From contig NZ_RBCI01000004.1 of assembly GCF_003628535.1 (NCBI RefSeq), forward strand, positions 62,001 through 126,000: a DNA stretch of 64,000 bases, written 5' to 3'. The stretch is from Flavisolibacter nicotianae. GTDB lineage: Bacteria; Bacteroidota; Bacteroidia; Chitinophagales; Chitinophagaceae. The notes under the pieces were generated by a model, which did not search any database, was not told the origin of the DNA, and worked only from the letters and a program-made list of their open reading frames with translations. The position numbers and the translations under genes are program-made. Shown here piece by piece: positions 1 to 64,000 of this stretch (position 1 is the stretch's first letter; each line of letters starts with the position of its first letter).

Positions 1-1
1 A

Positions 2-97
2 GAATTCATCGGGCAAAAAGTCTTCCTGGAACTCTTTGTCAAAGTGCGCCCAAAATGGCGCGACAACGAGCTTTTCTTGAAAGAGTATGGCTATTAA
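2..97 (+). CDS. era: GTPase Era, C-terminal fragment (partial at window edge)
   Basis: The first 96 bases form an open frame that enters from the left edge and stops with TAA at 95-97. The 31 visible residues contain the stretch [12 protein letters not shown] and end in LKEYGY, which closely matches the end of the KH domain of the ribosome-assembly GTPase Era. Era binds the 3' end of 16S rRNA during 30S maturation. The GTPase domain lies outside the window. The gene sits two genes upstream of der, another ribosome-assembly GTPase, so the pairing is functionally coherent. The identification rests on a short tail only. Confidence 0.8.
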
Positions 98-119
98 AAA
101 GGTAAATCAATCATGTGCC

Positions 120-857
120 ATGACAAAACGGTACCAACCGGTCGCACTGTTGTTTTTGCTTGCCCCATTTGCATTGCCGGCGCAAAACGTTCGGATGAAC
201 AATGGGATCATCACCAACCTCTCTGAGGCAAAAGTGGTAAAATATGTGGACGAAGTGGACTTCAACGGGCTGGGTGGTAATGCCAAAGTCAGCTACAGCC
301 GAATCAAAGGTTCGCCCTTCTGGAGCGACCAATGGAAGGAAGCCGATCTGTTTACCGAAAGCAGTCAGATCGGGACAGCTCCCGTAAAATTGAACCTTGC
401 CACCGATGAAATTTATTTTTTAAAAAATAACGAGGAATGGGTGCTGCAGGACAAAGACATTGTTCGGGTCGTGTTTAAAAATGACAGCATCGAATTTCAG
501 CGGAAGGTAGCCAACCTGTTTTTAAACAAGAAAAAGGTGGACGGCCTGGTAGCCATTCTGAACCAGGGAGCATACCAGTTAATTAGGTATGTACACCGGA
601 CCGTTGTCACTGCAGATTCCCTGTTCGGCACACAAAAACGTTATTTCTTCCGCGACGACATCGATTATTTTATCCGGACCAACCAAATCATCCAACCCAT
701 TCGCAAACTGAACCGGGAGGCGTTCCTGGCCGTTTTACCAAAAGCCTCGCAGTACAACGACTGGATCAACGAAAAAAAGCTGACTTTTAAAAGGGAACAA
801 GACCTGTTGCAATTTCTCCAATTTTACAATTCCAAACTGCCAAATGCGCCGGAGTAG
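120..857 (+). CDS. Hypothetical secreted protein
   Basis: I do not recognise a named family. The 245-residue product starts with a typical Sec signal peptide (MTKRYQPVALLFLLAPFALPAQ) with likely cleavage after residue 20-21, so it is probably periplasmic or outer-membrane associated. The mature part is mixed alpha/beta and rich in Lys, Asp and Asn, with no cysteine and no membrane segment. An in-frame ATG at 87 would overlap the end of era. I prefer 120 because it puts the signal peptide at the N-terminus. The gene lies between era and der and may be co-transcribed with era. Its function is unknown. Confidence 0.7.
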   Translation: MTKRYQPVALLFLLAPFALPAQNVRMNNGIITNLSEAKVVKYVDEVDFNGLGGNAKVSYSRIKGSPFWSDQWKEADLFTESSQIGTAPVKLNLATDEIYFLKNNEEWVLQDKDIVRVVFKNDSIEFQRKVANLFLNKKKVDGLVAILNQGAYQLIRYVHRTVVTADSLFGTQKRYFFRDDIDYFIRTNQIIQPIRKLNREAFLAVLPKASQYNDWINEKKLTFKREQDLLQFLQFYNSKLPNAPE

Positions 858-868
858 CGGCGAAAGCG

Positions 869-876
869 TACTTTTG
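869..876 (+). promoter_or_regulatory. Putative -7 box for der
   Basis: TACTTTTG matches the Bacteroidota -7 consensus TAnnTTTG and lies 31 bases before the der start codon, outside the preceding gene. No clear -33 element is visible. The assignment is inferred from sequence only. Confidence 0.45.
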
Positions 877-907
877 TCCACTTTTTAAAGGCGAAATATT
901 TGTAGTC

Positions 908-2215
908 ATGGCATTTACTGTAGCGATTGTTGGCCGTCCCAATGTTGGAAAGAGCACGATTTTTAACCGCTTGCTGGAGCAGCGAAAAGCCATCGTGGAA
1001 GACATCCCGGGAGTAACAAGAGACCGGCAATATGGTATTGCGGAATGGAACGGGAAATCCTTTTACGTGATCGATACCGGCGGTTTTGTCCCTGAGGGAC
1101 AGGCCCTGTTTGAAAAGGAGATCCGCCACCAGGTGCGCATTGCCATGGACGAGGCCAGTGTGATCCTTTTCGTTGTCGACGCTGCAACCGGCATGACCGA
1201 TTTGGACGACGCCATGGCCGACATTTTGCGCCGTGCCACCAAACCCGTTTTACTGGTGGTTAACAAAGTTGACAACCACGAACGACTGCTGGAAGCATCG
1301 GAATTTTACAGCCTTGGCTTCGAAAAGCTTCATTTTATTTCGGCCATGAGCGGCAGCGGCACCGGTGACCTGCTCGACGATGTCACAGCCCTGATCAAAG
1401 AAGAGGTCGAGATCGAAGGAGAAGAACACCTCCCCAAATTTGCCATCATCGGCCAGCCGAATGTTGGTAAATCCTCGCTGCTGAACGCATTGACAGGTGA
1501 GGAGAGAACGATTGTGAGCGATGTGGCCGGCACAACAAGGGATACCATACACACCCGCTACAAATTATTTCAAAAAGATTTTATCCTCATCGACACGGCG
1601 GGCATCCGCCGCAAAGCCAAGGTGCACGAAGACCTGGAATTTTATTCGGTGATCCGTGCCATTAAAGCCCTCGATGAAGCCGATGTTTGTCTGCTGCTGC
1701 TGGATGCCGAAAAAGGAATTACGGCCCAGGACCTGACAATTTACAGCCTGGCTGCCCGCAAGGGAAAAGGCATAGTTGTGCTTGTAAACAAGTGGGACCT
1801 TGTTAAAAAAGAAACTAACACGGCAAGGGATTACGAAAAGGTATTGAAACAACGCCTGGCACCGTTCAACGACGTTCCCGTCCTTTTCATTTCGGCCAAA
1901 GAGAAAACCAGGATTTTGCAGGCCATTGAAGCAGGCCTGATTGTATTCGAAAACCGACAGCGCAAGATACCGACATCAAAGCTCAATGACGTGATGCTGA
2001 AGGCCATTGAATCGTACCACCCGCCGGTGGTAAGGGGAAATGCAGTCAAGATCAAATTCATTACCCAATTGCCAACGGCCGTACCATCGTTTGCATTTTT
2101 CACCAACTATCCAGACGATATCAAAACGCCCTATCGCAATTATCTGGAAAACAAATTGCGGGAAAGTTTTGATTTAAAAGGTGTGCCGGTACGAATTTTC
2201 TTCCGGAAGAAATAA
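908..2215 (+). CDS. der: Ribosome biogenesis GTPase Der
   Basis: Der (EngA) is an essential GTPase that helps mature the 50S ribosomal subunit. The 435-residue protein has the characteristic two GTPase domains in tandem. The first has P-loop GRPNVGKS at residues 9-16 and NKVD as its G4 motif. The second has GQPNVGKS at residues 182-189 and NKWD as its G4 motif. A C-terminal KH-like domain occupies roughly residues 350-435. Length and order are normal for the family. The gene has its own candidate -7 box upstream and converges with the DUF4954 gene. Confidence 0.97.
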   Translation: MAFTVAIVGRPNVGKSTIFNRLLEQRKAIVEDIPGVTRDRQYGIAEWNGKSFYVIDTGGFVPEGQALFEKEIRHQVRIAMDEASVILFVVDAATGMTDLDDAMADILRRATKPVLLVVNKVDNHERLLEASEFYSLGFEKLHFISAMSGSGTGDLLDDVTALIKEEVEIEGEEHLPKFAIIGQPNVGKSSLLNALTGEERTIVSDVAGTTRDTIHTRYKLFQKDFILIDTAGIRRKAKVHEDLEFYSVIRAIKALDEADVCLLLLDAEKGITAQDLTIYSLAARKGKGIVVLVNKWDLVKKETNTARDYEKVLKQRLAPFNDVPVLFISAKEKTRILQAIEAGLIVFENRQRKIPTSKLNDVMLKAIESYHPPVVRGNAVKIKFITQLPTAVPSFAFFTNYPDDIKTPYRNYLENKLRESFDLKGVPVRIFFRKK

Positions 2216-2240
2216 CAAGGGCTGCGCAGGCCGTTTGTCC

Positions 2241-4445
2241 TTACACAATGGCCAGGCTGAATTGCTCACTGATCTTTTGCAGCGAGTGACGGAAGCGGGC
2301 CAATTCTTCTTTTTGCTGGTTGATAAAAACATTGTCCTTCAGGCTGCCGACAACGTTTTCCATCTCGGCCTCATTGTCGTACACCATCCTCCGAAATTCA
2401 TTCTGGAAGTCTTTTGCCCGGGATTCATAAATATTGTCGACCATCCAGGTTTTGAAAGCCAGCGCCTGTTGTAATAATGAGGAGAAATCGTCTGCTGTCA
2501 AACCGTTCCTATCCAATTGTAAAAGTTCGAGTATGGACGCATAGGAATGTTGCAATTTTTGTTCGGAATACAAATGGCCCTGCTGCTGGTAAAACCGGTG
2601 CACTTCGTTCCAACTGTTGATTCGTCCCGATTTAATATCCTGTAACAATGTTTCCAAAGCCGTTTTGGGAAGCAACTGCCCACCCACATTTACCCAGTCA
2701 AGTCGTTGCGGCGATTGCGGCAATACCTGTTGCAACTCTTCGAATGAAGCAATGGCGTGGTGTTCGATAAAATTTGTGAGTTGCTCAACCGCATAATAGA
2801 TCACCAGTTTTTTATAAATGTCATATGCCTCTTTTGCCTTGATGATCTGGGTAGGGCGATTGGTGCATTCAAAGCCTTCGACAAAAACATCCAGCCCCCG
2901 AAGATCCGCACCCCCATCGTTGAGGATGCGTTCGCCTTCGGTAATGGCTGTATGATCTTCCGCTTGTCGCAGTTCAGGGTTGTACGCATGAGCGACAGCT
3001 TTGCGAAGAATATTCAATCCTTTGAAAATCTCGTTGACGCTGTCGGGTGCGAGGAAGCTGTATTCGATAAACTGGAGCTTCTTGGTTCGCTTGTCCCTGT
3101 CGGCATACTTGGCTGCATTCCGGGCCAGCGCATACAAGTTATAGAGAAACCAGTAGGCCGGCATTACAACGAGCTTGTTATTGGTGACATCATTGCTGAC
3201 CAGGCAGAAGGGCAGGGGAATATTTAACTCCGCGGGGTAATCGCCTTTGGCAAGAAGCGTAAACGAGGCAAATTTCGAATTGTGTTTCAGGCTCACACAG
3301 AGACCCGGCCAAAAGCCACGGCTGCTCACCAGCTCCCCGTCGGCTGCGCGACTATTATGATTGGAGCCGAGAGTTGCGCCGGCCGCAATATTGCTTTGCC
3401 CCATGACCGTCGCTGCAATTAAAAATGAATTGTTGTGGTGTTGCTCGTGAAAAGGAAAGATCAGCGAATTCAATACTTCGCAACAGGAAATGGTCGAGTT
3501 GTTACCCAGGAACGAGTTGATCAGCCGTGCGCCATATTTCAACTGTGAGTGCGACGCCATAAAAAAACGTACTGCCTTCACGCCGTAGAAAATTCGACAG
3601 CCAAATCCTACAATGCCATTTACCAGTTCACATCCCTCGCCAATCTGTGACGGTGCTTCCGCCGACGAATTGATCGTGAGATTTTTAAGCTTGTTGGCAC
3701 CTTTGATATATGCATCGCTGCCGACCCAGACATCTTTGATGATCGCGGTGTTTTTGATCACGCAGTTGTCGCCGATCTTGCCGTAATACCCTCTTTGCTT
3801 GTCAAACTTTTTCTCCGTCATTTCCTTGAAGCGATTCAGCAACGCTTCATCGTCGCGGTATTTGCTCCAGAGATAAGCATCGCCGGGCAGCATGCCATTG
3901 AACGGGATAATTTTCCGGCCGCCATTCTCGTTGCACACTTCCAGCCAGATTCGGATTTCCTCCGACTCACCTTCCTTGATGATCCCGTTCCCAAACTTTG
4001 CGTGGTCGGTCGTATGCAGTTCGTTGACATTGGCGATCATCACCTCGTTGCCGATAATGTAGTGCGACATGTAGTTCACGTTGTTGATCACGACGTTATC
4101 GCCAAAATCACAACTGATGATCGTACTGTCGTACAAGCCCACCGGCATGGTGATATTGTGATACTCCAGCGCAATGCTTTCCAGTTTTCCAATCCGTACC
4201 AATCCAAAAAACTTGCAGTTTTTTACCAGCTCTGGATTGAATGCATCGGACACGCGGATCTTGTTCCAGTCGTCTGATGTATTGCGGTTGCGCACCAGCA
4301 CTTCAATCTCATAGGCAGATAGGTTGCGGTAATTGATACCGTTGCGGTTTTGAAAGTTGCGCAGGTGATATTCGTTTTTTCCTTTTGGTAAAAACGCAGC
4401 TTGAATAAAATTATAACCGATGGACTGCAAGGGTTTTTTGTTCAT
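2241..4445 (-). CDS. DUF4954 family protein (hexapeptide-like beta-helix)
   Basis: This 734-residue protein resembles the DUF4954 family found in Bacteroidota. Residues about 60-390 show repeated short hydrophobic steps such as NVVINNVNY, CVIKNTAIIK and STISCCEVLNS, the pattern of a left-handed beta-helix as in sugar-nucleotide acyltransferases. The C-terminal third is predicted helical. No signal peptide or membrane segment is visible, so it is probably cytoplasmic. An ATG at 4514 would add 23 residues; I chose 4445 (MNKKPLQS) because the upstream residues do not look family-like. The biochemical role is unknown; acyl or nucleotidyl transfer is only suggested by the fold. Confidence 0.8.
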   Translation of the reverse strand: MNKKPLQSIGYNFIQAAFLPKGKNEYHLRNFQNRNGINYRNLSAYEIEVLVRNRNTSDDWNKIRVSDAFNPELVKNCKFFGLVRIGKLESIALEYHNITMPVGLYDSTIISCDFGDNVVINNVNYMSHYIIGNEVMIANVNELHTTDHAKFGNGIIKEGESEEIRIWLEVCNENGGRKIIPFNGMLPGDAYLWSKYRDDEALLNRFKEMTEKKFDKQRGYYGKIGDNCVIKNTAIIKDVWVGSDAYIKGANKLKNLTINSSAEAPSQIGEGCELVNGIVGFGCRIFYGVKAVRFFMASHSQLKYGARLINSFLGNNSTISCCEVLNSLIFPFHEQHHNNSFLIAATVMGQSNIAAGATLGSNHNSRAADGELVSSRGFWPGLCVSLKHNSKFASFTLLAKGDYPAELNIPLPFCLVSNDVTNNKLVVMPAYWFLYNLYALARNAAKYADRDKRTKKLQFIEYSFLAPDSVNEIFKGLNILRKAVAHAYNPELRQAEDHTAITEGERILNDGGADLRGLDVFVEGFECTNRPTQIIKAKEAYDIYKKLVIYYAVEQLTNFIEHHAIASFEELQQVLPQSPQRLDWVNVGGQLLPKTALETLLQDIKSGRINSWNEVHRFYQQQGHLYSEQKLQHSYASILELLQLDRNGLTADDFSSLLQQALAFKTWMVDNIYESRAKDFQNEFRRMVYDNEAEMENVVGSLKDNVFINQQKEELARFRHSLQKISEQFSLAIV

Positions 4446-4528
4446 AAGGCTAAAGTTAAAAGAACAGGACGAAATGGAGTACGAACCTCTTACCCGCCGC
4501 TCCTCGAAAATCAATGTCGTTTTTCAGG

Positions 4529-4536
4529 CAAAAGTA
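4529..4536 (-). promoter_or_regulatory. Putative -7 box for the DUF4954 gene
   Basis: Read on the minus strand this is TACTTTTG, an exact match to TAnnTTTG. It lies 84 bases upstream of the preferred start at 4445 and just downstream (in minus-strand direction) of the glmS terminator. Confidence 0.4.
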
Positions 4537-4541
4537 TCCAC

Positions 4542-4567
4542 AAAAAACCCCTCCGTTTGAGGGGTTT
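4542..4567 (-). terminator. Rho-independent terminator after glmS
   Basis: A 9-bp stem (4545-4553 with 4559-4567) closes a CGTTT loop. On the minus strand it is followed by a run of T. It begins 5 bases after the glmS stop codon. Confidence 0.8.
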
Positions 4568-4571
4568 GGTA

Positions 4572-6407
4572 TTATTCAACCGTTACCGATTTGGCCAGAT
4601 TACGCGGTTTGTCCACGTCAAACCCTCTTGCCACACCCACATAGTAGGAAAGTAGTTGCAGCGGGATCACACTGATCATGGGCGCCAGAATTTCGTCGGC
4701 CTCGGGAACAACAATCACGTCGTTAGAAAGAGCAGTGCTCTGTTCGTCTCCTTCGTTGATCACGGAAATGATGCGCCCTTTACGAGCCCGGATTTCCTGC
4801 ATGTTGCTGACCACTTTTTCGTGATAGGAATCCCTGGTTGCTACAAATACAACCGGGAGTTTTTCATCGACCAGGGCAATGGGCCCGTGCTTCATTTCTG
4901 CAGCAGGATACCCCTCGGCGTGGATGTAGGAAATCTCTTTCAGTTTCAAGGCACCTTCCAGTGCAACCGGGAAATTATAACCGCGGCCGAGGAAAAGCGA
5001 ATCGGTTGAGTCCTTGTATTTTTCGGCAATTGCTTTAATGTGTTCGTGCTGCTCCAGCGTAGCTTTCACCTTATCCGGCACATCGTTCAGTTCGTGCAGC
5101 AGGCGGTGGTAACGCTCTTTATCGATGCTACCTCTGTCATGGGCAATCTTCAGGGCAATCATCGTCAACACGGCCAGTTGCGCGGTAAAGGCTTTGGTGG
5201 AAGCAACTCCAATTTCCGGTCCGGCATGGGTATATGCACCGGCATCCGACACACGGGAAATGGACGAGCCCACTACGTTGACCACACCCAGGATGATCGC
5301 ACCTTGCTTTTTGGCGTTTTCGATCGCCACCAGCGTATCGGCCGTTTCGCCACTTTGCGAGATAGCGATGATCACATCGCCCTTGTTGATCACCGGATTG
5401 CGGTAACGGAACTCGGAAGCGTATTCCACTTCAACATTAATGCGGCAGAGTTCCTCAAAAATATATTCGGCGACGAGGCCGGCATGCCAGCTCGTGCCAC
5501 AGGCAACCATGACAATGCGGTTGGCATTCATGATCTGTTCTTTGTATTTCTCAATGCCGCTCATCGTGATGGTACCGAGGTCCGCATCGAGGCGGCCACG
5601 TAAACAGTCGTAAATGGTTTGCGGCTGTTCAAAAATTTCTTTCAGCATGAAATGGTCATAGCCGCCTTTTTCAATGGCTGCCAGTTCCATGTCCAGCTTG
5701 GTGATGTAAGGTGTTTGTCTTTCGTTCCCGAGGTTTTTCAAAATCAGCTCATCGGGTTTAATAATGGCAACCTCGTAATCGTTGACATACACCACTTCCT
5801 TTGTGTACTCGATAATGGGCGACGCATCCGACGCCAGGAAATGCTCGTTCTTGCCGATACCAATCACCAGGGGGCTTCCTTTGCGGGCCGCGATCAGGGT
5901 GTCGGGATTTTCCTGGTCGATCAACACAATCACATACGCACCTACAACGCGTTTCAGGGCGATGCGTACCGCCTCTTCCAGCGAGCAGTTGTTATTGACC
6001 TGGATGTATTCGATAAAATTCAGGAGGACCTCCGTATCCGTATCGCTTTGAAAATGGTAGCCATTTTTCAGGAGTTCCTGTTTCAGGGCTGCGTAGTTCT
6101 CGATGATCCCGTTATGGATCATCGCCAGCCGGCCACCGTTAGAGAGGTGGGGGTGGGCATTGCGGTCGTTGGGTTCACCGTGGGTGGCCCAGCGGGTATG
6201 GCCGATCCCGATATTGGCATGCAGGTCTTTGCCTACAATGGATTCTTCCAGGTCGGCCACTTTTCCTTTCTTTTTGTAAACTTTCAAACCGCTGTTGAGG
6301 AGCGCCACGCCGGCGCTGTCATAACCGCGGTACTCCAGCCGCTTCAATCCTTTTAAAATTACAGGGTAGGCTTCACGGGGTCCGATATAGGCAACAATTC
6401 CACACAT
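4572..6407 (-). CDS. glmS: Glutamine-fructose-6-phosphate aminotransferase (isomerizing)
   Basis: GlmS converts fructose-6-phosphate and glutamine to glucosamine-6-phosphate, the first committed step to UDP-GlcNAc for peptidoglycan and LPS. The start at 6407 gives MCGIVAYIG, placing the catalytic cysteine at position 2 after Met removal, as in all class II glutaminases. An N-terminal glutamine amidotransferase domain (to about residue 220) is followed by two SIS isomerase domains (for example SQSGETADT and GRGYNFPVALEGALKLKEIS). The C-terminus DKPRNLAKSVTVE is the family's typical end. The length of 611 residues is normal. The frame stays open upstream of this start, but residues there are not GlmS-like. 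No glmS ribozyme is visible. Confidence 0.98.
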   Translation of the reverse strand: MCGIVAYIGPREAYPVILKGLKRLEYRGYDSAGVALLNSGLKVYKKKGKVADLEESIVGKDLHANIGIGHTRWATHGEPNDRNAHPHLSNGGRLAMIHNGIIENYAALKQELLKNGYHFQSDTDTEVLLNFIEYIQVNNNCSLEEAVRIALKRVVGAYVIVLIDQENPDTLIAARKGSPLVIGIGKNEHFLASDASPIIEYTKEVVYVNDYEVAIIKPDELILKNLGNERQTPYITKLDMELAAIEKGGYDHFMLKEIFEQPQTIYDCLRGRLDADLGTITMSGIEKYKEQIMNANRIVMVACGTSWHAGLVAEYIFEELCRINVEVEYASEFRYRNPVINKGDVIIAISQSGETADTLVAIENAKKQGAIILGVVNVVGSSISRVSDAGAYTHAGPEIGVASTKAFTAQLAVLTMIALKIAHDRGSIDKERYHRLLHELNDVPDKVKATLEQHEHIKAIAEKYKDSTDSLFLGRGYNFPVALEGALKLKEISYIHAEGYPAAEMKHGPIALVDEKLPVVFVATRDSYHEKVVSNMQEIRARKGRIISVINEGDEQSTALSNDVIVVPEADEILAPMISVIPLQLLSYYVGVARGFDVDKPRNLAKSVTVE

Positions 6408-6484
6408 AAAGTTTCGTATTCTTTTAGGCTGCGAAAAAAAACAAAAACAGGGACAAATTAAAATTTGAAGCGATAAAAAGGCAT

Positions 6485-7864
6485 TTACAGTAGCCTCCCG
6501 CTCAGGATCAGGAAGGCAACGGAGAAGTAGATGATCAATCCGGTTACGTCGACAAGGGTAGCCACAAATGGAGCTGAGCTCACCGCCGGGTCGGCACCCA
6601 GCCGTTTCAAAATCATCGGGAGCATGCTGCCGCACAGCGTACCCCACAACACGACGCCAATCAGTGCAATGCCAACCGTCAGCCCAATCACCATCCAGTG
6701 CTCGCCATAAACGCTGGGCTTGATGCTATGCCAGAGAAGGATGCGCAGAAAACCAATAGTACCCAGGACAGCGCCAAGCATTATCCCGGAGATGATTTCA
6801 CGCCGCATCACCCGCCACCATTCTTTTACCGTAATTTCTCCCACTGCCATTGCCTGGATGATCAGCGTCGAGGCTTGCGAGCCGCTGTTGCCACCACTGG
6901 ATATAATCAACGGAATAAAAAGCGCCAGCACGGTGGCTTTTGCAATTTCGTCTTCGAAATACGCCATCGCCGTAGCCGTCAGCATTTCGCCAAGGAAAAG
7001 TACCACGAGCCAGACCACCCTTTTTTTCAGCAGGCGAAAAAGGGGCATTTCAAGGTAAGGTTCATCCAGCGCTTCGGTACCACCAATCTTTTGCATGTCC
7101 TCGCTGAATTCTTCGTTGGCCACCCACAGGATATCATCGATTGTGACGATGCCGAGCAGCTTGTTGCTGTTGCTAACCACCGGCAAGGCCACGCGGTTAT
7201 TCATTTTAAACGCTTCATTGGCCACTTCCTGGTCATCGTAGGCATTCAGGGCAATCACCCGGTCGTCCATTAGTTCGCTCACACGTTTGTCGGGAGAGGC
7301 CAGGATAAATTCGCGGATCCGGATATCATCCAGCAATTCGCCCTTTTCGTTGATCACGTAAATCACGTCGATCGTTTCGCTGTTCTTTCCCACCCGGCGA
7401 ATGATCTCCAGCACTTCCTTCACCGTATTTTTTTCATACACGTATACATAGTCCGGTGTCATCAGGCGTCCAACGCTGTTTTCGGGATAGCCAAGAAGCG
7501 AAAGCGTGATTTTCCGTTCACTGGGGTTGAGGAGCTTGATCAGTTCACGCACCACGCCGCTGGGCAGGTCTTCGAGGAGCGCCGTGCGGTCGTCCGGGGG
7601 AAGTTCATTGAGGAGTTCTGCTGTTTTGCTGGGGGGAAGTTGTTGAATGATGTCCTGCTGGGTGGAGGTTTCCAAAATCTTGAACACACCCGATGCTCGG
7701 TGGATGGACATATAGCTGATGATGGAAGCATCGTATTCAGGCAGGGTGTAAATCAACTCGGCCACATCGCTAATATTCTGCTGATCGAGGAACAACCTGA
7801 TCTCATCGGGATCGCCTTTCTCCAATACATGCTCCAGTTCTGCCTGTAACGTTTCCAAAGTCAT
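6485..7864 (-). CDS. mgtE: Magnesium transporter MgtE
   Basis: MgtE is a homodimeric inner-membrane Mg2+ channel gated by cytosolic magnesium. The 459-residue protein has the expected order: an N-terminal helical superhelix domain (about 1-130), a pair of CBS domains (about 135-260), and a five-helix membrane domain from about residue 280. The family signature GGNSGSQAST opens the membrane core. Length is normal. It lies upstream of glmS on the same strand, 77 bases away. A perfect -7-like box ends only a few bases before the ATG, so the mRNA may be leaderless. Confidence 0.95.
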   Translation of the reverse strand: MTLETLQAELEHVLEKGDPDEIRLFLDQQNISDVAELIYTLPEYDASIISYMSIHRASGVFKILETSTQQDIIQQLPPSKTAELLNELPPDDRTALLEDLPSGVVRELIKLLNPSERKITLSLLGYPENSVGRLMTPDYVYVYEKNTVKEVLEIIRRVGKNSETIDVIYVINEKGELLDDIRIREFILASPDKRVSELMDDRVIALNAYDDQEVANEAFKMNNRVALPVVSNSNKLLGIVTIDDILWVANEEFSEDMQKIGGTEALDEPYLEMPLFRLLKKRVVWLVVLFLGEMLTATAMAYFEDEIAKATVLALFIPLIISSGGNSGSQASTLIIQAMAVGEITVKEWWRVMRREIISGIMLGAVLGTIGFLRILLWHSIKPSVYGEHWMVIGLTVGIALIGVVLWGTLCGSMLPMILKRLGADPAVSSAPFVATLVDVTGLIIYFSVAFLILSGRLL

Positions 7865-7868
7865 GCGT

Positions 7869-7876
7869 CAAATTTA
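7869..7876 (-). promoter_or_regulatory. Putative -7 box immediately before mgtE
   Basis: On the minus strand the sequence is TAAATTTG, matching TAnnTTTG. Its last base is 5 positions before the A of the mgtE ATG, which would place the transcription start at or next to the start codon. This is either a leaderless promoter or a chance match. Confidence 0.35.
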
Positions 7877-7917
7877 GTGCAGTATTTCAACGCAACCTAT
7901 CTTCACGGCGATTTCAT

Positions 7918-8322
7918 ATGGCAGCAAAAAAGTTAAGTTATCTGCGGGAAGGCCTTTATGTCGGCGCCACCAAAAAAATGGGCCGCGGCGTATTTACGGA
8001 AGAAGCCATCCCGGCCGGCACACTGATAGAACTCTCACCGGTGATCGTCATGAATGGCAAGAACCGCGTTGATCTTGACAAAACACTCCTGCACGATTAT
8101 ATTTTTGAATGGGGGAAGAAACTCGACCAGTGTGCTATGGCGCTAGGCCTGGTTTCCGTTTACAATCATTCGTACAAGGCCAACTGCCAGTACGGAATGT
8201 ATTTTAACCAGCAAGCGATCAGCATCATTACCGTCCGCGACATCGAAGCAGGCGAGGAGTTGTTCATCAATTACAACGGTACATGGGACGATGAAAAGAA
8301 GGTTTGGTTCGATGCCAAATAA
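7918..8322 (+). CDS. SET-domain protein (putative protein-lysine methyltransferase)
   Basis: A compact 134-residue protein made almost entirely of a SET domain, the fold of lysine methyltransferases that use S-adenosylmethionine. Visible signatures are GRGVF at residues 22-26, a YNHSYKANC variant of the NHSCxPN motif at 82-90, and GEELFINYN at 112-120, which corresponds to the catalytic-tyrosine segment. There is no pre-SET or post-SET cysteine cluster. It stands alone between divergent mgtE and convergent mutS. The substrate is unknown. A role in modifying a ribosomal or DNA-binding protein would be a guess. Confidence 0.88.
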   Translation: MAAKKLSYLREGLYVGATKKMGRGVFTEEAIPAGTLIELSPVIVMNGKNRVDLDKTLLHDYIFEWGKKLDQCAMALGLVSVYNHSYKANCQYGMYFNQQAISIITVRDIEAGEELFINYNGTWDDEKKVWFDAK

Positions 8323-8368
8323 TGTGTCGGCAATGAACTTAATCCAGGCTTCTTCCGGCCTCTGCGGT

Positions 8369-10969
8369 CTATTTCAAAAGGTTTTTGATTTCGTTTAGTT
8401 TTAACAGCGCCTCTACAGGAGTCAGGCGGTTGATATCGATGCCTTCGAGCATCTTCCGGATATCATCAAACGTTTGCGAGTGCGCATCAAAAATGCTGAG
8501 TTGTAATTTGGGTGCTGTCAGTCCTTTTACATTTTGTGCCAGGGCACTATCGACATGCTTTTCTTCGAGTTGTTTCAATACTTCGTTTGCCCGGTTGACC
8601 AGGCTTGACGGCATTCCCGCCATTTTTGCCACGTGGATTCCAAAACTGTGCGTACTGCCGCCGGGAGCCAGCTTGCGAAGGAAGATAATCTTGTTGCCGA
8701 CTTCTTTGTTCGTGACATGGAAGTTTTTGACACGCGGCAATTTATTTTCCAGTTCGTTCAGCTCGTGGTAATGCGTAGCAAAGAATGTTTTAGGCTGTTC
8801 GGTCGCATGGTGCAAATGTTCAACAATACTCCAGGCAATGGAAATGCCGTCATACGTTGACGTTCCGCGGCCGATTTCATCCAGCAGGATCAGGCAGCGC
8901 GGCGAAACGTTGTTAATGATCGAGGCCGTTTCATTCATTTCCACCATGAAGGTACTTTCGCCGGCACTCAGGTTATCGGATGCACCTACACGGGTAAAAA
9001 TTTTGTCTGTCAGCGGGACTTTTGCTTCCGTGGCCGGGACAAAGCTTCCTATGTGCGCCAGGAGCGTAATCAACGCCGTTTGGCGAAGAAGGGCCGATTT
9101 ACCACTCATGTTCGGACCGGTCAGGATGATGATCTGCCGGTCCTCTTTGTCAAGCGTCAAATCGTTGCTGATAAACGGTTCGGCCGGCGGCAGCGACCGT
9201 TCAATCACCGGGTGACGACCTTCTTTGATGACCAGTTCATCGCCTTCGTGCAAAACCGGCTTTTTATAATTGAACTGAAGTGCGTTGTTCGCAAAACAAC
9301 AAAGGCAATCAAGCGTTGCCGCGATCTGTGCATTGGCCTGGATGGGTGCAATAAAATCGTGCAGTTCGTTGAGAAGCGCATCATACAGATTCAACTCAAT
9401 GGCCAGCATTTTTTCTTCCGCACCGGTAATTTTTTCCTCGTATTCTTTCAGTTCCGGGGTGATATAGCGTTCTGCATTGGCAAGGGTCTGCTTTCGCATC
9501 CAGGCTGCCGGCACTTTGGCTTTGTGCGAATTGGTTACTTCGAGATAGTAACCGAAAACATTGTTATAACCAATCTTGAGCGATGAAATGCCCGTTGATT
9601 CACTTTCCTTTTGTTGCAGTTGCAGTAGGTATTCCTTGCCGTGCTGTGCAATGTTTCGCAGGCCATCGAGTTCTTCGTTCACCCCTCCATTCAGAAAGCC
9701 GCCTTTGATGGCCAGCGCCGGTGGATTTTCGGTAATGAAGGCTAAAATCTTTTCCGTGATATAATGACACGGGTTAAGTGTATCGCCCAGGCGTTGCAGG
9801 TAGCTGTTTTCACTTGCCATGCAAAGCTGTTTGATGGTATCGATTTGCGTCAGTGATCTTGCCAGTTGCAAAAGCTCCCGTGGGTTGATCTTTTTCAGGG
9901 GAATTTTTGAAACGAGACGTTCCAGGTCACCGCACTGCTTCAGCGCATGAAGCTGTTGGTTTCGTAACTCTGTTTGCAGGATGAAATACTCAACCGTTTG
10001 CAACCGCTCGTTGATCTTCTGCATGTCTTTGAGCGGAAAAACAATCCAGCGCCGCAGCATGCGGGCACCCATGGGAGTGACTGTTGCGTCCAGTACATCC
10101 AGCAGGGTCTGGCTTCCCTCGCCACTTTTGTGAATGAGCTCAAGGTTGCGGATCGTAAAGCGGTCCATCCATAGGTAGTCGGCCTGCGCCAACCGGTGAA
10201 TGGAGGTAATGTGCTGCAGGTTGGGGTGTTCGGTCTCCCTCAGATAATGCAAAACAGCGCCAGCCGCCACAATGCCCGCATCGGCGCCTTCAATGCCAAA
10301 GCCTTTCAACGAATGGGTATCGAAGTGTTTGAGCAACCCTTCTTCCGCATACGGAAAGCTGAAGATCCATTCGTCGAGTGTATAGGTGTAAAAGCGGGTG
10401 CCGAATTCTTCTTTGAAGCGCCGTTGATTCTGGCGTTGAAAAATGACTTCCGCCGGCTTAAAACCCATCAAAAGTTTGTCGGCATATTCACGGTCGCCTT
10501 CTGCGATAAAAAATTCACCCGTGGAGATATCGAGGAAAGCCAGGCCATACGCATTGTTGGCAATATGAACAGCGGCGAGGAAATTATTGCTGTTAAAATC
10601 GAGCAGCTTGTCGTTCGTTGCCGTTCCGGGAGTAACCATTTCCGTCACCCCGCGCTTCACAATTCCTTTGACTGTTTTCGGGTCCTCCAACTGATCGCAA
10701 ATGGCAACTCTGTAACCGGCTTTGACCAGTTTGTGCAGGTAGGTATCCAGGGCATGGTGCGGAAAACCAGCCAGTTCGCTGTCGGATGCGCCGCCGTTGT
10801 TGCGCTTTGTTAAGGTAATGCCCAGAACCTGCGAAGCAATAATTGCATCCTGTCCAAATGTTTCATAAAAATCCCCGACACGAAACAGCAACACGGCATC
10901 CGGGTACCTGGCCTTGATGGCTTTGTGCTGTTGCATTAATGGCGTTTCTGCAGTCTTTACCTTACTCAT
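8369..10969 (-). CDS. mutS: DNA mismatch repair protein MutS
   Basis: MutS recognises base mismatches and small loops and recruits MutL. The 866-residue protein carries the mismatch-contacting FxE motif (DFYETF, F34 and E36), the connector, lever and clamp regions, and a C-terminal ABC-type ATPase with Walker A GPNMSGKS at residues 618-625, Walker B LILLDEIGRGTST and the ATHYHEL segment. The end (PVEALLKLNEIKNLLK) is the typical MutS1 tail. It is a full-length MutS1, not the MutS2 or MutS7 type. It is transcribed divergently from the SpoU methyltransferase gene. Confidence 0.98.
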   Translation of the reverse strand: MSKVKTAETPLMQQHKAIKARYPDAVLLFRVGDFYETFGQDAIIASQVLGITLTKRNNGGASDSELAGFPHHALDTYLHKLVKAGYRVAICDQLEDPKTVKGIVKRGVTEMVTPGTATNDKLLDFNSNNFLAAVHIANNAYGLAFLDISTGEFFIAEGDREYADKLLMGFKPAEVIFQRQNQRRFKEEFGTRFYTYTLDEWIFSFPYAEEGLLKHFDTHSLKGFGIEGADAGIVAAGAVLHYLRETEHPNLQHITSIHRLAQADYLWMDRFTIRNLELIHKSGEGSQTLLDVLDATVTPMGARMLRRWIVFPLKDMQKINERLQTVEYFILQTELRNQQLHALKQCGDLERLVSKIPLKKINPRELLQLARSLTQIDTIKQLCMASENSYLQRLGDTLNPCHYITEKILAFITENPPALAIKGGFLNGGVNEELDGLRNIAQHGKEYLLQLQQKESESTGISSLKIGYNNVFGYYLEVTNSHKAKVPAAWMRKQTLANAERYITPELKEYEEKITGAEEKMLAIELNLYDALLNELHDFIAPIQANAQIAATLDCLCCFANNALQFNYKKPVLHEGDELVIKEGRHPVIERSLPPAEPFISNDLTLDKEDRQIIILTGPNMSGKSALLRQTALITLLAHIGSFVPATEAKVPLTDKIFTRVGASDNLSAGESTFMVEMNETASIINNVSPRCLILLDEIGRGTSTYDGISIAWSIVEHLHHATEQPKTFFATHYHELNELENKLPRVKNFHVTNKEVGNKIIFLRKLAPGGSTHSFGIHVAKMAGMPSSLVNRANEVLKQLEEKHVDSALAQNVKGLTAPKLQLSIFDAHSQTFDDIRKMLEGIDINRLTPVEALLKLNEIKNLLK

Positions 10970-10980
10970 AGCGAATGCCG

Positions 10981-10988
10981 CAAAAATA
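10981..10988 (-). promoter_or_regulatory. Putative -7 box for mutS
   Basis: The minus-strand sequence TATTTTTG matches TAnnTTTG and ends 12 positions before the A of the mutS start codon, implying a very short 5' leader. Confidence 0.45.
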
Positions 10989-11039
10989 GCAGGGATGGCT
11001 GCTTTCGCACCCTTTTTTTATCCACGCCAAACCGAACCT

Positions 11040-11047
11040 TACTTTTG
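11040..11047 (+). promoter_or_regulatory. Putative -7 box for the SpoU methyltransferase gene
   Basis: TACTTTTG matches TAnnTTTG and ends 17 bases before the ATG at 11065. It is divergent from the mutS box about 50 bases away. Confidence 0.45.
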
Positions 11048-11064
11048 CAGCTCAAAAAAAGAGA

Positions 11065-11622
11065 ATGCGCAAACTGAGCATGGCGGAGCTGGGACGAAAA
11101 TCGGTAGAGGAATTCCGCCAATCGGAAAAGCTACCGGTAATCGCCGTACTGGAAAACATTCGCAGTGCATACAATGTCGGTTCGGTCTTTCGTACGGCCG
11201 ATGCGTTTTTGCTGGAAGGCATTTATATCTGCGGATATACGGCATACCCTCCACACAAAGAGATCAAGAAAACAGCCCTTGGTGCGGAAGAAAGCGTATC
11301 GTGGAAATATTTTAAAAAAATTGAAGAGGCCATCGAAGACCTGCGGTCTATGGGGTACACGATTTACGCGGTCGAACAGGCTATTGATAGCTGGAAGCTC
11401 GGTTCTTTTTCGGTGGAAGACGACAAGATTGCCGTGATTTTTGGCAACGAGGTAACAGGGGTGGAGCAATCAACCATCCAACTTTGTGATGGCGTTATCG
11501 AGATTCCGCAGTTGGGCATGAAGCACTCGCTGAACGTGGCCACGGCGGCCGGTGTCGTGCTGTGGGAGTTGATCCGGGAAAAGGTCCGTATTAAAGAAAT
11601 AAATAATCAGCGTTTATCTTAA
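11065..11622 (+). CDS. SpoU/TrmH-family RNA 2'-O-methyltransferase
   Basis: A 185-residue SPOUT-class methyltransferase that would transfer a methyl group from SAM to a ribose 2'-OH of tRNA or rRNA. The three SpoU motifs are visible: NIRSAYNVGSVFRTADA (motif 1), IAVIFGNEVTGVEQ (motif 2) and IEIPQLGMKHSLNVATAAGV (motif 3), which forms the SAM-binding trefoil knot. It lacks the N-terminal substrate-binding extension of RlmB, so the target cannot be told from sequence. It is followed after 4 bases by the UbiA-type gene, suggesting co-transcription. Confidence 0.92.
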   Translation: MRKLSMAELGRKSVEEFRQSEKLPVIAVLENIRSAYNVGSVFRTADAFLLEGIYICGYTAYPPHKEIKKTALGAEESVSWKYFKKIEEAIEDLRSMGYTIYAVEQAIDSWKLGSFSVEDDKIAVIFGNEVTGVEQSTIQLCDGVIEIPQLGMKHSLNVATAAGVVLWELIREKVRIKEINNQRLS

Positions 11623-11626
11623 GAAA

Positions 11627-12598
11627 ATGAAAACGGTAAAAAACTATCTTTCTCTCATAAAATTTTCCCATACCATCTTTGCCATGCCCTTTGCATTGAT
11701 CGGTTTTTTCCTGGCTGTGGCATCAAACCAGCATTTTGGATGGGTTTCGTTCGACGAGAGCAACGCAACCCGAATCATCTTTCACCAAAAAATGTCCGAC
11801 GATTCTCTGGCCATGCAATTAATGCAAGGCGCAAATCCATACCAGACCATTCCCGTTTATTTTTTGCTGGTCCTGGTGTGCATGGTCACAGCCCGCAGCG
11901 CTGCCATGGCCTTCAACCGCTACCTCGATCGCAAGTGGGATGCCCTCAATCCCCGCACCGCCATCCGTGAAATTCCCAAAGGAATCATCACACCCAAAAA
12001 CGCCCTGGTCTTTACCATTGCCAGTTGCCTGCTCTTTGTCGTGGCGACGTTTTTTATCAACCGTCTTTGTTTTTACCTGTCACCGGTAGCACTGGCTGTC
12101 GTCCTGGGTTATAGTTATACCAAACGGTTTACACCGCTCTGCCATCTGGTGTTAGGCCTGGGCCTTTCGCTTGCCCCGATTGGCGCCTACCTGGCCGTAA
12201 CCGGAGCCTTTCACTGGCTTCCTATTTTGTTTTCACTGGCCGTCATTTTCTGGGTGAGCGGCTTCGACATCATCTATGCGCTGCAGGATGAGGAGTTTGA
12301 TAAATCCAACAAGCTCTATTCCATTCCCGCGTGGCTTGGAAAAGCAAAGGCGTTGCATGTGTCGGAATTTCTTCACCTGCTCAGCGCTGCGTCAGTGATA
12401 GCGGCGGGTAAGTTCGGTCAGTTTGGATGGCTCTACTGGATCGGGATCCTGGTGTTTGGCGGCATGCTGGTTTACCAACATTCCGTAGTGAAGCCCAACG
12501 ACCTGCGCCGGGTCAACCTGGCATTCATGACCGCCAATGGCATTGCCAGCGTGGTTTTTGCAGCATTTGTCATTGCCGACCTTTTTGTAAAATTTTAA
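11627..12598 (+). CDS. UbiA-family prenyltransferase (4-hydroxybenzoate polyprenyltransferase-like)
   Basis: An integral membrane enzyme of 323 residues that attaches a polyprenyl chain to an aromatic acceptor in quinone biosynthesis. The two Asp-rich diphosphate-binding motifs are present: NRYLDRKWD at residues 97-105 and DIIYALQDEEFD further on. About eight or nine hydrophobic helices follow family topology. Between helix 1 and helix 2 (about residues 32-75) there is an extra polar segment not seen in short UbiA proteins. Since Bacteroidota use menaquinone, the acceptor may be a futalosine-pathway intermediate (MqnP-like) rather than 4-hydroxybenzoate. That is inference. ruvX follows after 2 bases. 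Confidence 0.88.
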   Translation: MKTVKNYLSLIKFSHTIFAMPFALIGFFLAVASNQHFGWVSFDESNATRIIFHQKMSDDSLAMQLMQGANPYQTIPVYFLLVLVCMVTARSAAMAFNRYLDRKWDALNPRTAIREIPKGIITPKNALVFTIASCLLFVVATFFINRLCFYLSPVALAVVLGYSYTKRFTPLCHLVLGLGLSLAPIGAYLAVTGAFHWLPILFSLAVIFWVSGFDIIYALQDEEFDKSNKLYSIPAWLGKAKALHVSEFLHLLSAASVIAAGKFGQFGWLYWIGILVFGGMLVYQHSVVKPNDLRRVNLAFMTANGIASVVFAAFVIADLFVKF

Positions 12599-12600
12599 GT

Positions 12601-13011
12601 ATGGGCAGAATTTTATCCATCGACTACGGAAAGAAGAGAACCGGCCTGGCGGTCACCGATCCGCTGAAGATCATTGCAACCGGCCTTACGACCGTAGAAA
12701 CGCCCAAACTAATGGCCTACCTCAAAGACTACATTCTCCGGGAAGGCGTGGAAGAAGTAATCATTGGAATGCCAACCAACATGGACGATTCCGACACCCA
12801 TGCCACGCCACTGGTGAAAACCTTCATTGGTCAATTTAAAAAAGCCTTTCCCTCACTGCCCATTTCCGAAGTGGACGAACGATTCACGTCGAAAATGGCC
12901 AGCCAGGCCATGCTGCAAATGGGGCTCAAAAAAAAGCAAAGGCAAAACAAGGCGCTGGTAGATGAAATCGCAGCGACCATCATGTTGCAGGAATACATGA
13001 ATCGGTTTTAG
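12601..13011 (+). CDS. ruvX: Pre-16S rRNA nuclease / Holliday junction resolvase-like protein YqgF
   Basis: A 136-residue RNase H-fold protein of the YqgF/RuvX family, which processes the 5' end of pre-16S rRNA and resembles RuvC resolvases. The N-terminus ILSIDYGKKRTGLAVTD carries the first catalytic Asp in the usual DxGxKRxG motif. VDERFTS supplies the second acidic position, and DEIAATIMLQEYM near the end the third. The start at 12601 fits the family; an upstream in-frame extension lies inside the UbiA gene in another frame and is not credible. It is coupled to the UbiA gene with a 2-base gap. Confidence 0.93.
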   Translation: MGRILSIDYGKKRTGLAVTDPLKIIATGLTTVETPKLMAYLKDYILREGVEEVIIGMPTNMDDSDTHATPLVKTFIGQFKKAFPSLPISEVDERFTSKMASQAMLQMGLKKKQRQNKALVDEIAATIMLQEYMNRF

Positions 13012-13059
13012 CCTCCCAATTTTAGAGTTTCCGATAGCCAAAACCACGGCCGGTTACGT

Positions 13060-13067
13060 TACCTTTG
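13060..13067 (+). promoter_or_regulatory. Putative -7 box for def
   Basis: TACCTTTG matches TAnnTTTG and ends 28 bases before the def start codon in the 84-base gap after ruvX. Confidence 0.45.
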
Positions 13068-13095
13068 CCCCTCGTAATTCAAAAAGGAAACTAAG

Positions 13096-13683
13096 ATGAT
13101 ACTTCCGATCGTAGCCTATGGGCACCCGGTTTTAAGAAAGGTGGCAGAAGACATCACGCCGGACTACCCTGGACTGGACAAGTTGATTGAAGACATGTGG
13201 GAAACAATGTATGCCAGCAATGGCGTTGGGCTGGCTGCACCGCAGATCAATCGTCCCATTCGCTTATTTGTCGTGGACAGTGCACAGATTTTTGTCAACA
13301 TGGACGACGAGGAAAAAGAAGAAAACGACTACCCCGATGCGCCTGGCGTTAAGCAAGTCTTCATTAACGCACACATCGTGGAAGAGGCCGGCGACGACTG
13401 GCCGTATAACGAAGGTTGCTTAAGCATTCCAAAAATCCGCGAAGACGTTTACCGCGCAGAAGAAGTGACCATCGAATACATGGACGAGAAATTCCACAAG
13501 CACAAAAAGACTTTCGACGGGGTAACGGGCCGGATCATTCTGCACGAATACGATCACACAGACGGCAAGTTGTTCATCGACTACCTGTCGCCTCTGAAGC
13601 GAAAATTGTACAAACGAAAACTGGATGACATTTCAAAGGGCGCCATCCAGGTTGATTACAAAATGTTGTTTCCAAAGAAATAA
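13096..13683 (+). CDS. def: Peptide deformylase
   Basis: Removes the N-formyl group from nascent proteins on the ribosome, using a bound metal ion. The 195-residue protein has all three signature motifs: GVGLAAPQI (motif 1), EGCLSIP with the metal-ligand cysteine (motif 2) and HEYDH, the HExxH metal-binding helix (motif 3). An acidic insertion (MDDEEKEENDYPDAPG) lies between motifs 1 and 2, which is longer than in type I enzymes of enterobacteria. It converges with the RluD-family gene, leaving only 2 bases between stop codons. Confidence 0.97.
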   Translation: MILPIVAYGHPVLRKVAEDITPDYPGLDKLIEDMWETMYASNGVGLAAPQINRPIRLFVVDSAQIFVNMDDEEKEENDYPDAPGVKQVFINAHIVEEAGDDWPYNEGCLSIPKIREDVYRAEEVTIEYMDEKFHKHKKTFDGVTGRIILHEYDHTDGKLFIDYLSPLKRKLYKRKLDDISKGAIQVDYKMLFPKK

Positions 13684-13685
13684 GC

Positions 13686-14738
13686 CTACTCTTTTTTCAG
13701 TGTTTTGACATAGCCTCTCCATTTTTCAATCACCTGGTGCATATCGTCCGGAAGTTCGGTTTCGAAATTGATTTCTTCGCCGGTGGACGGGTGGATAAAA
13801 CCCAGTGTTTTAGCATGGAGAGCCTGGCGAGAGCAGATCGCAAAGCAATTGTCCACAAATTGCTTGTACTTGCTGAAAATCGTTCCCTTGACAATTTTGT
13901 CGCCGCCATAAAAATCGTCGGCGAACAGGGGATGCCCAATGTGTTTCATGTGCACCCTGATCTGGTGGGTACGTCCGGTTTCCAGCACGCATCGCACCAG
14001 GGTGACGTAGTTAAACCGCTCCAGTACATTGTAATGGGTAATGGCTTCCTTCCCATGATCTCCTTCGGGATAAGCTTCGAATAATTTCCGAAAACGCAGG
14101 TTGCGACCCACATGCGCAATGATCGTTCCTTCATCTTCTACCAAATCGCCCCAGACCAATGCAATGTATTCGCGTTTGACGGTGTGGTCGTAAAACTGCT
14201 TGGCCAACAGCCGCATGGCCTTGTCGGTTTTGGCCAGCACCAGCAGCCCGCTCGTGTTTTTATCGATGCGGTGCACCAGGCCAAAGCGGGGCAGCGCCTC
14301 TTCATTGATGGAAGGATTTTTTTGCTGCAGGTAATATGCAATTCCATTTAGCAGAGTGCCGGTGTAATTGCCGCTGCCGGGGTGAACAACCATGCCGGCC
14401 GGCTTGTTGACGATAATGACATCGTCGTCTTCGTAATGGATATTAAGCGGAATATTCTCCGGAACAATGTCCGTCGACTCAGGCGTCAGGTCGGAATAAA
14501 CGATGATCTGGTCGAAGGCTTTGATCTTGTAATTCTGCTTGACCTCCTTTCCATTGACAAGTACCAGCCCGGAATTGATGGCTTGCTGTAGTTTGTTACG
14601 CGTTGCGCCATCAATCCGGTTCATTAAAAACTTATCGATCCGGTAAGGTTCCTGGCCTTTGTCGGCATTGAACACAAACCGCTCGTATAGTTCGTCGCTG
14701 CTTTCCCGATCCTCGATATTGTCCGTTTCGTCTGCCAT
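13686..14738 (-). CDS. RluD-family 23S rRNA pseudouridine synthase
   Basis: A 350-residue RluA/RluD-type synthase that isomerises uridine to pseudouridine in large-subunit rRNA or tRNA. The N-terminal S4 RNA-binding domain (about residues 25-90, with INSGLVLVNGKEVKQNYKI) precedes the catalytic domain with VHRIDKNTSGLLVLAKT, which contains the catalytic Asp. Further signatures are INKPAGMVVHPG-like IVNKPAGMVVHPG and GRTHQIRVHMKHIGHPL. The architecture fits RluD better than RluA or RluC, but the target site cannot be fixed. The gene is divergent from lipB with overlapping promoter regions. Confidence 0.94.
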   Translation of the reverse strand: MADETDNIEDRESSDELYERFVFNADKGQEPYRIDKFLMNRIDGATRNKLQQAINSGLVLVNGKEVKQNYKIKAFDQIIVYSDLTPESTDIVPENIPLNIHYEDDDVIIVNKPAGMVVHPGSGNYTGTLLNGIAYYLQQKNPSINEEALPRFGLVHRIDKNTSGLLVLAKTDKAMRLLAKQFYDHTVKREYIALVWGDLVEDEGTIIAHVGRNLRFRKLFEAYPEGDHGKEAITHYNVLERFNYVTLVRCVLETGRTHQIRVHMKHIGHPLFADDFYGGDKIVKGTIFSKYKQFVDNCFAICSRQALHAKTLGFIHPSTGEEINFETELPDDMHQVIEKWRGYVKTLKKE

Positions 14739-14745
14739 AAGCCTG

Positions 14746-14753
14746 CAAAAATA
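14746..14753 (-). promoter_or_regulatory. Putative -7 box for the RluD-family gene
   Basis: The minus-strand sequence TATTTTTG matches TAnnTTTG and ends 8 positions before the A of the ATG at 14738. It is 8 bases away from the oppositely oriented lipB box. Confidence 0.45.
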
Positions 14754-14761
14754 AAGGAGCT

Positions 14762-14769
14762 TACTTTTG
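14762..14769 (+). promoter_or_regulatory. Putative -7 box for lipB
   Basis: TACTTTTG matches TAnnTTTG and ends 7 bases before the lipB ATG, implying a leader of only a few nucleotides. Confidence 0.45.
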
Positions 14770-14776
14770 CAAGGCT

Positions 14777-15514
14777 ATGGAAAAACAAAAAGTATGGTTT
14801 AGGGATTTGGGCAAAATGGATTACCAGGCGGCCTGGGATTACCAGGATGTCCTGCTGAAGAAGAATCTGGCCGTAAAGGCAAATGCGCTTGCCGGTGAAA
14901 ATACCGATGGAGAAACTGCGGAGCAGGTTGCCACTCAACACCATTTACTTTTTGTTGAACATCCGCCTGTCTACACGCTTGGCAAGAGTGGTAAGATGGA
15001 ACATGTATTGATTAACGAACAGGAGCGGAGACAACGGGGAATTGAATTCTTTCAAACCAACCGCGGTGGCGACATTACATTTCATGGCCCGCAACAGATC
15101 GTTGGTTATCCCATCCTGGACCTGGAAAAATTTTATACGGATATTGGCCGTTACCTGCGGGAATTGGAGGAAGTCATTATTCTGACGCTTGCCGAATATG
15201 GTATCGTTGCCGGCCGTTCACCCGGAGAAACGGGGGTCTGGATTGATGCTCAAACGAAAGGAAAGGAGCGAAAGATCTGTGCTATGGGTGTCCGATGCAG
15301 CCGCTGGGTCACTATGCACGGTTTTGCTTTCAATGTAAACACGGATCTTTCGTATTTCAACTACATCATTCCCTGTGGCATCCAAAACAAAAAGGTAACG
15401 TCGCTTAAAGAAGAACTTGGGAGAAAGGTGCCGTTGGATGAAGTAAAGGAAAAGCTCAAGCGCAATTTCGAAAATGTCTTCCGGGTAGATATTTTGGACG
15501 AAGCAACAGAATAA
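14777..15514 (+). CDS. lipB: Lipoyl(octanoyl) transferase LipB
   Basis: LipB moves octanoate from acyl carrier protein onto lipoyl domains of 2-oxoacid dehydrogenases and GcvH, the first step of protein lipoylation. The 245-residue protein has HPPVYTLGKSG, the conserved RGGDITFHGP segment, catalytic Lys166 in RKICAMGVR and catalytic Cys200 in IIPCGIQ. The spacing of 34 residues equals that of the known Lys/Cys dyad in E. coli and M. tuberculosis LipB. Residues about 35-52 form an extra hydrophilic loop. No lipA is visible in the window. Confidence 0.96.
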   Translation: MEKQKVWFRDLGKMDYQAAWDYQDVLLKKNLAVKANALAGENTDGETAEQVATQHHLLFVEHPPVYTLGKSGKMEHVLINEQERRQRGIEFFQTNRGGDITFHGPQQIVGYPILDLEKFYTDIGRYLRELEEVIILTLAEYGIVAGRSPGETGVWIDAQTKGKERKICAMGVRCSRWVTMHGFAFNVNTDLSYFNYIIPCGIQNKKVTSLKEELGRKVPLDEVKEKLKRNFENVFRVDILDEATE

Positions 15515-15585
15515 CAAGGACGATCATCTGAAACAGAAGACTGCTTTCGCTATTCTGACGGCCGGTTGATCGGTGCCTGTGCCGG

Positions 15586-16278
15586 TTAAAATTCCCTGCC
15601 CAGGTAAAATTTGTGCCGCTCCACCAGCTTTTCGTCGTTGTACAGCTCAAAATTAAACCAGCCGGCATGGAGGAAATTGGTCTTGTCAAGGGTCAGGCCA
15701 CGCTGCCGTACATTCTTAATTTCGAAAAGAAAGCTGTTGTCTTCTTCAAAAAACTTGATGTGGTATTTCTGCTTTTCCGCATCCGGCAGGTTAATGAAAA
15801 CATAACCGTCTTTGTTGGTATACACATAAAACGACGGTACAAAATCAGGCTTCTTCGCCTCTTTCTGATCGCGAAAGTCCGGCTGTTTTGCAACAACCGT
15901 TTCCATCAACGTGGCCACTTTCGATGTATCGTTCGATGGTCTTTTCGGGACAGAAAAAAGATATTGCCCGTTTCCCCGCACAATAAACAAACGGTAGAAC
16001 ATATGGTCGTTCGGTGCCCGTTTGTCTGCAAAGCCGTTCATTTTGGCATTTGGATCGGTAAGGCTGATCAGGGTGCGGTAGTTCTTTAAACTGTCGTGCG
16101 AAGTTTGAATGCTGATCTGATTGAGTGAATCGTATTTGTTGATCCAACTGATGACAATACTTGGATTCCCGTCGCGATCAAATCCGAGGTTGCGAACAGA
16201 AAATTTGGGTAACGTGTCCTGTCCAAAGGCAACGGATAAACAAAACAAAGGGCCGAGCAATAAAAGAATACGCCTCAT
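15586..16278 (-). CDS. Hypothetical secreted protein
   Basis: A 230-residue protein with a clear signal peptide (MRRILLLLGPLFCLSVAFGQ) and cleavage expected after residue 19-20. The mature part appears beta-rich, with several alternating hydrophobic strands (YVFINLPD, WFNFELYNDEKLVERHKFYLG). I do not recognise a named domain; the first half resembles fibronectin-like strand patterns, but not strongly enough to call. It is monocistronic between lipB (convergent) and an ACC-deaminase-like gene 58 bases upstream on the same strand. Function unknown. Confidence 0.7.
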   Translation of the reverse strand: MRRILLLLGPLFCLSVAFGQDTLPKFSVRNLGFDRDGNPSIVISWINKYDSLNQISIQTSHDSLKNYRTLISLTDPNAKMNGFADKRAPNDHMFYRLFIVRGNGQYLFSVPKRPSNDTSKVATLMETVVAKQPDFRDQKEAKKPDFVPSFYVYTNKDGYVFINLPDAEKQKYHIKFFEEDNSFLFEIKNVRQRGLTLDKTNFLHAGWFNFELYNDEKLVERHKFYLGREF

Positions 16279-16336
16279 AATTGTGTATCAAACAACACTC
16301 TGCGTGTTTTCGCAAATATAAAAGCGGAAGCCAGAC

Positions 16337-17233
16337 TCAGTCAAAAATTAACGTTCCCTTTTTTAGAGAATCATTTCCCTGCAGGCCACCGGTATGCACG
16401 ACCAGCAGCTTATCCTCCTCTGAAAAATACCCGTTCCTGACCAGGTCCAGTGCAGCAAAAAATGCCTTGCTTGTATAAACAAAATCCGTTGGGATGCCGG
16501 AACGGGAATAGAGATCGTTCATAAAAGAAAGCAGGGCCTCCGTTTTTTTGGCATAGCCGCCGAAGTGATAATCCTGAATAAGCGCAAACGCGTCCTTCTT
16601 TTCCGATGGAAGGAGTTCATTGATTTCCTTCCGAAGGGAAAAAGCGTTTTTCAGAACAGGAATACCAATGAGTTGCTGCCCTTCCATTGCGGAACAAATC
16701 ATTCCTGCCAGCGTTGTGCCCGTACCTACGGCACAGAGGATATGCGTGTAAACACCTGTCTCGTTTTCTGCAAGAATGGCCTCTGCTCCCCTGGCTCCAG
16801 GGTAGCCGTAACCGCCTTCGGGAATGACCAGGGAATCTCCGGGCAAATTGGCGGGCAGGTTTCCAGGATAATGAAGTTGACGGTAGGCTTCGCGGGAAAC
16901 AAACTGAAGTTCCATGCCAAAGGAACGGGCCTGGCGAAGTGTGTGGGATAAAATGGCCGGCTCTTCGCCCCGAACGATGCCCACACTTTGCAGGCCTTCT
17001 TTTTGTGCTGCAGCCGCTGTTGCCAGCAAATGATTGGAAAAGGCTCCGCCAAATGTGACCAGTTTTTTTTGACCCTGTTTCGCTTCTTCGATGTATTTTT
17101 TCAGCTTGAACCATTTGTTACCGGACACGACCGGGTGAACCAGGTCAAGTCGGAGCACATCCACTTTTGTTCGGAGATTGAAATAGGAGGAAAGAGGTTC
17201 AATGGTGGATTTACATGGAATTGGTTCGCTCAT
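16337..17233 (-). CDS. 1-aminocyclopropane-1-carboxylate deaminase / D-cysteine desulfhydrase family PLP enzyme
   Basis: A fold-type II PLP-dependent enzyme of 298 residues. SGNKWFKLKK holds the PLP-binding lysine, TFGGAFSNH is the conserved loop that grips the substrate carboxylate, and the AVGTGTTLAGM segment matches the PLP phosphate-binding glycine loop. Members either open ACC to 2-oxobutyrate and ammonia or release H2S from D-cysteine. Sequence alone does not separate the two, and D-cysteine desulfhydrase is the commoner activity. The protein is cytosolic. It is divergent from the nucleotidyltransferase gene with a 51-base gap. Confidence 0.88.
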   Translation of the reverse strand: MSEPIPCKSTIEPLSSYFNLRTKVDVLRLDLVHPVVSGNKWFKLKKYIEEAKQGQKKLVTFGGAFSNHLLATAAAAQKEGLQSVGIVRGEEPAILSHTLRQARSFGMELQFVSREAYRQLHYPGNLPANLPGDSLVIPEGGYGYPGARGAEAILAENETGVYTHILCAVGTGTTLAGMICSAMEGQQLIGIPVLKNAFSLRKEINELLPSEKKDAFALIQDYHFGGYAKKTEALLSFMNDLYSRSGIPTDFVYTSKAFFAALDLVRNGYFSEEDKLLVVHTGGLQGNDSLKKGTLIFD

Positions 17234-17284
17234 AAAAACGCAGGAAAAGTAATTATTTTCGCACCAATTTTTAAAAAGGGAAAT

Positions 17285-18184
17285 ATGAAACCAACGTTAG
17301 TTATCATGGCCGCAGGCATGGCTTCGCGTTACGGCAGTATGAAACAAATACAGCAATTCGGACCCAGCGGTGAAACCATCATGGATTACTCGATTTACGA
17401 TGCGATCAAAAGCGGGTTTAGCAAGATCGTCTTTATCATCCGGAAAGATTTTGCTGAAGACTTTAAAAATATTTTTGAACCGAAGCTGAATGGCAAGATC
17501 GAAACTGAATATGTGTACCAGGAGTTGGATGCCTTCCTCGGCACACATGCAATTCCCGAAGACCGTAAAAAACCCTGGGGCACCGCCCACGCTATTCTTT
17601 GTGCCCACAATGCCGTAAAAGGCCCGTTTGCCGTGATCAATGCGGACGATTTTTATGGCACGGATGCCTTTGCCAAGGCCAATAACTTCCTGACGATGGA
17701 ATGCCGGGAAGACCTTTACGGTATCGTTGCATATAACCTGAATAAAACCTTATCCGATCATGGTTCTGTCAGCCGTGGCGTGATCGAAGTTGGCGACAAC
17801 GACCAACTGGCCGGCATCAACGAAAGGGTAAAGCTGTATCGCCAGAACGGCCAGATCGTATATGAGGAAACGAACGGAGCAACCTTTCCTGTGCAGGAAG
17901 AAGCCAAATCGTCTATGAATTTCTGGTGCTTCCATCCTTCTATTTTCCCCTTTATCCGCGAGGAATTTGAAGCCTTCCTCGGCAGGAGCATTAACGATCC
18001 GAAGGCTGAATTCCTGATTCCTTTTGTTGCCGACCAGTTCATTAAGAGCGGACGTGGCAGCATCAAGGTAATCCCGACCTCAGCGCCCTGGTTCGGTGTA
18101 ACCTACCGGGAAGATGCACCGATCGTTCAGAAAAATCTCAATGACCTGATAGAAGCAAATGAATATCCCAACCGTTTGTGGTAA
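17285..18184 (+). CDS. Sugar-phosphate nucleotidyltransferase family protein
   Basis: A 299-residue Rossmann-like nucleotidyltransferase. The N-terminus contains VIMAAGMASRYGSMKQ, a variant of the GxGxRxxPxTxxxPK nucleotide-binding signature, and VINADDFYG provides the metal-binding acidic pair. These features place it among NDP-sugar pyrophosphorylases, but no hexapeptide tail is present and the sugar is not predictable. The start at 17285 (MKPTLVIMAAG) follows family alignment; the frame is open further upstream, but those residues lie over the neighbouring gene. It ends at a strong bidirectional terminator. Confidence 0.85.
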   Translation: MKPTLVIMAAGMASRYGSMKQIQQFGPSGETIMDYSIYDAIKSGFSKIVFIIRKDFAEDFKNIFEPKLNGKIETEYVYQELDAFLGTHAIPEDRKKPWGTAHAILCAHNAVKGPFAVINADDFYGTDAFAKANNFLTMECREDLYGIVAYNLNKTLSDHGSVSRGVIEVGDNDQLAGINERVKLYRQNGQIVYEETNGATFPVQEEAKSSMNFWCFHPSIFPFIREEFEAFLGRSINDPKAEFLIPFVADQFIKSGRGSIKVIPTSAPWFGVTYREDAPIVQKNLNDLIEANEYPNRLW

Positions 18185-18198
18185 ATGTTATCAAATGA

Positions 18199-18230
18199 AA
18201 AAGGGCTCAAATTGATTGAGCCCTTTTTTT
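18199..18230 (+). terminator. Bidirectional rho-independent terminator
   Basis: GGGCTCAA at 18203-18210 pairs with TTGAGCCC at 18216-18223, flanked by A-run and T-run. It sits between the convergent nucleotidyltransferase and protease genes and can serve both strands. Confidence 0.85.
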
Positions 18231-18243
18231 ATGAAGTATTTTT

Positions 18244-19380
18244 TTATTGCTGGTAATTCACTTTCACCATATACACAAAATCCGAAATCTTCTTTACCTG
18301 CTGTGTGCGATCGGCACCCTTGAGGGATGAAGTCGCTGGCAGCTTAACATTCTGGTACGCGGAGTCTGCTTTACGGAGTTCCGACAACGCCTTGTAAATG
18401 TATTTCGACTGCACAGCGAAGACAGCGCCTTCGGCAGACGTTTGTCTCGCACTCAGCACACCGATGATTTCGCCGTTGCGGTTGATAATGGGGCTGCCGC
18501 TATTACCACGGTTGGCGTCGATCGAAATCTGCATCGAAAGCGTATCGCCGTTATAGCCGGTCCTTGCTGCCAGGTAGCCCTCGCCGTAGACAATGTCATT
18601 TCTCGGGTAGCCGAGTGAGAAAATGGGTTCCGCAATATCGGCCGTTGTTTTCCGGATGCTGTAGGGGATGGACGAAGGCGCTTTGAAGGCTGTATCCACA
18701 ATTTTCAGGATGGCAATATCGCGTTTCGGATCAGGATAAACGACCAATGCCTGCAAATCCTTACCGGCGGAATTTTGAACAGCGATGTACTTCGCACCTT
18801 CCACCACATGGTAATTGGTCACCAGGTATCCCTTTGCATTTACGAGGAAACCTGTACCACCGCTGGTGTACGTGATATTCGCCGGAGGCGTTGGCGGAAC
18901 GCTTTCCATTTGCCGGATCACCGTATTGATCTTGTTGTCCTGGACACGGTTGTGCTGTTCAAGGTTGTCAATTTTACGATTCAACTGCTGAACATCCTGC
19001 GTCATGCCATTTTTAACGGGAGAGAAGGACCAGACCAGAGCGCTAATGGCCATTGCCGTGATGCCGGCAATAGAGGCTGCAATCGCCGCTGTGCGCTTAT
19101 ACCGGTGAAAAAGGTAAACCAGCTTGGCCCCGCCTTTTAACTTGGGTGCGTGAATGGTGCCGTCCTCAACCAGGTGGAGGTGCGTTTCGTTCAGCTTGCT
19201 TTTCAATTGGCGAAGATCTTCAAAGCGATTTAGTTGCTGAAGAAAAAAGGAGTGTTCGACCACCAACTGGTCAACCTCCGGGTTGCTTTTGCGCAGGCTC
19301 TCAAAATAGGCCTGCTCCTCTGCGGGCATTTCTCCCGAAAGATAGCGTTCGACGGCTTCTACTAATTTAACATCTTCCAT
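18244..19380 (-). CDS. Membrane-anchored trypsin-like serine protease with anti-sigma-like N-terminus
   Basis: A 378-residue protein with an unusual layout. Residues 1-70 are acidic and helical (VERYLSGEMPAEEQAYFESL), like the cytoplasmic domain of anti-sigma factors. One membrane helix spans about 97-120. A short coiled coil (125-160) is followed by a trypsin-fold domain with the intact triad His191 (TNYHVV), Asp221 (KRDIAIL) and Ser294 (RGNSGSP). There is no PDZ domain. The stop of the sigma factor gene overlaps this ATG as TGATG, so translation is coupled; a GTG three bases earlier is possible. I infer that the N-terminus restrains the sigma factor while the protease acts in the periplasm. 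Confidence 0.88.
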   Translation of the reverse strand: MEDVKLVEAVERYLSGEMPAEEQAYFESLRKSNPEVDQLVVEHSFFLQQLNRFEDLRQLKSKLNETHLHLVEDGTIHAPKLKGGAKLVYLFHRYKRTAAIAASIAGITAMAISALVWSFSPVKNGMTQDVQQLNRKIDNLEQHNRVQDNKINTVIRQMESVPPTPPANITYTSGGTGFLVNAKGYLVTNYHVVEGAKYIAVQNSAGKDLQALVVYPDPKRDIAILKIVDTAFKAPSSIPYSIRKTTADIAEPIFSLGYPRNDIVYGEGYLAARTGYNGDTLSMQISIDANRGNSGSPIINRNGEIIGVLSARQTSAEGAVFAVQSKYIYKALSELRKADSAYQNVKLPATSSLKGADRTQQVKKISDFVYMVKVNYQQ

Positions 19381-19952
19381 CACTGGGGTCCGTTTTTATA
19401 CTGCGAAAAAAATAGCTTCTTCAGTCTCATCAGGCACTTGTACTTCTGTGTTTTGGCATTGTCGGCGTTGGTGTATCCAAAACTGGCCGCGATTTCCTGC
19501 ATTCCCTTCTTTTGAAGGTAAAACGCCTCGAGCAGGCTGCGGCAGGGTTCACCCAGGCTGTTCATTGCCTTTTCCATCAAACTAAACTCGAGATTACGCT
19601 GCTCGTGATCCTCCACCTCTTCGTCAACTACCACCAGGTCCTCATGACTTTCATACAAAGCGTAACGGTTTTGCTGCATCAGCCGCTTTAACCATAAACG
19701 CCTGCACACAGAATAGACAAACGTTTTCAGTTGACAGTTTAATTCAAAGGATCCGGATTGAACTTTTTGGTACAAAACAATCATGGCTTCCTGGAAAACA
19801 TCTTTTGCATCTTCCGTGCTGCCATTGTTGTTCAGCACCAGGGATTGAATCAGGTTGAAATTCTCTTTATAGATGGTTTCGATAGCTTTTTTGTCCTGCC
19901 GGGCTAATCCTTCCAACAAAGCTGTTTGGTCATACGCTGCTTTCAACTGCAA
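19380..19952 (-). CDS. ECF-type RNA polymerase sigma factor
   Basis: A 190-residue sigma-70 family protein with regions 2 and 4. Region 2 (about residues 24-95) contains the conserved DAKDVFQEAMIVLYQK segment and the -10 recognition helix TFVYSVCRRLWLKRL. Region 4 (about 125-185) has the helix-turn-helix with LGEPCRSLLEAFYLQKKGMQEIAASFGY. There is no region 1 or 3, as expected of extracytoplasmic-function factors. It is coupled to the tethered protease downstream and transcribed divergently from three small lipoproteins. The likely role is an envelope-responsive regulator, inferred from context. Confidence 0.9.
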   Translation of the reverse strand: MQLKAAYDQTALLEGLARQDKKAIETIYKENFNLIQSLVLNNNGSTEDAKDVFQEAMIVLYQKVQSGSFELNCQLKTFVYSVCRRLWLKRLMQQNRYALYESHEDLVVVDEEVEDHEQRNLEFSLMEKAMNSLGEPCRSLLEAFYLQKKGMQEIAASFGYTNADNAKTQKYKCLMRLKKLFFSQYKNGPQ

Positions 19953-19981
19953 TCTTCTTTTAATACTAAAATGGTGAAATA

Positions 19982-20028
19982 GTAACCCAAAGATGGCGGT
20001 AAAAATTTTTTTTCAATCAGGGGGTTAC
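19982..20028. promoter_or_regulatory. Inverted repeat GTAACCC...GGGTTAC between sigma factor and lipoprotein genes
   Basis: GTAACCC at 19982-19988 and GGGTTAC at 20022-20028 are perfect 7-base inverted copies 33 bases apart in the divergent intergenic region. They could be the -35-like targets of the ECF sigma factor facing both ways, or an operator. The role is inferred. Confidence 0.35.
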
Positions 20029-20070
20029 CTTTTTTTTATCCGCGTATTAATCCTGTAAATCCGGTGCAAA

Positions 20071-20298
20071 ATGAAACAGTGCGTTCTTTTTTCGCTCCTG
20101 GTCCTTTCCCTGGCAGCCTGCGACAACAGTGCGAAAGTGGAATCGAAGGCGGACAGCCTGAAACAGGAACTGGACACCAGCCTCGGGAAAATAAAAGATT
20201 CTGTTAAGGCGAAGGGAGAGCGGACACTGGATGCTGTGAAGGCGAAGATTGATGATTTACGGAGTGTGAAGGATTCGGTGAGAGATACGTTAAAATAG
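20071..20298 (+). CDS. Small lipoprotein 1
   Basis: A 75-residue predicted lipoprotein. MKQCVLFSLLVLSLAAC ends in the lipobox LAAC, so Cys17 would be lipidated. The mature 59 residues are charged, helical and rich in Lys and Asp with repeats of the type DSLK, DSVK and DSVR, suggesting one amphipathic or coiled helix. It is the first of three tandem genes of similar size and architecture. No family name is recognisable. Divergent position next to the sigma factor suggests possible control by it. Confidence 0.75.
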   Translation: MKQCVLFSLLVLSLAACDNSAKVESKADSLKQELDTSLGKIKDSVKAKGERTLDAVKAKIDDLRSVKDSVRDTLK

Positions 20299-20324
20299 AA
20301 TTAGAAACCCTTAAACAACAAACC

Positions 20325-20558
20325 ATGAAAAGGCTTTTTGCTCTTGTAATCGCAGTTGGATTTCTGGCTTCCTGCAACAACGCAGGGGATGCCGCGAAAG
20401 ACATCAAGGACTCGGCAGATTCAGTTAAAAATGAAAAAATCGAATCTGTAGAGAACGCCGCTGAAAAAGCAAAGGATACCATTGAAAAAAACACGGACTC
20501 TTTTAAAGCAAAAGTTGACTCCGTAGCAGATAAGACTACCGACAGTTTGAAAAAATAA
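20325..20558 (+). CDS. Small lipoprotein 2
   Basis: A 77-residue predicted lipoprotein with signal MKRLFALVIAVGFLASC (lipobox LASC, Cys17). The mature portion is alternating acidic and basic and helical, with the repeated motif D-S-(V/A)-K (DSADSVKNEK, DSFKAKVDSV). It resembles the neighbouring lipoprotein 1 in size, lipobox position and composition, pointing to tandem duplication. It starts 26 bases after lipoprotein 1, likely in the same transcript. Function unknown. Confidence 0.75.
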   Translation: MKRLFALVIAVGFLASCNNAGDAAKDIKDSADSVKNEKIESVENAAEKAKDTIEKNTDSFKAKVDSVADKTTDSLKK

Positions 20559-20605
20559 TCGGAAAACGTTTTTTACTTTTTAAACCAATCAAAAATCAAA
20601 GACAC

Positions 20606-20824
20606 ATGAAAAAGTTCCTCGGAATTCTGGCTATCGCTGGTGTATTAGTAGCTTGTGACAACAAAGCTGGAGAAGCTTCTAAGACTGACTCTACTTCTAC
20701 TACTACAACAACTACAACTGCTGATTCAGCTGTTACTGCTCCGGTTGTAACTGACACTACTGGTAAAGTTGTAGACTCTACAAAAACAACTACAACAACT
20801 ACAGTTGACTCTACAAAGAAGTAA
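20606..20824 (+). CDS. Small Thr-rich lipoprotein 3
   Basis: A 72-residue predicted lipoprotein with signal MKKFLGILAIAGVLVAC (lipobox LVAC, Cys17). The mature part is low complexity: Thr, Ser, Asp and Val dominate, with two blocks of six or seven consecutive Thr and the pieces VDSTKTTTTTT and VDSTKK. It is probably disordered and could be a target of O-glycosylation, which some Bacteroidota perform at D(S/T)-type motifs; that is inference. It lies 47 bases after lipoprotein 2 and is followed by a terminator. Confidence 0.75.
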   Translation: MKKFLGILAIAGVLVACDNKAGEASKTDSTSTTTTTTTADSAVTAPVVTDTTGKVVDSTKTTTTTTVDSTKK

Positions 20825-20904
20825 TTGTAATTGTTTTTATAGTTAGGTTGTTCGCCTGCCGCGGCCTGACAGAAAAGATCTTTAAAGGCAAGCAATCATA
20901 GAGG

Positions 20905-20937
20905 GCTGTCCTGAAAACAGGGCAGCTTTTCTTTTTT
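20905..20937 (+). terminator. Rho-independent terminator after lipoprotein 3
   Basis: GCTGTCCTG at 20905-20913 pairs with CAGGGCAGC at 20918-20926 (one G-T pair) around an AAAA loop, followed by a T-rich tract to 20937. Confidence 0.85.
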
Positions 20938-21097
20938 AACCGTGGATGGCCGGCGTTCTGAGTCCGGCAGGAAATTTTAGGGAAAAAGGCACATTCCTTC
21001 TCGTCAAATCATTTTGGGTGTGCACATTTCAATACAGGAAAGCCCTCCACAATCTATAAAATACAATTGACCGCCCTTAATCCTGCCGAACAGCGGT

Positions 21098-21105
21098 TAC
21101 CTTTG
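21098..21105 (+). promoter_or_regulatory. Putative -7 box for the DEAD-box helicase gene
   Basis: TACCTTTG matches TAnnTTTG and ends 13 bases before the helicase ATG, implying a leader of about nine bases. Confidence 0.45.
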
Positions 21106-21118
21106 CGCAAATATTCTT

Positions 21119-22780
21119 ATGGCAACGTTTCGTGACCTTGGGCTGAATGAACAGCTTTTAACATCGATAGAAGAAATGGGCTTTACGCAGCCCACTAATA
21201 TACAGGAAAAGGCCATCCCGGTCTTGCTTTCCGGAACAAAAGACTTAGTAGGATTGGCCCAAACCGGAACAGGGAAAACGGCCGCTTTTGGCCTGCCGCT
21301 TCTGCAACTGGTAGATCCGGCAAAGAAATTTCCGCAGGCGCTGGTCATTTGTCCTACCCGCGAGCTGTGTATGCAGATCGTGAATGAAATTGAAAATTTC
21401 AACAAGCATTCGAAGGGCATTCACCTTGTTGCCGTCTATGGCGGCACGTCTATTTCTGCGCAGATCCGCGACATCCGGCGTGGCGTGCAGATCGTGGTGG
21501 CCACGCCAGGCCGCCTCATCGATCTGATTGAGCGGAAAGCAATTAACCTGGAAGAGATCAGCTATGTTGTGCTGGATGAGGCTGATGAAATGCTCAACAT
21601 GGGTTTTCAGGACGATATTGAAACCATTCTTAAAAATACTCCCAAACGCGAAAGCACCTGGCTGTTCAGTGCCACCATGCCGCCGGAAATCCGTAGTGTG
21701 AGCAAGCGGTACATGAAAGATCCTTTCGAAATCACCGTCGGAAAGAAGAACACCGCCAGTAAAAGCGTCGATCACCAATATGTCGTTACCCAGGCGCAGC
21801 ATCGTTACGAAGTCCTGAAACGCCTGATCGATTTCAACCCCGGCATGTACGGTATCATCTTTACCCGTACCAAGGCCGATGCCCAGGAGATCACCGAAAA
21901 ACTTACCCGCGAGGGATATGATATCGAAGCGCTGCACGGCGACCTCAGCCAGCAGCAGCGCAATAAAGTGATGGATGAATTCCGCGAAAAGACATTGCAG
22001 CTCCTGATCGCTACCGATGTGGCGGCCCGAGGCATCGACGTGCAGGGCATTACACACGTTATCAATTTTGAACTGCCGGATGACATTGAAGTTTATACGC
22101 ACAGAAGTGGCCGTACGGGTCGGGCCGGTAAAACGGGTGTCTGTATTTCCATCGTGCATTCAAGGGAAACAAGACGCATCCGCGACATTGAGCGCATCAC
22201 GCAGGTCCCTTTCCACAAACTGGAAGTACCCTCGGGAAAAGACGTTTGCCGGAAGCAGTTCTTTTACTTCATGGACAAACTTCTTTCTGCTGATATCAGC
22301 CATGGCGACTACGAAACCTATCTTCCCATGCTTTCGGAAAAGTTTGCCGAGGTCTCGAAAGAAGAAGTGCTCAAACGGGTGGCGGCTCTTGAATTTGACC
22401 GCTTCCTGAAATATTACGAAAATGCCGAAGACCTGAACATGCGGGAGCGGGAGCAACGCTTCGAAAGAAGGGACGATCGTTCCGGCGGCGACCGGCGGCG
22501 AGATACACGTGGCCGTGAGTTTAGCGGCGGCGGCAACATGACGCGTTTGTTTGTCAACATCGGTACGAAAGATGGTTTTTACAAAGCCAGCTTCCTGCAA
22601 TTCATCCTGGACATGAGCGACCTTCCGAAAGACGTTCTGGGTCGCATCGATATGAAGGAGATGAACAGTTGGATTGAAGTTGACAAGGACGCAGCCCGTA
22701 AAATGACACAGGCAATCGACGGCAAAAAATACAAGGGACGGCGAATCCGGATGAACGAAGCAGATTCGGTGAGAAGGTGA
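21119..22780 (+). CDS. DEAD-box ATP-dependent RNA helicase with DbpA-type RNA-binding domain
   Basis: A 553-residue DEAD-box helicase. The Q motif (GFTQPTNIQEKAIP), motif I AQTGTGKT, motif II DEAD, motif III SAT and motif VI HRSGRTGRAG are all present in order. A dimerisation-like segment is followed by a basic low-complexity linker (about 435-470, Arg/Asp/Gly-rich) and a C-terminal DbpA-type RNA-recognition domain (about 475-550, TRLFVNIGTKDGFYKASFL). This matches the CsdA/DeaD or DbpA-like group acting in ribosome assembly and cold adaptation. It has its own promoter candidate and no close operon partner. Confidence 0.93.
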   Translation: MATFRDLGLNEQLLTSIEEMGFTQPTNIQEKAIPVLLSGTKDLVGLAQTGTGKTAAFGLPLLQLVDPAKKFPQALVICPTRELCMQIVNEIENFNKHSKGIHLVAVYGGTSISAQIRDIRRGVQIVVATPGRLIDLIERKAINLEEISYVVLDEADEMLNMGFQDDIETILKNTPKRESTWLFSATMPPEIRSVSKRYMKDPFEITVGKKNTASKSVDHQYVVTQAQHRYEVLKRLIDFNPGMYGIIFTRTKADAQEITEKLTREGYDIEALHGDLSQQQRNKVMDEFREKTLQLLIATDVAARGIDVQGITHVINFELPDDIEVYTHRSGRTGRAGKTGVCISIVHSRETRRIRDIERITQVPFHKLEVPSGKDVCRKQFFYFMDKLLSADISHGDYETYLPMLSEKFAEVSKEEVLKRVAALEFDRFLKYYENAEDLNMREREQRFERRDDRSGGDRRRDTRGREFSGGGNMTRLFVNIGTKDGFYKASFLQFILDMSDLPKDVLGRIDMKEMNSWIEVDKDAARKMTQAIDGKKYKGRRIRMNEADSVRR

Positions 22781-22965
22781 AACGTCAAATGTGAAAAGTG
22801 AAACCAGGGAATATCTCAGGCTTTATGCACAGGAGATTAGCAAGAGTTGGAGAGAACCGGTTTTGGACATATGAAAGCCCTGTTTGACGTCTCAGGTTTT
22901 CCGTTTTACGTCCTTGGCCATCATAAAAAGCAGGAAAATATTTTTTTTAACAAAAAGAGCATTTT

Positions 22966-22973
22966 TATATTTG
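22966..22973 (+). promoter_or_regulatory. Putative -7 box for the aromatic amino acid operon
   Basis: TATATTTG is an exact TAnnTTTG match. It ends 9 bases before the ATG of the Phe/Tyr leader peptide, so the transcript would start only three or four bases before the leader start codon. Confidence 0.55.
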
Positions 22974-22981
22974 TTGGCAGA

Positions 22982-23056
22982 ATGACAAACAACAAGGCAT
23001 ACCGTTACTTTTATTTTAGCTTTTATTTTACGAAAGGCCGGGATTGCTTTTGTTGA
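22982..23056 (+). CDS. Phe/Tyr-rich leader peptide of the aromatic amino acid operon
   Basis: A 24-codon frame (ATG at 22982, TGA at 23054-23056) whose core reads AYRYFYFSFYF: five Phe and four Tyr overall, nine of 24 residues. It lies directly after a perfect -7 box and 67 bases before pheA. It precedes an antiterminator/terminator pair. This is the layout of a classical attenuation leader such as pheL: scarcity of charged tRNA-Phe or tRNA-Tyr would stall the ribosome over codons 7-16 and permit read-through. The frame is open upstream to 22847, but the promoter position and composition favour 22982. The peptide itself probably has no function. Confidence 0.85.
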   Translation: MTNNKAYRYFYFSFYFTKGRDCFC

Positions 23057-23099
23057 TTATTACAGAAACAAAAAATTTCAACAAATAGAGATCCCGGCC
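23036..23099 (+). promoter_or_regulatory. Antiterminator pairing of the Phe/Tyr attenuator
   Basis: GGCCGGGAT at 23036-23044, inside the leader codons for Gly-Arg-Asp, is perfectly complementary to ATCCCGGCC at 23091-23099, which also contains the 5' arm of the terminator. The two structures exclude each other. A ribosome stalled on the aromatic codons leaves 23036-23044 free; one that reaches the stop codon covers it. Confidence 0.75.
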
Positions 23100-23115
23100 A
23101 AAAGCCGGGATTTTT
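23091..23115 (+). terminator. Attenuator terminator upstream of pheA
   Basis: ATCCCGGC at 23091-23098 pairs with GCCGGGAT at 23104-23111 around a CAAAA loop and is followed by TTTTTCATTTT. It ends about 9 bases before the pheA ATG, so as a constitutive terminator it would silence the operon; it makes sense only as a regulated one. Confidence 0.85.
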
Positions 23116-23123
23116 CATTTTAC

Positions 23124-23954
23124 ATGGCAAAGATTGTATCCATACAGGGCTTTGAAGGAAGTTTTCACCAGATTGCTGCCCGCCAGTTTTTCGGAAAAGA
23201 CATTGGCATTCTGCCCTGCGCCACCTTCCGCGAGGTGGTGGAAGCGACCAAAAAAGGAGAAACCGACGCCAGCGTGATGGCCATCGAAAACTCCATCGCC
23301 GGCAGCATCCTTGCGAATTATAACCTGCTTCACAAATCCAACCTGTCGATTGTCGGTGAAATTTATTTGCCCATCAAGCAGCATTTGCTTGTCAATCCGG
23401 GTGTGAGGCTGGAAGACATCAAAGAAGTACACTCGCATCCCATTGCGATCCTGCAATGCATGGACTACCTGGTAAAGTTCAACTGGAAACTGGTGGAAAC
23501 AGAAGACACGGCGTTGAGTGCAAAACACATTCACCAGCGGAAAAGCAAACACATTGCCGGCATCGCGGGTAAACTGGCAGCCGAACTTTTTCAACTGGAG
23601 ATCGCAGCGGAAAACATCCACACGGAAAAAAACAATTACACCAGATTTCTCATTTTACAAAAAACGGCCGTGGAAAGGGCCGACGCGGACAAAGCTTCCC
23701 TGTCGTTTCATACCGACCATTCCAGGGGAAGCCTGGCAAGGGTCCTGACAAAGATTGCCGATGGCGGTATCAACTTAAGCAAGCTGCAAAGCTTTCCCAT
23801 CCCCAGCAATGCATGGAAATACAACTTTCACGCCGACCTGGAATTTGACAGTATGGAGCAGTTCCACGCCGTGCTTCGGGAGATCGGGCCGGTAACGGAA
23901 GCAATCAAGGTTTACGGTGTTTATAAAAATGGTAATGCAAATTCATCCAAATGA
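23124..23954 (+). CDS. pheA: Prephenate dehydratase
   Basis: Converts prephenate to phenylpyruvate, the committed step to phenylalanine. The 276-residue protein has the periplasmic-binding-like catalytic domain with MAIENSIAGSI and the catalytic TRF motif (residues 173-175 in NNYTRFLIL). A C-terminal ACT domain (about 190-276) follows and would be the Phe-binding regulatory site. There is no chorismate mutase domain at the N-terminus; that activity is fused to the DAHP synthase encoded further along the operon. It is the first structural gene after the attenuator. Its end overlaps the aminotransferase start by 4 bases (ATGA). Confidence 0.95.
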   Translation: MAKIVSIQGFEGSFHQIAARQFFGKDIGILPCATFREVVEATKKGETDASVMAIENSIAGSILANYNLLHKSNLSIVGEIYLPIKQHLLVNPGVRLEDIKEVHSHPIAILQCMDYLVKFNWKLVETEDTALSAKHIHQRKSKHIAGIAGKLAAELFQLEIAAENIHTEKNNYTRFLILQKTAVERADADKASLSFHTDHSRGSLARVLTKIADGGINLSKLQSFPIPSNAWKYNFHADLEFDSMEQFHAVLREIGPVTEAIKVYGVYKNGNANSSK

Positions 23955-25123
23955 AAATTGAGATAGCAAACCGGTTAAACGGAATTGGCGAATATTACTT
24001 CTCGCAAAAGTTGCGGGAGATTGAAGGCCTGAACAAGCAGGGAGAAACGGTGATCAATCTTGGCATTGGCAGTCCCGACCTGGCTCCGGATGCCGCGGTT
24101 GTTGGCACGTTGCAGAACGAGAGCCGCAAACCCAACGTACATGCCTATCAAAGCTACAAAGGTGTGGCGGCGCTACGGAATTCTATTGCTGCCTGGTACC
24201 AAAAATGGTACGGCGTCACCTTGGATCCGGTTACAGAAGTGTTGCCCCTGATCGGCTCGAAAGAAGGCATTATGCATATTTGCATGACCTACCTGAACGA
24301 AGGGGATGAAGCACTCGTACCCAATCCGGGGTACCCGACCTACAGCAGCGCGGTGAAGCTCAGTGGGGGAAAGCCGGTGTACTATCACCTGAAAGAAGAA
24401 AACGAATGGGCGCCGGATTTCGATGCATTGGAAAAAATAGACCTTTCGAAAGTCAAACTGATGTGGGTAAACTACCCGCATATGCCGACAGGCCAGCAAG
24501 CGTCAAAAGAATTGTTTGAAAAACTCGTTGTGTTCGGGAAAAAACACCAGATCCTGATCTGTCACGACAATCCGTACAGCTTTATCCTGAATGATCACCC
24601 AATGAGTTTATTGGCCGTTGAAGGAGCCAAAGAAGTTGTCATCGAATTGAACTCACTCAGCAAGTCGCACAACATGGCCGGCTGGCGGGTGGGCATGCTT
24701 TGTGGTGCCAAAGAAAGAATTGACGAAGTATTGCGGTTTAAAAGCAACATGGACAGTGGTATGTACCTTCCCGTGCAACTGGCCGCTGCAAAGGCGCTCG
24801 AATTGAATGATGACTGGCATGATGCACTCAATGCGCAATACAAAAAACGTCGCGAAAAAGTATTTGAACTGCTGGACCTCCTGCAATGCCGGTTCAGCAA
24901 AGAGCAGGTCGGCATGTTCGTCTGGGCAAAAGTGCCGTCGAACTATAAAGACGGGTACGAATTGAGCGATGAGGTACTTTACAACGCACGGGTATTTATT
25001 ACACCGGGCGGTATTTTCGGAAGTGAAGGAAATGGCTATATCCGGATCAGCCTGTGCAGCACGGTCGAAAACCTGGATGCAGCCATTAACAGAATAAGAA
25101 TAAAAACTAAAGTCAACAAATAA
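23951..25123 (+). CDS. Aminotransferase class I/II (probable aromatic amino acid aminotransferase)
   Basis: A fold-type I PLP aminotransferase of 390 residues. Conserved elements are the substrate loop GIGSPDLAPD, NPGYPTY, the NYPHMPTG turn, the DNPY segment and the PLP lysine (Lys238 in SLSKSHNMAGWR). Position between pheA and tyrA suggests it transaminates phenylpyruvate and 4-hydroxyphenylpyruvate to Phe and Tyr; the sequence family also includes LL-diaminopimelate and aspartate aminotransferases, so specificity is inferred from context. It is translationally coupled to pheA by a 4-base overlap. Confidence 0.9.
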   Translation: MKIEIANRLNGIGEYYFSQKLREIEGLNKQGETVINLGIGSPDLAPDAAVVGTLQNESRKPNVHAYQSYKGVAALRNSIAAWYQKWYGVTLDPVTEVLPLIGSKEGIMHICMTYLNEGDEALVPNPGYPTYSSAVKLSGGKPVYYHLKEENEWAPDFDALEKIDLSKVKLMWVNYPHMPTGQQASKELFEKLVVFGKKHQILICHDNPYSFILNDHPMSLLAVEGAKEVVIELNSLSKSHNMAGWRVGMLCGAKERIDEVLRFKSNMDSGMYLPVQLAAAKALELNDDWHDALNAQYKKRREKVFELLDLLQCRFSKEQVGMFVWAKVPSNYKDGYELSDEVLYNARVFITPGGIFGSEGNGYIRISLCSTVENLDAAINRIRIKTKVNK

Positions 25124-25129
25124 ACACGG

Positions 25130-25969
25130 ATGGTTATCACAGTTGTTGGTGTCGGTTTGATTGGAGGCTCCATGGCAATTGCCCTGAAAGAAAAAGGCAT
25201 TGCCAGCAAAGTGATCGGTGTGGAGAGCAACCCCGCTCACCAGCAAAAAGCGCTGGAACTTGGATTGGTGGATGAAATCCTACCACTGGAGCAAGCCGTT
25301 GTTGCTTCTGACGTCATTATCCTGACAACTCCTGTCAACGCCTTGCAACAACTTGTACCGCTTGTTTTAGACCAGGTGCAAAACCAGGTGGTCATGGATG
25401 CCGGGTCGACGAAGAGCGGAATTTTAGAATTGATTAAAACGCACCCGAACAGAGGCCGCTTCGTTGCTACGCACCCGATGTGGGGAACTGAATACAGCGG
25501 GCCGGAGGCGGCCGTACAGGGAGCGTTTGTATCGAAGGCGACCGTTATCTGCAACAAGGAAGAAAGTGATGAAGACGCTGTGATACTCGTGGAGAAAATT
25601 TACAAGGAGTTGGGGATGCACCTCGTTTACATGAACGCAGTTGATCACGATGTGCATGTTGCCTATGTCAGCCATATTTCGCATATCACTTCCTTTGCCC
25701 TGGCCAACACCGTACTGGAAAAGGAAAAAGAGGAAGAAGCGATCTTCGAACTGGCCAGTGGTGGTTTTGAAAGCACGGTGCGCCTGGCAAAGAGCAACCC
25801 CGCCATGTGGGTACCTATTTTTAAAGAAAACCGCGATAATGTGTTGGATGTTTTAAATGAACACATCAGCCAGTTGCGAAAATTCAAGGCCTGTCTGGAA
25901 AAGGAAAATTATACCTACCTGACAGACCTGATCGAGCAAGCAAATAAAATCAGGAGAATAATTAAATAA
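25130..25969 (+). CDS. tyrA: Prephenate dehydrogenase
   Basis: Oxidatively decarboxylates prephenate to 4-hydroxyphenylpyruvate, the committed step to tyrosine. The 279-residue protein starts with the dinucleotide-binding motif VVGVGLIGGSMA, followed by TTPVNA, DAGSTKSGI, a substrate-binding ATHPMWGTE segment and the YVSHISHI helix that carries the catalytic histidine. It is a stand-alone NAD(P) enzyme with no mutase or ACT domain. The start lies 6 bases after the aminotransferase stop. Confidence 0.95.
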   Translation: MVITVVGVGLIGGSMAIALKEKGIASKVIGVESNPAHQQKALELGLVDEILPLEQAVVASDVIILTTPVNALQQLVPLVLDQVQNQVVMDAGSTKSGILELIKTHPNRGRFVATHPMWGTEYSGPEAAVQGAFVSKATVICNKEESDEDAVILVEKIYKELGMHLVYMNAVDHDVHVAYVSHISHITSFALANTVLEKEKEEEAIFELASGGFESTVRLAKSNPAMWVPIFKENRDNVLDVLNEHISQLRKFKACLEKENYTYLTDLIEQANKIRRIIK

Positions 25970-25986
25970 CAAAGCGATAAAGACCC

Positions 25987-26033
25987 GCAAAGAGAAAATG
26001 CGTTTATGATAAAATTTCTCTTAGTCTCTTTGC
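25987..26033. promoter_or_regulatory. Inverted repeat in the tyrA-DAHP synthase gap
   Basis: GCAAAGAGA at 25987-25995 and TCTCTTTGC at 26025-26033 are perfect inverted copies with a 29-base AT-rich interior, in the only sizeable gap (107 bases) of the operon. It may be a processing or regulatory stem, or a secondary promoter region. Confidence 0.35.
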
Positions 26034-26076
26034 ACTGAAAAAGTCAATTAAAAACCATTACATAAAACACGACATT

Positions 26077-27162
26077 ATGCAACAGTTGAAAGACCAGAAA
26101 GCCGTATTGCAGGAAGTTTGGAAAAAACGTCCGCTGATTATTTCAGGCCCATGCAGCGCCGAAACGGAAGAACAGGTGCTGGAAACCGCCACCCGCCTGG
26201 CAAACACAGGTAAAGTAGACATGCTCAGGGCTGGTATTTGGAAACCGCGTACCCGTCCCGGAAGTTTTGAAGGCATTGGCACCAAAGGCTTACCCTGGCT
26301 GCTGCAAGCGAAAAAAATCACCGGCCTTCCCACGGCAGTGGAAGTGGCAACGGCCAAGCAGGTAGAAGATGCCTTACATTTTGACGTTGATGTTTTGTGG
26401 ATCGGCGCCAGAACAACCGTGAACCCATTCAGTGTGCAGGAAATTGCCGATGCCCTGAAAGGTGTTGATGTCCCTGTGCTGATCAAAAACCCGATCAACC
26501 CGGACCTGGAACTGTGGACCGGTGCGGTTGAACGCGTAGCCAAGGCCGGTATCAACCAAATCGGTCTCATTCACCGTGGATTTTCGTCGTATGGCAATAC
26601 CGAATACCGCAATGCACCGATGTGGCACCTGGCGATAGAAATGAAACGTCGCAACCCGGACATGCTCTTCATCAACGACCCGTCACACATTTGCGGTCGC
26701 CGTGATATTTTGCTTGATGTGGCGCAGGAAGCGATCAACCTCGATTTCGACGGCCTGATAATCGAAAGCCATATCGACCCAGACAAAGCCTGGAGCGATG
26801 CCAAACAGCAGGTGACACCCGAACGTCTTGCCGAAATGCTGGACCAAATTATCTGGCGCCGTGAAGACATTCCGTCGGAAGAACTGCACGCCGCTCTGGA
26901 AAAATTCCGCCAGCAGATCAATCAACTCGACGATGAACTGATGCTGTTGTTGTCGCAGCGGATGAAGGTGGCAGAAAAGATCGGCCAGTACAAAAAAGAT
27001 AACAACATCACCATCCTGCAAACAAAGCGCTGGAACGAGATTTTGGAGAGAGCCTGCAAGAAAGGCGACAAGATGGGATTGAGCAAAGAGTTTGTGACGA
27101 AATATCTTGATGCCGTTCACATGGAAAGCATCAATCACCAAAACAAAGTTTTTCACGGATAA
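26077..27162 (+). CDS. Bifunctional DAHP synthase / chorismate mutase
   Basis: A 361-residue fusion. Residues 1 to about 265 form a type I-beta (KDO8P-like) 3-deoxy-D-arabino-heptulosonate-7-phosphate synthase, with PLIISGPCSAET at the N-terminus, KPRTRPGSFEG and SHICGRRD. It condenses PEP and erythrose-4-phosphate at the entry to the shikimate pathway. Residues about 270-361 form an AroQ-type chorismate mutase (FRQQINQLDDELMLLLSQRM...). In this architecture the mutase domain usually doubles as the feedback sensor for prephenate or chorismate. This fusion supplies the mutase missing from PheA and TyrA. Its stop overlaps the aroB start (TAATG). Confidence 0.95.
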   Translation: MQQLKDQKAVLQEVWKKRPLIISGPCSAETEEQVLETATRLANTGKVDMLRAGIWKPRTRPGSFEGIGTKGLPWLLQAKKITGLPTAVEVATAKQVEDALHFDVDVLWIGARTTVNPFSVQEIADALKGVDVPVLIKNPINPDLELWTGAVERVAKAGINQIGLIHRGFSSYGNTEYRNAPMWHLAIEMKRRNPDMLFINDPSHICGRRDILLDVAQEAINLDFDGLIIESHIDPDKAWSDAKQQVTPERLAEMLDQIIWRREDIPSEELHAALEKFRQQINQLDDELMLLLSQRMKVAEKIGQYKKDNNITILQTKRWNEILERACKKGDKMGLSKEFVTKYLDAVHMESINHQNKVFHG

Positions 27163-28172
27163 TGCAGGTTAAAAAAGTCCAGTTCAGCAGGCAGGCGACG
27201 TCATTTTATTTTGACACGTCTTTTGCGCAGTTGAAAAAAATAGTTCCGCAGAAAACGACGGTTCTCCTTACCGATGAACACCTGGCGGCGGCCCATCCGC
27301 GAATTTTCAAAGGCTGGAATACCATCGTTCTGAAATCCGGTGAAGAATATAAGGTACAGGCAACGGTCGACAACATCATTCAGCAACTGATTGGGTTGCA
27401 GGCCGACCGCACCTGGACCTTGGTTGGCGTTGGCGGTGGCGTTGTGACTGATCTAACGGGTTATGTGGCCTCGATTTTTTTACGCGGCCTTGCGTTTGGC
27501 TTTGTGCCGACCACATTGTTGTCGATGGTCGACGCGGCCATTGGCGGCAAGAATGGGATTGATGTCGGCGTGTATAAGAACATGGTCGGCACCATCAGCC
27601 AGCCCGATTTTCTCCTGTACGATGTTTCATTGCTGAAAAGCCTTCCGGAAAATGAATGGCGAAACGGTTTTGCAGAAATCATCAAACACGGTGCTATCCT
27701 GGATGCGCCGATGGTGAAAGAGCTGGAAAAACGGAAGCTTTCTTTTTTTCAAAAAAACAAACCGGCGCTGCAAAAGCTGGTGCAGCGAAATGCCGCACTG
27801 AAAGCACGGGTCGTCAAAGAGGATGAATTTGAAAAGAACAAAAGGCGGCTGCTGAACTTCGGGCACACGCTGGGGCATGCGGTGGAGAAGCAGTACGAAT
27901 TCATGCATGGCGAAGCCGTGGCAATCGGGATGGTGTTTGCTGCAAAACTGTCGGCGGAAATGCTGAAGTTTAAAGGAACAGACAGGCTTGTTCACCTGAT
28001 AGATCAATATGGATTGCCGATAGCGGCGGGCTACAACAAACAAAAAGTATTTGACGTGCTGGTAAGCGATAAAAAACGGGAGGGGGAACTGATGAATTTT
28101 ATCCTCCTGGAAAAGCTTGGAAAAGCCGTCGTTAAAAAAATCCCCTTACCGGAAATTTACAAACTCATTTAA
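27162..28172 (+). CDS. aroB: 3-dehydroquinate synthase
   Basis: Cyclises DAHP to 3-dehydroquinate using NAD+ and a divalent metal. The 336-residue protein has GGGVVTDLTGYVAS, the FVPTTLLSMVDAAIGGKNGID signature and the metal-binding histidine segments FGHTLGHAVE and MHGEAVAIGM. Its N-terminal third is shorter than in enterobacterial AroB. It is coupled by 1-base TAATG overlaps to both the DAHP synthase and aroA. Confidence 0.96.
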   Translation: MQVKKVQFSRQATSFYFDTSFAQLKKIVPQKTTVLLTDEHLAAAHPRIFKGWNTIVLKSGEEYKVQATVDNIIQQLIGLQADRTWTLVGVGGGVVTDLTGYVASIFLRGLAFGFVPTTLLSMVDAAIGGKNGIDVGVYKNMVGTISQPDFLLYDVSLLKSLPENEWRNGFAEIIKHGAILDAPMVKELEKRKLSFFQKNKPALQKLVQRNAALKARVVKEDEFEKNKRRLLNFGHTLGHAVEKQYEFMHGEAVAIGMVFAAKLSAEMLKFKGTDRLVHLIDQYGLPIAAGYNKQKVFDVLVSDKKREGELMNFILLEKLGKAVVKKIPLPEIYKLI

Positions 28173-29458
28173 TGCAGGTAACAGTCACTCCTTCCAAAAT
28201 ACAGGGCACGATTACAGCACCCGCGTCCAAAAGTGCGATGCAGCGTGCCTGTGCAGCCTCTTTGCTCAAAGGCGGCGAGACGGTTTTGCACAATCCAGGC
28301 GTTTCAGACGATGACGAAGCGGCCCTTGATATCATTTATCAACTGGGCGCCATTGTTGAAAAAGAAAAGGATACAGTTGTCATCAGGAGCAATGGCGTGC
28401 AACCGATCAGCCAGGAGATCAACTGTGGAGAAAGTGGCCTTTCAGCCCGTATGTTCACGTCCGTTGCAGCCTTGAGTCAATCGCCGATCACAGTTACGGG
28501 AAAGGGCAGCCTCGTAAGGCGCCCGTTTTCGTTTTTCACGGATGTATTGCCACAACTCGGCGTTGACTGCACCAGCAACAACGGTTTGCTGCCGCTTCAG
28601 ATCAAAGGTCCGTTGCAACCACGGGATATCACGATCGACGGTTCACTTTCGTCGCAATTCCTGACAGGTTTGCTGTTTGCCTTTTCAGCCGCAAAGGCAA
28701 AGGATGTTACAATCACTGTTCACAACCTGAACAGCAAGCCCTATATCGATCTTACGCTGCAGGTGATGAGCAAATTTGGTTTGCCTGTTCCTGTCAACAA
28801 CGACTACCAATCGTTTTACTTTCCGAAAGATCCTTCGCCGGTTGCCTCTACACCTTCGTCGTTCAAGTACCAGGTGGAAGGTGATTGGAGCGGGGGCGCT
28901 TTTCTTTTGGTAGCCGGCGCCATTGCCGGCGATATCGTTGTAAAAGGACTGGATGTTTTTTCCACGCAGGCCGATAAGGCTGTGCTGCATGCGTTGATGC
29001 AGAGCGGTGCAACAATCAGCATTGAAGAAAGTAAAATAGAAGTACGGAAAAGCCGGCTGAAAGCATTTCACTTCAATGCAACTGACTGCCCGGATCTTTT
29101 TCCGCCGCTTGTTGCACTTGCCGCTTATTGCGACGGGACGACAGTGATCGAAGGGGTGCATCGACTGACCCACAAGGAAAGCAACAGGGCGCTGACCCTG
29201 CAGCAAGAGTTTGCAAAAATGGGAGTGGAGATTTCCTTCCAGGATGACATGATGCTTGTCCGCGGTGGAGCAGGAGTTAGCGGTGCAGCCGTCCATTCCC
29301 GCCACGACCACCGGATCGCCATGGCTTGCGCAGTGGCAGCACTGGGCGCCAGCGGCGATGTAATCATCGAAGAAGCCGAAGCGGTGAATAAATCGTATCC
29401 GCAGTTTTGGGATCACATTGAACATTTATCAGCCACCCTAACGACAAGCAAGCAATAA
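28172..29458 (+). CDS. aroA: 3-phosphoshikimate 1-carboxyvinyltransferase (EPSP synthase)
   Basis: Transfers enolpyruvate from PEP to shikimate-3-phosphate. The 428-residue protein has the N-terminal lysine region PASKSAMQRACAA, NCGESGLSARMF, SSQFLTGLLFA and the C-terminal segment HDHRIAMACAVAALG, all typical of EPSP synthases. The short NCGESGLSARMF (in place of LGNAGT) is the variant common in Bacteroidota and is of the divergent, glyphosate-insensitive-like type; that last point is inference. It is coupled to aroB by a TAATG overlap. Confidence 0.95.
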   Translation: MQVTVTPSKIQGTITAPASKSAMQRACAASLLKGGETVLHNPGVSDDDEAALDIIYQLGAIVEKEKDTVVIRSNGVQPISQEINCGESGLSARMFTSVAALSQSPITVTGKGSLVRRPFSFFTDVLPQLGVDCTSNNGLLPLQIKGPLQPRDITIDGSLSSQFLTGLLFAFSAAKAKDVTITVHNLNSKPYIDLTLQVMSKFGLPVPVNNDYQSFYFPKDPSPVASTPSSFKYQVEGDWSGGAFLLVAGAIAGDIVVKGLDVFSTQADKAVLHALMQSGATISIEESKIEVRKSRLKAFHFNATDCPDLFPPLVALAAYCDGTTVIEGVHRLTHKESNRALTLQQEFAKMGVEISFQDDMMLVRGGAGVSGAAVHSRHDHRIAMACAVAALGASGDVIIEEAEAVNKSYPQFWDHIEHLSATLTTSKQ

Positions 29459-29459
29459 C

Positions 29460-30452
29460 ATGAATGCATTTGGACGCCTATTCCGGGTCAGTATTTTTGG
29501 AGAATCACATGGACCGTCTGTTGGCATAACGATCGATGGCTGTCCTGCGGGACTGCCGCTAAACGAAGAAGATTTTACCGTTGACATTGAACGTCGCAAG
29601 GGCGGCCAGCAGAAAGGCACAACGCCACGAAAGGAAGACGACAAACCGATTTTCCTGACCGGGGTGTTCAACGGTAAAACAACCGGCGCCCCGTTGACAA
29701 TCGTCTTCGAAAACAAGAATACACGGTCTGGTGATTACGAAAAACAAAGAGCTTTTCCCCGTCCCGGTCATGCGGATTTTGTAGCGCACCAAAAGTTCGG
29801 CGGATTTGAGGATTTCCGCGGTGGCGGCCATTTCAGCGGACGGCTTACTGTCTGTCTCGTTGGCGCCGGTGTGGTTGCAAAAAAACTGCTGCAAACAATT
29901 TCCGTCCAATCCACCATTTTGGAAATCGGCGGCGAAAAAGATATCGAGGCCGGCTTGCAAAAAGCGATTGACGCCAAGGATTCTGTCGGAGGTATCGTTG
30001 AATGCCGCGTAAATGGTTTGCCGGCCGGATTGGGCGAGCCTTTTTTCGACTCCCTCGAATCGGTTTTAGCACATGCGGTGTTTGCCATTCCGGCCGTAAG
30101 AGGAATTGAATTCGGAACCGGTTTTGCAGCCGCCCGCATGTTTGGTGTCGATCATAACGACGCCATTCTCGACCAAACCGGGAGAACGAAAACAAACCAT
30201 GCCGGTGGTGTTGTTGGAGGGATCAGCAACGGTAACGAGCTTGTTTTTCGCATCGCCATCAAACCCACATCGTCGACACCGAAGGAACAGCAAACCTGGA
30301 ATTGGGAAAACGGCCAGGTAGAAACATTTTCCGTCAAGGGCCGCCACGATCTTTGCATCGCCCTGCGGGTTCCACCGGTATTGGAAGCAGTGGCGGCAAT
30401 CGTGCTCGCCGATTTCCTGCTGCTGGAACACCACATTAAACGCACCTGCTAA
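29460..30452 (+). CDS. aroC: Chorismate synthase
   Basis: Makes chorismate from EPSP by an FMN-dependent 1,4-elimination, the last shared step of the pathway. The 330-residue protein has the N-terminal FGESHGPSVGITIDGCP signature (residues 13-29), the central RPGHADF, FRGGGHFSGR segment and the C-terminal KGRHDLCIALRVPPVLEA signature. Length is slightly shorter than the typical 350-360, with trimmed internal loops. Its stop overlaps the next start (TAATG). Confidence 0.96.
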   Translation: MNAFGRLFRVSIFGESHGPSVGITIDGCPAGLPLNEEDFTVDIERRKGGQQKGTTPRKEDDKPIFLTGVFNGKTTGAPLTIVFENKNTRSGDYEKQRAFPRPGHADFVAHQKFGGFEDFRGGGHFSGRLTVCLVGAGVVAKKLLQTISVQSTILEIGGEKDIEAGLQKAIDAKDSVGGIVECRVNGLPAGLGEPFFDSLESVLAHAVFAIPAVRGIEFGTGFAAARMFGVDHNDAILDQTGRTKTNHAGGVVGGISNGNELVFRIAIKPTSSTPKEQQTWNWENGQVETFSVKGRHDLCIALRVPPVLEAVAAIVLADFLLLEHHIKRTC

Positions 30453-30754
30453 TGCATACACATACCATCAACGCATCCATTCAGCTTCTGCCGATCGTGG
30501 AAGACAGGCACCCTTATGACTGGGTGGACGAAGCGATTGCCGTTATCCAGAAGTCGGGTATTCAGCACGAGGTTGGGCCATTTGCCACTGTTGTGGAAGG
30601 CAGTTACGAAGCCGTCATGCAAGTCATTCACCAAATCAACGAACACCTGGCCAGCCGTGGATGCACGGAATGGATCACCAGTGTTCAACTGCAAATTCGC
30701 AGCAACAGTCCCATTACGTCTTTAGAAAAGACGGAGAAGTTTCACCAAAAATAA
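30452..30754 (+). CDS. Thiamine-binding protein (YqgV/MTH1187 family)
   Basis: A 100-residue protein of the DUF77 family, a ferredoxin-like fold whose members bind thiamine. ASIQLLPI at the start and the HEVGPFATVVEGSYEAVMQVI stretch match the family. It is translationally coupled to aroC with a 1-base overlap and is the last gene of the aromatic operon. There is no obvious biochemical link to the shikimate pathway, so it may simply ride along. Confidence 0.85.
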   Translation: MHTHTINASIQLLPIVEDRHPYDWVDEAIAVIQKSGIQHEVGPFATVVEGSYEAVMQVIHQINEHLASRGCTEWITSVQLQIRSNSPITSLEKTEKFHQK

Positions 30755-30888
30755 TTTTTAGACAACCTGTGCTGCCGCGATCATTTTTTTGATTTGCCGA
30801 TGTTTGGACAGCCTGGCTCCAGCCTTGATTTTCATATCCTTTCACACAAAAAAACGTACTTTACCGGCCAGACAGTTTGCCAGGATTT

Positions 30889-32544
30889 ATGCTTTTTTCT
30901 ATACGACAAATAGGGCTTCTTTTCATGCTTTGGTTTTTTGCCAGCCGGTGCAATTCGGCGCCTCCGTTACCGGAAAATCCATCGGTAAAGATTGGCGCTC
31001 CATTGGAAAAAGACCGAAACGAGCCAAAACCGGTCAAACCGGATCCCGCCGCTACAGCAGACACCATGGACCTCAAAAACGGCGGTCTGGTAAAGGAGAT
31101 CTACCAAAAGACTGCTGACAGCCTGCTTTGGTCTGCTCAGGGCAAAGTAAAACCAGAAGCAGACTCGCTGCTTGCCCTGATCGACCAATGCCGCTTTTAT
31201 GGATTGTTCCCGGTTGATTATCTCCAAAAAAAACTGACGGCAGTCCGAAGCGATCTGCAAAAACCCGGTTCTGCCGGTCTGCCTCCAAATGATCCCAGGT
31301 GGCTTTCATTCGATTTGATGGCGACATCGTCTTTCATTCAACTTGTGAAAGACATCAAACTGGGAAGGCTTGCCGCTGACAGTGTCCTGATGAAGGATTC
31401 ATCGTTGAACGCCGATTTTTTTCTCCAGCAAAAAAATGCCTTCGCCACCGGTTCGATCACCTCATTTACCCAAAGTTTGGAGCCAACCGCGGCCGGCTAT
31501 CATCATCTCAAAACAGCTTTGCGTCGCTTTTTGCGAAAAGCCAACCTGAAACGGTTCACCCTGATCAAAACAAAGGACAGTCTGTTGTGGCCAGGACTGG
31601 TTTACCAGCGGCTTGCGGAGGAGGACACACTAAAACTGAAGCCGGTAAAAAACCCGGACTCACTTACCGTCAGCAAAGCCATTCTCAAGTACCAAAAATG
31701 GAAAAAGCTGAAACAGGATGGATTGGTGTCTCCGGCACTGGTCAACCGCCTGAATGCAACCGACCTGGAAGCGTTTCTCCGGGTGGCAATTACGCTGGAC
31801 AAATACAAAATGCTGCCCAGCCTGCAGGACGATTATATCTGGGTCAACCTGCCCGGATTTTATCTGGAGGTGCGGCATGGCGATACGACCATTTTGAAAT
31901 CAAAAATCATCTGCGGCAAACCCGAAACCCGTACACCGCAGCTGACTAGCGTGATCACCGACATGATCACGTACCCGCAATGGACGATTCCGGAAAGCAT
32001 CATCAAAAAGGAAATTCTCCCGGGGCTGAAGCGGGATGCCGGCTATACGCGGCGCAAAGGCTTTAGCCTGGTGGATAATAATGGGAATGAAATCAACCCG
32101 TATACGGTGAATTGGGCAAAATTCAAAAATGTCATTCCCTATCGCGTTGTGCAAGGCAGCGGCGATGATAATGCACTGGGTGTGATGAAGTTTAATTTCA
32201 CCAATCCATATGCCGTTTATTTGCACGATACCAACCAGCGGTATCTTTTCGGAAAATCGTCGCGGGCCCTGAGTCACGGCTGCGTGCGGGTACAGCAGTG
32301 GAAACAGCTTGCCGACTTTATTCTGCATAAAGAAAAGCTGTTGGATTCGGTAAAAGCCGTACCAATTGATTCCGTCAACAAATGGCTGGCCGCGAAAAAG
32401 AAAAAAGTTATCCGGGTGAAACAACAGCTGCCGCTTTTTATCCGCTATTTCAGTGCGGAAGGACACGATGGCAAACTCGTCCTGTACGATGACATTTACG
32501 AAGAAGACAAACGGATCCGCGAAAAGTACTTTGCTACCAAATAA
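30889..32544 (+). CDS. L,D-transpeptidase (YkuD domain, YcbB-like)
   Basis: A 551-residue periplasmic cell-wall enzyme. A signal segment (MLFSIRQIGLLFMLWFFAS) is followed by a large helical scaffold region and a YkuD catalytic domain from about residue 310, with the active site SHGCVRVQ (His463, Cys465). These enzymes form 3-3 cross-links in peptidoglycan or attach proteins to it. The overall layout, with a long N-terminal scaffold before YkuD, is like E. coli YcbB (LdtD). The start is the ATG at 30889; an upstream TTG would add four residues. A lipobox is not convincing because Arg precedes the cysteine. Confidence 0.92.
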   Translation: MLFSIRQIGLLFMLWFFASRCNSAPPLPENPSVKIGAPLEKDRNEPKPVKPDPAATADTMDLKNGGLVKEIYQKTADSLLWSAQGKVKPEADSLLALIDQCRFYGLFPVDYLQKKLTAVRSDLQKPGSAGLPPNDPRWLSFDLMATSSFIQLVKDIKLGRLAADSVLMKDSSLNADFFLQQKNAFATGSITSFTQSLEPTAAGYHHLKTALRRFLRKANLKRFTLIKTKDSLLWPGLVYQRLAEEDTLKLKPVKNPDSLTVSKAILKYQKWKKLKQDGLVSPALVNRLNATDLEAFLRVAITLDKYKMLPSLQDDYIWVNLPGFYLEVRHGDTTILKSKIICGKPETRTPQLTSVITDMITYPQWTIPESIIKKEILPGLKRDAGYTRRKGFSLVDNNGNEINPYTVNWAKFKNVIPYRVVQGSGDDNALGVMKFNFTNPYAVYLHDTNQRYLFGKSSRALSHGCVRVQQWKQLADFILHKEKLLDSVKAVPIDSVNKWLAAKKKKVIRVKQQLPLFIRYFSAEGHDGKLVLYDDIYEEDKRIREKYFATK

Positions 32545-32577
32545 TAAAAAAAGCCTCCGTGACGGAGCCTTTTTTTT
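32545..32577. terminator. Bidirectional terminator
   Basis: CTCCG at 32555-32559 pairs with CGGAG at 32563-32567, extended past one mismatch by A-T pairs, with an A-run before and T-run after. It serves both the transpeptidase and the convergent dehydrogenase gene, whose stop codon lies in the T-run. Confidence 0.75.
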
Positions 32578-33469
32578 ACCTGTTTTGAAACCGTTTGCTC
32601 ACTGTATGGTCTTTGTTTCCCGCAGTATATGTATAAAAGCCCTCACCTGATTTTACGCCAAGCTTTTGGGCTGTAACCATATTCACCAGCAAGGGACAAG
32701 GTGCGTATTTGGGATTACCGAATCCTTCGTGCAAAACGTTCAAAATACTCAGGCAGACATCCAGCCCGATAAAGTCGGCCAGTTGCAAAGGTCCCATGGG
32801 ATGTGCCATTCCCAGTTTCATTACCGTATCGATTTCTTCCACGCCAGCAACGCCTTCAAAAAGCGAAAAGATGGCTTCATTGATCATCGGCATCAAAACA
32901 CGGTTGGCGACAAAGCCGGGATAGTCGTTGACTATGCAGGGCACTTTGCCCAGTTTACGGGTAATGTCGACAATCAGGTTGGTTACTTCCTCCAACGTTG
33001 CATACCCGTTGATGATCTCCACGAGTTTCATTACGGGGACGGGATTCATAAAGTGCATGCCGATCACTTTTTCGGGGCGGTTGGTGGCAGCAGCAATTTT
33101 GGTGATCGAGATCGACGAGGTATTGGTTGCCAGGATGCATTCCTTTGGTGCATATTCGTCCATTTGCTTAAAAATGGAAAGCTTCAATGAAATATTTTCG
33201 GTGGCCGCTTCCACCACGAGGTCGGCGTCCTTGACACCTGCCTCAAGCGATGTGTGCGTGGTGATATTTTTCAGGGCCGTTTCTTTTACCTCGTGTGCCA
33301 GCGTGCCTTTTGCAATCTGCCGGTCGAGGTTTTTTCCAATTGTTTCAAGGGCTTTGTCCAGTTGCGGTTGCGAAACGTCGATCAGTGAAACCACAAATCC
33401 TGCCTGGGCAAAAATGTGTGCGATGCCATTTCCCATCGTTCCGGCGCCGATAACAGCGATTTTTTTCAT
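32576..33469 (-). CDS. 3-hydroxyacyl-CoA (3-hydroxybutyryl-CoA) dehydrogenase
   Basis: A 297-residue NAD-dependent dehydrogenase for 3-hydroxyacyl-CoA, as used in beta-oxidation or butyrate-type metabolism. GAGTMGNGIAHIFAQAG is the NAD-binding P-loop, followed by NTSSISIT and GMHFMNPVPVMKLVE with the catalytic His, and LGMAHPMGPLQLADFIGLD in the helical domain. It is a stand-alone short form without an enoyl-CoA hydratase domain. The start at 33469 (MKKIAVIG) fits the family. Confidence 0.93.
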   Translation of the reverse strand: MKKIAVIGAGTMGNGIAHIFAQAGFVVSLIDVSQPQLDKALETIGKNLDRQIAKGTLAHEVKETALKNITTHTSLEAGVKDADLVVEAATENISLKLSIFKQMDEYAPKECILATNTSSISITKIAAATNRPEKVIGMHFMNPVPVMKLVEIINGYATLEEVTNLIVDITRKLGKVPCIVNDYPGFVANRVLMPMINEAIFSLFEGVAGVEEIDTVMKLGMAHPMGPLQLADFIGLDVCLSILNVLHEGFGNPKYAPCPLLVNMVTAQKLGVKSGEGFYTYTAGNKDHTVSKRFQNR

Positions 33470-33487
33470 ATAGCTCAATTGTGCCGC

Positions 33488-33495
33488 CAAAGATA
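33488..33495 (-). promoter_or_regulatory. Putative -7 box for the hydroxyacyl-CoA dehydrogenase gene
   Basis: The minus-strand sequence TATCTTTG matches TAnnTTTG and ends 19 positions before the A of the start codon. Confidence 0.45.
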
Positions 33496-33573
33496 GGAGA
33501 GAGTGGTTGGTTTGCTTTTGAGAGTGACCTGGCTTTCTTGCCAAAAACCTGTGTAACGGCAGGGGTATAAAAG

Positions 33574-33608
33574 AAAAGTCCCCGCAAAGCAGTAGCGGGG
33601 AACTTTAG
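33574..33608 (-). terminator. Terminator after the pyrophosphatase gene
   Basis: CCCCGC at 33580-33585 pairs with GCGGGG at 33595-33600, extended outward by further pairs with one bulge. The minus-strand sequence after it is T-rich. Confidence 0.7.
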
Positions 33609-33628
33609 TTGTCTCTCACAAAGCAGAA

Positions 33629-35923
33629 CTATCTTAAATAAATTGTATTTGCTGAACTCGTTTTTTGATGACTAACTTTAATAGACCGCACGGATTTCTG
33701 ATACGCTGCACCGGTCTGAAAATTATTTTCCGGATTCTGCTCCGCCACAGCTTTGTCGCCAAATAAACCGGCCAGGGTCGGGGCAATGACCAGCGAAACA
33801 ATCGACATCAGCTTGATCAGGATGTTCATCGACGGGCCGGACGTATCCTTGAACGGATCACCCACCGTATCGCCGGTAACGGAAGCTTTGTGCGGATCGG
33901 AACCTTTGTAATATTTCTGGCCGTTGATGTCCACGCCCTTTTCGAAGCTTTTCTTGGCATTATCCCAGGCACCGCCTGCATTATTCTGGAACATTCCCAT
34001 CAAAACGCCGCTAACCGTGGCACCGGCAAGGAAACCACCCAGGGCTTCTGGTCCAAGCAGGAAGCCGATTATCAACGGGGAAACGATAGCAATCGCACCG
34101 GGCAACATCATTTTTTTGATGGAAGCCTCTGTCGAAATGGCCACGCATTTATCATATTCCGGTTTGCCTTTCCCTTCCATTATACCGGGAATGGTACGGA
34201 ACTGCCGGCGCACTTCTTCCACCATTGCCATGGCAGCTTCACCAACAGCGCGGATGGCCAGCGAAGAGAAAATAAAGGGGATCATGCCACCAACAAACAG
34301 CGAAGCCAGCACTTTTGCATTGTAGATGTTGATGCCATCCATTTTAAAGCCATTCTGGTTGATCACGCCGACATAGGCAGCAAACAAGGCCAGGGCTGTC
34401 AGGGCAGCAGAGGCAATGGCAAATCCTTTACCTGTTGCGGCAGTTGTGTTACCGACCGCATCCAGCGTATCTGTTTTTTCGCGAACCTCTTTGGGCAGCT
34501 CGCTCATTTCGGCAATACCACCGGCATTGTCGGCGATCGGACCAAAGGCGTCAATCGCCAATTGCATTGCGGTTGTGGCCATCATACCGGCAGCGGCAAT
34601 GGCAACACCGTATAAACCGGCAAATGCATACGATCCATAAATACCGCCTGCCAGCACCAGGATGGGTAAAAAGGTTGACTCCATGCCAACCGCCAGGCCA
34701 CCAATTACGTTAGTTGCGTGGCCGGTACCCGACTGGCGAACGATGCTCAGCACCGGACGTTTACCCATAGCCGTATAAAACTCCGTGATGATACTCATTA
34801 AGGTTCCCACCACAAGACCGACGGCGATCGCTCCAAAAACCTGGTTTTTGGTAAAGGCAAAACCTCTCAGGTACATATTGCCATCAGGCAAAATATAGCT
34901 GCAAAGGAAATAGGAAGCGATTGCTGTCAACACAATCGAACCCCAGTTGCCCATATTCAAAGCCCTTTGTACAACACTTGTACTGATGCCCGAATTTTCG
35001 CTGATTCGAACAAAAAAGGTCCCGATGATAGAAAACAAGATTCCGACTCCGGCGATCAGCATGGGCAACAGGATGGGCGAAAAGCCGCCAAAACCGTCTT
35101 CCAGGTGAACCAGGTCGGTAACAGAAGCGCTTGCCGTTACTTCGTGACCCAACACGATCGTAGCAAGCACAGTAGCAACGTACGAACCAAACAAGTCGGC
35201 ACCCATACCGGCAACGTCACCTACGTTATCACCTACGTTATCGGCGATAGTAGCCGGGTTGCGGGGATCATCTTCCGGGATTCCGGCTTCAACTTTTCCC
35301 ACGAGGTCAGCGCCTACGTCAGCGGCTTTGGTGTAAATACCGCCGCCCACACGGGCAAACAATGCAATACTTTCCGCTCCGAGCGAAAAACCTGTCAAAA
35401 CCTCGATGGCTCTTGTCACTTCGTGAGCTGTTGCGAAAGCGTCTGGCGCAAATGATTTCAGCAGTACGATAAACAAACCGCCCAAACCAAGCACCGCCAA
35501 ACCGGCAACACCCATTCCCATGACGGCGCCACCTGTAAAAGATACCTGCAAAGCTTTGGCAAGTGATGTACGGGCCGCATGGGCCGTCCGCACGTTGGCT
35601 TTTGTGGCAGCACGCATACCGATGTAACCTGCCAGGGCACTAAAGAAAGCGCCGATGATAAATGCAATGGCGATTGACCAGTGCGATTCTTTGTTCGTGT
35701 ATCCCATGAAGCCTAGAAGCAAGGCGACGGTAATTCCGAAATAAGTCAGGATCTTCCACTCCGCTTTTAAAAACGCCATGGCACCTTCGGCGATGTAGGT
35801 TGAAATTTCTTTCATCCGGTCCGTACCGGCATCTTGTTTGGCTACCCAGAAAAATTTCCAAATGGTGTACAGAAGTCCGATTGCACCCATCAACGGTGCT
35901 AAATAATACACGTAAGAAGTCAT
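33629..35923 (-). CDS. hppA: Membrane-bound ion-pumping pyrophosphatase
   Basis: Couples hydrolysis of pyrophosphate to export of H+ or Na+ across the inner membrane. The 764-residue protein has about 16 hydrophobic segments and the signature [19 protein letters not shown] with the Asp cluster that binds Mg-PPi, plus the [17 protein letters not shown] loop. The stretch [10 protein letters not shown] has Ala where K+-independent enzymes have Lys, so this is probably the K+-dependent class, many of which pump Na+. That is a family-based inference. The last 25 or so residues (after [10 protein letters not shown]) are a polar tail beyond the usual end. Confidence 0.96.
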
Positions 35924-36258
35924 GAGTTTCTGTTTGGTTTTAAATTTCGACGGCAGTCGTTGCCTTTTGCCGGGTACGTATTTTCAATGGTGGGCAAATA
36001 TAAGGGTTTTGTTTATTGGGAATAGGTCGCCGGTTTTTTTAGAAAATCCCGGAATTCAGACGTGACCAAATGGTGCAAAAATCAACCTCGTTCTATCTCC
36101 TGCTGAATGAAATTCTTCTATCTCCGGAAGGTTTTGTTGAAGAAAATTGATAGAACCTGTTTTGGTTTGTACACAACTTGCTCAGCGTTTTCAAGGTTTG
36201 GTTATTTGACGAGTCATTTGTGGCATACATTTTTTATAGATTCGAGGAAAGGATTTCC
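35924..36258. other. Divergent intergenic region between hppA and a membrane protein gene
   Basis: A 335-base AT-rich stretch without a credible gene. It holds the candidate hppA promoter at 35995-36002. Bases 36085-36150 contain two similar pieces (TTCTATCTCCTGCTGAA and TTCTATCTCCGGAAGG) 28 bases apart, a possible direct repeat of a binding site. A GAGGAAAGGA purine stretch precedes the ATG at 36259 and may act as a ribosome-binding site. Confidence 0.4.
35995..36002 (-). promoter_or_regulatory. Putative -7 box for hppA
   Basis: The minus-strand sequence TATATTTG matches TAnnTTTG and lies 72 positions before the start codon, giving a longer leader than most genes here. Confidence 0.45.
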
Positions 36259-36753
36259 ATGAAAGCAACAACGATACTTGCTGGCGGACTGGCTGGTGCC
36301 ACAGCGGTGACATTGCTCCACGAAAGCATCAGGCAAGTTGTTCCACAAGCACCACGGATGGACAGACTGGGTATGCAGGCAATTTCGAAGGGACTGAAAA
36401 AAGCCGGCAAAAAAGTGCCCCGCGAAAATGCGTTATTCACAGCAGCGCTGGCCGGTGACCTCCTGAGCAATGCCATTTATTACAGTGCAGCCGGCATTGG
36501 CAGCGAAAAAAATATTTGGGTCCGTGGCACTTTACTGGGCCTGGCGGCAGGTCTTGGTGCCGTGATGCTTCCCGAACCCCTCGGCCTCAATAAACAATAC
36601 AGCAACAAAACCGTTGCAACGAAAGTTATGACCGTCGGGCTTTATGTCGCCGGCTCACTGGTAACTACGGCTGTCATCAAATTGCTGAACCGCAAGAAGA
36701 AGGAAAGTCACCAGGAATGGGAGAGAAGACTGGTGACGTCCGCGATGGGCTAA
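36259..36753 (+). CDS. Hypothetical membrane protein
   Basis: A 164-residue protein with about four hydrophobic segments: residues 3-18 (TTILAGGLAGATAVTLL), a helix near 65-80, one near 95-112 rich in Gly and Ala, and one near 125-142, then a basic tail. I do not recognise a named family, but its composition and small size fit an inner-membrane protein. An upstream non-ATG frame extension (from a TTG at 36178) is not convincing; the ATG at 36259 has a purine-rich GAGGAAAGGA before it. It converges with the TIR-like gene. Confidence 0.7.
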   Translation: MKATTILAGGLAGATAVTLLHESIRQVVPQAPRMDRLGMQAISKGLKKAGKKVPRENALFTAALAGDLLSNAIYYSAAGIGSEKNIWVRGTLLGLAAGLGAVMLPEPLGLNKQYSNKTVATKVMTVGLYVAGSLVTTAVIKLLNRKKKESHQEWERRLVTSAMG

Positions 36754-36770
36754 GCCGCTAGTGCAAAAAC

Positions 36771-37901
36771 TCAAACGCTTACTTGTTTTTTGGCTTTTGG
36801 TTGCAGGATGTTCGCCTTCTCCAGAACCGCAATAATTTTCCGATACGCTTCTTCTACATGCTCAGTAAACTCGATGGTAACAATTCCATTGAGATCGGAG
36901 GGAAGAGGCGTTTCTTTTTGTTGGATAATGCGCACTTTGTCCCTACCGTAACGGCCGCAGAACCACCCCAGTTCAAACAATACGTTCGGCCTCGCCTGGA
37001 AATACTTCTTTTTTTTGTTCTCTACCCAGTCGTCGGGAGTGACAATGACAAAAGCGAAAGCACACAAACGGCCGTAATGCTCAAATTTTTCAATCAGGGT
37101 TTTTCCATCATCCTGTTCGTATTTTAAAATGACCGGTTCAATTCCCGCCTCCTCCAGCATTTCTTTCAACTCCCGCAAAACGGCTTCGTTGTGGCCATGG
37201 ACAAGGAAAACCTTCTTGTCGATCGGGCTTAAAAATTCTATGCGTTTGCGCTTCTCTTCCAGTTTTTCCGCTTTCTTTTCGTGGATGTCGGCAAGATGGT
37301 TCAGCAGGTTGACCATCGGCAGAATGACGTCGTAACTCTTGATATCCGACACCTTAAAATTTAAATTATTGACCTTTCGCAGTTCGGCCGCCGCATTTCG
37401 GTACATGCCTACTTCATCGACATAGAGGCCATCGTTTTTCGCAATTGTACCGGTGATGATGCTTGTGGTTGTGGCCACCACCCGGTCGTAGTACAAGAAC
37501 ATAAACCGAAACAGGTCCATAAAGCCGACATAAGGCTCGGAGGCGTAAAAAGACTGCGGCAACTGCTGCAGGGAAGCATTCACCTCGTCGCAGATTGCTT
37601 TGGCAAGCTGTAGTTCCTCCAGCGCTTTCGCATATCGTTCTTCGAGCGAAAAAAACGTGGACCGCAGCAATCTTGTCGGGATCTCAATCAGGTTGACGAC
37701 GATTTTGAGCGGAATGGTTTCATCCTTTTTTACCCCGATAGTCACCTGTTGGTACAGGTTCCGGGCCTTTACAAGGGCTTGTTCTGAACTTTGGATGTCC
37801 TGCAACTGTAATGCAGTCATGGAATTGCCAAACTGTTCAAAAAGGAGGTCGAGGCCTTCATCGAGTTGATCGCTGGAAAGGGGCTGTTGCTTGCTTTTCA
37901 T
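36771..37901 (-). CDS. TIR-like nucleotide-binding protein with helical N-terminal half
   Basis: A 376-residue protein. Residues about 229-365 match the TIR-like family (PF10137, also seen in CBASS and Pycsar effectors): KVFLVHGHN at 230-238, VIVTPDDW at 285-292 and RPNVLFELGWFCGRYGR at 304-320, where Glu310 is the expected catalytic acid of an NAD+-cleaving domain. Residues 1-225 are predicted almost entirely helical with no family I recognise. The usual arrangement couples TIR to a cyclic-nucleotide sensor, but no cyclase is encoded next to it. It may be a stand-alone immune effector or a regulatory protein. The start ATG at 37901 is the only good one. Confidence 0.85.
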   Translation of the reverse strand: MKSKQQPLSSDQLDEGLDLLFEQFGNSMTALQLQDIQSSEQALVKARNLYQQVTIGVKKDETIPLKIVVNLIEIPTRLLRSTFFSLEERYAKALEELQLAKAICDEVNASLQQLPQSFYASEPYVGFMDLFRFMFLYYDRVVATTTSIITGTIAKNDGLYVDEVGMYRNAAAELRKVNNLNFKVSDIKSYDVILPMVNLLNHLADIHEKKAEKLEEKRKRIEFLSPIDKKVFLVHGHNEAVLRELKEMLEEAGIEPVILKYEQDDGKTLIEKFEHYGRLCAFAFVIVTPDDWVENKKKKYFQARPNVLFELGWFCGRYGRDKVRIIQQKETPLPSDLNGIVTIEFTEHVEEAYRKIIAVLEKANILQPKAKKQVSV

Positions 37902-38043
37902 ACACGTGTTTTTTGTTTGATCTGTAGTGAATAAAGCAGGAAGCGGATCGGCGGGTTTGCGAAGGGAAAGATTTCTCTAACAATTTAAGTAAAAAACAAA
38001 AGTGCAGCGCCGGTCTTTAACGTCCTCCTTTAAAACTTTCCTA

Positions 38044-38051
38044 TACTTTTG
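38044..38051 (+). promoter_or_regulatory. Putative -7 box for nrnA
   Basis: TACTTTTG matches TAnnTTTG and ends 32 bases before the nrnA ATG. Confidence 0.45.
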
Positions 38052-38083
38052 CGCCTTTCGCTCCGGCGAATGCACCGTTTGTC

Positions 38084-39091
38084 ATGAAAGAAATTCACGA
38101 GCTATATAGCCAGTTAACAGAACCCAGGCGGGTTGTCATAACAACCCACCAAAAACCTGATGCGGACGCCATGGGCTCTTCGCTCGGCCTGGCCCATTTT
38201 CTCCGCCAGTTTGGTCATGAGGTTACGGTGATTTCACCCACCAACTGGGCCCGCTGGCTCGACTGGATGGAGGGTACGGCCGATGTACTGGATTACGAAC
38301 TGCACCGGACCGAAGGCGACAAAAAGCTCGAGGAGGCCGAATGGCTTTTTTGCCTTGACCACAATCATTTCAGCCGCACCAAAAGCTTGGCGCCAAAACT
38401 GGCAGAGATCAACTGCACAAAAATTCTCATTGACCACCACCAGGAGCCGGACACGGCCTCGTTTGATTATGGCGAATCCAATACCGGCAAAAGTTCAACC
38501 TGCGAGATGGTTTACGACTTTATTGCCGGCTCGGGGCACCGCGACAAGGTCAATATTTACATTGCCGAATGCCTTTATGCCGGGGTGGTGGCCGATACCG
38601 GTTCGTTCCGGTTTTCCTCCACGCATGCTTCGGTGCACCGCATGGTTGCTTTTTTAAAAGAAATGGGGCTGGAGCATACCAAAGTGCACGAAGCCCTTTA
38701 CGATAACTTCCTGGAGAACCGGCTTCGCTTTTTAGGTCACGTGTTAAGTAACCGGCTCGAGATCAATTATGAATTGAACACGGCCCTGATGTGGGTATCG
38801 AAGCAGGAGATTTTAAAATACGATATCCGCACCGGCGACACGGAAGGCCTGGTCAATTACCCGCTTTCCATCCAGGGCATTAAACTGGTAGGCCTGGTCA
38901 TTGACCGCGACGAGGAACGCAAATGGAGCTTTCGTAGCAAAGGCAGTTTTGACTGCAACACTTTTGCCCGTAAATATTTTAGTGGCGGCGGCCATTTCAA
39001 TGCATCCGGCGGCCGGGATACCGAGTCCCTCCAGGACACGGTTAAAAAATTTAAGCTGGCCATCGAAGAAAACAGCAAACAATTACAATAA
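38084..39091 (+). CDS. nrnA: DHH-family phosphoesterase (NrnA-type oligoribonuclease / pAp phosphatase)
   Basis: A 335-residue DHH/DHHA1 phosphoesterase that degrades short RNA (nanoRNA) and can dephosphorylate 3'-phosphoadenosine-5'-phosphate. The N-terminal metal site has THQKPDADAMGSSLG (Asp26 and Asp28) and the eponymous IDHH (Asp117-His119). The DHHA1 substrate-binding domain at the C-terminus has FSGGGHFNASGGR. Length is typical. It is followed after 12 bases by the FKBP lipoprotein gene and is probably co-transcribed with it. Confidence 0.9.
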   Translation: MKEIHELYSQLTEPRRVVITTHQKPDADAMGSSLGLAHFLRQFGHEVTVISPTNWARWLDWMEGTADVLDYELHRTEGDKKLEEAEWLFCLDHNHFSRTKSLAPKLAEINCTKILIDHHQEPDTASFDYGESNTGKSSTCEMVYDFIAGSGHRDKVNIYIAECLYAGVVADTGSFRFSSTHASVHRMVAFLKEMGLEHTKVHEALYDNFLENRLRFLGHVLSNRLEINYELNTALMWVSKQEILKYDIRTGDTEGLVNYPLSIQGIKLVGLVIDRDEERKWSFRSKGSFDCNTFARKYFSGGGHFNASGGRDTESLQDTVKKFKLAIEENSKQLQ

Positions 39092-39103
39092 ACAGAAATC
39101 GAA

Positions 39104-40054
39104 ATGAAAATCACAACAAAGCATCTTTTGCCCGTTGCAGCGCTGGCCCTCGTGTTTACAGCCTGTAAACAAACTGACTTCAAAAAAACGAAAGAAGGTT
39201 TTCCCTATAAAGTGTTTAGCAGCGGAAGCGGCGACAAGGTCATGCCCGGCAACTTCGTAAGCTACCACATTACCCAAAAGATTAAAGACAGCGTGCTGCA
39301 AACATCTTACGGTAACCCGCCCATGTTTGCCGGCGTTCCTAAAGACAGCGCATCATCAAATCCACTGGCTGCGCTGCTGATCGAAGCAAGAAAAGGCGAT
39401 AGCATCCAGGTTATCCAGCCAATTGATTCCATGATCCGCAAAAACCCCCGGCTGGCCGAAGACCCGATCCTGTCCAAAAAGAAAGGCCAGGACCTGGTGA
39501 CCTTTATCAAAGTAGTCGAAGTTTATAAAAACGAAGAAGACGCTCACACCGCTTTCGAAAAACAAAATATCGAGTCTTTCAACCAGCAACCTGCCATCGC
39601 AGAGCAACGCAAGAAAGACGAAGCCGAGATTGAATCTTATTTGAAAGCAAACAATATCCAGGCACAGCGTACTCCGTGGGGCGCCTATATCCAGGTATTG
39701 ACTCCGGGTTCGGGACCAAAACCCAAATACGGTGAGTTTTCGATGCTGAAATATACAGGGAAAGACTTGCAGGGAAAGGTGTTCGACACAAACAACAAAC
39801 CCGACGGACAATTGATGCCGCTCCAGGTCGGCGCCGGCGGTACAATCCCGGGTTTTGAAGACGCTGTACGCCAGCTTTCGAAGGGTGAAAAGGCGACCAT
39901 TTTCATTCCTTCTGTAATTGCTTATGGCCAGCAGGGAAGACCACCGGTTATTCAACCCAACCAAAACCTCGTGTTCGACATCGAGGTAGTGGATGTAACC
40001 GACAAGCGTCCTGAACCGGTTGGAGCCCCTATCCAAGATTCAACAAGCCGCTAA
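39104..40054 (+). CDS. FKBP-type peptidyl-prolyl isomerase lipoprotein
   Basis: A 316-residue predicted lipoprotein (signal MKITTKHLLPVAALALVFTAC, lipobox FTAC, Cys21). The C-terminal FKBP domain (about residues 205-300) contains VLTPGSGPKPKYGEF, GAGGTIPGFEDAVRQLSKGEKATIFIP and YGQQGRPPVIQPNQNLVFDIEVVDV, with key substrate-pocket residues. The N-terminal half (about 30-150) also has an FKBP-like pattern (GDKVMPGNFVSYHIT) and may be a degenerate second domain. It would act as a periplasmic folding catalyst facing the outer membrane. Confidence 0.92.
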   Translation: MKITTKHLLPVAALALVFTACKQTDFKKTKEGFPYKVFSSGSGDKVMPGNFVSYHITQKIKDSVLQTSYGNPPMFAGVPKDSASSNPLAALLIEARKGDSIQVIQPIDSMIRKNPRLAEDPILSKKKGQDLVTFIKVVEVYKNEEDAHTAFEKQNIESFNQQPAIAEQRKKDEAEIESYLKANNIQAQRTPWGAYIQVLTPGSGPKPKYGEFSMLKYTGKDLQGKVFDTNNKPDGQLMPLQVGAGGTIPGFEDAVRQLSKGEKATIFIPSVIAYGQQGRPPVIQPNQNLVFDIEVVDVTDKRPEPVGAPIQDSTSR

Positions 40055-40084
40055 CAAATTAAAAGCGTTTCACCCCGATCTTTG

Positions 40085-40112
40085 CAGCCCATTCAACAAT
40101 GGGCTGTTTTTT
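40085..40112 (+). terminator. Terminator after the FKBP gene
   Basis: CAGCCCATT at 40085-40093 pairs with AATGGGCTG at 40098-40106 around a CAAC loop, followed by TTTTTT. Confidence 0.9.
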
Positions 40113-40279
40113 ATTCCGGCCTTACTGAGAACCAGGCTCCGTTTTTAGTCCAACATCGAAACACCATCGTATCCAGGAAAACGAACGGTACCACGATATG
40201 AAAACAACCAATCGGTCCCGGAAACTGTGAATACACCCAACAAACTTTTGTGAGATAAGAGCAGTGGCAACACTGCTCT

Positions 40280-41107
40280 TTACTTTTTGTACGCCTGGTA
40301 TAGCGTAATGGCCTCCATGGCTTCTTTTACATCGTGCACCCGCAGAATGTTGGCACCATTCAATAAGGCCATGGTGTGTAAAACGGTAGTGCCATTCAGC
40401 GCATTGTCGGCAGTTGTTCCCAGCGTTTTGTAAATGGTCCCTTTCCGGGAAAGCCCGATGAGGAGCGGTTTTTCCAGTTGACGAAAAAATGCCAGCTCCC
40501 GCAGCAACTGGAAATTGTGGGCAATGGTTTTGCCGAAGCCAAAACCGGGGTCTATCATGATGTCGTTGATCCCTGCCTGTTGCAGTGCTTTTACCCGAAA
40601 CGAAAGTTCATCGAAAACAGAAAGCGTGACGTTTTCGTACACGGGCCTTTCCTGCATATTTTGTGGGTTGCCCTGCATGTGCATCAGCACGTAAGGGACG
40701 CCAAGTGAAGCGACGGTTGGAATCATCTCATGATCCAGTGTTCCGGCACTGACATCATTCACGATGCCGGCACCGGCAGCGACGGCCTCCCGGGCGACTG
40801 ATGAATAAAACGTGTCCACGGAAATCAACTGGTCCGGGAAGGCACGGTGAACAGATTCAATGGCAGGAATCACACGGTGCAATTCTTCTTCTTCACTCAC
40901 TTTTTCGCTACCCGGTCGTGTGCTTTGTCCGCCGATATCCAGGATGGTGGCGCCATCCCCGATCATTTGTTCCCCTTTTTTCAGCAAGGCATCTGTGCTG
41001 GCCATACGGCTACTGGCATAAAACGAATCCGGCGTCGTATTGAGAATTCCCATGACAATCGGCCTGTCAATAACGAGCAAATGTCCTTTGCAATTGAGTG
41101 TGAACAT
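40280..41107 (-). CDS. folP: Dihydropteroate synthase
   Basis: Condenses p-aminobenzoate with dihydropterin pyrophosphate in folate synthesis; the sulfonamide target. The 275-residue TIM-barrel protein has MGILNTTPDSFY, the GATILDIGGQSTRPG signature, SVDTFYSSVA, NDVSAGT, MHMQGNPQNMQ and DPGFGFGKT segments in family order, with the C-terminal LRVHDV. The start at 41107 (MFTLNCKG) fits; the frame is open upstream to 41173. It is monocistronic. Confidence 0.96.
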   Translation of the reverse strand: MFTLNCKGHLLVIDRPIVMGILNTTPDSFYASSRMASTDALLKKGEQMIGDGATILDIGGQSTRPGSEKVSEEEELHRVIPAIESVHRAFPDQLISVDTFYSSVAREAVAAGAGIVNDVSAGTLDHEMIPTVASLGVPYVLMHMQGNPQNMQERPVYENVTLSVFDELSFRVKALQQAGINDIMIDPGFGFGKTIAHNFQLLRELAFFRQLEKPLLIGLSRKGTIYKTLGTTADNALNGTTVLHTMALLNGANILRVHDVKEAMEAITLYQAYKK

Positions 41108-41131
41108 TACGGCTTGTTGCTTACTTTTGAG

Positions 41132-41139
41132 CGAATGTA
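41132..41139 (-). promoter_or_regulatory. Near-consensus -7 box for folP
   Basis: The minus-strand sequence TACATTCG matches TAnnTTTG at all but one base and ends 25 positions before the folP start codon. A TACTTTTG match on the opposite strand at 41122-41129 faces the DUF1599 gene. Confidence 0.3.
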
Positions 41140-41237
41140 ACGGAAAAGCCTCAAGCCGTTTGCTGCAAGCCACAAGACATCGTCTCTGTCACCTGCTTGA
41201 AGCCAGAAGTTTGCCGCTTTCACCTAAATAAAAATGC

Positions 41238-41789
41238 ATGTCCACCATCGAACAATACAATCACATAATCCACCAGTGTGAAGACATTTTCCTGAAAAAA
41301 ACAAAGGACTACGGCACGGCGTGGCGGGTGTTGCGGACCATTTCCGTCGTCGACCAGATCTACATTAAAGCCTATCGCATTCGCACCATCCAGGAACTTG
41401 GACAACAAAAAGTCAGTGACGATATCCGGGGCGAATTTATCGGCATCATCAATTATGCGGTGATCGGACTGACACAGCTTGAACTGACGGAAGAAGACGA
41501 AGAAGAAATGGCACCGGAGACGGTCCGGCAGTTTTACGATCGTTTCATTGGTGAAGCGCAAGGTTTGATGCATGCAAAAAATCACGATTACGGTGAAGCC
41601 TGGCGGCAAATGAGCCAGGAAAGTTTTGTGGACCTGATCCTGATGAAATTGCAACGCATGCGGCAGATCCTTTCCAACAAAGGCGTCACGCTGATCAGCG
41701 AAGGATTGGACGCGAACTATTACGACATTATCAATTACGCGGTGTTTGCCTTGATCCTGATGGACGAAAACGTAATGCAAGTGGTATGA
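41238..41789 (+). CDS. DUF1599 family protein with internal duplication
   Basis: A 183-residue all-helical protein of the DUF1599 family. It contains two copies of the same unit: residues about 7-80 and 95-180. Each has a KDYG-like turn (TKDYGTAWR and NHDYGEAWR), a helix with several Arg (YRIRTIQEL and QRMRQIL) and an IINYAV segment. It is described as a nucleotide-modification-associated domain, but the activity is not known. Its end overlaps the next start by 4 bases (ATGA), so it is coupled to the DoxX-like gene. Confidence 0.85.
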   Translation: MSTIEQYNHIIHQCEDIFLKKTKDYGTAWRVLRTISVVDQIYIKAYRIRTIQELGQQKVSDDIRGEFIGIINYAVIGLTQLELTEEDEEEMAPETVRQFYDRFIGEAQGLMHAKNHDYGEAWRQMSQESFVDLILMKLQRMRQILSNKGVTLISEGLDANYYDIINYAVFALILMDENVMQVV

Positions 41790-42955
41790 GAACTTCCGTA
41801 AAAATCATCCAATGGCTGGTCGGCCTTTTATTCATCGTCTCGGGGCTGGTGAAAGCAAACGACCCAGTCGGATTGGGCTATAAAATGCAGGAGTTTTTTG
41901 AGCTGTGGTCCACTGGACTTTCCAAAAGTTCGCTTCCTGGCACCCTGTTGGCTTCCCTGCATGATGCGGCGCTTGGCCTTTCCATTTTTATGATCACCCT
42001 GGAGATTTTGGCCGGTGTGGCTTTGCTCATCGGGTGGAAAAAAACCTTTGTACTTCGCCTGCTTCTTTTACTGATCATCTTCTTTACGTTCCTGACCGGC
42101 TATGCTTATTTGTCGGGTAAATTCACCAACTGCGGATGCTTCGGCGACTGCATTCCCATCACGCCGTTCACATCGTTTCTGAAAGATCTTGCCTTGCTGG
42201 CGATGATAGTTTTCCTGTTGGTGCAACAACGCTATATCCAACCTGTTCTTTCGACCCGGTCCGGCAACATCGTCCTGGCTGCGACCTTATTTTTCAGCCT
42301 CGGTTTGCAATGGTACGTGTTAACCTATTTGCCGCTTGCCGATTGCCTGCCGTTTAAAAAAGGCGCTTACCTGCCCGCCGGCATGAAGCCGCCGCCCGGC
42401 GCCGTCCCCGATAGCTTTGCCATCCGGTTTGTGTACGAAAAAGGAGGGAAGCAGTATGAATTTGCACCCGAAAACCTGCCGGCTGATTTTACCACTTACA
42501 AATTCGTCGACCGGAAGCAAACACTGGTGCGGAAAGGCAATGCAGAAGCACAGATCAAAGGATTTACCCTCACAAACGATGAAAAAGATTCTATTTCCGG
42601 TAATACCATTGACTTTACCGACAGCGTACTGGCAAAACCAAAAGCACTGCTGGTTTTTGCCCTCGATTTTTCCGACCCGGAATGGATAGGCCAGACAAAA
42701 AAGCTGCTTGACAACGCTGCCAAAACCGGTTTGCCTTTGTATGTTGTTTCGCCCAACGCCGGCGAGGCCCGTGCAGCTTTCGAAAAGGCAGGCGTGACCG
42801 GCGGCAAGTTTTTTAATACCGATTTTACCGTGGTCCGTACCGTTGCCCGAACCAATCCAACGCTTCTTTTACTCAAAAACGGCACCGTTGAAAAAAAATG
42901 GAGCCGGCAGGAAATGGCCCGTGCTGCCAACGAGCTGCCTGCGCCAACCTTTTAA
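41786..42955 (+). CDS. DoxX-like membrane protein of the BT_3928 family
   Basis: A 389-residue protein. The N-terminal half has four membrane helices of the DoxX type (IIQWLVGLLFIVSGLVKA is the first) with a TNCGCFGDC cysteine motif between helices 3 and 4, as in MauE/DoxX quinone-linked proteins. The C-terminal half (about 200-385) is extracytoplasmic and has a thioredoxin-like layout, without a visible CxxC. The two parts together match the BT_3928 family of Bacteroidota. Likely function is membrane redox chemistry; the substrate is unknown. The upstream partner is the coupled DUF1599 gene. Confidence 0.85.
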   Translation: MRTSVKIIQWLVGLLFIVSGLVKANDPVGLGYKMQEFFELWSTGLSKSSLPGTLLASLHDAALGLSIFMITLEILAGVALLIGWKKTFVLRLLLLLIIFFTFLTGYAYLSGKFTNCGCFGDCIPITPFTSFLKDLALLAMIVFLLVQQRYIQPVLSTRSGNIVLAATLFFSLGLQWYVLTYLPLADCLPFKKGAYLPAGMKPPPGAVPDSFAIRFVYEKGGKQYEFAPENLPADFTTYKFVDRKQTLVRKGNAEAQIKGFTLTNDEKDSISGNTIDFTDSVLAKPKALLVFALDFSDPEWIGQTKKLLDNAAKTGLPLYVVSPNAGEARAAFEKAGVTGGKFFNTDFTVVRTVARTNPTLLLLKNGTVEKKWSRQEMARAANELPAPTF

Positions 42956-42972
42956 AACCCTAACTTGCTTCC

Positions 42973-44019
42973 GTGCTGACGTTCATCCTTCGCAGATTTC
43001 TATACGGTCTTTTGGTCCTGCTCGGCGTCGTGCTGCTGGTATTTGTCCTTTTCCAGGGATTTGGCGATCCGTCGCGGCTGGTAATGGGACAAACAGGCGA
43101 CGCGAAAACACAGGAAAATATCCGCCGCGAACTTTACCTGGACCAACCCAAATGGAAGCAGGCTGTTTTTTACCTGAATGATATTTCCCCGGTCAGCTTT
43201 CATAGCGCGGAAGAAATCCGGAAAAAAGAGCTGACCGGCTTTTTTATCGGGGGACAAACAAAACTCGCGATCAAATTGCCTTACCTGCGCAAGTCCTATC
43301 AATCCAAAAAATCGGTGGGAAGCATCCTGATGGAAGCCTTGCCCGGCACCCTTTTGCTGGCATTTTCCGCTATGTTGATTGCCGTCCTGGTTGGCATTCC
43401 ACTCGGCGTTTTGGCAGCCGTAAAACAAAATTCGTGGATGGATACATCGGCCGTATTTGCTTCGATCGTAGGCATTTCGGCGCCATCATTTTTTATGGCG
43501 ATCATCATTGCCTATCTATTTGGTTTCGTCTGGACAAACTGGACCGGCCTGCACATCACGGGAAGCTGGTTTGATATCGATTTCAACGGCAATAAACGAC
43601 TGACCCTTCAGAACCTGATTTTGCCTGCCTTTACGCTAGGCATCCGTCCACTGGCAATCATTACCCAGCTGACAAGAAGTGCCATGCTCGACGTGCTGGA
43701 CCAGGATTACATCCGCACGGCCTATGCCAAGGGGCTCAGCCGCCGGACAGTGATCTGGAAACACGGGCTGCGCAATGCGCTCAACCCGGTCATCACAGCC
43801 ATCACCGGTTGGTTTGCGGAACTCCTGGCCGGTGCTTTTTTCATCGAATGGATTTTTGGCTGGAAGGGCATCGGGAAGGTGACTGTTGATGCACTGGAAA
43901 AACTCGATTTCCCGGTTGTGATGGGATCTGTTTTGATCTCGGCCACGTTTTTTATTCTTGTCAATATCCTTGCGGACATCCTATACGGCATTGTCGATCC
44001 GCGTGTCCGTATCCGCTAA
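42973..44019 (+). CDS. ABC transporter permease (DppB/OppB family)
   Basis: A 348-residue inner-membrane permease of the peptide/nickel importer type. The first helix (FILRRFLYGLLVLLGVVLLVF) is followed by a long hydrophilic loop, then five more helices and the cytoplasmic EAA loop (TAYAKGLSRRTVIWKHGLRNALNPV). The first in-frame start is GTG at 42973; no ATG precedes residue 38. No gene for a partner permease, ATPase or binding protein lies next to it, so it is an orphan. The upstream DoxX-like gene is only 17 bases away. Confidence 0.9.
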   Translation: MLTFILRRFLYGLLVLLGVVLLVFVLFQGFGDPSRLVMGQTGDAKTQENIRRELYLDQPKWKQAVFYLNDISPVSFHSAEEIRKKELTGFFIGGQTKLAIKLPYLRKSYQSKKSVGSILMEALPGTLLLAFSAMLIAVLVGIPLGVLAAVKQNSWMDTSAVFASIVGISAPSFFMAIIIAYLFGFVWTNWTGLHITGSWFDIDFNGNKRLTLQNLILPAFTLGIRPLAIITQLTRSAMLDVLDQDYIRTAYAKGLSRRTVIWKHGLRNALNPVITAITGWFAELLAGAFFIEWIFGWKGIGKVTVDALEKLDFPVVMGSVLISATFFILVNILADILYGIVDPRVRIR

Positions 44020-44124
44020 GAATATTTGTCAGCCTCATCATGTTTTGTATGGGAAATCTTGGCTACCTTTAAAAACAAGCCGCCAGTAACAATCACCAAT
44101 TTCCTAACACATAAAACCTATGCG

Positions 44125-44568
44125 ATGGAACAAGTAGCAGATTTGTTAGCCCGCATCTATCCGCAATTCAATACGGCTGCAGCCCATTGCCTTGTCAGCG
44201 ATGCACTGTACCAGATGTGTTCCGAGAATGTTGATTACCTGATTATCCTGGAGGATAACAAGTTCATGGGCATCATCACCGATCATGACATTGCGTCCCG
44301 GATTTTATTTGAAAACAGGCCGCTGAAAGAGATCGAAGTGAGAGAGTACATGAACACGACTCTGCCCGTAGCAACCCCGGAGACCTCCCTTCAAAATTGC
44401 ATGAAACTGATGGAACGGTACAATGTGCGGCACCTGGCCATTTATGACCGGATCGAGTTTAAAGGCGTGGTATCGAGCTATGAGCTGATGCAGGCAGCAT
44501 TGGTCAAGCAAAGCGGCTTTTTTGAAGAAGAAGAGCCGCCGCTTTTCGGCTATCCCTACAATTATTGA
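44125..44568 (+). CDS. CBS-domain protein
   Basis: A 147-residue protein consisting of a CBS pair. Two repeats are visible: DYLIILEDNKFMGIITDHDIASRI and RHLAIYDRIEFKGVVSSYELM, each with the beta-alpha pattern of nucleotide-binding CBS domains. There is no catalytic domain, so it may sense adenine nucleotides for another protein. The ATG at 44125 (MEQVADLLARI) is preferred over an upstream start at 44026, which adds residues unlike the family. Its end overlaps the convergent DUF721 gene by 7 bases. Confidence 0.8.
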   Translation: MEQVADLLARIYPQFNTAAAHCLVSDALYQMCSENVDYLIILEDNKFMGIITDHDIASRILFENRPLKEIEVREYMNTTLPVATPETSLQNCMKLMERYNVRHLAIYDRIEFKGVVSSYELMQAALVKQSGFFEEEEPPLFGYPYNY

Positions 44569-44891
44569 ATGACGATATCGTCGATGACTTTTTCGCCCAA
44601 AGCTTCGTTTACGCGAAGCTTTATTTTTTCCTTCTGGTACAGCAGCTCCTGTTTAAGCGGAGCAACGTTGGTTGTAATAAACAGTGTTTTATTAATCACT
44701 TTCAGGTTCTCGGTGTATTTGGCAATCGTTTTTCCCATCACCTTTTCCCAAATGTCTTCAATCTGGTAAGCCTGCATGGCGCCTTTGAGGCGGCTTTTAG
44801 CCAGGTAAAGTTTAATCGCGTCGCCGATGGAATACTGTCCCATGAGCCGAAGGTAAGAAAGTTCTGAACGATGTTTTTTTTGCTGCACCAT
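44562..44891 (-). CDS. DUF721 domain protein (DciA-like)
   Basis: A 109-residue protein of the DUF721 family, whose member DciA loads the replicative helicase in many bacteria. The core YQIEDIWEKVMGKTIAKYTENL and the LFITTNVAPLKQELLYQKEKI segment match the family. The short length and absence of a C-terminal extension are normal. It is divergent from priA, another replication-restart component, 80 bases away; a shared regulatory region is possible. Confidence 0.85.
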   Translation of the reverse strand: MVQQKKHRSELSYLRLMGQYSIGDAIKLYLAKSRLKGAMQAYQIEDIWEKVMGKTIAKYTENLKVINKTLFITTNVAPLKQELLYQKEKIKLRVNEALGEKVIDDIVIQ

Positions 44892-44941
44892 TCAACCCGT
44901 TTTTCTCCCTGGCCGCAAGAGCTAATCTACAACCTCAACAA

Positions 44942-44968
44942 GGCTGTAGTTTCCCTATTTTTACAGCC
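44942..44968. repeat. Inverted repeat just upstream of priA
   Basis: GGCTGTA at 44942-44948 and TACAGCC at 44962-44968 are perfect inverted copies, 13 bases apart, ending 4 bases before the priA ATG. They flank a CCTATTTTTA stretch resembling a -7 box. Possible operator or leader stem. Confidence 0.3.
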
Positions 44969-44971
44969 TTC

Positions 44972-47413
44972 ATGTTTGCCGAAGTCATCATACCACTGGC
45001 CTTACCCAAAAATTACACCTGGCACATACCCGAAGAAATGCTTCCGGGCATTTCGGTGGGCTGCCGGGTAGAAGTGAACCTTGGCAAAAACAAAAAATAC
45101 GCGGGGCTTGTTAAACGCATTCACGGCGATGCGCCCCTGAGCTTTGAAGCAAAGGACATTTTGAATGTGCTCGACCCCGAGCCCGTGATCCATCCGTACC
45201 AGTTGCAATTGTGGGAGTGGATGGCCCGTTATTACATGTGCACCGAAGGGGAAGTGATGGCCGCCGCCCTGCCATCGCATTTTAAGTTATCCAGCGAAAC
45301 GGTGCTCATCTTTAATGAAGAATTCGGCGATGATTTTTCGGATCTCGACAACGACGAATTCCTGGTAGCAGAAGCGCTGCAGATGAAGCACGAACTGCGA
45401 TTGAATGAAGTACAGCAAATCCTCGATCAAACCCACGTTTATCCGGTCGTCAACAAATTGATCGGCAAAAAACTGTGTTTTGTATGGGAAGCGCTGAAAC
45501 AGGCGTATACTGCGAAGAAGGAAACCTTTGTGCTTCTTTCGAACGAATACCACGACGAAGAAAAACTGGCCGAATTACTCAACAACTGGGGTCGTGCACC
45601 CAAACAGATGGATTTACTCCTTGGTTATTTGCACCTGATGAAGACACAGGGCGAAGTGACCAAAACAGAACTGCTGAAAAAAGCCGGCGCCAGCGATGCA
45701 CAGTTAAAAGGACTGGTGGACAAAGAAATTCTTCACCTGGAAAAACGAAGCATCGACAGGATAATGTATGCTCCCAAAGACATCACCATCGATTTTACCC
45801 TGTCGCCATCGCAGCAGGAGGCGTACGAAAAACTGCAGGCCTGCTTCCAGGAACGCCAGGTAGCATTGCTACATGGCATAACATCCAGTGGCAAAACGCA
45901 CGTCTATGTTAAAATCATCGAGCAGGTCATTCGCAGGGGGCAGCAGGTATTGTACATGCTTCCTGAAATTGCCCTGACGTCTCAGATCATCCGCCGTTTA
46001 CAGAAACATTTCGGTGGTTACATAGGTATTTATCATTCCAAGTTCAGTCAGAATGAACGGGTGGAAATCTGGAACAAGGTAAAAAGTGGGGAACTGAAAA
46101 TTGTACTGGGCGCAAGAAGTTCGCTTTTCCTGCCCTTTCGTGATCTTGGCCTGATCATCTGCGATGAGGAACATGACTCTTCCTATAAACAACAGGATCC
46201 TGCACCACGATACCAGGGTCGCGACGCCGCCATCTACATGGCCTCTCTGACAAGTTCTAAAGTTTTGCTGGGAAGTGCGACGCCCTGCCTGGAAACCTAT
46301 TACAATGCAAAAACAGGGAAGTATGGATTGGTGGAACTGGCAGAACGGTTTGGCGACGTCACGCTTCCCGACATTGAGTTCATCGACAACCGCACTATTG
46401 CGCACAAACCCGGTGAAAAAATCATGTTTTCTCCTCGGCTTCTGGATGAAATCAGGACCACGGTGGCCAGGGGCAAACAGGTGATCCTTTTTCAAAACCG
46501 GCGGGGTTATTCGCCTTACCAATTGTGCACTGTTTGCGGCTGGATAGCCGAGTGCCGGAACTGCGATGTATCGCTGACCTATCACAAGCAATCCAACAAA
46601 CTGAAATGCCATTATTGCGGCAATATCTATCCGCCGGTCACCACCTGCATGGCCTGCGGAAGCGACAAACTGGTGCAACGCAGTTTTGGTACGGAGAAAA
46701 TCGAAGAAGTGCTGGAAACGGAGCTCGAAGGCATCAAGGTAAGCCGTATGGATTTTGACTCTGTCAAAAATAAAAATGCCCATGACGTGCTGATCCAGCA
46801 ATTTGAGCAAAAAAAGATCGACGTCCTGGTCGGCACGCAGATGGTGGTAAAAGGTCTCGATTTTGACAACGTGGACCTGGTAGGTATTCTGGACGCGGAT
46901 GCGCTGCTGCACTTTGCCGATTTCCGTGTGCACGAACGGGCCTTTCAATTGATGGAGCAGGTAAGCGGCCGGGCCGGTCGTAAGGCGGGAAAAGGTAAGG
47001 TGCTGATTCAAACCATCAATCCAACCCATCCCGTTTTACTGCATGTGGCAAGACACGATTACGCCGGGATGTATAACGAGGAAATTGAAAAGCGGAAACA
47101 ATTTTTTTACCCGCCTTTCTCACGGATCATTCATATCCACTTCAAGCACAAAGAACGCGACGTGGTTTTTGACTGTGCCCACCAGTTTGCCAAGGCCATG
47201 GATTTTGTTTACCGGTCTTACATCGTTGGGCCAGCCGAACCGGTCATCAACCGCGTACGGGGAATGTTTTTGATGGAACTGTTGCTGAAGCTTCCACGTG
47301 ATGCGCAGTTCATCGCCAAATGCAAGGACGATATTCAAAAAGAATTTGCCAACCTCCACCAGCAAACGCGGTTCAAAAAAGTGATCATGCTGCCCGATGT
47401 GGATTCGCAGTAG
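44972..47413 (+). CDS. priA: Primosomal protein N' (replication restart helicase PriA)
   Basis: PriA recognises stalled replication forks and reloads the replisome. The 813-residue protein has an N-terminal DNA-binding domain, then a helicase with Walker A GITSSGKTH and the DEEHD box (ICDEEHDSSYKQ). A zinc-binding region follows with eight cysteines in the CTVCGWIAECRNC and KCHYCG...CMACG pattern, and the VSGRAGR motif VI. Residues are full length for the family; the N-terminal region is somewhat long. Confidence 0.97.
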   Translation: MFAEVIIPLALPKNYTWHIPEEMLPGISVGCRVEVNLGKNKKYAGLVKRIHGDAPLSFEAKDILNVLDPEPVIHPYQLQLWEWMARYYMCTEGEVMAAALPSHFKLSSETVLIFNEEFGDDFSDLDNDEFLVAEALQMKHELRLNEVQQILDQTHVYPVVNKLIGKKLCFVWEALKQAYTAKKETFVLLSNEYHDEEKLAELLNNWGRAPKQMDLLLGYLHLMKTQGEVTKTELLKKAGASDAQLKGLVDKEILHLEKRSIDRIMYAPKDITIDFTLSPSQQEAYEKLQACFQERQVALLHGITSSGKTHVYVKIIEQVIRRGQQVLYMLPEIALTSQIIRRLQKHFGGYIGIYHSKFSQNERVEIWNKVKSGELKIVLGARSSLFLPFRDLGLIICDEEHDSSYKQQDPAPRYQGRDAAIYMASLTSSKVLLGSATPCLETYYNAKTGKYGLVELAERFGDVTLPDIEFIDNRTIAHKPGEKIMFSPRLLDEIRTTVARGKQVILFQNRRGYSPYQLCTVCGWIAECRNCDVSLTYHKQSNKLKCHYCGNIYPPVTTCMACGSDKLVQRSFGTEKIEEVLETELEGIKVSRMDFDSVKNKNAHDVLIQQFEQKKIDVLVGTQMVVKGLDFDNVDLVGILDADALLHFADFRVHERAFQLMEQVSGRAGRKAGKGKVLIQTINPTHPVLLHVARHDYAGMYNEEIEKRKQFFYPPFSRIIHIHFKHKERDVVFDCAHQFAKAMDFVYRSYIVGPAEPVINRVRGMFLMELLLKLPRDAQFIAKCKDDIQKEFANLHQQTRFKKVIMLPDVDSQ

Positions 47414-47512
47414 TTTGTGCCTGGCGGGAAGAGTGAGTAGTGCGTAAACGATTTCTTCGATCTGGAACCTCCTTATTCATAACTAGAAGGTTCGTTTATA
47501 AGAGATCCAAGG

Positions 47513-48163
47513 CTAAAACGGAAATTCGTAAACAAACCTTCCTTTCCCTTCTTTTTTCGATTCCCGGATCATCGCCGCTGCAATCGCATTTGCTTTTACA
47601 GGCTTGTATTTTTTCAGTGAACCCAAAAGCAAAAAAGAAAAAAGTTTCATTACAACCTGCCCGATTTTTTCACCGGTCCTTTTCTCTGTCCGTTTGCCCA
47701 ACAAAATGGATGGTCGGAAAATCGACACGCTTTTGATGTCAAATTGCTGCACGGCGTCTTCGACCTCGCCTTTTAAGCGGAGGTAAAAATTTCCGCTTTT
47801 TCGGTTGGCGCCAACCGCGGAAACCAGCAGGAATTTCTGGCAACCGGTTTCGGCACAAAACCGGGCTGCGTGCACGGGGATGTCGTAGTCAACTTTACGG
47901 TAGGCATCTTTGTCGCCCTGCACTTTTTTTTGCGTTGTCCCAACGGCACAAAACACAACATCGCTGCCTTCCAGTGCAAGCTTAAACGATTCGGGGTCAC
48001 GAAAATTCACCAGCTTTTCTTCCACCTTGCTTTGCGAAAATGTAGTGGGCCGGCGAACAAGTACGCGGATCGTACCAAACTGCTCGTCCTGCTGTAACTG
48101 GTTGACAAGCTGGCCACCGATCAAGCCGGTGGCGCCGATAATGGTTGCGGTTTTAAGGGGCAT
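47513..48163 (-). CDS. NAD(P)-binding oxidoreductase-like protein
   Basis: A 216-residue Rossmann-fold protein. ATIIGATGLIGGQLV at the N-terminus is the dinucleotide-binding loop, with DVVFCAVGTTQ and KFLLVSAVGA downstream; YLRLKGEVEDAV resembles the catalytic YxxxK segment of short-chain dehydrogenase-like proteins. It is similar in layout to NmrA/HTATIP2-type proteins. The start at 48163 (MPLKTATIIG) fits; upstream in-frame residues do not. It is divergent from murB and only 21 bases away. Confidence 0.82.
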   Translation of the reverse strand: MPLKTATIIGATGLIGGQLVNQLQQDEQFGTIRVLVRRPTTFSQSKVEEKLVNFRDPESFKLALEGSDVVFCAVGTTQKKVQGDKDAYRKVDYDIPVHAARFCAETGCQKFLLVSAVGANRKSGNFYLRLKGEVEDAVQQFDIKSVSIFRPSILLGKRTEKRTGEKIGQVVMKLFSFLLLGSLKKYKPVKANAIAAAMIRESKKEGKGRFVYEFPF

Positions 48164-48184
48164 AATATTTTGTATGTTGCGTTC

Positions 48185-49201
48185 ATGCAAATTCGGGAAA
48201 ATATTTCGCTCCGGCCCTACAATACCTTTGGCATCGACACAGCCGCCCGTTATTTCACGACTTTCCAATCCACGTCCGAACTGAAAGAATTGCTGCGAAC
48301 TTCATCCCAATCCACCAGTGCAAAAATGATCCTTGGCGGTGGAAGCAATATTTTACTGACAAAAGATTTTGACGGTTTCGTCCTGAAAAACGAGATAGGA
48401 GGCATCGAGGTGGTTCACCAGGATGAAAATCATATTTATGTGAGGGCAGGAGCCGGCGTAAACTGGCACCTGCTTGTGCAACACTGCGTGGAAAACGATT
48501 ATGCAGGAATGGAAAACCTTTCTTTAATTCCAGGCAATGTGGGTGCATCGCCCATGCAAAACATCGGCGCTTACGGCGTCGAGATCAAGGACATTTTTCA
48601 CCAGCTCGAAGCGTTTCACCTGTACGAACACACACAACACACGTTTGCGCTGGAAGACTGTGCGTTTGGTTACCGTGAAAGCGTTTTCAAACGCCGGCTG
48701 AAGGGCCAGTTTGTGATAACGGCCGTTACCTACCGCCTGAATAAAAAGCCGGTGTTTCACACGGATTATGGTGCCATTCAGCAGGAACTTGAAAAAATGG
48801 GCGTGCAGCATTTAAGCATCCAGGCCATCGCACAGGCAGTAATTAATATCCGCTCATCCAAGCTTCCAGATCCGCAAAAGATCGGCAATGCCGGCAGCTT
48901 TTTTAAGAACCCCTATGTGGACAAAGCGCTATTCGCAAACTTACAGGCTGCTTATCCAGCCATTCCGGCATTTCCTTACGACAATGAACACGTGAAAGTA
49001 CCGGCCGGGTGGCTGATCGAACAATGCGGTTGGAAAGGTTTTCGCAGGGGGGACGCAGGCTGCTATGAAAAGCAGGCATTGGTTCTGGTGAATTATGGCC
49101 AAGCAAGCGGCAAAGAGATTTACGCGTTGAGCGAAGAGATATTACAGTCGGTAAAAAATAAGTTCGGGATTGAATTGGAAAGAGAAGTGAACGTCGTATA
49201 G
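48185..49201 (+). CDS. murB: UDP-N-acetylenolpyruvoylglucosamine reductase
   Basis: Reduces UDP-GlcNAc-enolpyruvate to UDP-MurNAc in peptidoglycan synthesis, using FAD. The 338-residue protein has the FAD-binding NTFGIDTAA, ILGGGSNILLT and MENLSLIPGNVGASPMQNIGAYG segments, and NAGSFFKNPY with the catalytic serine. C-terminal PAGWLIEQCGWKG is standard. It is the type I form with the extended loop (FGYRESVFK) as in E. coli MurB. The start at 48185 (MQIRENISL) matches the family; an ATG at 48170 would add 5 residues. Confidence 0.96.
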   Translation: MQIRENISLRPYNTFGIDTAARYFTTFQSTSELKELLRTSSQSTSAKMILGGGSNILLTKDFDGFVLKNEIGGIEVVHQDENHIYVRAGAGVNWHLLVQHCVENDYAGMENLSLIPGNVGASPMQNIGAYGVEIKDIFHQLEAFHLYEHTQHTFALEDCAFGYRESVFKRRLKGQFVITAVTYRLNKKPVFHTDYGAIQQELEKMGVQHLSIQAIAQAVINIRSSKLPDPQKIGNAGSFFKNPYVDKALFANLQAAYPAIPAFPYDNEHVKVPAGWLIEQCGWKGFRRGDAGCYEKQALVLVNYGQASGKEIYALSEEILQSVKNKFGIELEREVNVV

Positions 49202-49354
49202 CATTTCTAAATCTTTTTGATTGCCACCGTCAATTTAAATTATAGGTGAAGCAATGGATTGGTAAATGCCCTCAAAAAACCGAAAACTACCAAAGCAGTA
49301 TTATTTATCTTTTTTCCTCTATGTTCGTGATAAAAATTATTCAAAACTACGTTT

Positions 49355-49852
49355 ATGAAGAAACGCTTACTGTTTGCCGTTTTAATCATTTGTACAGTAG
49401 CTGCAAATGCACAAGGGGTGGAAAAAAAGATGGGTACTTCGGCCAGTGCCTCACAAATCTATTTTGAAGCCGGGGGCTCTGCTGTGATCTATTCATTAAA
49501 CTTTGATTCCCGTTTTAAAAAACAAGAAAATGGACTTGGCTTTCGAATCGGTTTAGGCGGGGCCGGCGGAAGTGGATCAGGTTATTTCGCTATCCCGGCA
49601 CAAATAAATTACCTGTTGGGCGAAAATGGTAAATACCTTGAATTAGGAGCCGGTGGAACCTACATAAACGTTCATGGTAACGACTTCCTTTTTGACGATC
49701 AATCAACGATGGTTGCAAACCTGGTTGTTGGCTTTCGTTCCCAGCCTTTCGCAAAAAAGGGATTGACCTGGCGGATTGCCTTTACACCGTTCATAGACGG
49801 CGGTGCGGGTTTTCAACCCTATGCAGGAGCTAGCATCGGCTTCCGATTTTAA
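49355..49852 (+). CDS. Hypothetical secreted, probably outer-membrane beta-barrel protein
   Basis: A 165-residue protein with signal peptide MKKRLLFAVLIICTVAANAQ. The mature part is beta-rich, with alternating hydrophobic/aromatic strands and glycine turns (LGFRIGLGGAGGSGSGYFAIP). The C-terminus ends in YAGASIGFRF, with a final Phe, a typical outer-membrane barrel signature. It could be a small eight-strand barrel. No named family recognised. It is followed closely by a strong terminator. Confidence 0.7.
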   Translation: MKKRLLFAVLIICTVAANAQGVEKKMGTSASASQIYFEAGGSAVIYSLNFDSRFKKQENGLGFRIGLGGAGGSGSGYFAIPAQINYLLGENGKYLELGAGGTYINVHGNDFLFDDQSTMVANLVVGFRSQPFAKKGLTWRIAFTPFIDGGAGFQPYAGASIGFRF

Positions 49853-49870
49853 AACAAAAAACGAGTTATA

Positions 49871-49902
49871 AAAAAGCCAACTCCCGCGAGTTGGCTTTTT
49901 TA
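49871..49902. terminator. Bidirectional terminator
   Basis: AGCCAACTC at 49875-49883 pairs with GAGTTGGCT at 49888-49896, flanked by A-run and T-run; it lies between the convergent barrel-protein and AAA+ genes. Confidence 0.9.
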
Positions 49903-49908
49903 TGTTAT

Positions 49909-51441
49909 CTATCTGAAATCGTCTTCCTCCAAATCATCAAAACCGGACGAGGATTGGATGTTCAACATGCTTCCCATCAGGTCTTTGAATTCGATGGAGG
50001 TTTCCATGATTTTTTTACTGATCAGTGAATAGGAAGCCAGGCCGTGCAAAACAAATTCCATCAGCAACGCCGCCTCTTTTTCATTGGCGTAGGTGAAGGT
50101 TTTTTTCACCAACGCATGCAAGCCGTCGACCTGGTACAACTGGTTCACTTTCTCACGATCGGTTGTTCCAAAGAAAAGGTTGATGTGGTTTCCCTTGTCG
50201 AACCAGGAAATGATGCTGCGATAGGGATTGTCTACTGCCTGTGGCGCTTCACCTTTCCGCGGCGCCCTTTTTTTCAGTGTATCGGGATTGGGGAAGTATT
50301 GCACAAATTGCGAACGGATCGACTTGTCGAGCAAATTCATGGCAACCTGGTAGGGTCCTTCCTGTTCGCCTTCGTATACCAACTCGATTTTCCCCGTGAT
50401 GGACGGAATGATGCCTACCAAATCACTCACCCATACCTGTGTATTGGCTTCACGATTGATGATCGCCCTGCGTTCGGCTGCACTCACGGCGTTTTCAAAA
50501 GCCGATATGGTCAGGCGTGCACTCACACCACTTTTCTTGTCGACGAACTCACTGCCTCTTGCTTCGAAAGCTACCTGCTCGATCAGGCGCTTGACGAGGT
50601 CCGACACGTTGACGATTTCTTTCTGCTCATCTTCGATATCGGCTTCCTGCTCGGTAATGGCCAGCGCATTTTCCAGCGACTTGGGATAGTGTGTGAGGAT
50701 CTGGCTTTGGATCCTGTCTTTGAGCGGCGTTACAATAGAACCGCGGTTGGTGTAGTCCTCAGGATTGGCGGTAAAGACAAACAGGATATCCAGCGGCAGT
50801 CGCAATTTAAAACCGCGAATCTGCACGTCGCCTTCTTCCAGGATATTGAAAAGCGCCACCTGGATTCTTGCCTGCAAATCGGGAAGCTCGTTGATGACAA
50901 AGATGCTACGGTTGCTCTTCGGGATGATTCCGTAGTGGATTACCCGTTCGTCCGCAAAGCTTAAGCGCAGGTTGGCTGCCTTGATGGGGTCAACATCGCC
51001 GATGAGGTCTGCAACGCTGACATCAGGCGTGGCCAGCTTTTCACCATAACGCTGGCTGCGGTGAATCCATTCGATCGGCGTTTCATCGCCTTTTTCGCGA
51101 ATCAGGTCTTTGGCAAATTTTGAAATTGGTTTCAGCGGATCATCATTGATTTCGCTGCCCGCCACCACAGGGATGTATTCATCAAGAAGCTCCGTCATTT
51201 GCCTCGCCATGCGTGTTTTGGCCTGGCCACGCAACCCGAGAAAAAGAATATTGTGCTTGCTTAACAGGGCTCGCTCCACATCGGGAATGACCGTTTCTTC
51301 ATAGCCGATGATTCCGTTGAAGGTTTCTTCTTTTGCTTTTAATTTTTGGATGAGATTTTGTCGGATTTCTTCTTTGATGTTTTTCGGTTTGTATCCAGCT
51401 TCTAACAACTCGCCAAGGGTGTTGATGTGTTTTCTATCCAT
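49909..51441 (-). CDS. MoxR/magnesium-chelatase-like AAA+ ATPase
   Basis: A 510-residue AAA+ ATPase. The P-loop FLGLRGQAKTRMAR (GxxGxxKT), Walker B-like SIFVINELPDL, and sensor segment FTANPEDYTNRG are visible in family order. Residues about 310-500 are a helical C-terminal region without a chelatase domain. Such ATPases work with VWA proteins to remodel substrates. The cognate VWA gene is immediately upstream on the same strand with a 32-base gap, so the two form a probable operon. Confidence 0.92.
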   Translation of the reverse strand: MDRKHINTLGELLEAGYKPKNIKEEIRQNLIQKLKAKEETFNGIIGYEETVIPDVERALLSKHNILFLGLRGQAKTRMARQMTELLDEYIPVVAGSEINDDPLKPISKFAKDLIREKGDETPIEWIHRSQRYGEKLATPDVSVADLIGDVDPIKAANLRLSFADERVIHYGIIPKSNRSIFVINELPDLQARIQVALFNILEEGDVQIRGFKLRLPLDILFVFTANPEDYTNRGSIVTPLKDRIQSQILTHYPKSLENALAITEQEADIEDEQKEIVNVSDLVKRLIEQVAFEARGSEFVDKKSGVSARLTISAFENAVSAAERRAIINREANTQVWVSDLVGIIPSITGKIELVYEGEQEGPYQVAMNLLDKSIRSQFVQYFPNPDTLKKRAPRKGEAPQAVDNPYRSIISWFDKGNHINLFFGTTDREKVNQLYQVDGLHALVKKTFTYANEKEAALLMEFVLHGLASYSLISKKIMETSIEFKDLMGSMLNIQSSSGFDDLEEDDFR

Positions 51442-51473
51442 GTTTAATTCCGTATCTGAAGTTTAAAATGTTT

Positions 51474-52571
51474 TTAATAAACCGTCTTTCGTTTGCCGCT
51501 TTCGAAGTCCCGGAAGATAAAGGCGCCGAGACGATCGAGCGAGGCGAAATAGGCCTTCCCGTTATTGGTTTCTGTAAATTCCTGCACAAATCGTTGCAGG
51601 TAAGGGTCTGTCGCGATCATAAATGTCGTGATGGGGATTTTCAGCTTCTTGCACTGGGCCGCAAGGTTGATGCACCGGTTGGTGACTTTGCGGTCGAGCC
51701 CGAAACTGTTCTTGTAATAGCGCTTCCCGATCTTCAGGCAGGTTGGCTTGCCGTCCGTGATCATGAAGATCTGCTTGTTGGGATTCTTCCTGCGGCGCAA
51801 AATGTCCATTGCCAGTTCCAGCCCCGCAACCGTATTGGTGTGGTAAGGGCCCACCTGCAAATAGGGAAGGTCTTTGATCTCAACCGGCCAGGCGTCGTTT
51901 CCAAAAACCACGATATCGAGGGTGTCTTTGGGATATTTGGTCGTAATCAATTCGCTCAACGCCATCGCCACTTTTTTTGCCGGCGTGATGCGGTCTTCGC
52001 CATAAAGGATCATCGAATGCGAAATATCGATCATCAGCACTGTGGACGTCTGTGATTTAAAATCGGTCTCACGAATCTGCAGGTCATCTTCGTTCATCGA
52101 AAATGTATCGAGGCCGTGGTTAATTTGCGCATTGCGAATCGACTCGGTGAAATCAATTTGTTCCAGCATGTCGCCAAACTGGAAGGGCCGGGTGTCCGGG
52201 CTGATTTCATCGCCCAGTCCCGGCTTGAACGTCTGGTGATCGCCTGACTTTGTTTTTTTCAACTTGCCGAATATTTCTTCGAGACTGCGCTTGCGTATGC
52301 TTTGTTCGGTCTTGGAGGTAATTTTGATCTCACCTTTTTGCGCATCTTCGGTGATATAACCCTTCTCTTTCAGTTCATCGATGAAATCACCCATGCCATA
52401 TTCATCGTCGGTCAGTTCGTATTTCTTATCCAGTTCGTTCAGCCATTGCAAGGCCTCAGCCACATCACCACTGGTATAAGTCAGCAACTGGGTGAACAAA
52501 TCCAGCAACTGCTCGAACCTCGACTTCCCGTTTTGCCGTGGATCGTATTTGGTAAAATGAAAACCAATCAT
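51474..52571 (-). CDS. VWA-domain protein (partner of the AAA+ ATPase)
   Basis: A 365-residue cytoplasmic protein with a C-terminal von Willebrand A domain. The MIDAS metal site is intact: DISHS at about residue 188, YHTNT and ITDGKPTC. The N-terminal 170 residues are acidic and helical with no recognised domain. It has no signal peptide or membrane helix. Together with the downstream ATPase it resembles MoxR/VWA systems that activate metalloenzymes or remodel complexes. The target is unknown and no candidate lies adjacent. Confidence 0.92.
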   Translation of the reverse strand: MIGFHFTKYDPRQNGKSRFEQLLDLFTQLLTYTSGDVAEALQWLNELDKKYELTDDEYGMGDFIDELKEKGYITEDAQKGEIKITSKTEQSIRKRSLEEIFGKLKKTKSGDHQTFKPGLGDEISPDTRPFQFGDMLEQIDFTESIRNAQINHGLDTFSMNEDDLQIRETDFKSQTSTVLMIDISHSMILYGEDRITPAKKVAMALSELITTKYPKDTLDIVVFGNDAWPVEIKDLPYLQVGPYHTNTVAGLELAMDILRRRKNPNKQIFMITDGKPTCLKIGKRYYKNSFGLDRKVTNRCINLAAQCKKLKIPITTFMIATDPYLQRFVQEFTETNNGKAYFASLDRLGAFIFRDFESGKRKTVY

Positions 52572-52723
52572 AATTAAAAAATTTAGTAAGCCGTCAATCG
52601 GGAAACGTAAAAATGAGCCGCTTTCATATCAAAAACTCTACGGTTTAACGTTTGCCGTTTCACTTTTGACGTATTCACAATCTACACCATTTCCGGGCAG
52701 TTTGTTCACACAAAGTCGTTAAA

Positions 52724-52754
52724 CAAAAAACCTCTCAGCGGGTGAGAGGTTTTG
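52724..52754 (-). terminator. Terminator after the DUF2723 gene
   Basis: CCTCTCA at 52731-52737 pairs with TGAGAGG at 52743-52749 around a GCGGG loop. The A-run at 52725-52730 gives the minus-strand T-tract. It begins within 10 bases of the stop codon. Confidence 0.8.
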
Positions 52755-52760
52755 GTTTTT

Positions 52761-55700
52761 TTATTTTTTTGTGCTGTCGGCTGCTTTTGCTCCTTGCGGC
52801 AGCTCCTGCACCGGCGGCTTTTTGCCTTCGTAAGCCTGCTCGAACTGCTTGATGATTTGGAGGAAATCCTCTGCATCCCGCTCGTCGCTTGCAAGCTGGT
52901 AATAATAATCTTCCCTGAACTCACGCAGGTACTTGTAGTATTTCAGCTGGTCGTTCAGGTCTTTTACAAGTGCTGTCTTCACCTTTGCTGCCAGGTCGGT
53001 ATAACCGGCCTTGTAGGCTGCTTCCAGATACAACAAACCAGTGCGGTTATGGTTGTTCTGGTTCTGCGTGGACGCCGTCATCGCATAAGGGAACGCTTTT
53101 GTGTTCATCAGGCTTTCGGCCTTGGCGAGCACGGTAACCGCTTCTGGCTTACGGCCTTCATCAGAAAGAGCCGATGCTCCTTGTGCGTACGTAGAACGGA
53201 TCGAAAGCAAGTGCCGGCGGTTTTCTTCGTCAAAATAAACATTGCCGTTGCTGGCATTGCCGGCGCGGAAAACTTCTGTCAGCAGCTTTTTCGTTGTATC
53301 GACCTCCATGCTGCGTCCCGGTTTGTCCGAAAGAACCGGCACCAGTTGGAAGACCATTCCCTGCTGGCGCAGGTAGGAACCAAATCCGAGGCTATTGTCC
53401 GGAGACGTAAAGCAGATAGGACGCTTCCAGGCATTCGCAGCAATCACGTTCAACATAGCCAGTTGGTCGAGTGTATAGAAGTTTTTGCCCTGCGGCAGGT
53501 TGAACACCATTTGCGTTGGCAAACTATCCTTCGCCGTGACCACACCGTTGGCCTTCACCGTCGCGGCATCAACCGGGATGCTGACGGTATGCACAGCAGG
53601 GAAACTGGTAATGCGTGGTTTTTGCTGTCCGATGGTTTTCATCACATCCAGGAGGTCAAACACACCTTCCCTTGGATTACGGTCTTCTGTAACGATATAG
53701 GCCAGCCCGCGAACCTGGTCGGCGCTCCAGATCACATCGATCGGGGCGCTCTGGTTCACCTTGTAACGCAACTGGTTTACATACCAGTCGATTCCCAAAA
53801 GGCTGGTATTGATAATGCGGATATCGGGACGAACGCCTTCCACTTCCTGTGCATACCAAAGCGGGTAGGTATCGTTATCACCATATGTGAAGAGAATGGC
53901 ATTCTTCGGACAGCTATTCAGGTAATCCTTTGCCAGGTCAGGCGCCAGCAATTTTTGGCTCCGGTCATGGTCGTCCCATTCCTGGGCTCCCATGAGTACC
54001 GGCACCAGCAAGCAAAGCACCGTGGCAGCGATGCCGGCATTGCGGAAACTTGTTTTTCCGGCTGTCCGTACAATCATTGTTATGGCCAATGATACAGCGG
54101 CAAAAAGAATAGCTCCCAGTAAAGCGGCGGTCAGTTTGCCGGTATTGAAATTGGCGGCGTCGCCGAGCACCATAATAAGGAAGGTGGTGAGCGAGCCATA
54201 AATCAGCGTGTTCACGAGAGTCACCCTGTCGGCTACTTCGCGGGCCAACCGTGCGAAACCGATAACCGCTAACCCGATCCAGATGGCAAAAACATAATAC
54301 GAGCCGGCGAAGGCATAGTCGCGTTCACGTGGCTGGGCACCTGCCTGGTTCAGGTAAAGTACAATGGCTACACCGGTAAAGAAAAATAAGAGGAAGGTGA
54401 CGATCCAGTCTTTGCGGTCACGGAAAAAATGATAGATACATCCAAAAATTCCGAGCAGGAAGGGGAGAAGAAGAAGGCTGTTGTGGGCCTTGTTCGTCCG
54501 GATGCTTTCGGGAATGTTGGCCTGGTTGCCCAGTCGGAGATTGTCAATGAACGAAATTCCCGTGATCCAGTTTCCGTCCCTGGCATTGCCCAGCCCCTGG
54601 AGATCGTTCTGCCGGCCGGAAAAATTCCACATAAAATAGCGCCAGTACATAAAGCCCATCTGGTAGGTAAAGAACCACTCAAGGTTGTTGGCAAACGTGG
54701 GTATCTGTACGGCGATCGGCTGACCGGCCTGCACACCCTGTCCGCGTTGCACACGGGCTGCATAGCCATCCGGGAGGTTATAGGAGTACTGGCTTTGCTG
54801 GCCGTTGTTGCCGATTTCCACGACCTGAACCGATTCATCCGTCACAGCCTGCACATAGCTGTTGGCACGGGCTGTCACGACGGGGAGGTTCAACCATTGA
54901 ATGTAAAAATCGGCATGGCGCGGATCGTTTCCGTCCCACACACGGGGGAAAAGCTGGATGTCTTTGCTATCGTATTCCACTTCCGGTGAAGGCGCTGGAT
55001 AGCTGATGTATTCGTTCTTACCGGTCTCGGGGTTTTTGCCTTTTGAGTACAGTGTCTTGCGCTCCCCGGGTGTGCCTTGCGCCAGGAAATGGGGACCGAG
55101 CAAAATGGGTTGTGACCCGTATTGTTCGCGGCCGAGGTAGTAAACAAGGTTCATCGGGTTATCGACATTGTTCATGTCAATGGCCGGGTTGGCATTGGAG
55201 CGTTCGAGCGGGGTGATATACGATGAATACCCCAGCATGATGAAGATAAAGCTCCAGATGCCCAGGCGCATCAGCGGCAAATGTTTGCGGTTCGCATAAC
55301 GCAGGCCGATCCAAAGCAGGAAGCCGAGCAGTACAAAAAAGAAAATAAAGCCTGAAAAGAAGGGCAGGTGCATTGAGTCGACAAAAAAGATATCGAAGCT
55401 ACCGGCAATTTTTACCGAATACTGAATGACCACCACCTGCACCAGGCCCGTGATAATGCAGCCAATGATAAATGCCCAGATGGCTCCCCAGCGGCTATAG
55501 GTATACCGACGGAAATAATACACCATCACGACGGCGGGAATGGTCAACAGTCCCAAAAGGTGGATGCCGATGGAAAGTCCCAGCGTAAAGAATAACAACA
55601 CGATCCAACGGTCGGCACGGGCACGGGCTGCGGCGTTGGTGCCGGCTTCAATGTCGGCACGTTCCCATTTAAGGATCAGCCAAAAAGCCAGTGCAGTGAA

Positions 55701-56156
55701 AAGCGATGAAAAAGCATAGACTTCGCCTTCAACAGCGCTGAACCAAAACGAATCGGAAAACGTATAGGCAAGCGAACCAACAATGCCGGCTCCCATGATG
55801 GTGAGTAATTGTCCGCCGGCAGGTTCTTCGCGAAAACCAACCGTGAGCTTGCGGGCAAAATGCGTGATCGTCCAGAAAAGGAAAAGGATGGTAAAGCCAC
55901 TAGCCAAAGCATTCATGATGTTGACCGCTTTTGCGGCAGTGGCGGCGTTATCGCCGAAAAGAACAATAAAGAACCGTCCCAGCAAAACGAACAACGGTGC
56001 ACCGGGCGGATGCGGCATTTGCACTTTGTAGGCGGCCGAAACAAACTCGCCGCAATCCCAAAACGAGCCGGCCTTTTCCGCCGTTAAAATGTACACAAGA
56101 GAGGCAATGGCGCACACTACCCAACCGGTAATGTTGTTGACTTTTCTAAAGTTCAT
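52761..56156 (-). CDS. DUF2723 family integral membrane protein
   Basis: A 1131-residue membrane protein of the DUF2723 family, typical of Bacteroidota. The first 10-12 hydrophobic helices occupy about residues 10-330 and 540-750. They include the AEKAGSFWDCGEFVSAAYKVQMPHPPGAP-like region near residue 35 with a conserved Asp/Glu pair, as in GT-C-type glycosyltransferases such as protein O-mannosyltransferases. The C-terminal third (about 760-1110) is extracytoplasmic and contains TPR-like helices. Function in glycosyl transfer is suggested by family; it is not shown. It is preceded by a -7 box and a leader palindrome. Confidence 0.9.
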   Translation of the reverse strand: MNFRKVNNITGWVVCAIASLVYILTAEKAGSFWDCGEFVSAAYKVQMPHPPGAPLFVLLGRFFIVLFGDNAATAAKAVNIMNALASGFTILFLFWTITHFARKLTVGFREEPAGGQLLTIMGAGIVGSLAYTFSDSFWFSAVEGEVYAFSSLFTALAFWLILKWERADIEAGTNAAARARADRWIVLLFFTLGLSIGIHLLGLLTIPAVVMVYYFRRYTYSRWGAIWAFIIGCIITGLVQVVVIQYSVKIAGSFDIFFVDSMHLPFFSGFIFFFVLLGFLLWIGLRYANRKHLPLMRLGIWSFIFIMLGYSSYITPLERSNANPAIDMNNVDNPMNLVYYLGREQYGSQPILLGPHFLAQGTPGERKTLYSKGKNPETGKNEYISYPAPSPEVEYDSKDIQLFPRVWDGNDPRHADFYIQWLNLPVVTARANSYVQAVTDESVQVVEIGNNGQQSQYSYNLPDGYAARVQRGQGVQAGQPIAVQIPTFANNLEWFFTYQMGFMYWRYFMWNFSGRQNDLQGLGNARDGNWITGISFIDNLRLGNQANIPESIRTNKAHNSLLLLPFLLGIFGCIYHFFRDRKDWIVTFLLFFFTGVAIVLYLNQAGAQPRERDYAFAGSYYVFAIWIGLAVIGFARLAREVADRVTLVNTLIYGSLTTFLIMVLGDAANFNTGKLTAALLGAILFAAVSLAITMIVRTAGKTSFRNAGIAATVLCLLVPVLMGAQEWDDHDRSQKLLAPDLAKDYLNSCPKNAILFTYGDNDTYPLWYAQEVEGVRPDIRIINTSLLGIDWYVNQLRYKVNQSAPIDVIWSADQVRGLAYIVTEDRNPREGVFDLLDVMKTIGQQKPRITSFPAVHTVSIPVDAATVKANGVVTAKDSLPTQMVFNLPQGKNFYTLDQLAMLNVIAANAWKRPICFTSPDNSLGFGSYLRQQGMVFQLVPVLSDKPGRSMEVDTTKKLLTEVFRAGNASNGNVYFDEENRRHLLSIRSTYAQGASALSDEGRKPEAVTVLAKAESLMNTKAFPYAMTASTQNQNNHNRTGLLYLEAAYKAGYTDLAAKVKTALVKDLNDQLKYYKYLREFREDYYYQLASDERDAEDFLQIIKQFEQAYEGKKPPVQELPQGAKAADSTKK

Positions 56157-56203
56157 AAAGGTGGTTAGTCGTTTAACGGCTTCCCGGTTTGGAAGAAGCC
56201 GTG

Positions 56204-56211
56204 CAAAAATA
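56204..56211 (-). promoter_or_regulatory. Putative -7 box for the DUF2723 gene
   Basis: The minus-strand sequence TATTTTTG matches TAnnTTTG. It lies 48 positions before the start codon. Confidence 0.45.
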
Positions 56212-56470
56212 GGGAAGCGACTAAATTAAAGGGAAAAGAATAAGAAGAATGTTAAAGCCCCCCCGATCATTTAAGAGGGAAATCGCCCCCGCACAAAGGC
56301 CTTTTAAACACGGTGTTTTTTACCCAATAGCGTTCTGAACGTTCCCGAATTTGCGTTGAAATCTATCTCAATCTTGTACCGCCGGTTATTGAGCCAATCG
56401 TACCTACGGTGTTTTGTTCTCTCCTCCATTCTTTTTCTACTGGCCGGATGCCCAGCGGGGTAAAAGAACA

Positions 56471-56501
56471 AAGCCCCCATCATTGCGAATGATGGGGGCT
56501 T
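56471..56501 (-). terminator. Strong hairpin, likely terminator of the following lipoprotein gene
   Basis: A perfect 14-bp stem with a GCG loop (AAGCCCCCATCATT and its complement). It lies 70 bases after the stop of the minus-strand lipoprotein gene. A T-rich tract follows on the minus strand, though not an uninterrupted one. Confidence 0.65.
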
Positions 56502-56570
56502 TGTAGTATTGTAAAAGTAAAGGTCTTTGCTTCGGTGCTCATTCTCTTTCAGAAGAGGGCGGGGCAAGGC

Positions 56571-57617
56571 CTACTGGTACTGAATATAAACCGGTTTGGG
56601 TTTGAGGCTCAGCACCTGCTCTCTTGACATCATTTCCTTTTGACCGCTTTTCTCGGTATCGTTTACATAGAACAATTTGAACCCGGTAAACTGCACCGGC
56701 TTTTCATTGATCCAGTAACGGTAGCTGCCTTTCTTCAGGTCCGGGGGTCCCCAGCCGTCCATATCCATCACAACCTGCAGTTCGGGATGGAGTTTAATTT
56801 TTTCCGCTTCCGGAACCATGCCCTGCGTAAAGCGGTGGATCATGAAGATCTTGGGAGGCAAATTGTTTTTCTTCACCAGGTTAACGAGGTAATCGCCTAC
56901 CCAGTTGATGTCGCTGGCAGCCATGGTGCCGATCACGGTCCCGGGCTTTTTACCGCCCTTGCCGTTCATCGCAAACTCAGGGTCGATGGCCAGATGCACA
57001 TTGGGCATGGACAAGTATTTTTCCCAATACGGAACTTCCGACTGCAGTTCACTCAGTCCAATCTGGATATCGATAAATACAATCGCATTGATCTCTTTCG
57101 CCCAGTTCAGAATGGTATCGACCTGGCCCTGTGGCATGCGGTAACGGAATTTTCCGTCTTTGCCCGGTGCACCCTGTGCTGTGACGGCAATGTAGTGGAG
57201 ACAGGGAATCGATTTAATCACTGTATCGGCCTCGTTCCATTTTTTTACTTCGTCCAGCAGGCGGGGGATCATTTCCTTCTTGGGCCATTTACCCAGGGCG
57301 CCCATGCGGTTGGAGTAAAGGTTGCCGTAATAGGCAACCACCCTGTTAAAGGGCAGAATGGCGCCGGGCAGGGGCAGCGGGGCGTTTTTTACCGGCCAGC
57401 GACCACTGGTGTCACCACCAGCCAGGTAATTCATTAATTTGTTGTAACGGGCCGTGTCCAGCGTGCCGCTGCTGGCTGTACTGCCGCTGCCGGTTTGGGC
57501 TTCTGTTTTGGTTGTCGTGGAATCTTTCGACCCGGTTGTACTGGCTGCTTTGTCGTTACTGCAGCTCAGTAGAAGCAGGGAAAAACCCAGACTCGCTAAC
57601 GCAGTGATTTTAACCAT
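56571..57617 (-). CDS. Hypothetical lipoprotein
   Basis: A 348-residue predicted lipoprotein (MVKITALASLGFSLLLLSC, lipobox LLSC, Cys19). A Thr/Ser-rich linker (about 20-55) precedes a globular domain. The pattern of strands and helices, with PNVHLAIDPEFAMNG and FIDIQIG, looks like a TIM-barrel-type extracellular enzyme, but I cannot assign an activity. It is transcribed alone, divergent from the DUF5684 gene. Confidence 0.75.
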   Translation of the reverse strand: MVKITALASLGFSLLLLSCSNDKAASTTGSKDSTTTKTEAQTGSGSTASSGTLDTARYNKLMNYLAGGDTSGRWPVKNAPLPLPGAILPFNRVVAYYGNLYSNRMGALGKWPKKEMIPRLLDEVKKWNEADTVIKSIPCLHYIAVTAQGAPGKDGKFRYRMPQGQVDTILNWAKEINAIVFIDIQIGLSELQSEVPYWEKYLSMPNVHLAIDPEFAMNGKGGKKPGTVIGTMAASDINWVGDYLVNLVKKNNLPPKIFMIHRFTQGMVPEAEKIKLHPELQVVMDMDGWGPPDLKKGSYRYWINEKPVQFTGFKLFYVNDTEKSGQKEMMSREQVLSLKPKPVYIQYQ

Positions 57618-57650
57618 AGAAAATGGATGAAGGTTATTTTAGAATTTTTG

Positions 57651-57658
57651 CGAATGTA
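57651..57658 (-). promoter_or_regulatory. Near-consensus -7 box for the lipoprotein gene
   Basis: The minus-strand sequence TACATTCG has one mismatch to TAnnTTTG and lies 34 positions before the start codon. On the opposite strand TAATCTTG at 57671-57678 (one mismatch) faces the DUF5684 gene. Confidence 0.3.
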
Positions 57659-57712
57659 GTGGTAAAAGAGTAATCTTGTGTTCATTCACAACCAAAACAA
57701 TGTAAAAACATT

Positions 57713-58159
57713 ATGGAAGAAAATTACAACGCTTATGAGCGTGTTCTAGACCCCTCTACGATTTATGCGATCCTTGCCGTAGCGCTGATTTTCGGGATTA
57801 TCGGGATGATTGCACAATGGAAAATTTTTAGCAAGGCGGGCAAACCGGGATGGGCAGCTATCGTTCCCATCTACAATGTATACACGCTGCTCAAAGTGGT
57901 TGGAAAGCCAGGCTGGTGGCTTTTCTTACTGCTCGTTCCCTTTGTGAATATTTACGTGGCAATTAAGTCGGTTCACCTGCTTTCCAAAAGCTTTGGGAAA
58001 GGAGTTGGATTTACGTTGGGACTTTTGTTCCTGCCAATTGCTTTTTACCCAGTGCTGGCATTTGGCTCTGCTGCCTACCTGGGTCCATACGGCGATCCCG
58101 CCGCTTTCGCTGCCAGGCAACAGGCCAATCAATTTGATTTTGAAAATTTGAATGCTTAG
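57713..58159 (+). CDS. DUF5684 family membrane protein
   Basis: A 148-residue inner-membrane protein with about three or four hydrophobic helices. The features GKPGWAAIVPIYN and GKPGWWLFLLLVPFVN are typical of DUF5684. A cytoplasmic tail of about 20 residues rich in Gln and Asn ends the protein. The function of the family is unknown. It starts a region of small genes. Confidence 0.8.
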   Translation: MEENYNAYERVLDPSTIYAILAVALIFGIIGMIAQWKIFSKAGKPGWAAIVPIYNVYTLLKVVGKPGWWLFLLLVPFVNIYVAIKSVHLLSKSFGKGVGFTLGLLFLPIAFYPVLAFGSAAYLGPYGDPAAFAARQQANQFDFENLNA

Positions 58160-58200
58160 GGCAGTGGCATACCGTTTTTACCATACCGGGAAAAAACAGT

Positions 58201-58416
58201 ATGCAGGACGAAAAAGACATCACCCGCAACCGGCCAACGGAAGAAGGCCGTAACAATGATCCCAATCTTCGGGACGAAGATGCCCGGCAGGGTGCCAGCA
58301 CCATGAGTACTTCCGATACGGACAATGCAAATGAAAACATCACCCGTACAACGTCGGATAACTTCAGGGATACGACCGAAGAAGATAAGAAAGCGGATAA
58401 GCGGTTTGACGAATGA
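58201..58416 (+). CDS. Small hydrophilic protein
   Basis: A 71-residue protein rich in Asp, Glu, Asn, Arg and Thr, with no hydrophobic core, so probably disordered. It lacks cysteine and any known motif. It begins 41 bases after the DUF5684 stop and ends at a terminator-like stem. Together with two similar small proteins further on, it may belong to a desiccation/stress-type set; that is inference from composition and the KGG neighbour. Confidence 0.55.
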   Translation: MQDEKDITRNRPTEEGRNNDPNLRDEDARQGASTMSTSDTDNANENITRTTSDNFRDTTEEDKKADKRFDE

Positions 58417-58423
58417 GAATGAA

Positions 58424-58476
58424 AAGGGTCTGTGAACGACCGGCAAGCCTGCTGTTCACCGACCCTTCTTTTTATT
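58424..58476. terminator. Imperfect bidirectional stem-loop
   Basis: AAGGGTC at 58424-58430 pairs with GACCCTT at 58461-58467, and GTGAAC at 58432-58437 with GTTCAC at 58454-58459, with one mismatch between. A T-rich tail follows and runs into the end of the convergent KGG gene. Confidence 0.6.
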
Positions 58477-58861
58477 CTGACTCTCCGTTAGAACGTTGAC
58501 GGCGTTGACCGGAACTCTGTCCACCTTTCCGACCGATCTCACTCATGTGTTCGCGGTTTCGGCTGACGATTTGCCCCCCCTTACGCCCAGCTTCTCTCGC
58601 CTCGTCACGACTCCATTCGTGGGCAACACCCTGGCGGTGCGCCGCACGACCACCTTCGCTGGCGATTCGTTTTTGTTTGTCGGGATCCATAGCGGCAAAG
58701 CCACGGTTTGACGTTTTGCGACCGGAATCATCGCGGTCCATGCCTGACATGTCATTACTCATTCTTGACATTTCTCCTTGTTGCGGATTGTTCATAGAAC
58801 CCATACCACGGCTGTCCTGGTCCATCCGGCCCTGGTTTTCGGTTTGACCTCTTTCTGCCAT
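58472..58861 (-). CDS. KGG-repeat stress protein
   Basis: A 129-residue hydrophilic protein. The C-terminal half has three KGG-type units: ASEGGRAAHRQG, EAGRKGGQIVSR and IGRKGGQSSG, the repeat found in YciG and GsiB-type stress proteins. The N-terminal half is Met-, Gln- and Asp-rich and probably disordered. Its role is likely in general stress or desiccation tolerance, based on family. The start at 58861 (MAERGQTEN) is preferred; upstream in-frame residues look unrelated. Confidence 0.8.
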   Translation of the reverse strand: MAERGQTENQGRMDQDSRGMGSMNNPQQGEMSRMSNDMSGMDRDDSGRKTSNRGFAAMDPDKQKRIASEGGRAAHRQGVAHEWSRDEAREAGRKGGQIVSRNREHMSEIGRKGGQSSGQRRQRSNGESE

Positions 58862-59043
58862 ACACTCAGAATTTAGAAAGGTTAACAAATGATGCTGTAC
58901 AGTAGTGGACCCAACAAAATGATGCCGCAGATTTTTAAAGCTGGCGGGGTAAATTGATGGGTAATTTTTGCTATACTCAACTACACAATGCGGCCAGATT
59001 GAGCAAGCGAGCACAGCTTTAAATTGGGTTGAGACAGCATCAT

Positions 59044-59316
59044 TTAGCCGCGAAGAATTTTAAAATCCGTAAATGTTTTTTCTTCCACCTCCTCGATAAT
59101 GACGGACGAAACGATCGACCGCGGTGGGCCCTGGCGGCACCAGTCAGAAAAGGCCGCCAATTGATCTTCAGTTCCTGTGGCCAGAACTTCCACATCGCCA
59201 TCAACTGTATTTTTTACCCAGCCAGTCACCCCCAATGTTTCTGCCGCCTCTTTTGCCGATGCCCGGAAAAAAACGCCTTGCACCCGGCCTTTGATAAAAA
59301 GATGTTTGGTTGGCAT
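59044..59316 (-). CDS. acyP: Acylphosphatase
   Basis: A 90-residue protein of the acylphosphatase family, hydrolysing carboxyl-phosphate bonds. FIKGRVQGVFFRASAKEAAETLGVTGWVKNTVDGDVEV carries the phosphate-binding GxVQGVxFR loop with the catalytic Arg, and the catalytic Asn (VTGWVKNT). The start ATG at 59316 (MPTKHLF) fits; the open frame extends upstream without family similarity. Confidence 0.93.
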   Translation of the reverse strand: MPTKHLFIKGRVQGVFFRASAKEAAETLGVTGWVKNTVDGDVEVLATGTEDQLAAFSDWCRQGPPRSIVSSVIIEEVEEKTFTDFKILRG

Positions 59317-59405
59317 TTGATCATTTTTAATAATTGAAGGGTTTTGCAAAGAAAGGAAAGAGACGGCTGTGGCACAACATTTCTGCTGTTCTCTCAAATT
59401 GAGCT

Positions 59406-59603
59406 ATGAAACCGCAACAACAAGACACGGACGCTAAAAAACAAAGCCACGTTTTTGTGCAACAACCCGATGGCGAACAAATCAACATACCGATGCGGGA
59501 GCCGGAATCACGAGCCAAAAATGTCGATGCGGCCAAAAGCCAGACTGCCGAAAACACACCGACGACTCATAGTGGAGAAGTGACCAGCGGCGAAGATGCG
59601 TAA
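59406..59603 (+). CDS. Small hydrophilic protein
   Basis: A 65-residue protein rich in Gln, Lys, Glu and Thr, without hydrophobic or cysteine residues of note; probably disordered. The first half contains HVFVQQPDGEQINIPMREPE. It is divergent from acylphosphatase. No family recognised. Confidence 0.5.
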   Translation: MKPQQQDTDAKKQSHVFVQQPDGEQINIPMREPESRAKNVDAAKSQTAENTPTTHSGEVTSGEDA

Positions 59604-59698
59604 GACCGCTGAAACCTAACGGCAGAAAAACCAGTCCGGATATTGTAGTCAACAGAATACCATCCGAAGTATCATTCGTTTTTTTAAAATACAGTGCC

Positions 59699-59947
59699 AT
59701 GAACACTAATGACAAAAATCAAAAAAGGGGAGAAGAAGAGGAATTGAAGATTTACGGCGCCCCGGGAAGTACCCTGCAAACCCCCGAAGAGCACCGGCAC
59801 GACCAGAGTGTAGATCCAACAAAAGATACAACGATTGATGTGTCGAACGATGACCTGCGCAAAACGGACATCGACAGGATGAAGGAACAACTGGACGGGA
59901 AACGAGGCGATACGGAAATCGACGACACCCTGAGCAACGACGAATAA
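59699..59947 (+). CDS. Small acidic hydrophilic protein
   Basis: An 82-residue protein, strongly charged (many Glu, Asp, Arg, Lys), with an amphipathic stretch DLRKTDIDRMKEQL. No signal or membrane segment. It has the style of the two other small hydrophilic proteins in this segment but no clear sequence match to them. Its stop lies immediately before the end of the convergent YdeI-like gene, with no spacing. Confidence 0.5.
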   Translation: MNTNDKNQKRGEEEELKIYGAPGSTLQTPEEHRHDQSVDPTKDTTIDVSNDDLRKTDIDRMKEQLDGKRGDTEIDDTLSNDE

Positions 59948-60469
59948 TCAAAAACCCAGGTCTTCCTTCTGTTGCTTGCGGGCCCGCATCATCTGCGGGA
60001 ATCCCATTCCTCTAGCCAGCGCATCAACGGCCATGGCGATTCGCTTTGCCTTGGTGGAAGTGGTTTTGGCCGACTCGATCCAGTGCGAAAAATAGTTGCG
60101 ATGCCCTTTGGGGAGACTTTCAAACATTTTGACGGCAAGCGGCTCGTCCTGCAGGCATTCCAGGAAATCCGCATCCAGTTGAATTGGATCGCTGTCTATT
60201 TTCAAACGAACAAACACTTCTGCGCCTTTTGCTTTTCGAATACCTTTTCGGGTAGCGGCATTGAGTGGCATGATAAAAGACCCATCGCCCATCGGTAAAA
60301 GCGCCAGTTTTTCAATGGCATATTGGTCCAAGGTACCCTTAACCCGGAAAGAAGTTTTTACGTTGGGATTTAAGGCAGTCGCCTGCTCCCGTGAAATAGC
60401 AATATAGGTCCAGCCGGTTTTTTCACCCTGCTTGTCAAATTTTTGAATGATCGTCTTGAACTGAAGCAT
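59948..60469 (-). CDS. YdeI/DUF1905-type protein
   Basis: A 173-residue protein with two parts: residues about 1-90 match DUF1905 (FKVKGTLDQYAIEKLALLPMGDGSFIMPLNAATRKGIRKAKG-like beta-barrel), and about 95-173 match the YdeI/OmpD-associated family (ALARGMGFP at the end). Such proteins are small cytosolic or nucleic-acid-associated, of unknown function. The start at 60469 (MLQFKTIIQ) fits. Confidence 0.82.
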   Translation of the reverse strand: MLQFKTIIQKFDKQGEKTGWTYIAISREQATALNPNVKTSFRVKGTLDQYAIEKLALLPMGDGSFIMPLNAATRKGIRKAKGAEVFVRLKIDSDPIQLDADFLECLQDEPLAVKMFESLPKGHRNYFSHWIESAKTTSTKAKRIAMAVDALARGMGFPQMMRARKQQKEDLGF

Positions 60470-60589
60470 TGGGTCCAAAATAAACAAAAGATAAATAGCA
60501 TTGCAGCCGGCACAGTTGACAGACCGACATCCCGGGTCAACGCACAGAACGATTCTCACGGCACACCTGTCAGCAAAACCCAAACCCTC

Positions 60590-60597
60590 TATCTTTG
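60590..60597 (+). promoter_or_regulatory. Putative -7 box for aspS
   Basis: TATCTTTG matches TAnnTTTG and ends 17 bases before the aspS ATG at 60615. Confidence 0.45.
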
Positions 60598-60614
60598 CCG
60601 CTCAAATTTTGTTT

Positions 60615-62447
60615 ATGTATCGTACACATACGTGTGGTGAACTGCGGTTGAAAGATGTCGGTTCGGAAGTAACACTGGCAGGATGGGTGCAAACCGTCCG
60701 GAAATTCGGTTCCATCACTTTTATTGATTTGCGCGACCGCTACGGCATCACGCAATTGTTGTTTGGCGAAGACCTGAACGAGCAGCTGGAAGCAGCGCCG
60801 CTCGGTCGCGAATTTGTGCTCCAGGCCTCGGGCACTGTCATTGAACGGAGCAACAAAAACCTGCAACTCCCAACCGGGGAGGTTGAAATCAGGATTTCGT
60901 CCTTTTCGGTTTTAAATAAATCAGCGATTCCGCCGTTCACCATCCAGGACGACACCGATGGTGGCGATGATTTACGTATGCGTTACCGTTACCTCGACCT
61001 GCGTCGTGGTGCCGTAAAGCGCAACATCGAACTCCGCTACGCTGTAAATCGGGCCACGAGGGAGTACTTGCACCAGAATGGTTTTATGGACATCGAGACG
61101 CCGTTTTTGATCAAGTCCACCCCCGAAGGCGCCAGGGATTTTGTTGTGCCTTCACGGATGAACCCCGGTGAGTTTTACGCCTTGCCGCAATCGCCCCAAA
61201 CCTTTAAGCAACTGCTGATGGTCAGTGGGTACGACCGCTATTACCAGATCGTAAAATGTTTCCGTGATGAAGACCTGCGGGCCGACCGTCAGCCGGAGTT
61301 CACGCAGATCGACTGCGAGATGGCCTTCGTGGAACAGGATGATATTTTGAACATGTTTGAGGGCCTGATCAAATTCATTTTTAAACAGGTAAAAGGGATT
61401 GACTATACCGATGCTGTAGAGCGCATGACCTGGGAAGATGTCATGTTTCATTATGGTATCGACAAACCCGATATCCGCTTCGGCATGAAGGTGGCCAACC
61501 TGAAAATACCGGCCACGGTTTTTGACGAAAAACAGGCGGCTGTGGCTGCGTCGCCAATTGCCGGGTCTACAGGTTTTGGTGTATTTGACAATGCAGAAAC
61601 GGTTGTGGCGATTGCCGTACCGGGAGCGGCCGAGTACACCCGCAAACAACTGGACGAATTGACCGATTGGGTAAAGCGTCCGCAGATCGGTATGCAGGGC
61701 CTCGTTAACATTAAGTACAACAGCGACGGCAGTTTGAAAAGCAGCGTCGATAAATTTTTTACTGAAGCGGCTTTGCAGGAGATTGCAAAGTACGTAAATG
61801 CCAAACCGGGTGACCTGATCCTGGTGCTTGCCGGCGCTGAAGAACGCACCCGCAAAGCCATTGCAGAATTGCGTCTCGAACTGGGCGAGCGGCTCGGATT
61901 GCGCAAGAAAGACGAGTTCCGCCTTTTGTGGGTCTTGGACTTCCCGCTGTTCGAGTATGCGGAAGAGGAAAACCGCTGGGTTGCCCGTCACCACCCGTTC
62001 ACCTCGCCGAAACCTTCGCAAATCGAGACGATGATCGGCAATGACCCGGTAATTGAAAACGCGGCCGAGTACCTGAAACACCCGTATGCCAATATCAAAG
62101 CCAATGCATACGACATGGTGTTGAACGGAAACGAGATCGGCGGCGGTTCAATCCGGATCTTCCAGCGGGAATTGCAGGAGAAAATGTTTGCCGCCCTTGG
62201 TATGACCCAGGAGGAAGCGCAACACAAATTCGGCTTCCTGCTTGGAGCTTTTGAATACGGTGCCCCGCCGCACGGAGGCATCGCGTTTGGCTTTGACCGA
62301 CTCTGCGCCATCCTTGGCGGCAGCGAAAGCATCCGTGATTTTATTGCCTTTCCAAAGAATAACAGCGGCAGGGATGTTATGCTCGACGCCCCAGCCGGCA
62401 TCGATCAGAAACAGTTGGATGAACTGAACATCAAATTGGCGCTATAA
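60615..62447 (+). CDS. aspS: Aspartate-tRNA ligase
   Basis: Charges tRNA-Asp with aspartate. The 610-residue class IIb enzyme has an N-terminal OB-fold anticodon-binding domain ([22 protein letters not shown]), motif 1, the motif 2 region [18 protein letters not shown] and motif 3 [15 protein letters not shown]-type insertion occupies about residues 300-420. The bacterial-type long form is clear. The start at 60615 ([10 protein letters not shown]) is family-typical; the open frame extends upstream without similarity. It is monocistronic with a terminator. Confidence 0.97.
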
Positions 62448-62539
62448 GCGGGTATAGCGATATTTTGATCGGCAGATGGTGACGACAAAAAATATCTCAA
62501 TACTGCAATATCCCAATATCTCTTTTCCACTTGAGACGG

Positions 62540-62568
62540 AAAACCTGTTCCCTGCGAACAGGTTTTTT
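62540..62568 (+). terminator. Terminator after aspS
   Basis: AAACCTGTTC at 62541-62550 pairs with GAACAGGTTT at 62556-62565 around a CCTGC loop, followed by a T-run. Confidence 0.85.
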
Positions 62569-62688
62569 GCTGTTACAAACCGACTCTTCCATCGGCAGGG
62601 TTAACAACATACGCACAATAAGTTTTCGGTATATTCGTCTTTAGCAAAATACCCGGGCACCTTTCGGATGCTTTTCTTATCGAATACG

Positions 62689-63543
62689 ATGAAACAGTTT
62701 TATACGTTATTTTTTCTGTTGGTCGTCTTTGTTTCCTGCCAAAAAGAAACAACAGGCAATACGGTAGAAACAGGGGAGAAGGTCCTGCAAAATGTGTCCT
62801 ACGGAAATGACGGGCAGCAGCGGATGGACATTTATCTACCCGCCAACCATAACACGACCAGTACAAGGGCGCTGGTATTGATCCATGGCGGCGCCTGGAC
62901 AAGCGGCGACAAAACCGATTTCAATGAGTTCATCAGCATCCTGAAACAACGCCTGCCTGATTACGCAGTTTTCAATATCAATTACCGCCTCGCGGCATTT
63001 CCAGCAACCAATCTTTTTCCCACACAGGAAAACGATGTGAAGGCGGCATTTGACTTTATCCTTTCAAAGGTTTCAGACTACGGTTTTAATCAAACAAAGA
63101 TCGTGGTGCTAGGTGCTTCGGCCGGTAGCCACCTGGCCCTTTTGCAGGGCTACAAAAATGCCACACCGCGATTGAAAGCAATCGTAGACATGTTTGGGCC
63201 GTCAGACCTGACAGCATTCTACAACAGCCTGACCGAGCCAATCGTCAAATCGACCATGCAGGACCTGCTCGGTGGAACACCCACAACTAACGCTTCATTG
63301 TACCAAAGTTCTAGTCCCATTAATTACGTAACGGCACAAAGTCCGCCGACCCTCGTCTTCCACGGCGGGCAGGACCCCTTGGTGCCACTTTCGCAAAGCA
63401 GTTCGCTGAAAGCGAAACTCGATGCGCTAAAAGTGCCTGCGCAACTGGTCGTTTACCCGGCGGAAGGACATGGATGGGAGGGTGTAAGCCTTACGGACAC
63501 TTACGAAAAAATTGACGCATTTCTACGGCAGTACAATCCATAA
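62689..63543 (+). CDS. Alpha/beta hydrolase lipoprotein
   Basis: A 284-residue secreted lipoprotein (MKQFYTLFFLLVVFVSC, lipobox FVSC, Cys17). It has an alpha/beta-hydrolase fold with the oxyanion motif HGGAW, nucleophile elbow GASAGS, and the catalytic Asp (HGGQDPLVP) and His (EGHGWEG). It resembles the esterase/lipase (BD-FAE, acetyl-esterase) group acting on plant polysaccharide side chains; the substrate is unknown. The start at 62689 is chosen for the lipobox; an ATG at 62668 adds seven residues. Confidence 0.88.
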   Translation: MKQFYTLFFLLVVFVSCQKETTGNTVETGEKVLQNVSYGNDGQQRMDIYLPANHNTTSTRALVLIHGGAWTSGDKTDFNEFISILKQRLPDYAVFNINYRLAAFPATNLFPTQENDVKAAFDFILSKVSDYGFNQTKIVVLGASAGSHLALLQGYKNATPRLKAIVDMFGPSDLTAFYNSLTEPIVKSTMQDLLGGTPTTNASLYQSSSPINYVTAQSPPTLVFHGGQDPLVPLSQSSSLKAKLDALKVPAQLVVYPAEGHGWEGVSLTDTYEKIDAFLRQYNP

Positions 63544-63592
63544 AAATTTAATTACCTTTCTTTATATTTAATCTTTACCAAAACCAATTCTT

Positions 63593-64000
63593 ATGCGTTT
63601 TTTTGAACGTCTCTCCAACGGCTGGAAAATTTCCTTGCGCTCTTTTAAGGTCTTGAACGAAAACAAGCAATTACTTGCATTCCCTGTTTTGTCGGCCATC
63701 TCGCTTATCCTGGTAATGGGTGTTTTTTATACCGGCGTTCTGGCCATGGTGGGCTGGGACCTGGACAACCTGAATACCGATGGTTTGACAGGTTACCTGC
63801 TACTTTTTTGCTTTTATTTGATTAATTATTTCGTAGTGGTGTTTTTCAACATGGCGCTCATTCACTGTACACGGTTGTATTTCCAGGGCGAAGAAGTTAC
63901 CATTGAAAAGGGTCTGAAATTCAGCCTGAGTCGCATTGGCGTGATATTCTCCTGGGCCGTATTTGCCGCTACCGTCGGAACCATCCTCAAAGCTATCCAG
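63593..64000 (+). CDS. DUF6159-like membrane protein (partial at window edge)
   Basis: The final 136 codons run off the right edge. The visible part (MRFFERLSNGWKISLRSFKVL...) has hydrophobic helices near residues 32-58, 68-92 and at the end, with a polar CTRLYFQGEEVTIEKGLKFSLSR loop between. The N-terminus and helix arrangement resemble DUF6159-type Bacteroidota membrane proteins. It starts 49 bases after the hydrolase stop. The C-terminal half is outside the window, so the call is provisional. Confidence 0.65.
   Translation, partial: MRFFERLSNGWKISLRSFKVLNENKQLLAFPVLSAISLILVMGVFYTGVLAMVGWDLDNLNTDGLTGYLLLFCFYLINYFVVVFFNMALIHCTRLYFQGEEVTIEKGLKFSLSRIGVIFSWAVFAATVGTILKAIQ

Follow-up and report, generated by a model that had tools for sequence, protein, structure and literature searches.

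A probable ribosome-mediated attenuator with mixed Phe and Tyr codons upstream of a pheA-led aromatic amino acid operon in a member of the Bacteroidota

Introduction

Leader-peptide attenuation is textbook biology in enteric bacteria. In the pheL-pheA system of E. coli a Phe-rich leader peptide precedes pheA, and is accompanied by a terminator, a competing antiterminator and a protector hairpin.

In Bacteroidota this kind of regulation has been little examined. According to passages of PMC9723704, flavobacterial members of the phylum have no Shine-Dalgarno sequences, and the promoters of the phylum differ. The same passages describe a structured 5' element of Flavobacterium psychrophilum pheA, which is kept in other genera of the Flavobacteriaceae and has no Rfam hits, and report strong indications that amino-acid operons are attenuated through leader peptides. 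For Bacteroides thetaiotaomicron, Table 7 of PMC1173090 gives a putative attenuator before pheA>hisHb>aroAIb-aroQ>tyrA, taken from the Merino database. In the literature that we searched, which was mostly non-subscription, we found no description of the leader peptide, the pairing arms or their covariation in Bacteroidota (the comparative study of Lopatovskaya et al. 2010, cited in PMC4833913, may list Bacteroidetes cases), and no laboratory test, Phe/Tyr response or RNA ends for the leader analysed here.

Here we analyse the region upstream of pheA in a 64,000-nucleotide stretch of Flavisolibacter nicotianae DNA (the window), in which an earlier note, made from the sequence alone, had proposed a Phe/Tyr attenuator.

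Results

The operon and its leader open reading frame

The genes downstream of the element are:

23124..23954, + strand: pheA, prephenate dehydratase, first gene of the operon, ATG at 23124 (top NCBIfam match prephenate dehydratase, 201 bits, under the cut-off of 219)
23951..25123, + strand: aminotransferase, overlapping pheA by 4 bp (best NCBIfam matches LL-diaminopimelate aminotransferase models, all listed ones under cut-off)
25130..25969, + strand: tyrA, prephenate dehydrogenase (NCBIfam 370 bits, cut-off 295)
26077..27162, + strand: DAHP synthase fused to chorismate mutase (NCBIfam matches under cut-off)
27162..28172, + strand: aroB (NCBIfam 323.8 bits, cut-off 305)
28172..29458, + strand: aroA (NCBIfam 341.4 bits, cut-off 287)
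29460..30452, + strand: aroC (NCBIfam 372.1 bits, cut-off 321)

These matches, some of them under cut-off, agree with the initial description of an operon that comprises both branches plus DAHP synthase, aroB, aroA and aroC. We infer that the genes from pheA through the aminotransferase, tyrA, DAHP synthase/chorismate mutase, aroB and aroA to aroC are co-transcribed; most of them overlap or abut, and the gap between tyrA and the DAHP synthase-chorismate mutase gene is 107 bp. A small gene at 30452-30754, which resembles the MTH1187 family (thiamine-binding family, under cut-off), shares one base with the end of aroC and is possibly a further member of the operon. Farther upstream, about 190 nt before a DEAD-box helicase gene at 21119, there is a strong terminator-like hairpin at 20901-20930 (13 pairs, T-run), which may be the end of the preceding transcript or a second attenuator.

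The coding part of the element consists of:

22982..23056, + strand: leader ORF encoding MTNNKAYRYFYFSFYFTKGRDCFC, 24 amino acids with 5 Phe and 4 Tyr, ATG at 22982, TGA at 23054-23056
23000-23002 and 23006-23029, + strand: predicted control codons within the leader ORF

Both the coordinates and the Phe and Tyr counts of this 24-codon frame had been given correctly in the earlier note. For comparison, a PheA protein search of named species genomes yielded at least 579 relatives, from which the best 80 loci were used and, with the window, made a set of 81 sequences. Owing to this selection the set consists of close kin, with PheA proteins 60-75% identical, most of the records being titled as Chitinophagaceae or as unplaced Bacteroidota. 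Each of the 81 sequences has, upstream of pheA, a short frame crowded with Phe and Tyr codons. The densest stretch of 14 residues contains between 6 and 11 Phe/Tyr, with at least 7 in 80 of the 81, a density reached by 21 of 1620 shuffles and by 3 of 81 reverse strands. A chance origin was considered and rejected, since the controls were far below the real sequences, both for the aromatic frame (shuffles and reverse strands) and for the antiterminator and the terminator described below (shuffles).

The occurrence of both residues in 80 of the 81 leaders, with as many as 289 Tyr in 2215 residues, and the fact that the operon serves both products make it unlikely that the leader senses mainly Phe, with the Tyr codons as tolerated neighbours or structural elements. 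That alternative draws some weight from the predominance of Phe (475 residues over the 81 leaders), from one leader (L061) that has no Tyr codon and from a structure formed by the last aromatic codons:

23019..23038, + strand: small AU-rich hairpin (23019-23024 with 23033-23038), nested in the protector hairpin described below

In the relatives (72 of 79 usable) this hairpin has a mean folding energy of -3.5 kcal/mol; synonymous variants have -1.2, and 12% of them surpass the real sequence. It could be a pause hairpin or an aid to nucleate the protector helix.

Trp contributes 25 residues to the 81 leaders. A Trp codon is present in 24 of them, e.g. in L065, L067-L075 and L079-L081 (an example is MKANSNWFYFFFYFYF), and in L045 and L063 it lies outside the aromatic run. 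Among the 46 sequences used below for the antiterminator 6 leaders have Trp, and the PheA tree requires at least 5 switches between presence and absence of Trp. Possibly all three aromatic acids are sensed where the operon also feeds chorismate to Trp.

A promoter box close to the leader start codon

22966..22973, + strand: TATATTTG, -7 box of the Bacteroidota primary sigma factor, consensus TAnnTTTG

The box had been pointed out before, and direct reading of the sequence confirms it. Passages of PMC9723704 give the TAnnTTTG consensus and place the box at -12 to -5. Judged by the box spacing alone, transcription would start at about 22978, so that about 4 nt of 5' UTR would precede the leader ATG. 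In 60 of the 81 sequences a strict TAnnTTTG match has its end 3-14 nt upstream of the leader start codon, against 1.5 expected from shuffles. The gap between box and ATG is 4-10 nt in 57 of 81 sequences with the strict and in 73 of 81 with a relaxed pattern, 7 nt being the commonest value; with a box at -12 to -5 these gaps predict 5' UTRs of 0-6 nt. As background, about 3.7% of the 5' UTRs of B. thetaiotaomicron are shorter than 10 nt (passages of PMC7366714) and 5.5% of the mRNAs of F. psychrophilum are leaderless (passages of PMC9723704). In some leaders of the class from outside the window's family (e.g. L127, L136 and L140) the box is 17-18 nt from the ATG, thus the predicted near-leaderless start holds for the family and not for the class. 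The mixed codons and the predicted near-leaderless start had been singled out as unusual points, but they are the norm for the clade and not peculiar to this genome.

Terminator and antiterminator share a segment

23036..23056, + strand: segment 2, 5' arm of the antiterminator, overlapping the end of the leader ORF, stop codon included; GGCCGGGAT at 23036-23044
23078..23099, + strand: segment 3, 3' arm of the antiterminator, of which 23087-23098 doubles as the 5' arm of the terminator; ATCCCGGCC at 23091-23099
23104..23115, + strand: segment 4, 3' arm of the terminator, T-run 23111-23115; GCCGGGAT at 23104-23111

These three stretches were read directly from the sequence. An intrinsic terminator with a 12-bp stem (23087-23098:23104-23115) lies between the leader ORF and pheA. 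Its folding energy in the window is -18.3 kcal/mol (z -6.2), none of 200 dinucleotide shuffles being as good, and its tail is short (5 T). The competing antiterminator has 20 bp (23036-23045:23090-23099, 23047-23048:23087-23088 and 23049-23056:23078-23085) and an energy of -28.9 kcal/mol (z -7.9), again with none of 200 dinucleotide shuffles as good. For both helices the arms first proposed (23036-23044 with 23091-23099, and 23091-23098 with 23104-23111 plus T-run) proved right in position, the folds extending the antiterminator from 9 to 20 bp and the terminator stem to 12 bp. The fold of the full leader combines pairing of segments 1:2 with 3:4 (-33.7, z -3.7, 200 dinucleotide shuffles). As the antiterminator is far stronger in the window than 1:2 (-15.2) or 3:4 (-18.3), full termination would need kinetic ordering or cover by the ribosome.

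Both helices are kept in the relatives, which supports the idea that terminator and antiterminator exclude each other through a common segment. A terminator was found 3' of the leader in 79 of the 81 sequences, the two without one by the criterion used being L066 and L077. Segments 2 and 3 form at least 5 pairs in 77 of the 79; L064 has 4 pairs, and L027 was counted among the two exceptions because the scanned segment began too late. RNAalifold on the 79 sequences gave 9 terminator pairs, 5 of them with changes on both sides. In this alignment segment 2 of different lineages is out of register, therefore the antiterminator pairs were counted on 46 sequences with a TGTT-like inner stem, picked by eye from the larger alignment; among the 33 omitted is L038, which resembles L008 and L011. 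The consensus antiterminator of the 46 has 18 pairs in three helices, with 85.4% of the cells paired against 82.0 +/- 0.5 in shuffles. Its covariation score is 0.160, compared with 0.104 +/- 0.008 for shuffles, none of 500 of which reach it, and with 0.019-0.079 for slid partners. Coarser counts are weaker: 9 both-side changes (reached by 20 of 500 shuffles) and 22 further pair types (34 of 500). Mapped on the PheA tree, the antiterminator of the 46 sequences requires at least 23 Watson-Crick double changes versus 5-15 for the slid controls, which also hold far fewer paired cells (175-330 versus 662).

Exchange of arms between genomes pointed the same way. The 2:3 arms of the same genome pair with -14.0 as against -12.4 when swapped, and in 67 of 79 sequences the own arms outdo the mean of the swapped ones, some arms being clipped in this comparison by a 12-nt cut. 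Thirty sequences have an unusual segment 3; in 16 of these the own arm is preferred over at least 45 of 49 consensus partners, and in 7 it beats at most one of them. The segment 2 core falls in leader frames 1, 0 and 2 in 33, 24 and 5 of the 79 sequences (17 unscored). Conservation of the core while its reading frame shifts argues that at this place the RNA and not the peptide is under selection.

This shift of frame in the C-terminal part, and the fact that the relatives share mainly the aromatic run, also bear on the possibility that the leader, either as terminated RNA or as hydrophobic peptide, has a further function in trans, as has been reported for rnTrpL and peTrpL of Sinorhizobium meliloti. 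The layout of the product is alike, a near-leaderless small mRNA ending at the attenuator terminator (passages of PMC7298713), but in view of the poorly shared peptide we consider a function in trans quite improbable. Even less credit is due to the idea that pheA is simply preceded by a constitutive terminator, or by a gene for a small non-coding RNA, and that the Phe/Tyr frame is incidental. A good terminator is indeed present, and the full-length fold prefers the terminator form in the window and in 71 of 79 relatives; a plain terminator, however, needs no covariation between segments 2 and 3, yet such covariation was seen, and in 80 of the 81 regions the density of Phe and Tyr codons greatly exceeds chance. 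A ribosome-independent RNA sensor (T-box or riboswitch) can be dismissed with still more confidence: mutually exclusive terminator and antiterminator structures are a hallmark of those systems too, but every Rfam family stays below its gathering score throughout the window, cognate codons crowd the leader, and the RNA is short, with about 140 nt. Among Rfam families with E up to 1 there was no T-box match in the element, nor was there one at the gathering threshold in the window; a weak SAM-II match (E up to 1) lies on the opposite strand of the element.

A likely protector hairpin

22990..23004, + strand: segment 1, protector arm in the N-terminal codons of the leader, pairing with 23039-23055

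In the window, 22990-22999 pairs with 23045-23055 and 23002-23004 with 23039-23041. The fold of this 5' region (22978-23058) has an energy of -15.2 kcal/mol with z -2.0, 8 of 200 dinucleotide shuffles being as good. When the relatives were folded from the start to segment 2, the first codons paired in most genomes with the second half of segment 2, for instance CAACAAAAGCA with TGCTTTTGTTG in one lineage and, in a second lineage, GCAAATAC with GTATTTGC. Segment 1 pairs with its own segment 2 at -14.5 kcal/mol versus -11.9 with the segment 2 of other genomes; in 70 of 79 sequences the own pairing is the stronger one. A shuffled segment 2 gives -7.4, and the aromatic part of the leader in place of segment 1 gives -6.6. 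Own and crossed pairings are -15.4 and -10.3 in lineage A (46 sequences), and -13.0 and -10.6 in the other 32 sequences. Of synonymous variants of segment 1, on average 21% pair better than the real one.

It must be noted that the mean fold from the start to segment 2 does not exceed mononucleotide shuffles in stability (z -0.30), segment 2 being paired upstream in 60 of 79 sequences. That value seemed to agree with the absence of a protector hairpin, a view that was dropped in the light of the conserved 1:2 pairing and of the duplex, swap and synonymous controls. Within lineage A, where segment 2 is nearly invariant, covariation of 1:2 is not above shuffles (151 of 500 reach the score), and RNAalifold on the 1:2 region of the lineage A alignment gives no consensus structure. 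On these comparisons the protector helix is likely, and it is the least proven of the three helices.

With 1:2, which is less firm, the leader shows the full layout of the trp/phe type, i.e. 1:2, 2:3 and 3:4. The comparison of 81 sequences thus supports the core of the attenuator reading of the earlier note, which had missed the protector hairpin. Alignment with related genomes, which the same note had suggested as a check, revealed conservation of the aromatic frame and of the arms, and compensatory change in both terminator and antiterminator.

Proposed mechanism

We put the probability that the element is a ribosome-mediated transcription attenuator of the trp/phe type at about 0.92. The elements, their mutual exclusivity and their conservation were computed, those of 1:2 with less certainty; what we infer is where transcription starts, that the ribosome stalls, that termination takes place in vivo and that Phe and Tyr elicit a response. 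With a start about 4 nt before the leader ATG, the ribosome would load at the very 5' end and trail the polymerase. If charged Phe-tRNA or Tyr-tRNA were scarce, it would stall on the codons at 23006-23029, the earlier ones being the most effective. The stalled ribosome would mask segment 1 and leave segment 2 (23036-23056) free, 2:3 would form instead of the terminator, and the operon would be transcribed. When both charged tRNAs are ample, the ribosome would reach the UGA at 23054 and mask segment 2, allowing 3:4 to form and transcription to stop near 23115. In the absence of a ribosome 1:2 would form first, segment 2 would be unavailable, and termination would follow. A ribosome covers about 15 nt on each side of its P site; with such a footprint, stalls at 23006-23020 would sit over segment 1, and a ribosome at the stop codon would sit over segment 2.

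Occurrence in the phylum

The range of the leader was surveyed in the pheA-upstream regions of 40 out of 119 genomes with a match, a leader being defined by at least 7 Phe/Tyr/Trp per 14 residues. Aromatic leaders occur in 23 of the 27 sampled genomes of the class Bacteroidia (the leader of L121 is atypical), including five other families, and are absent upstream of pheA in the other 4; none was found in the 13 sampled genomes from the other classes of the phylum (5 per 14 at most). Of the 19 class leaders from outside the window's family, 18 have a terminator on the 3' side (L134 does not by the criterion used), and most have a competing fold, in sequences of their own.

A covariance model of segments 2-4 picks out the pheA site in the window's own genome with E 6e-14, the next match having E 0.035. 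Across the phylum 92 of 296 genomes have a match at E <= 0.1, and the model locates the element in other families. We examined 30 loci (best hits, one per genome, including the window), of which 21 are before pheA and 1 before DAHP synthase; the leader peptide of one, L090, is identical to that of the training locus L004. Eight of the 30 have no queried aro gene downstream and two of these eight, L100 and L107, show His-rich frames, indicating that the weak hits of the model are not all Phe elements. In L111, from another class of the phylum, a Trp-holding aromatic leader (MPMINLKKATTTSFYFYWFYFTGRGWLL) and a model hit are found before a DAHP synthase-chorismate mutase gene and not before pheA.

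Sister leaders for other amino acids

In up to 20 genomes of the window's family we looked for leaders of other amino-acid operons, using thresholds set after an earlier look at the data. His-rich leaders were found upstream of hisG in 14 of 16 loci, Trp-rich leaders upstream of trpE in 14 of 15, Thr/Ile-rich leaders upstream of an aspartokinase-type gene in 12 of 14 (the best 14 of 30 loci) and Ile/Leu/Val-rich leaders upstream of ilvD in 6 of 14 (the 14 over cut-off, of 20 loci). A -7-like box lies 4-10 nt before the start in 10 of 14 His leaders and in 5 of 14 Trp leaders (regular box pattern). Other contigs of the window's own genome (L174, L178 and L221) carry a His leader MNKTVHTHHHALPAR upstream of hisG, a Trp leader MKSINNKFWWWHTNADRGSV upstream of trpE and a Thr leader MATQSTTNTITTIR with GTG start upstream of an aspartokinase-type gene. 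The His leader of this genome has a terminator downstream, and no Ilv leader was seen upstream of its ilvD.

Discussion

A more general proposal, which we put forward tentatively and regard as rather doubtful at present, is that attenuators of this kind, throughout the Bacteroidia, integrate two or three aromatic acids for a near-complete aromatic operon, with a near-leaderless start in place of Shine-Dalgarno loading: the 5'-terminal AUG would load the ribosome as the RNA emerges, and the first codons would double as the protector strand. If this is true, ribosome-polymerase synchrony would be set by loading at the 5' end, and, as many His and some Trp leaders of the family share the layout, it would be the usual form of amino-acid control in these bacteria. 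The covarying pheA element and the His, Trp, Thr and some Ilv leaders provide a ready sequence set for studying translation-coupled attenuation in Bacteroidota, for example whether near-leaderless initiation serves as a timer and whether Phe, Tyr and Trp can be read by a single switch, and the covariance model supplies a family model where no Rfam family passed the threshold.

A close counterpart is the enteric pheA attenuator (RF01859 Phe_leader; E. coli pheL-pheA), which has the same set of leader peptide, terminator, antiterminator and protector hairpin. Alignment of the RF01859 model to 22994-23118 runs over its whole length and in the right orientation; its score of 21.5 bits compares with a gathering score of 55, and by score the element is not a member of that family. 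In contrast to the enteric attenuator, the element described here combines Phe with Tyr codons (in some relatives also with Trp), has a predicted near-leaderless start, and precedes an operon that covers both branches as well as a large part of the shikimate pathway.

Within the phylum, the F. psychrophilum element precedes the same gene; the passages of PMC9723704 that describe it contain no leader sequences, arms or covariation, which are given here. The B. thetaiotaomicron operon (passages of PMC1173090) likewise starts with pheA, serves both branches and includes a DAHP synthase-chorismate mutase fusion; its attenuator is a database prediction, and the leader peptide is not described in those passages. 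The leaderless trpL of S. meliloti (passages of PMC7298713) and leuL of Streptomyces lividans resemble the present leader in that the attenuator peptide is read from a 5'-terminal ATG. They come from other phyla and respond to other amino acids, and they have no 5' UTR, where one of about 4 nt is predicted for the present leader. Taken together, the kind of regulation is known, and the locus appears, on the sequence comparisons presented, to be a real and well-conserved case of it, in a phylum for which the available passages on F. psychrophilum and B. thetaiotaomicron had already hinted at such control.
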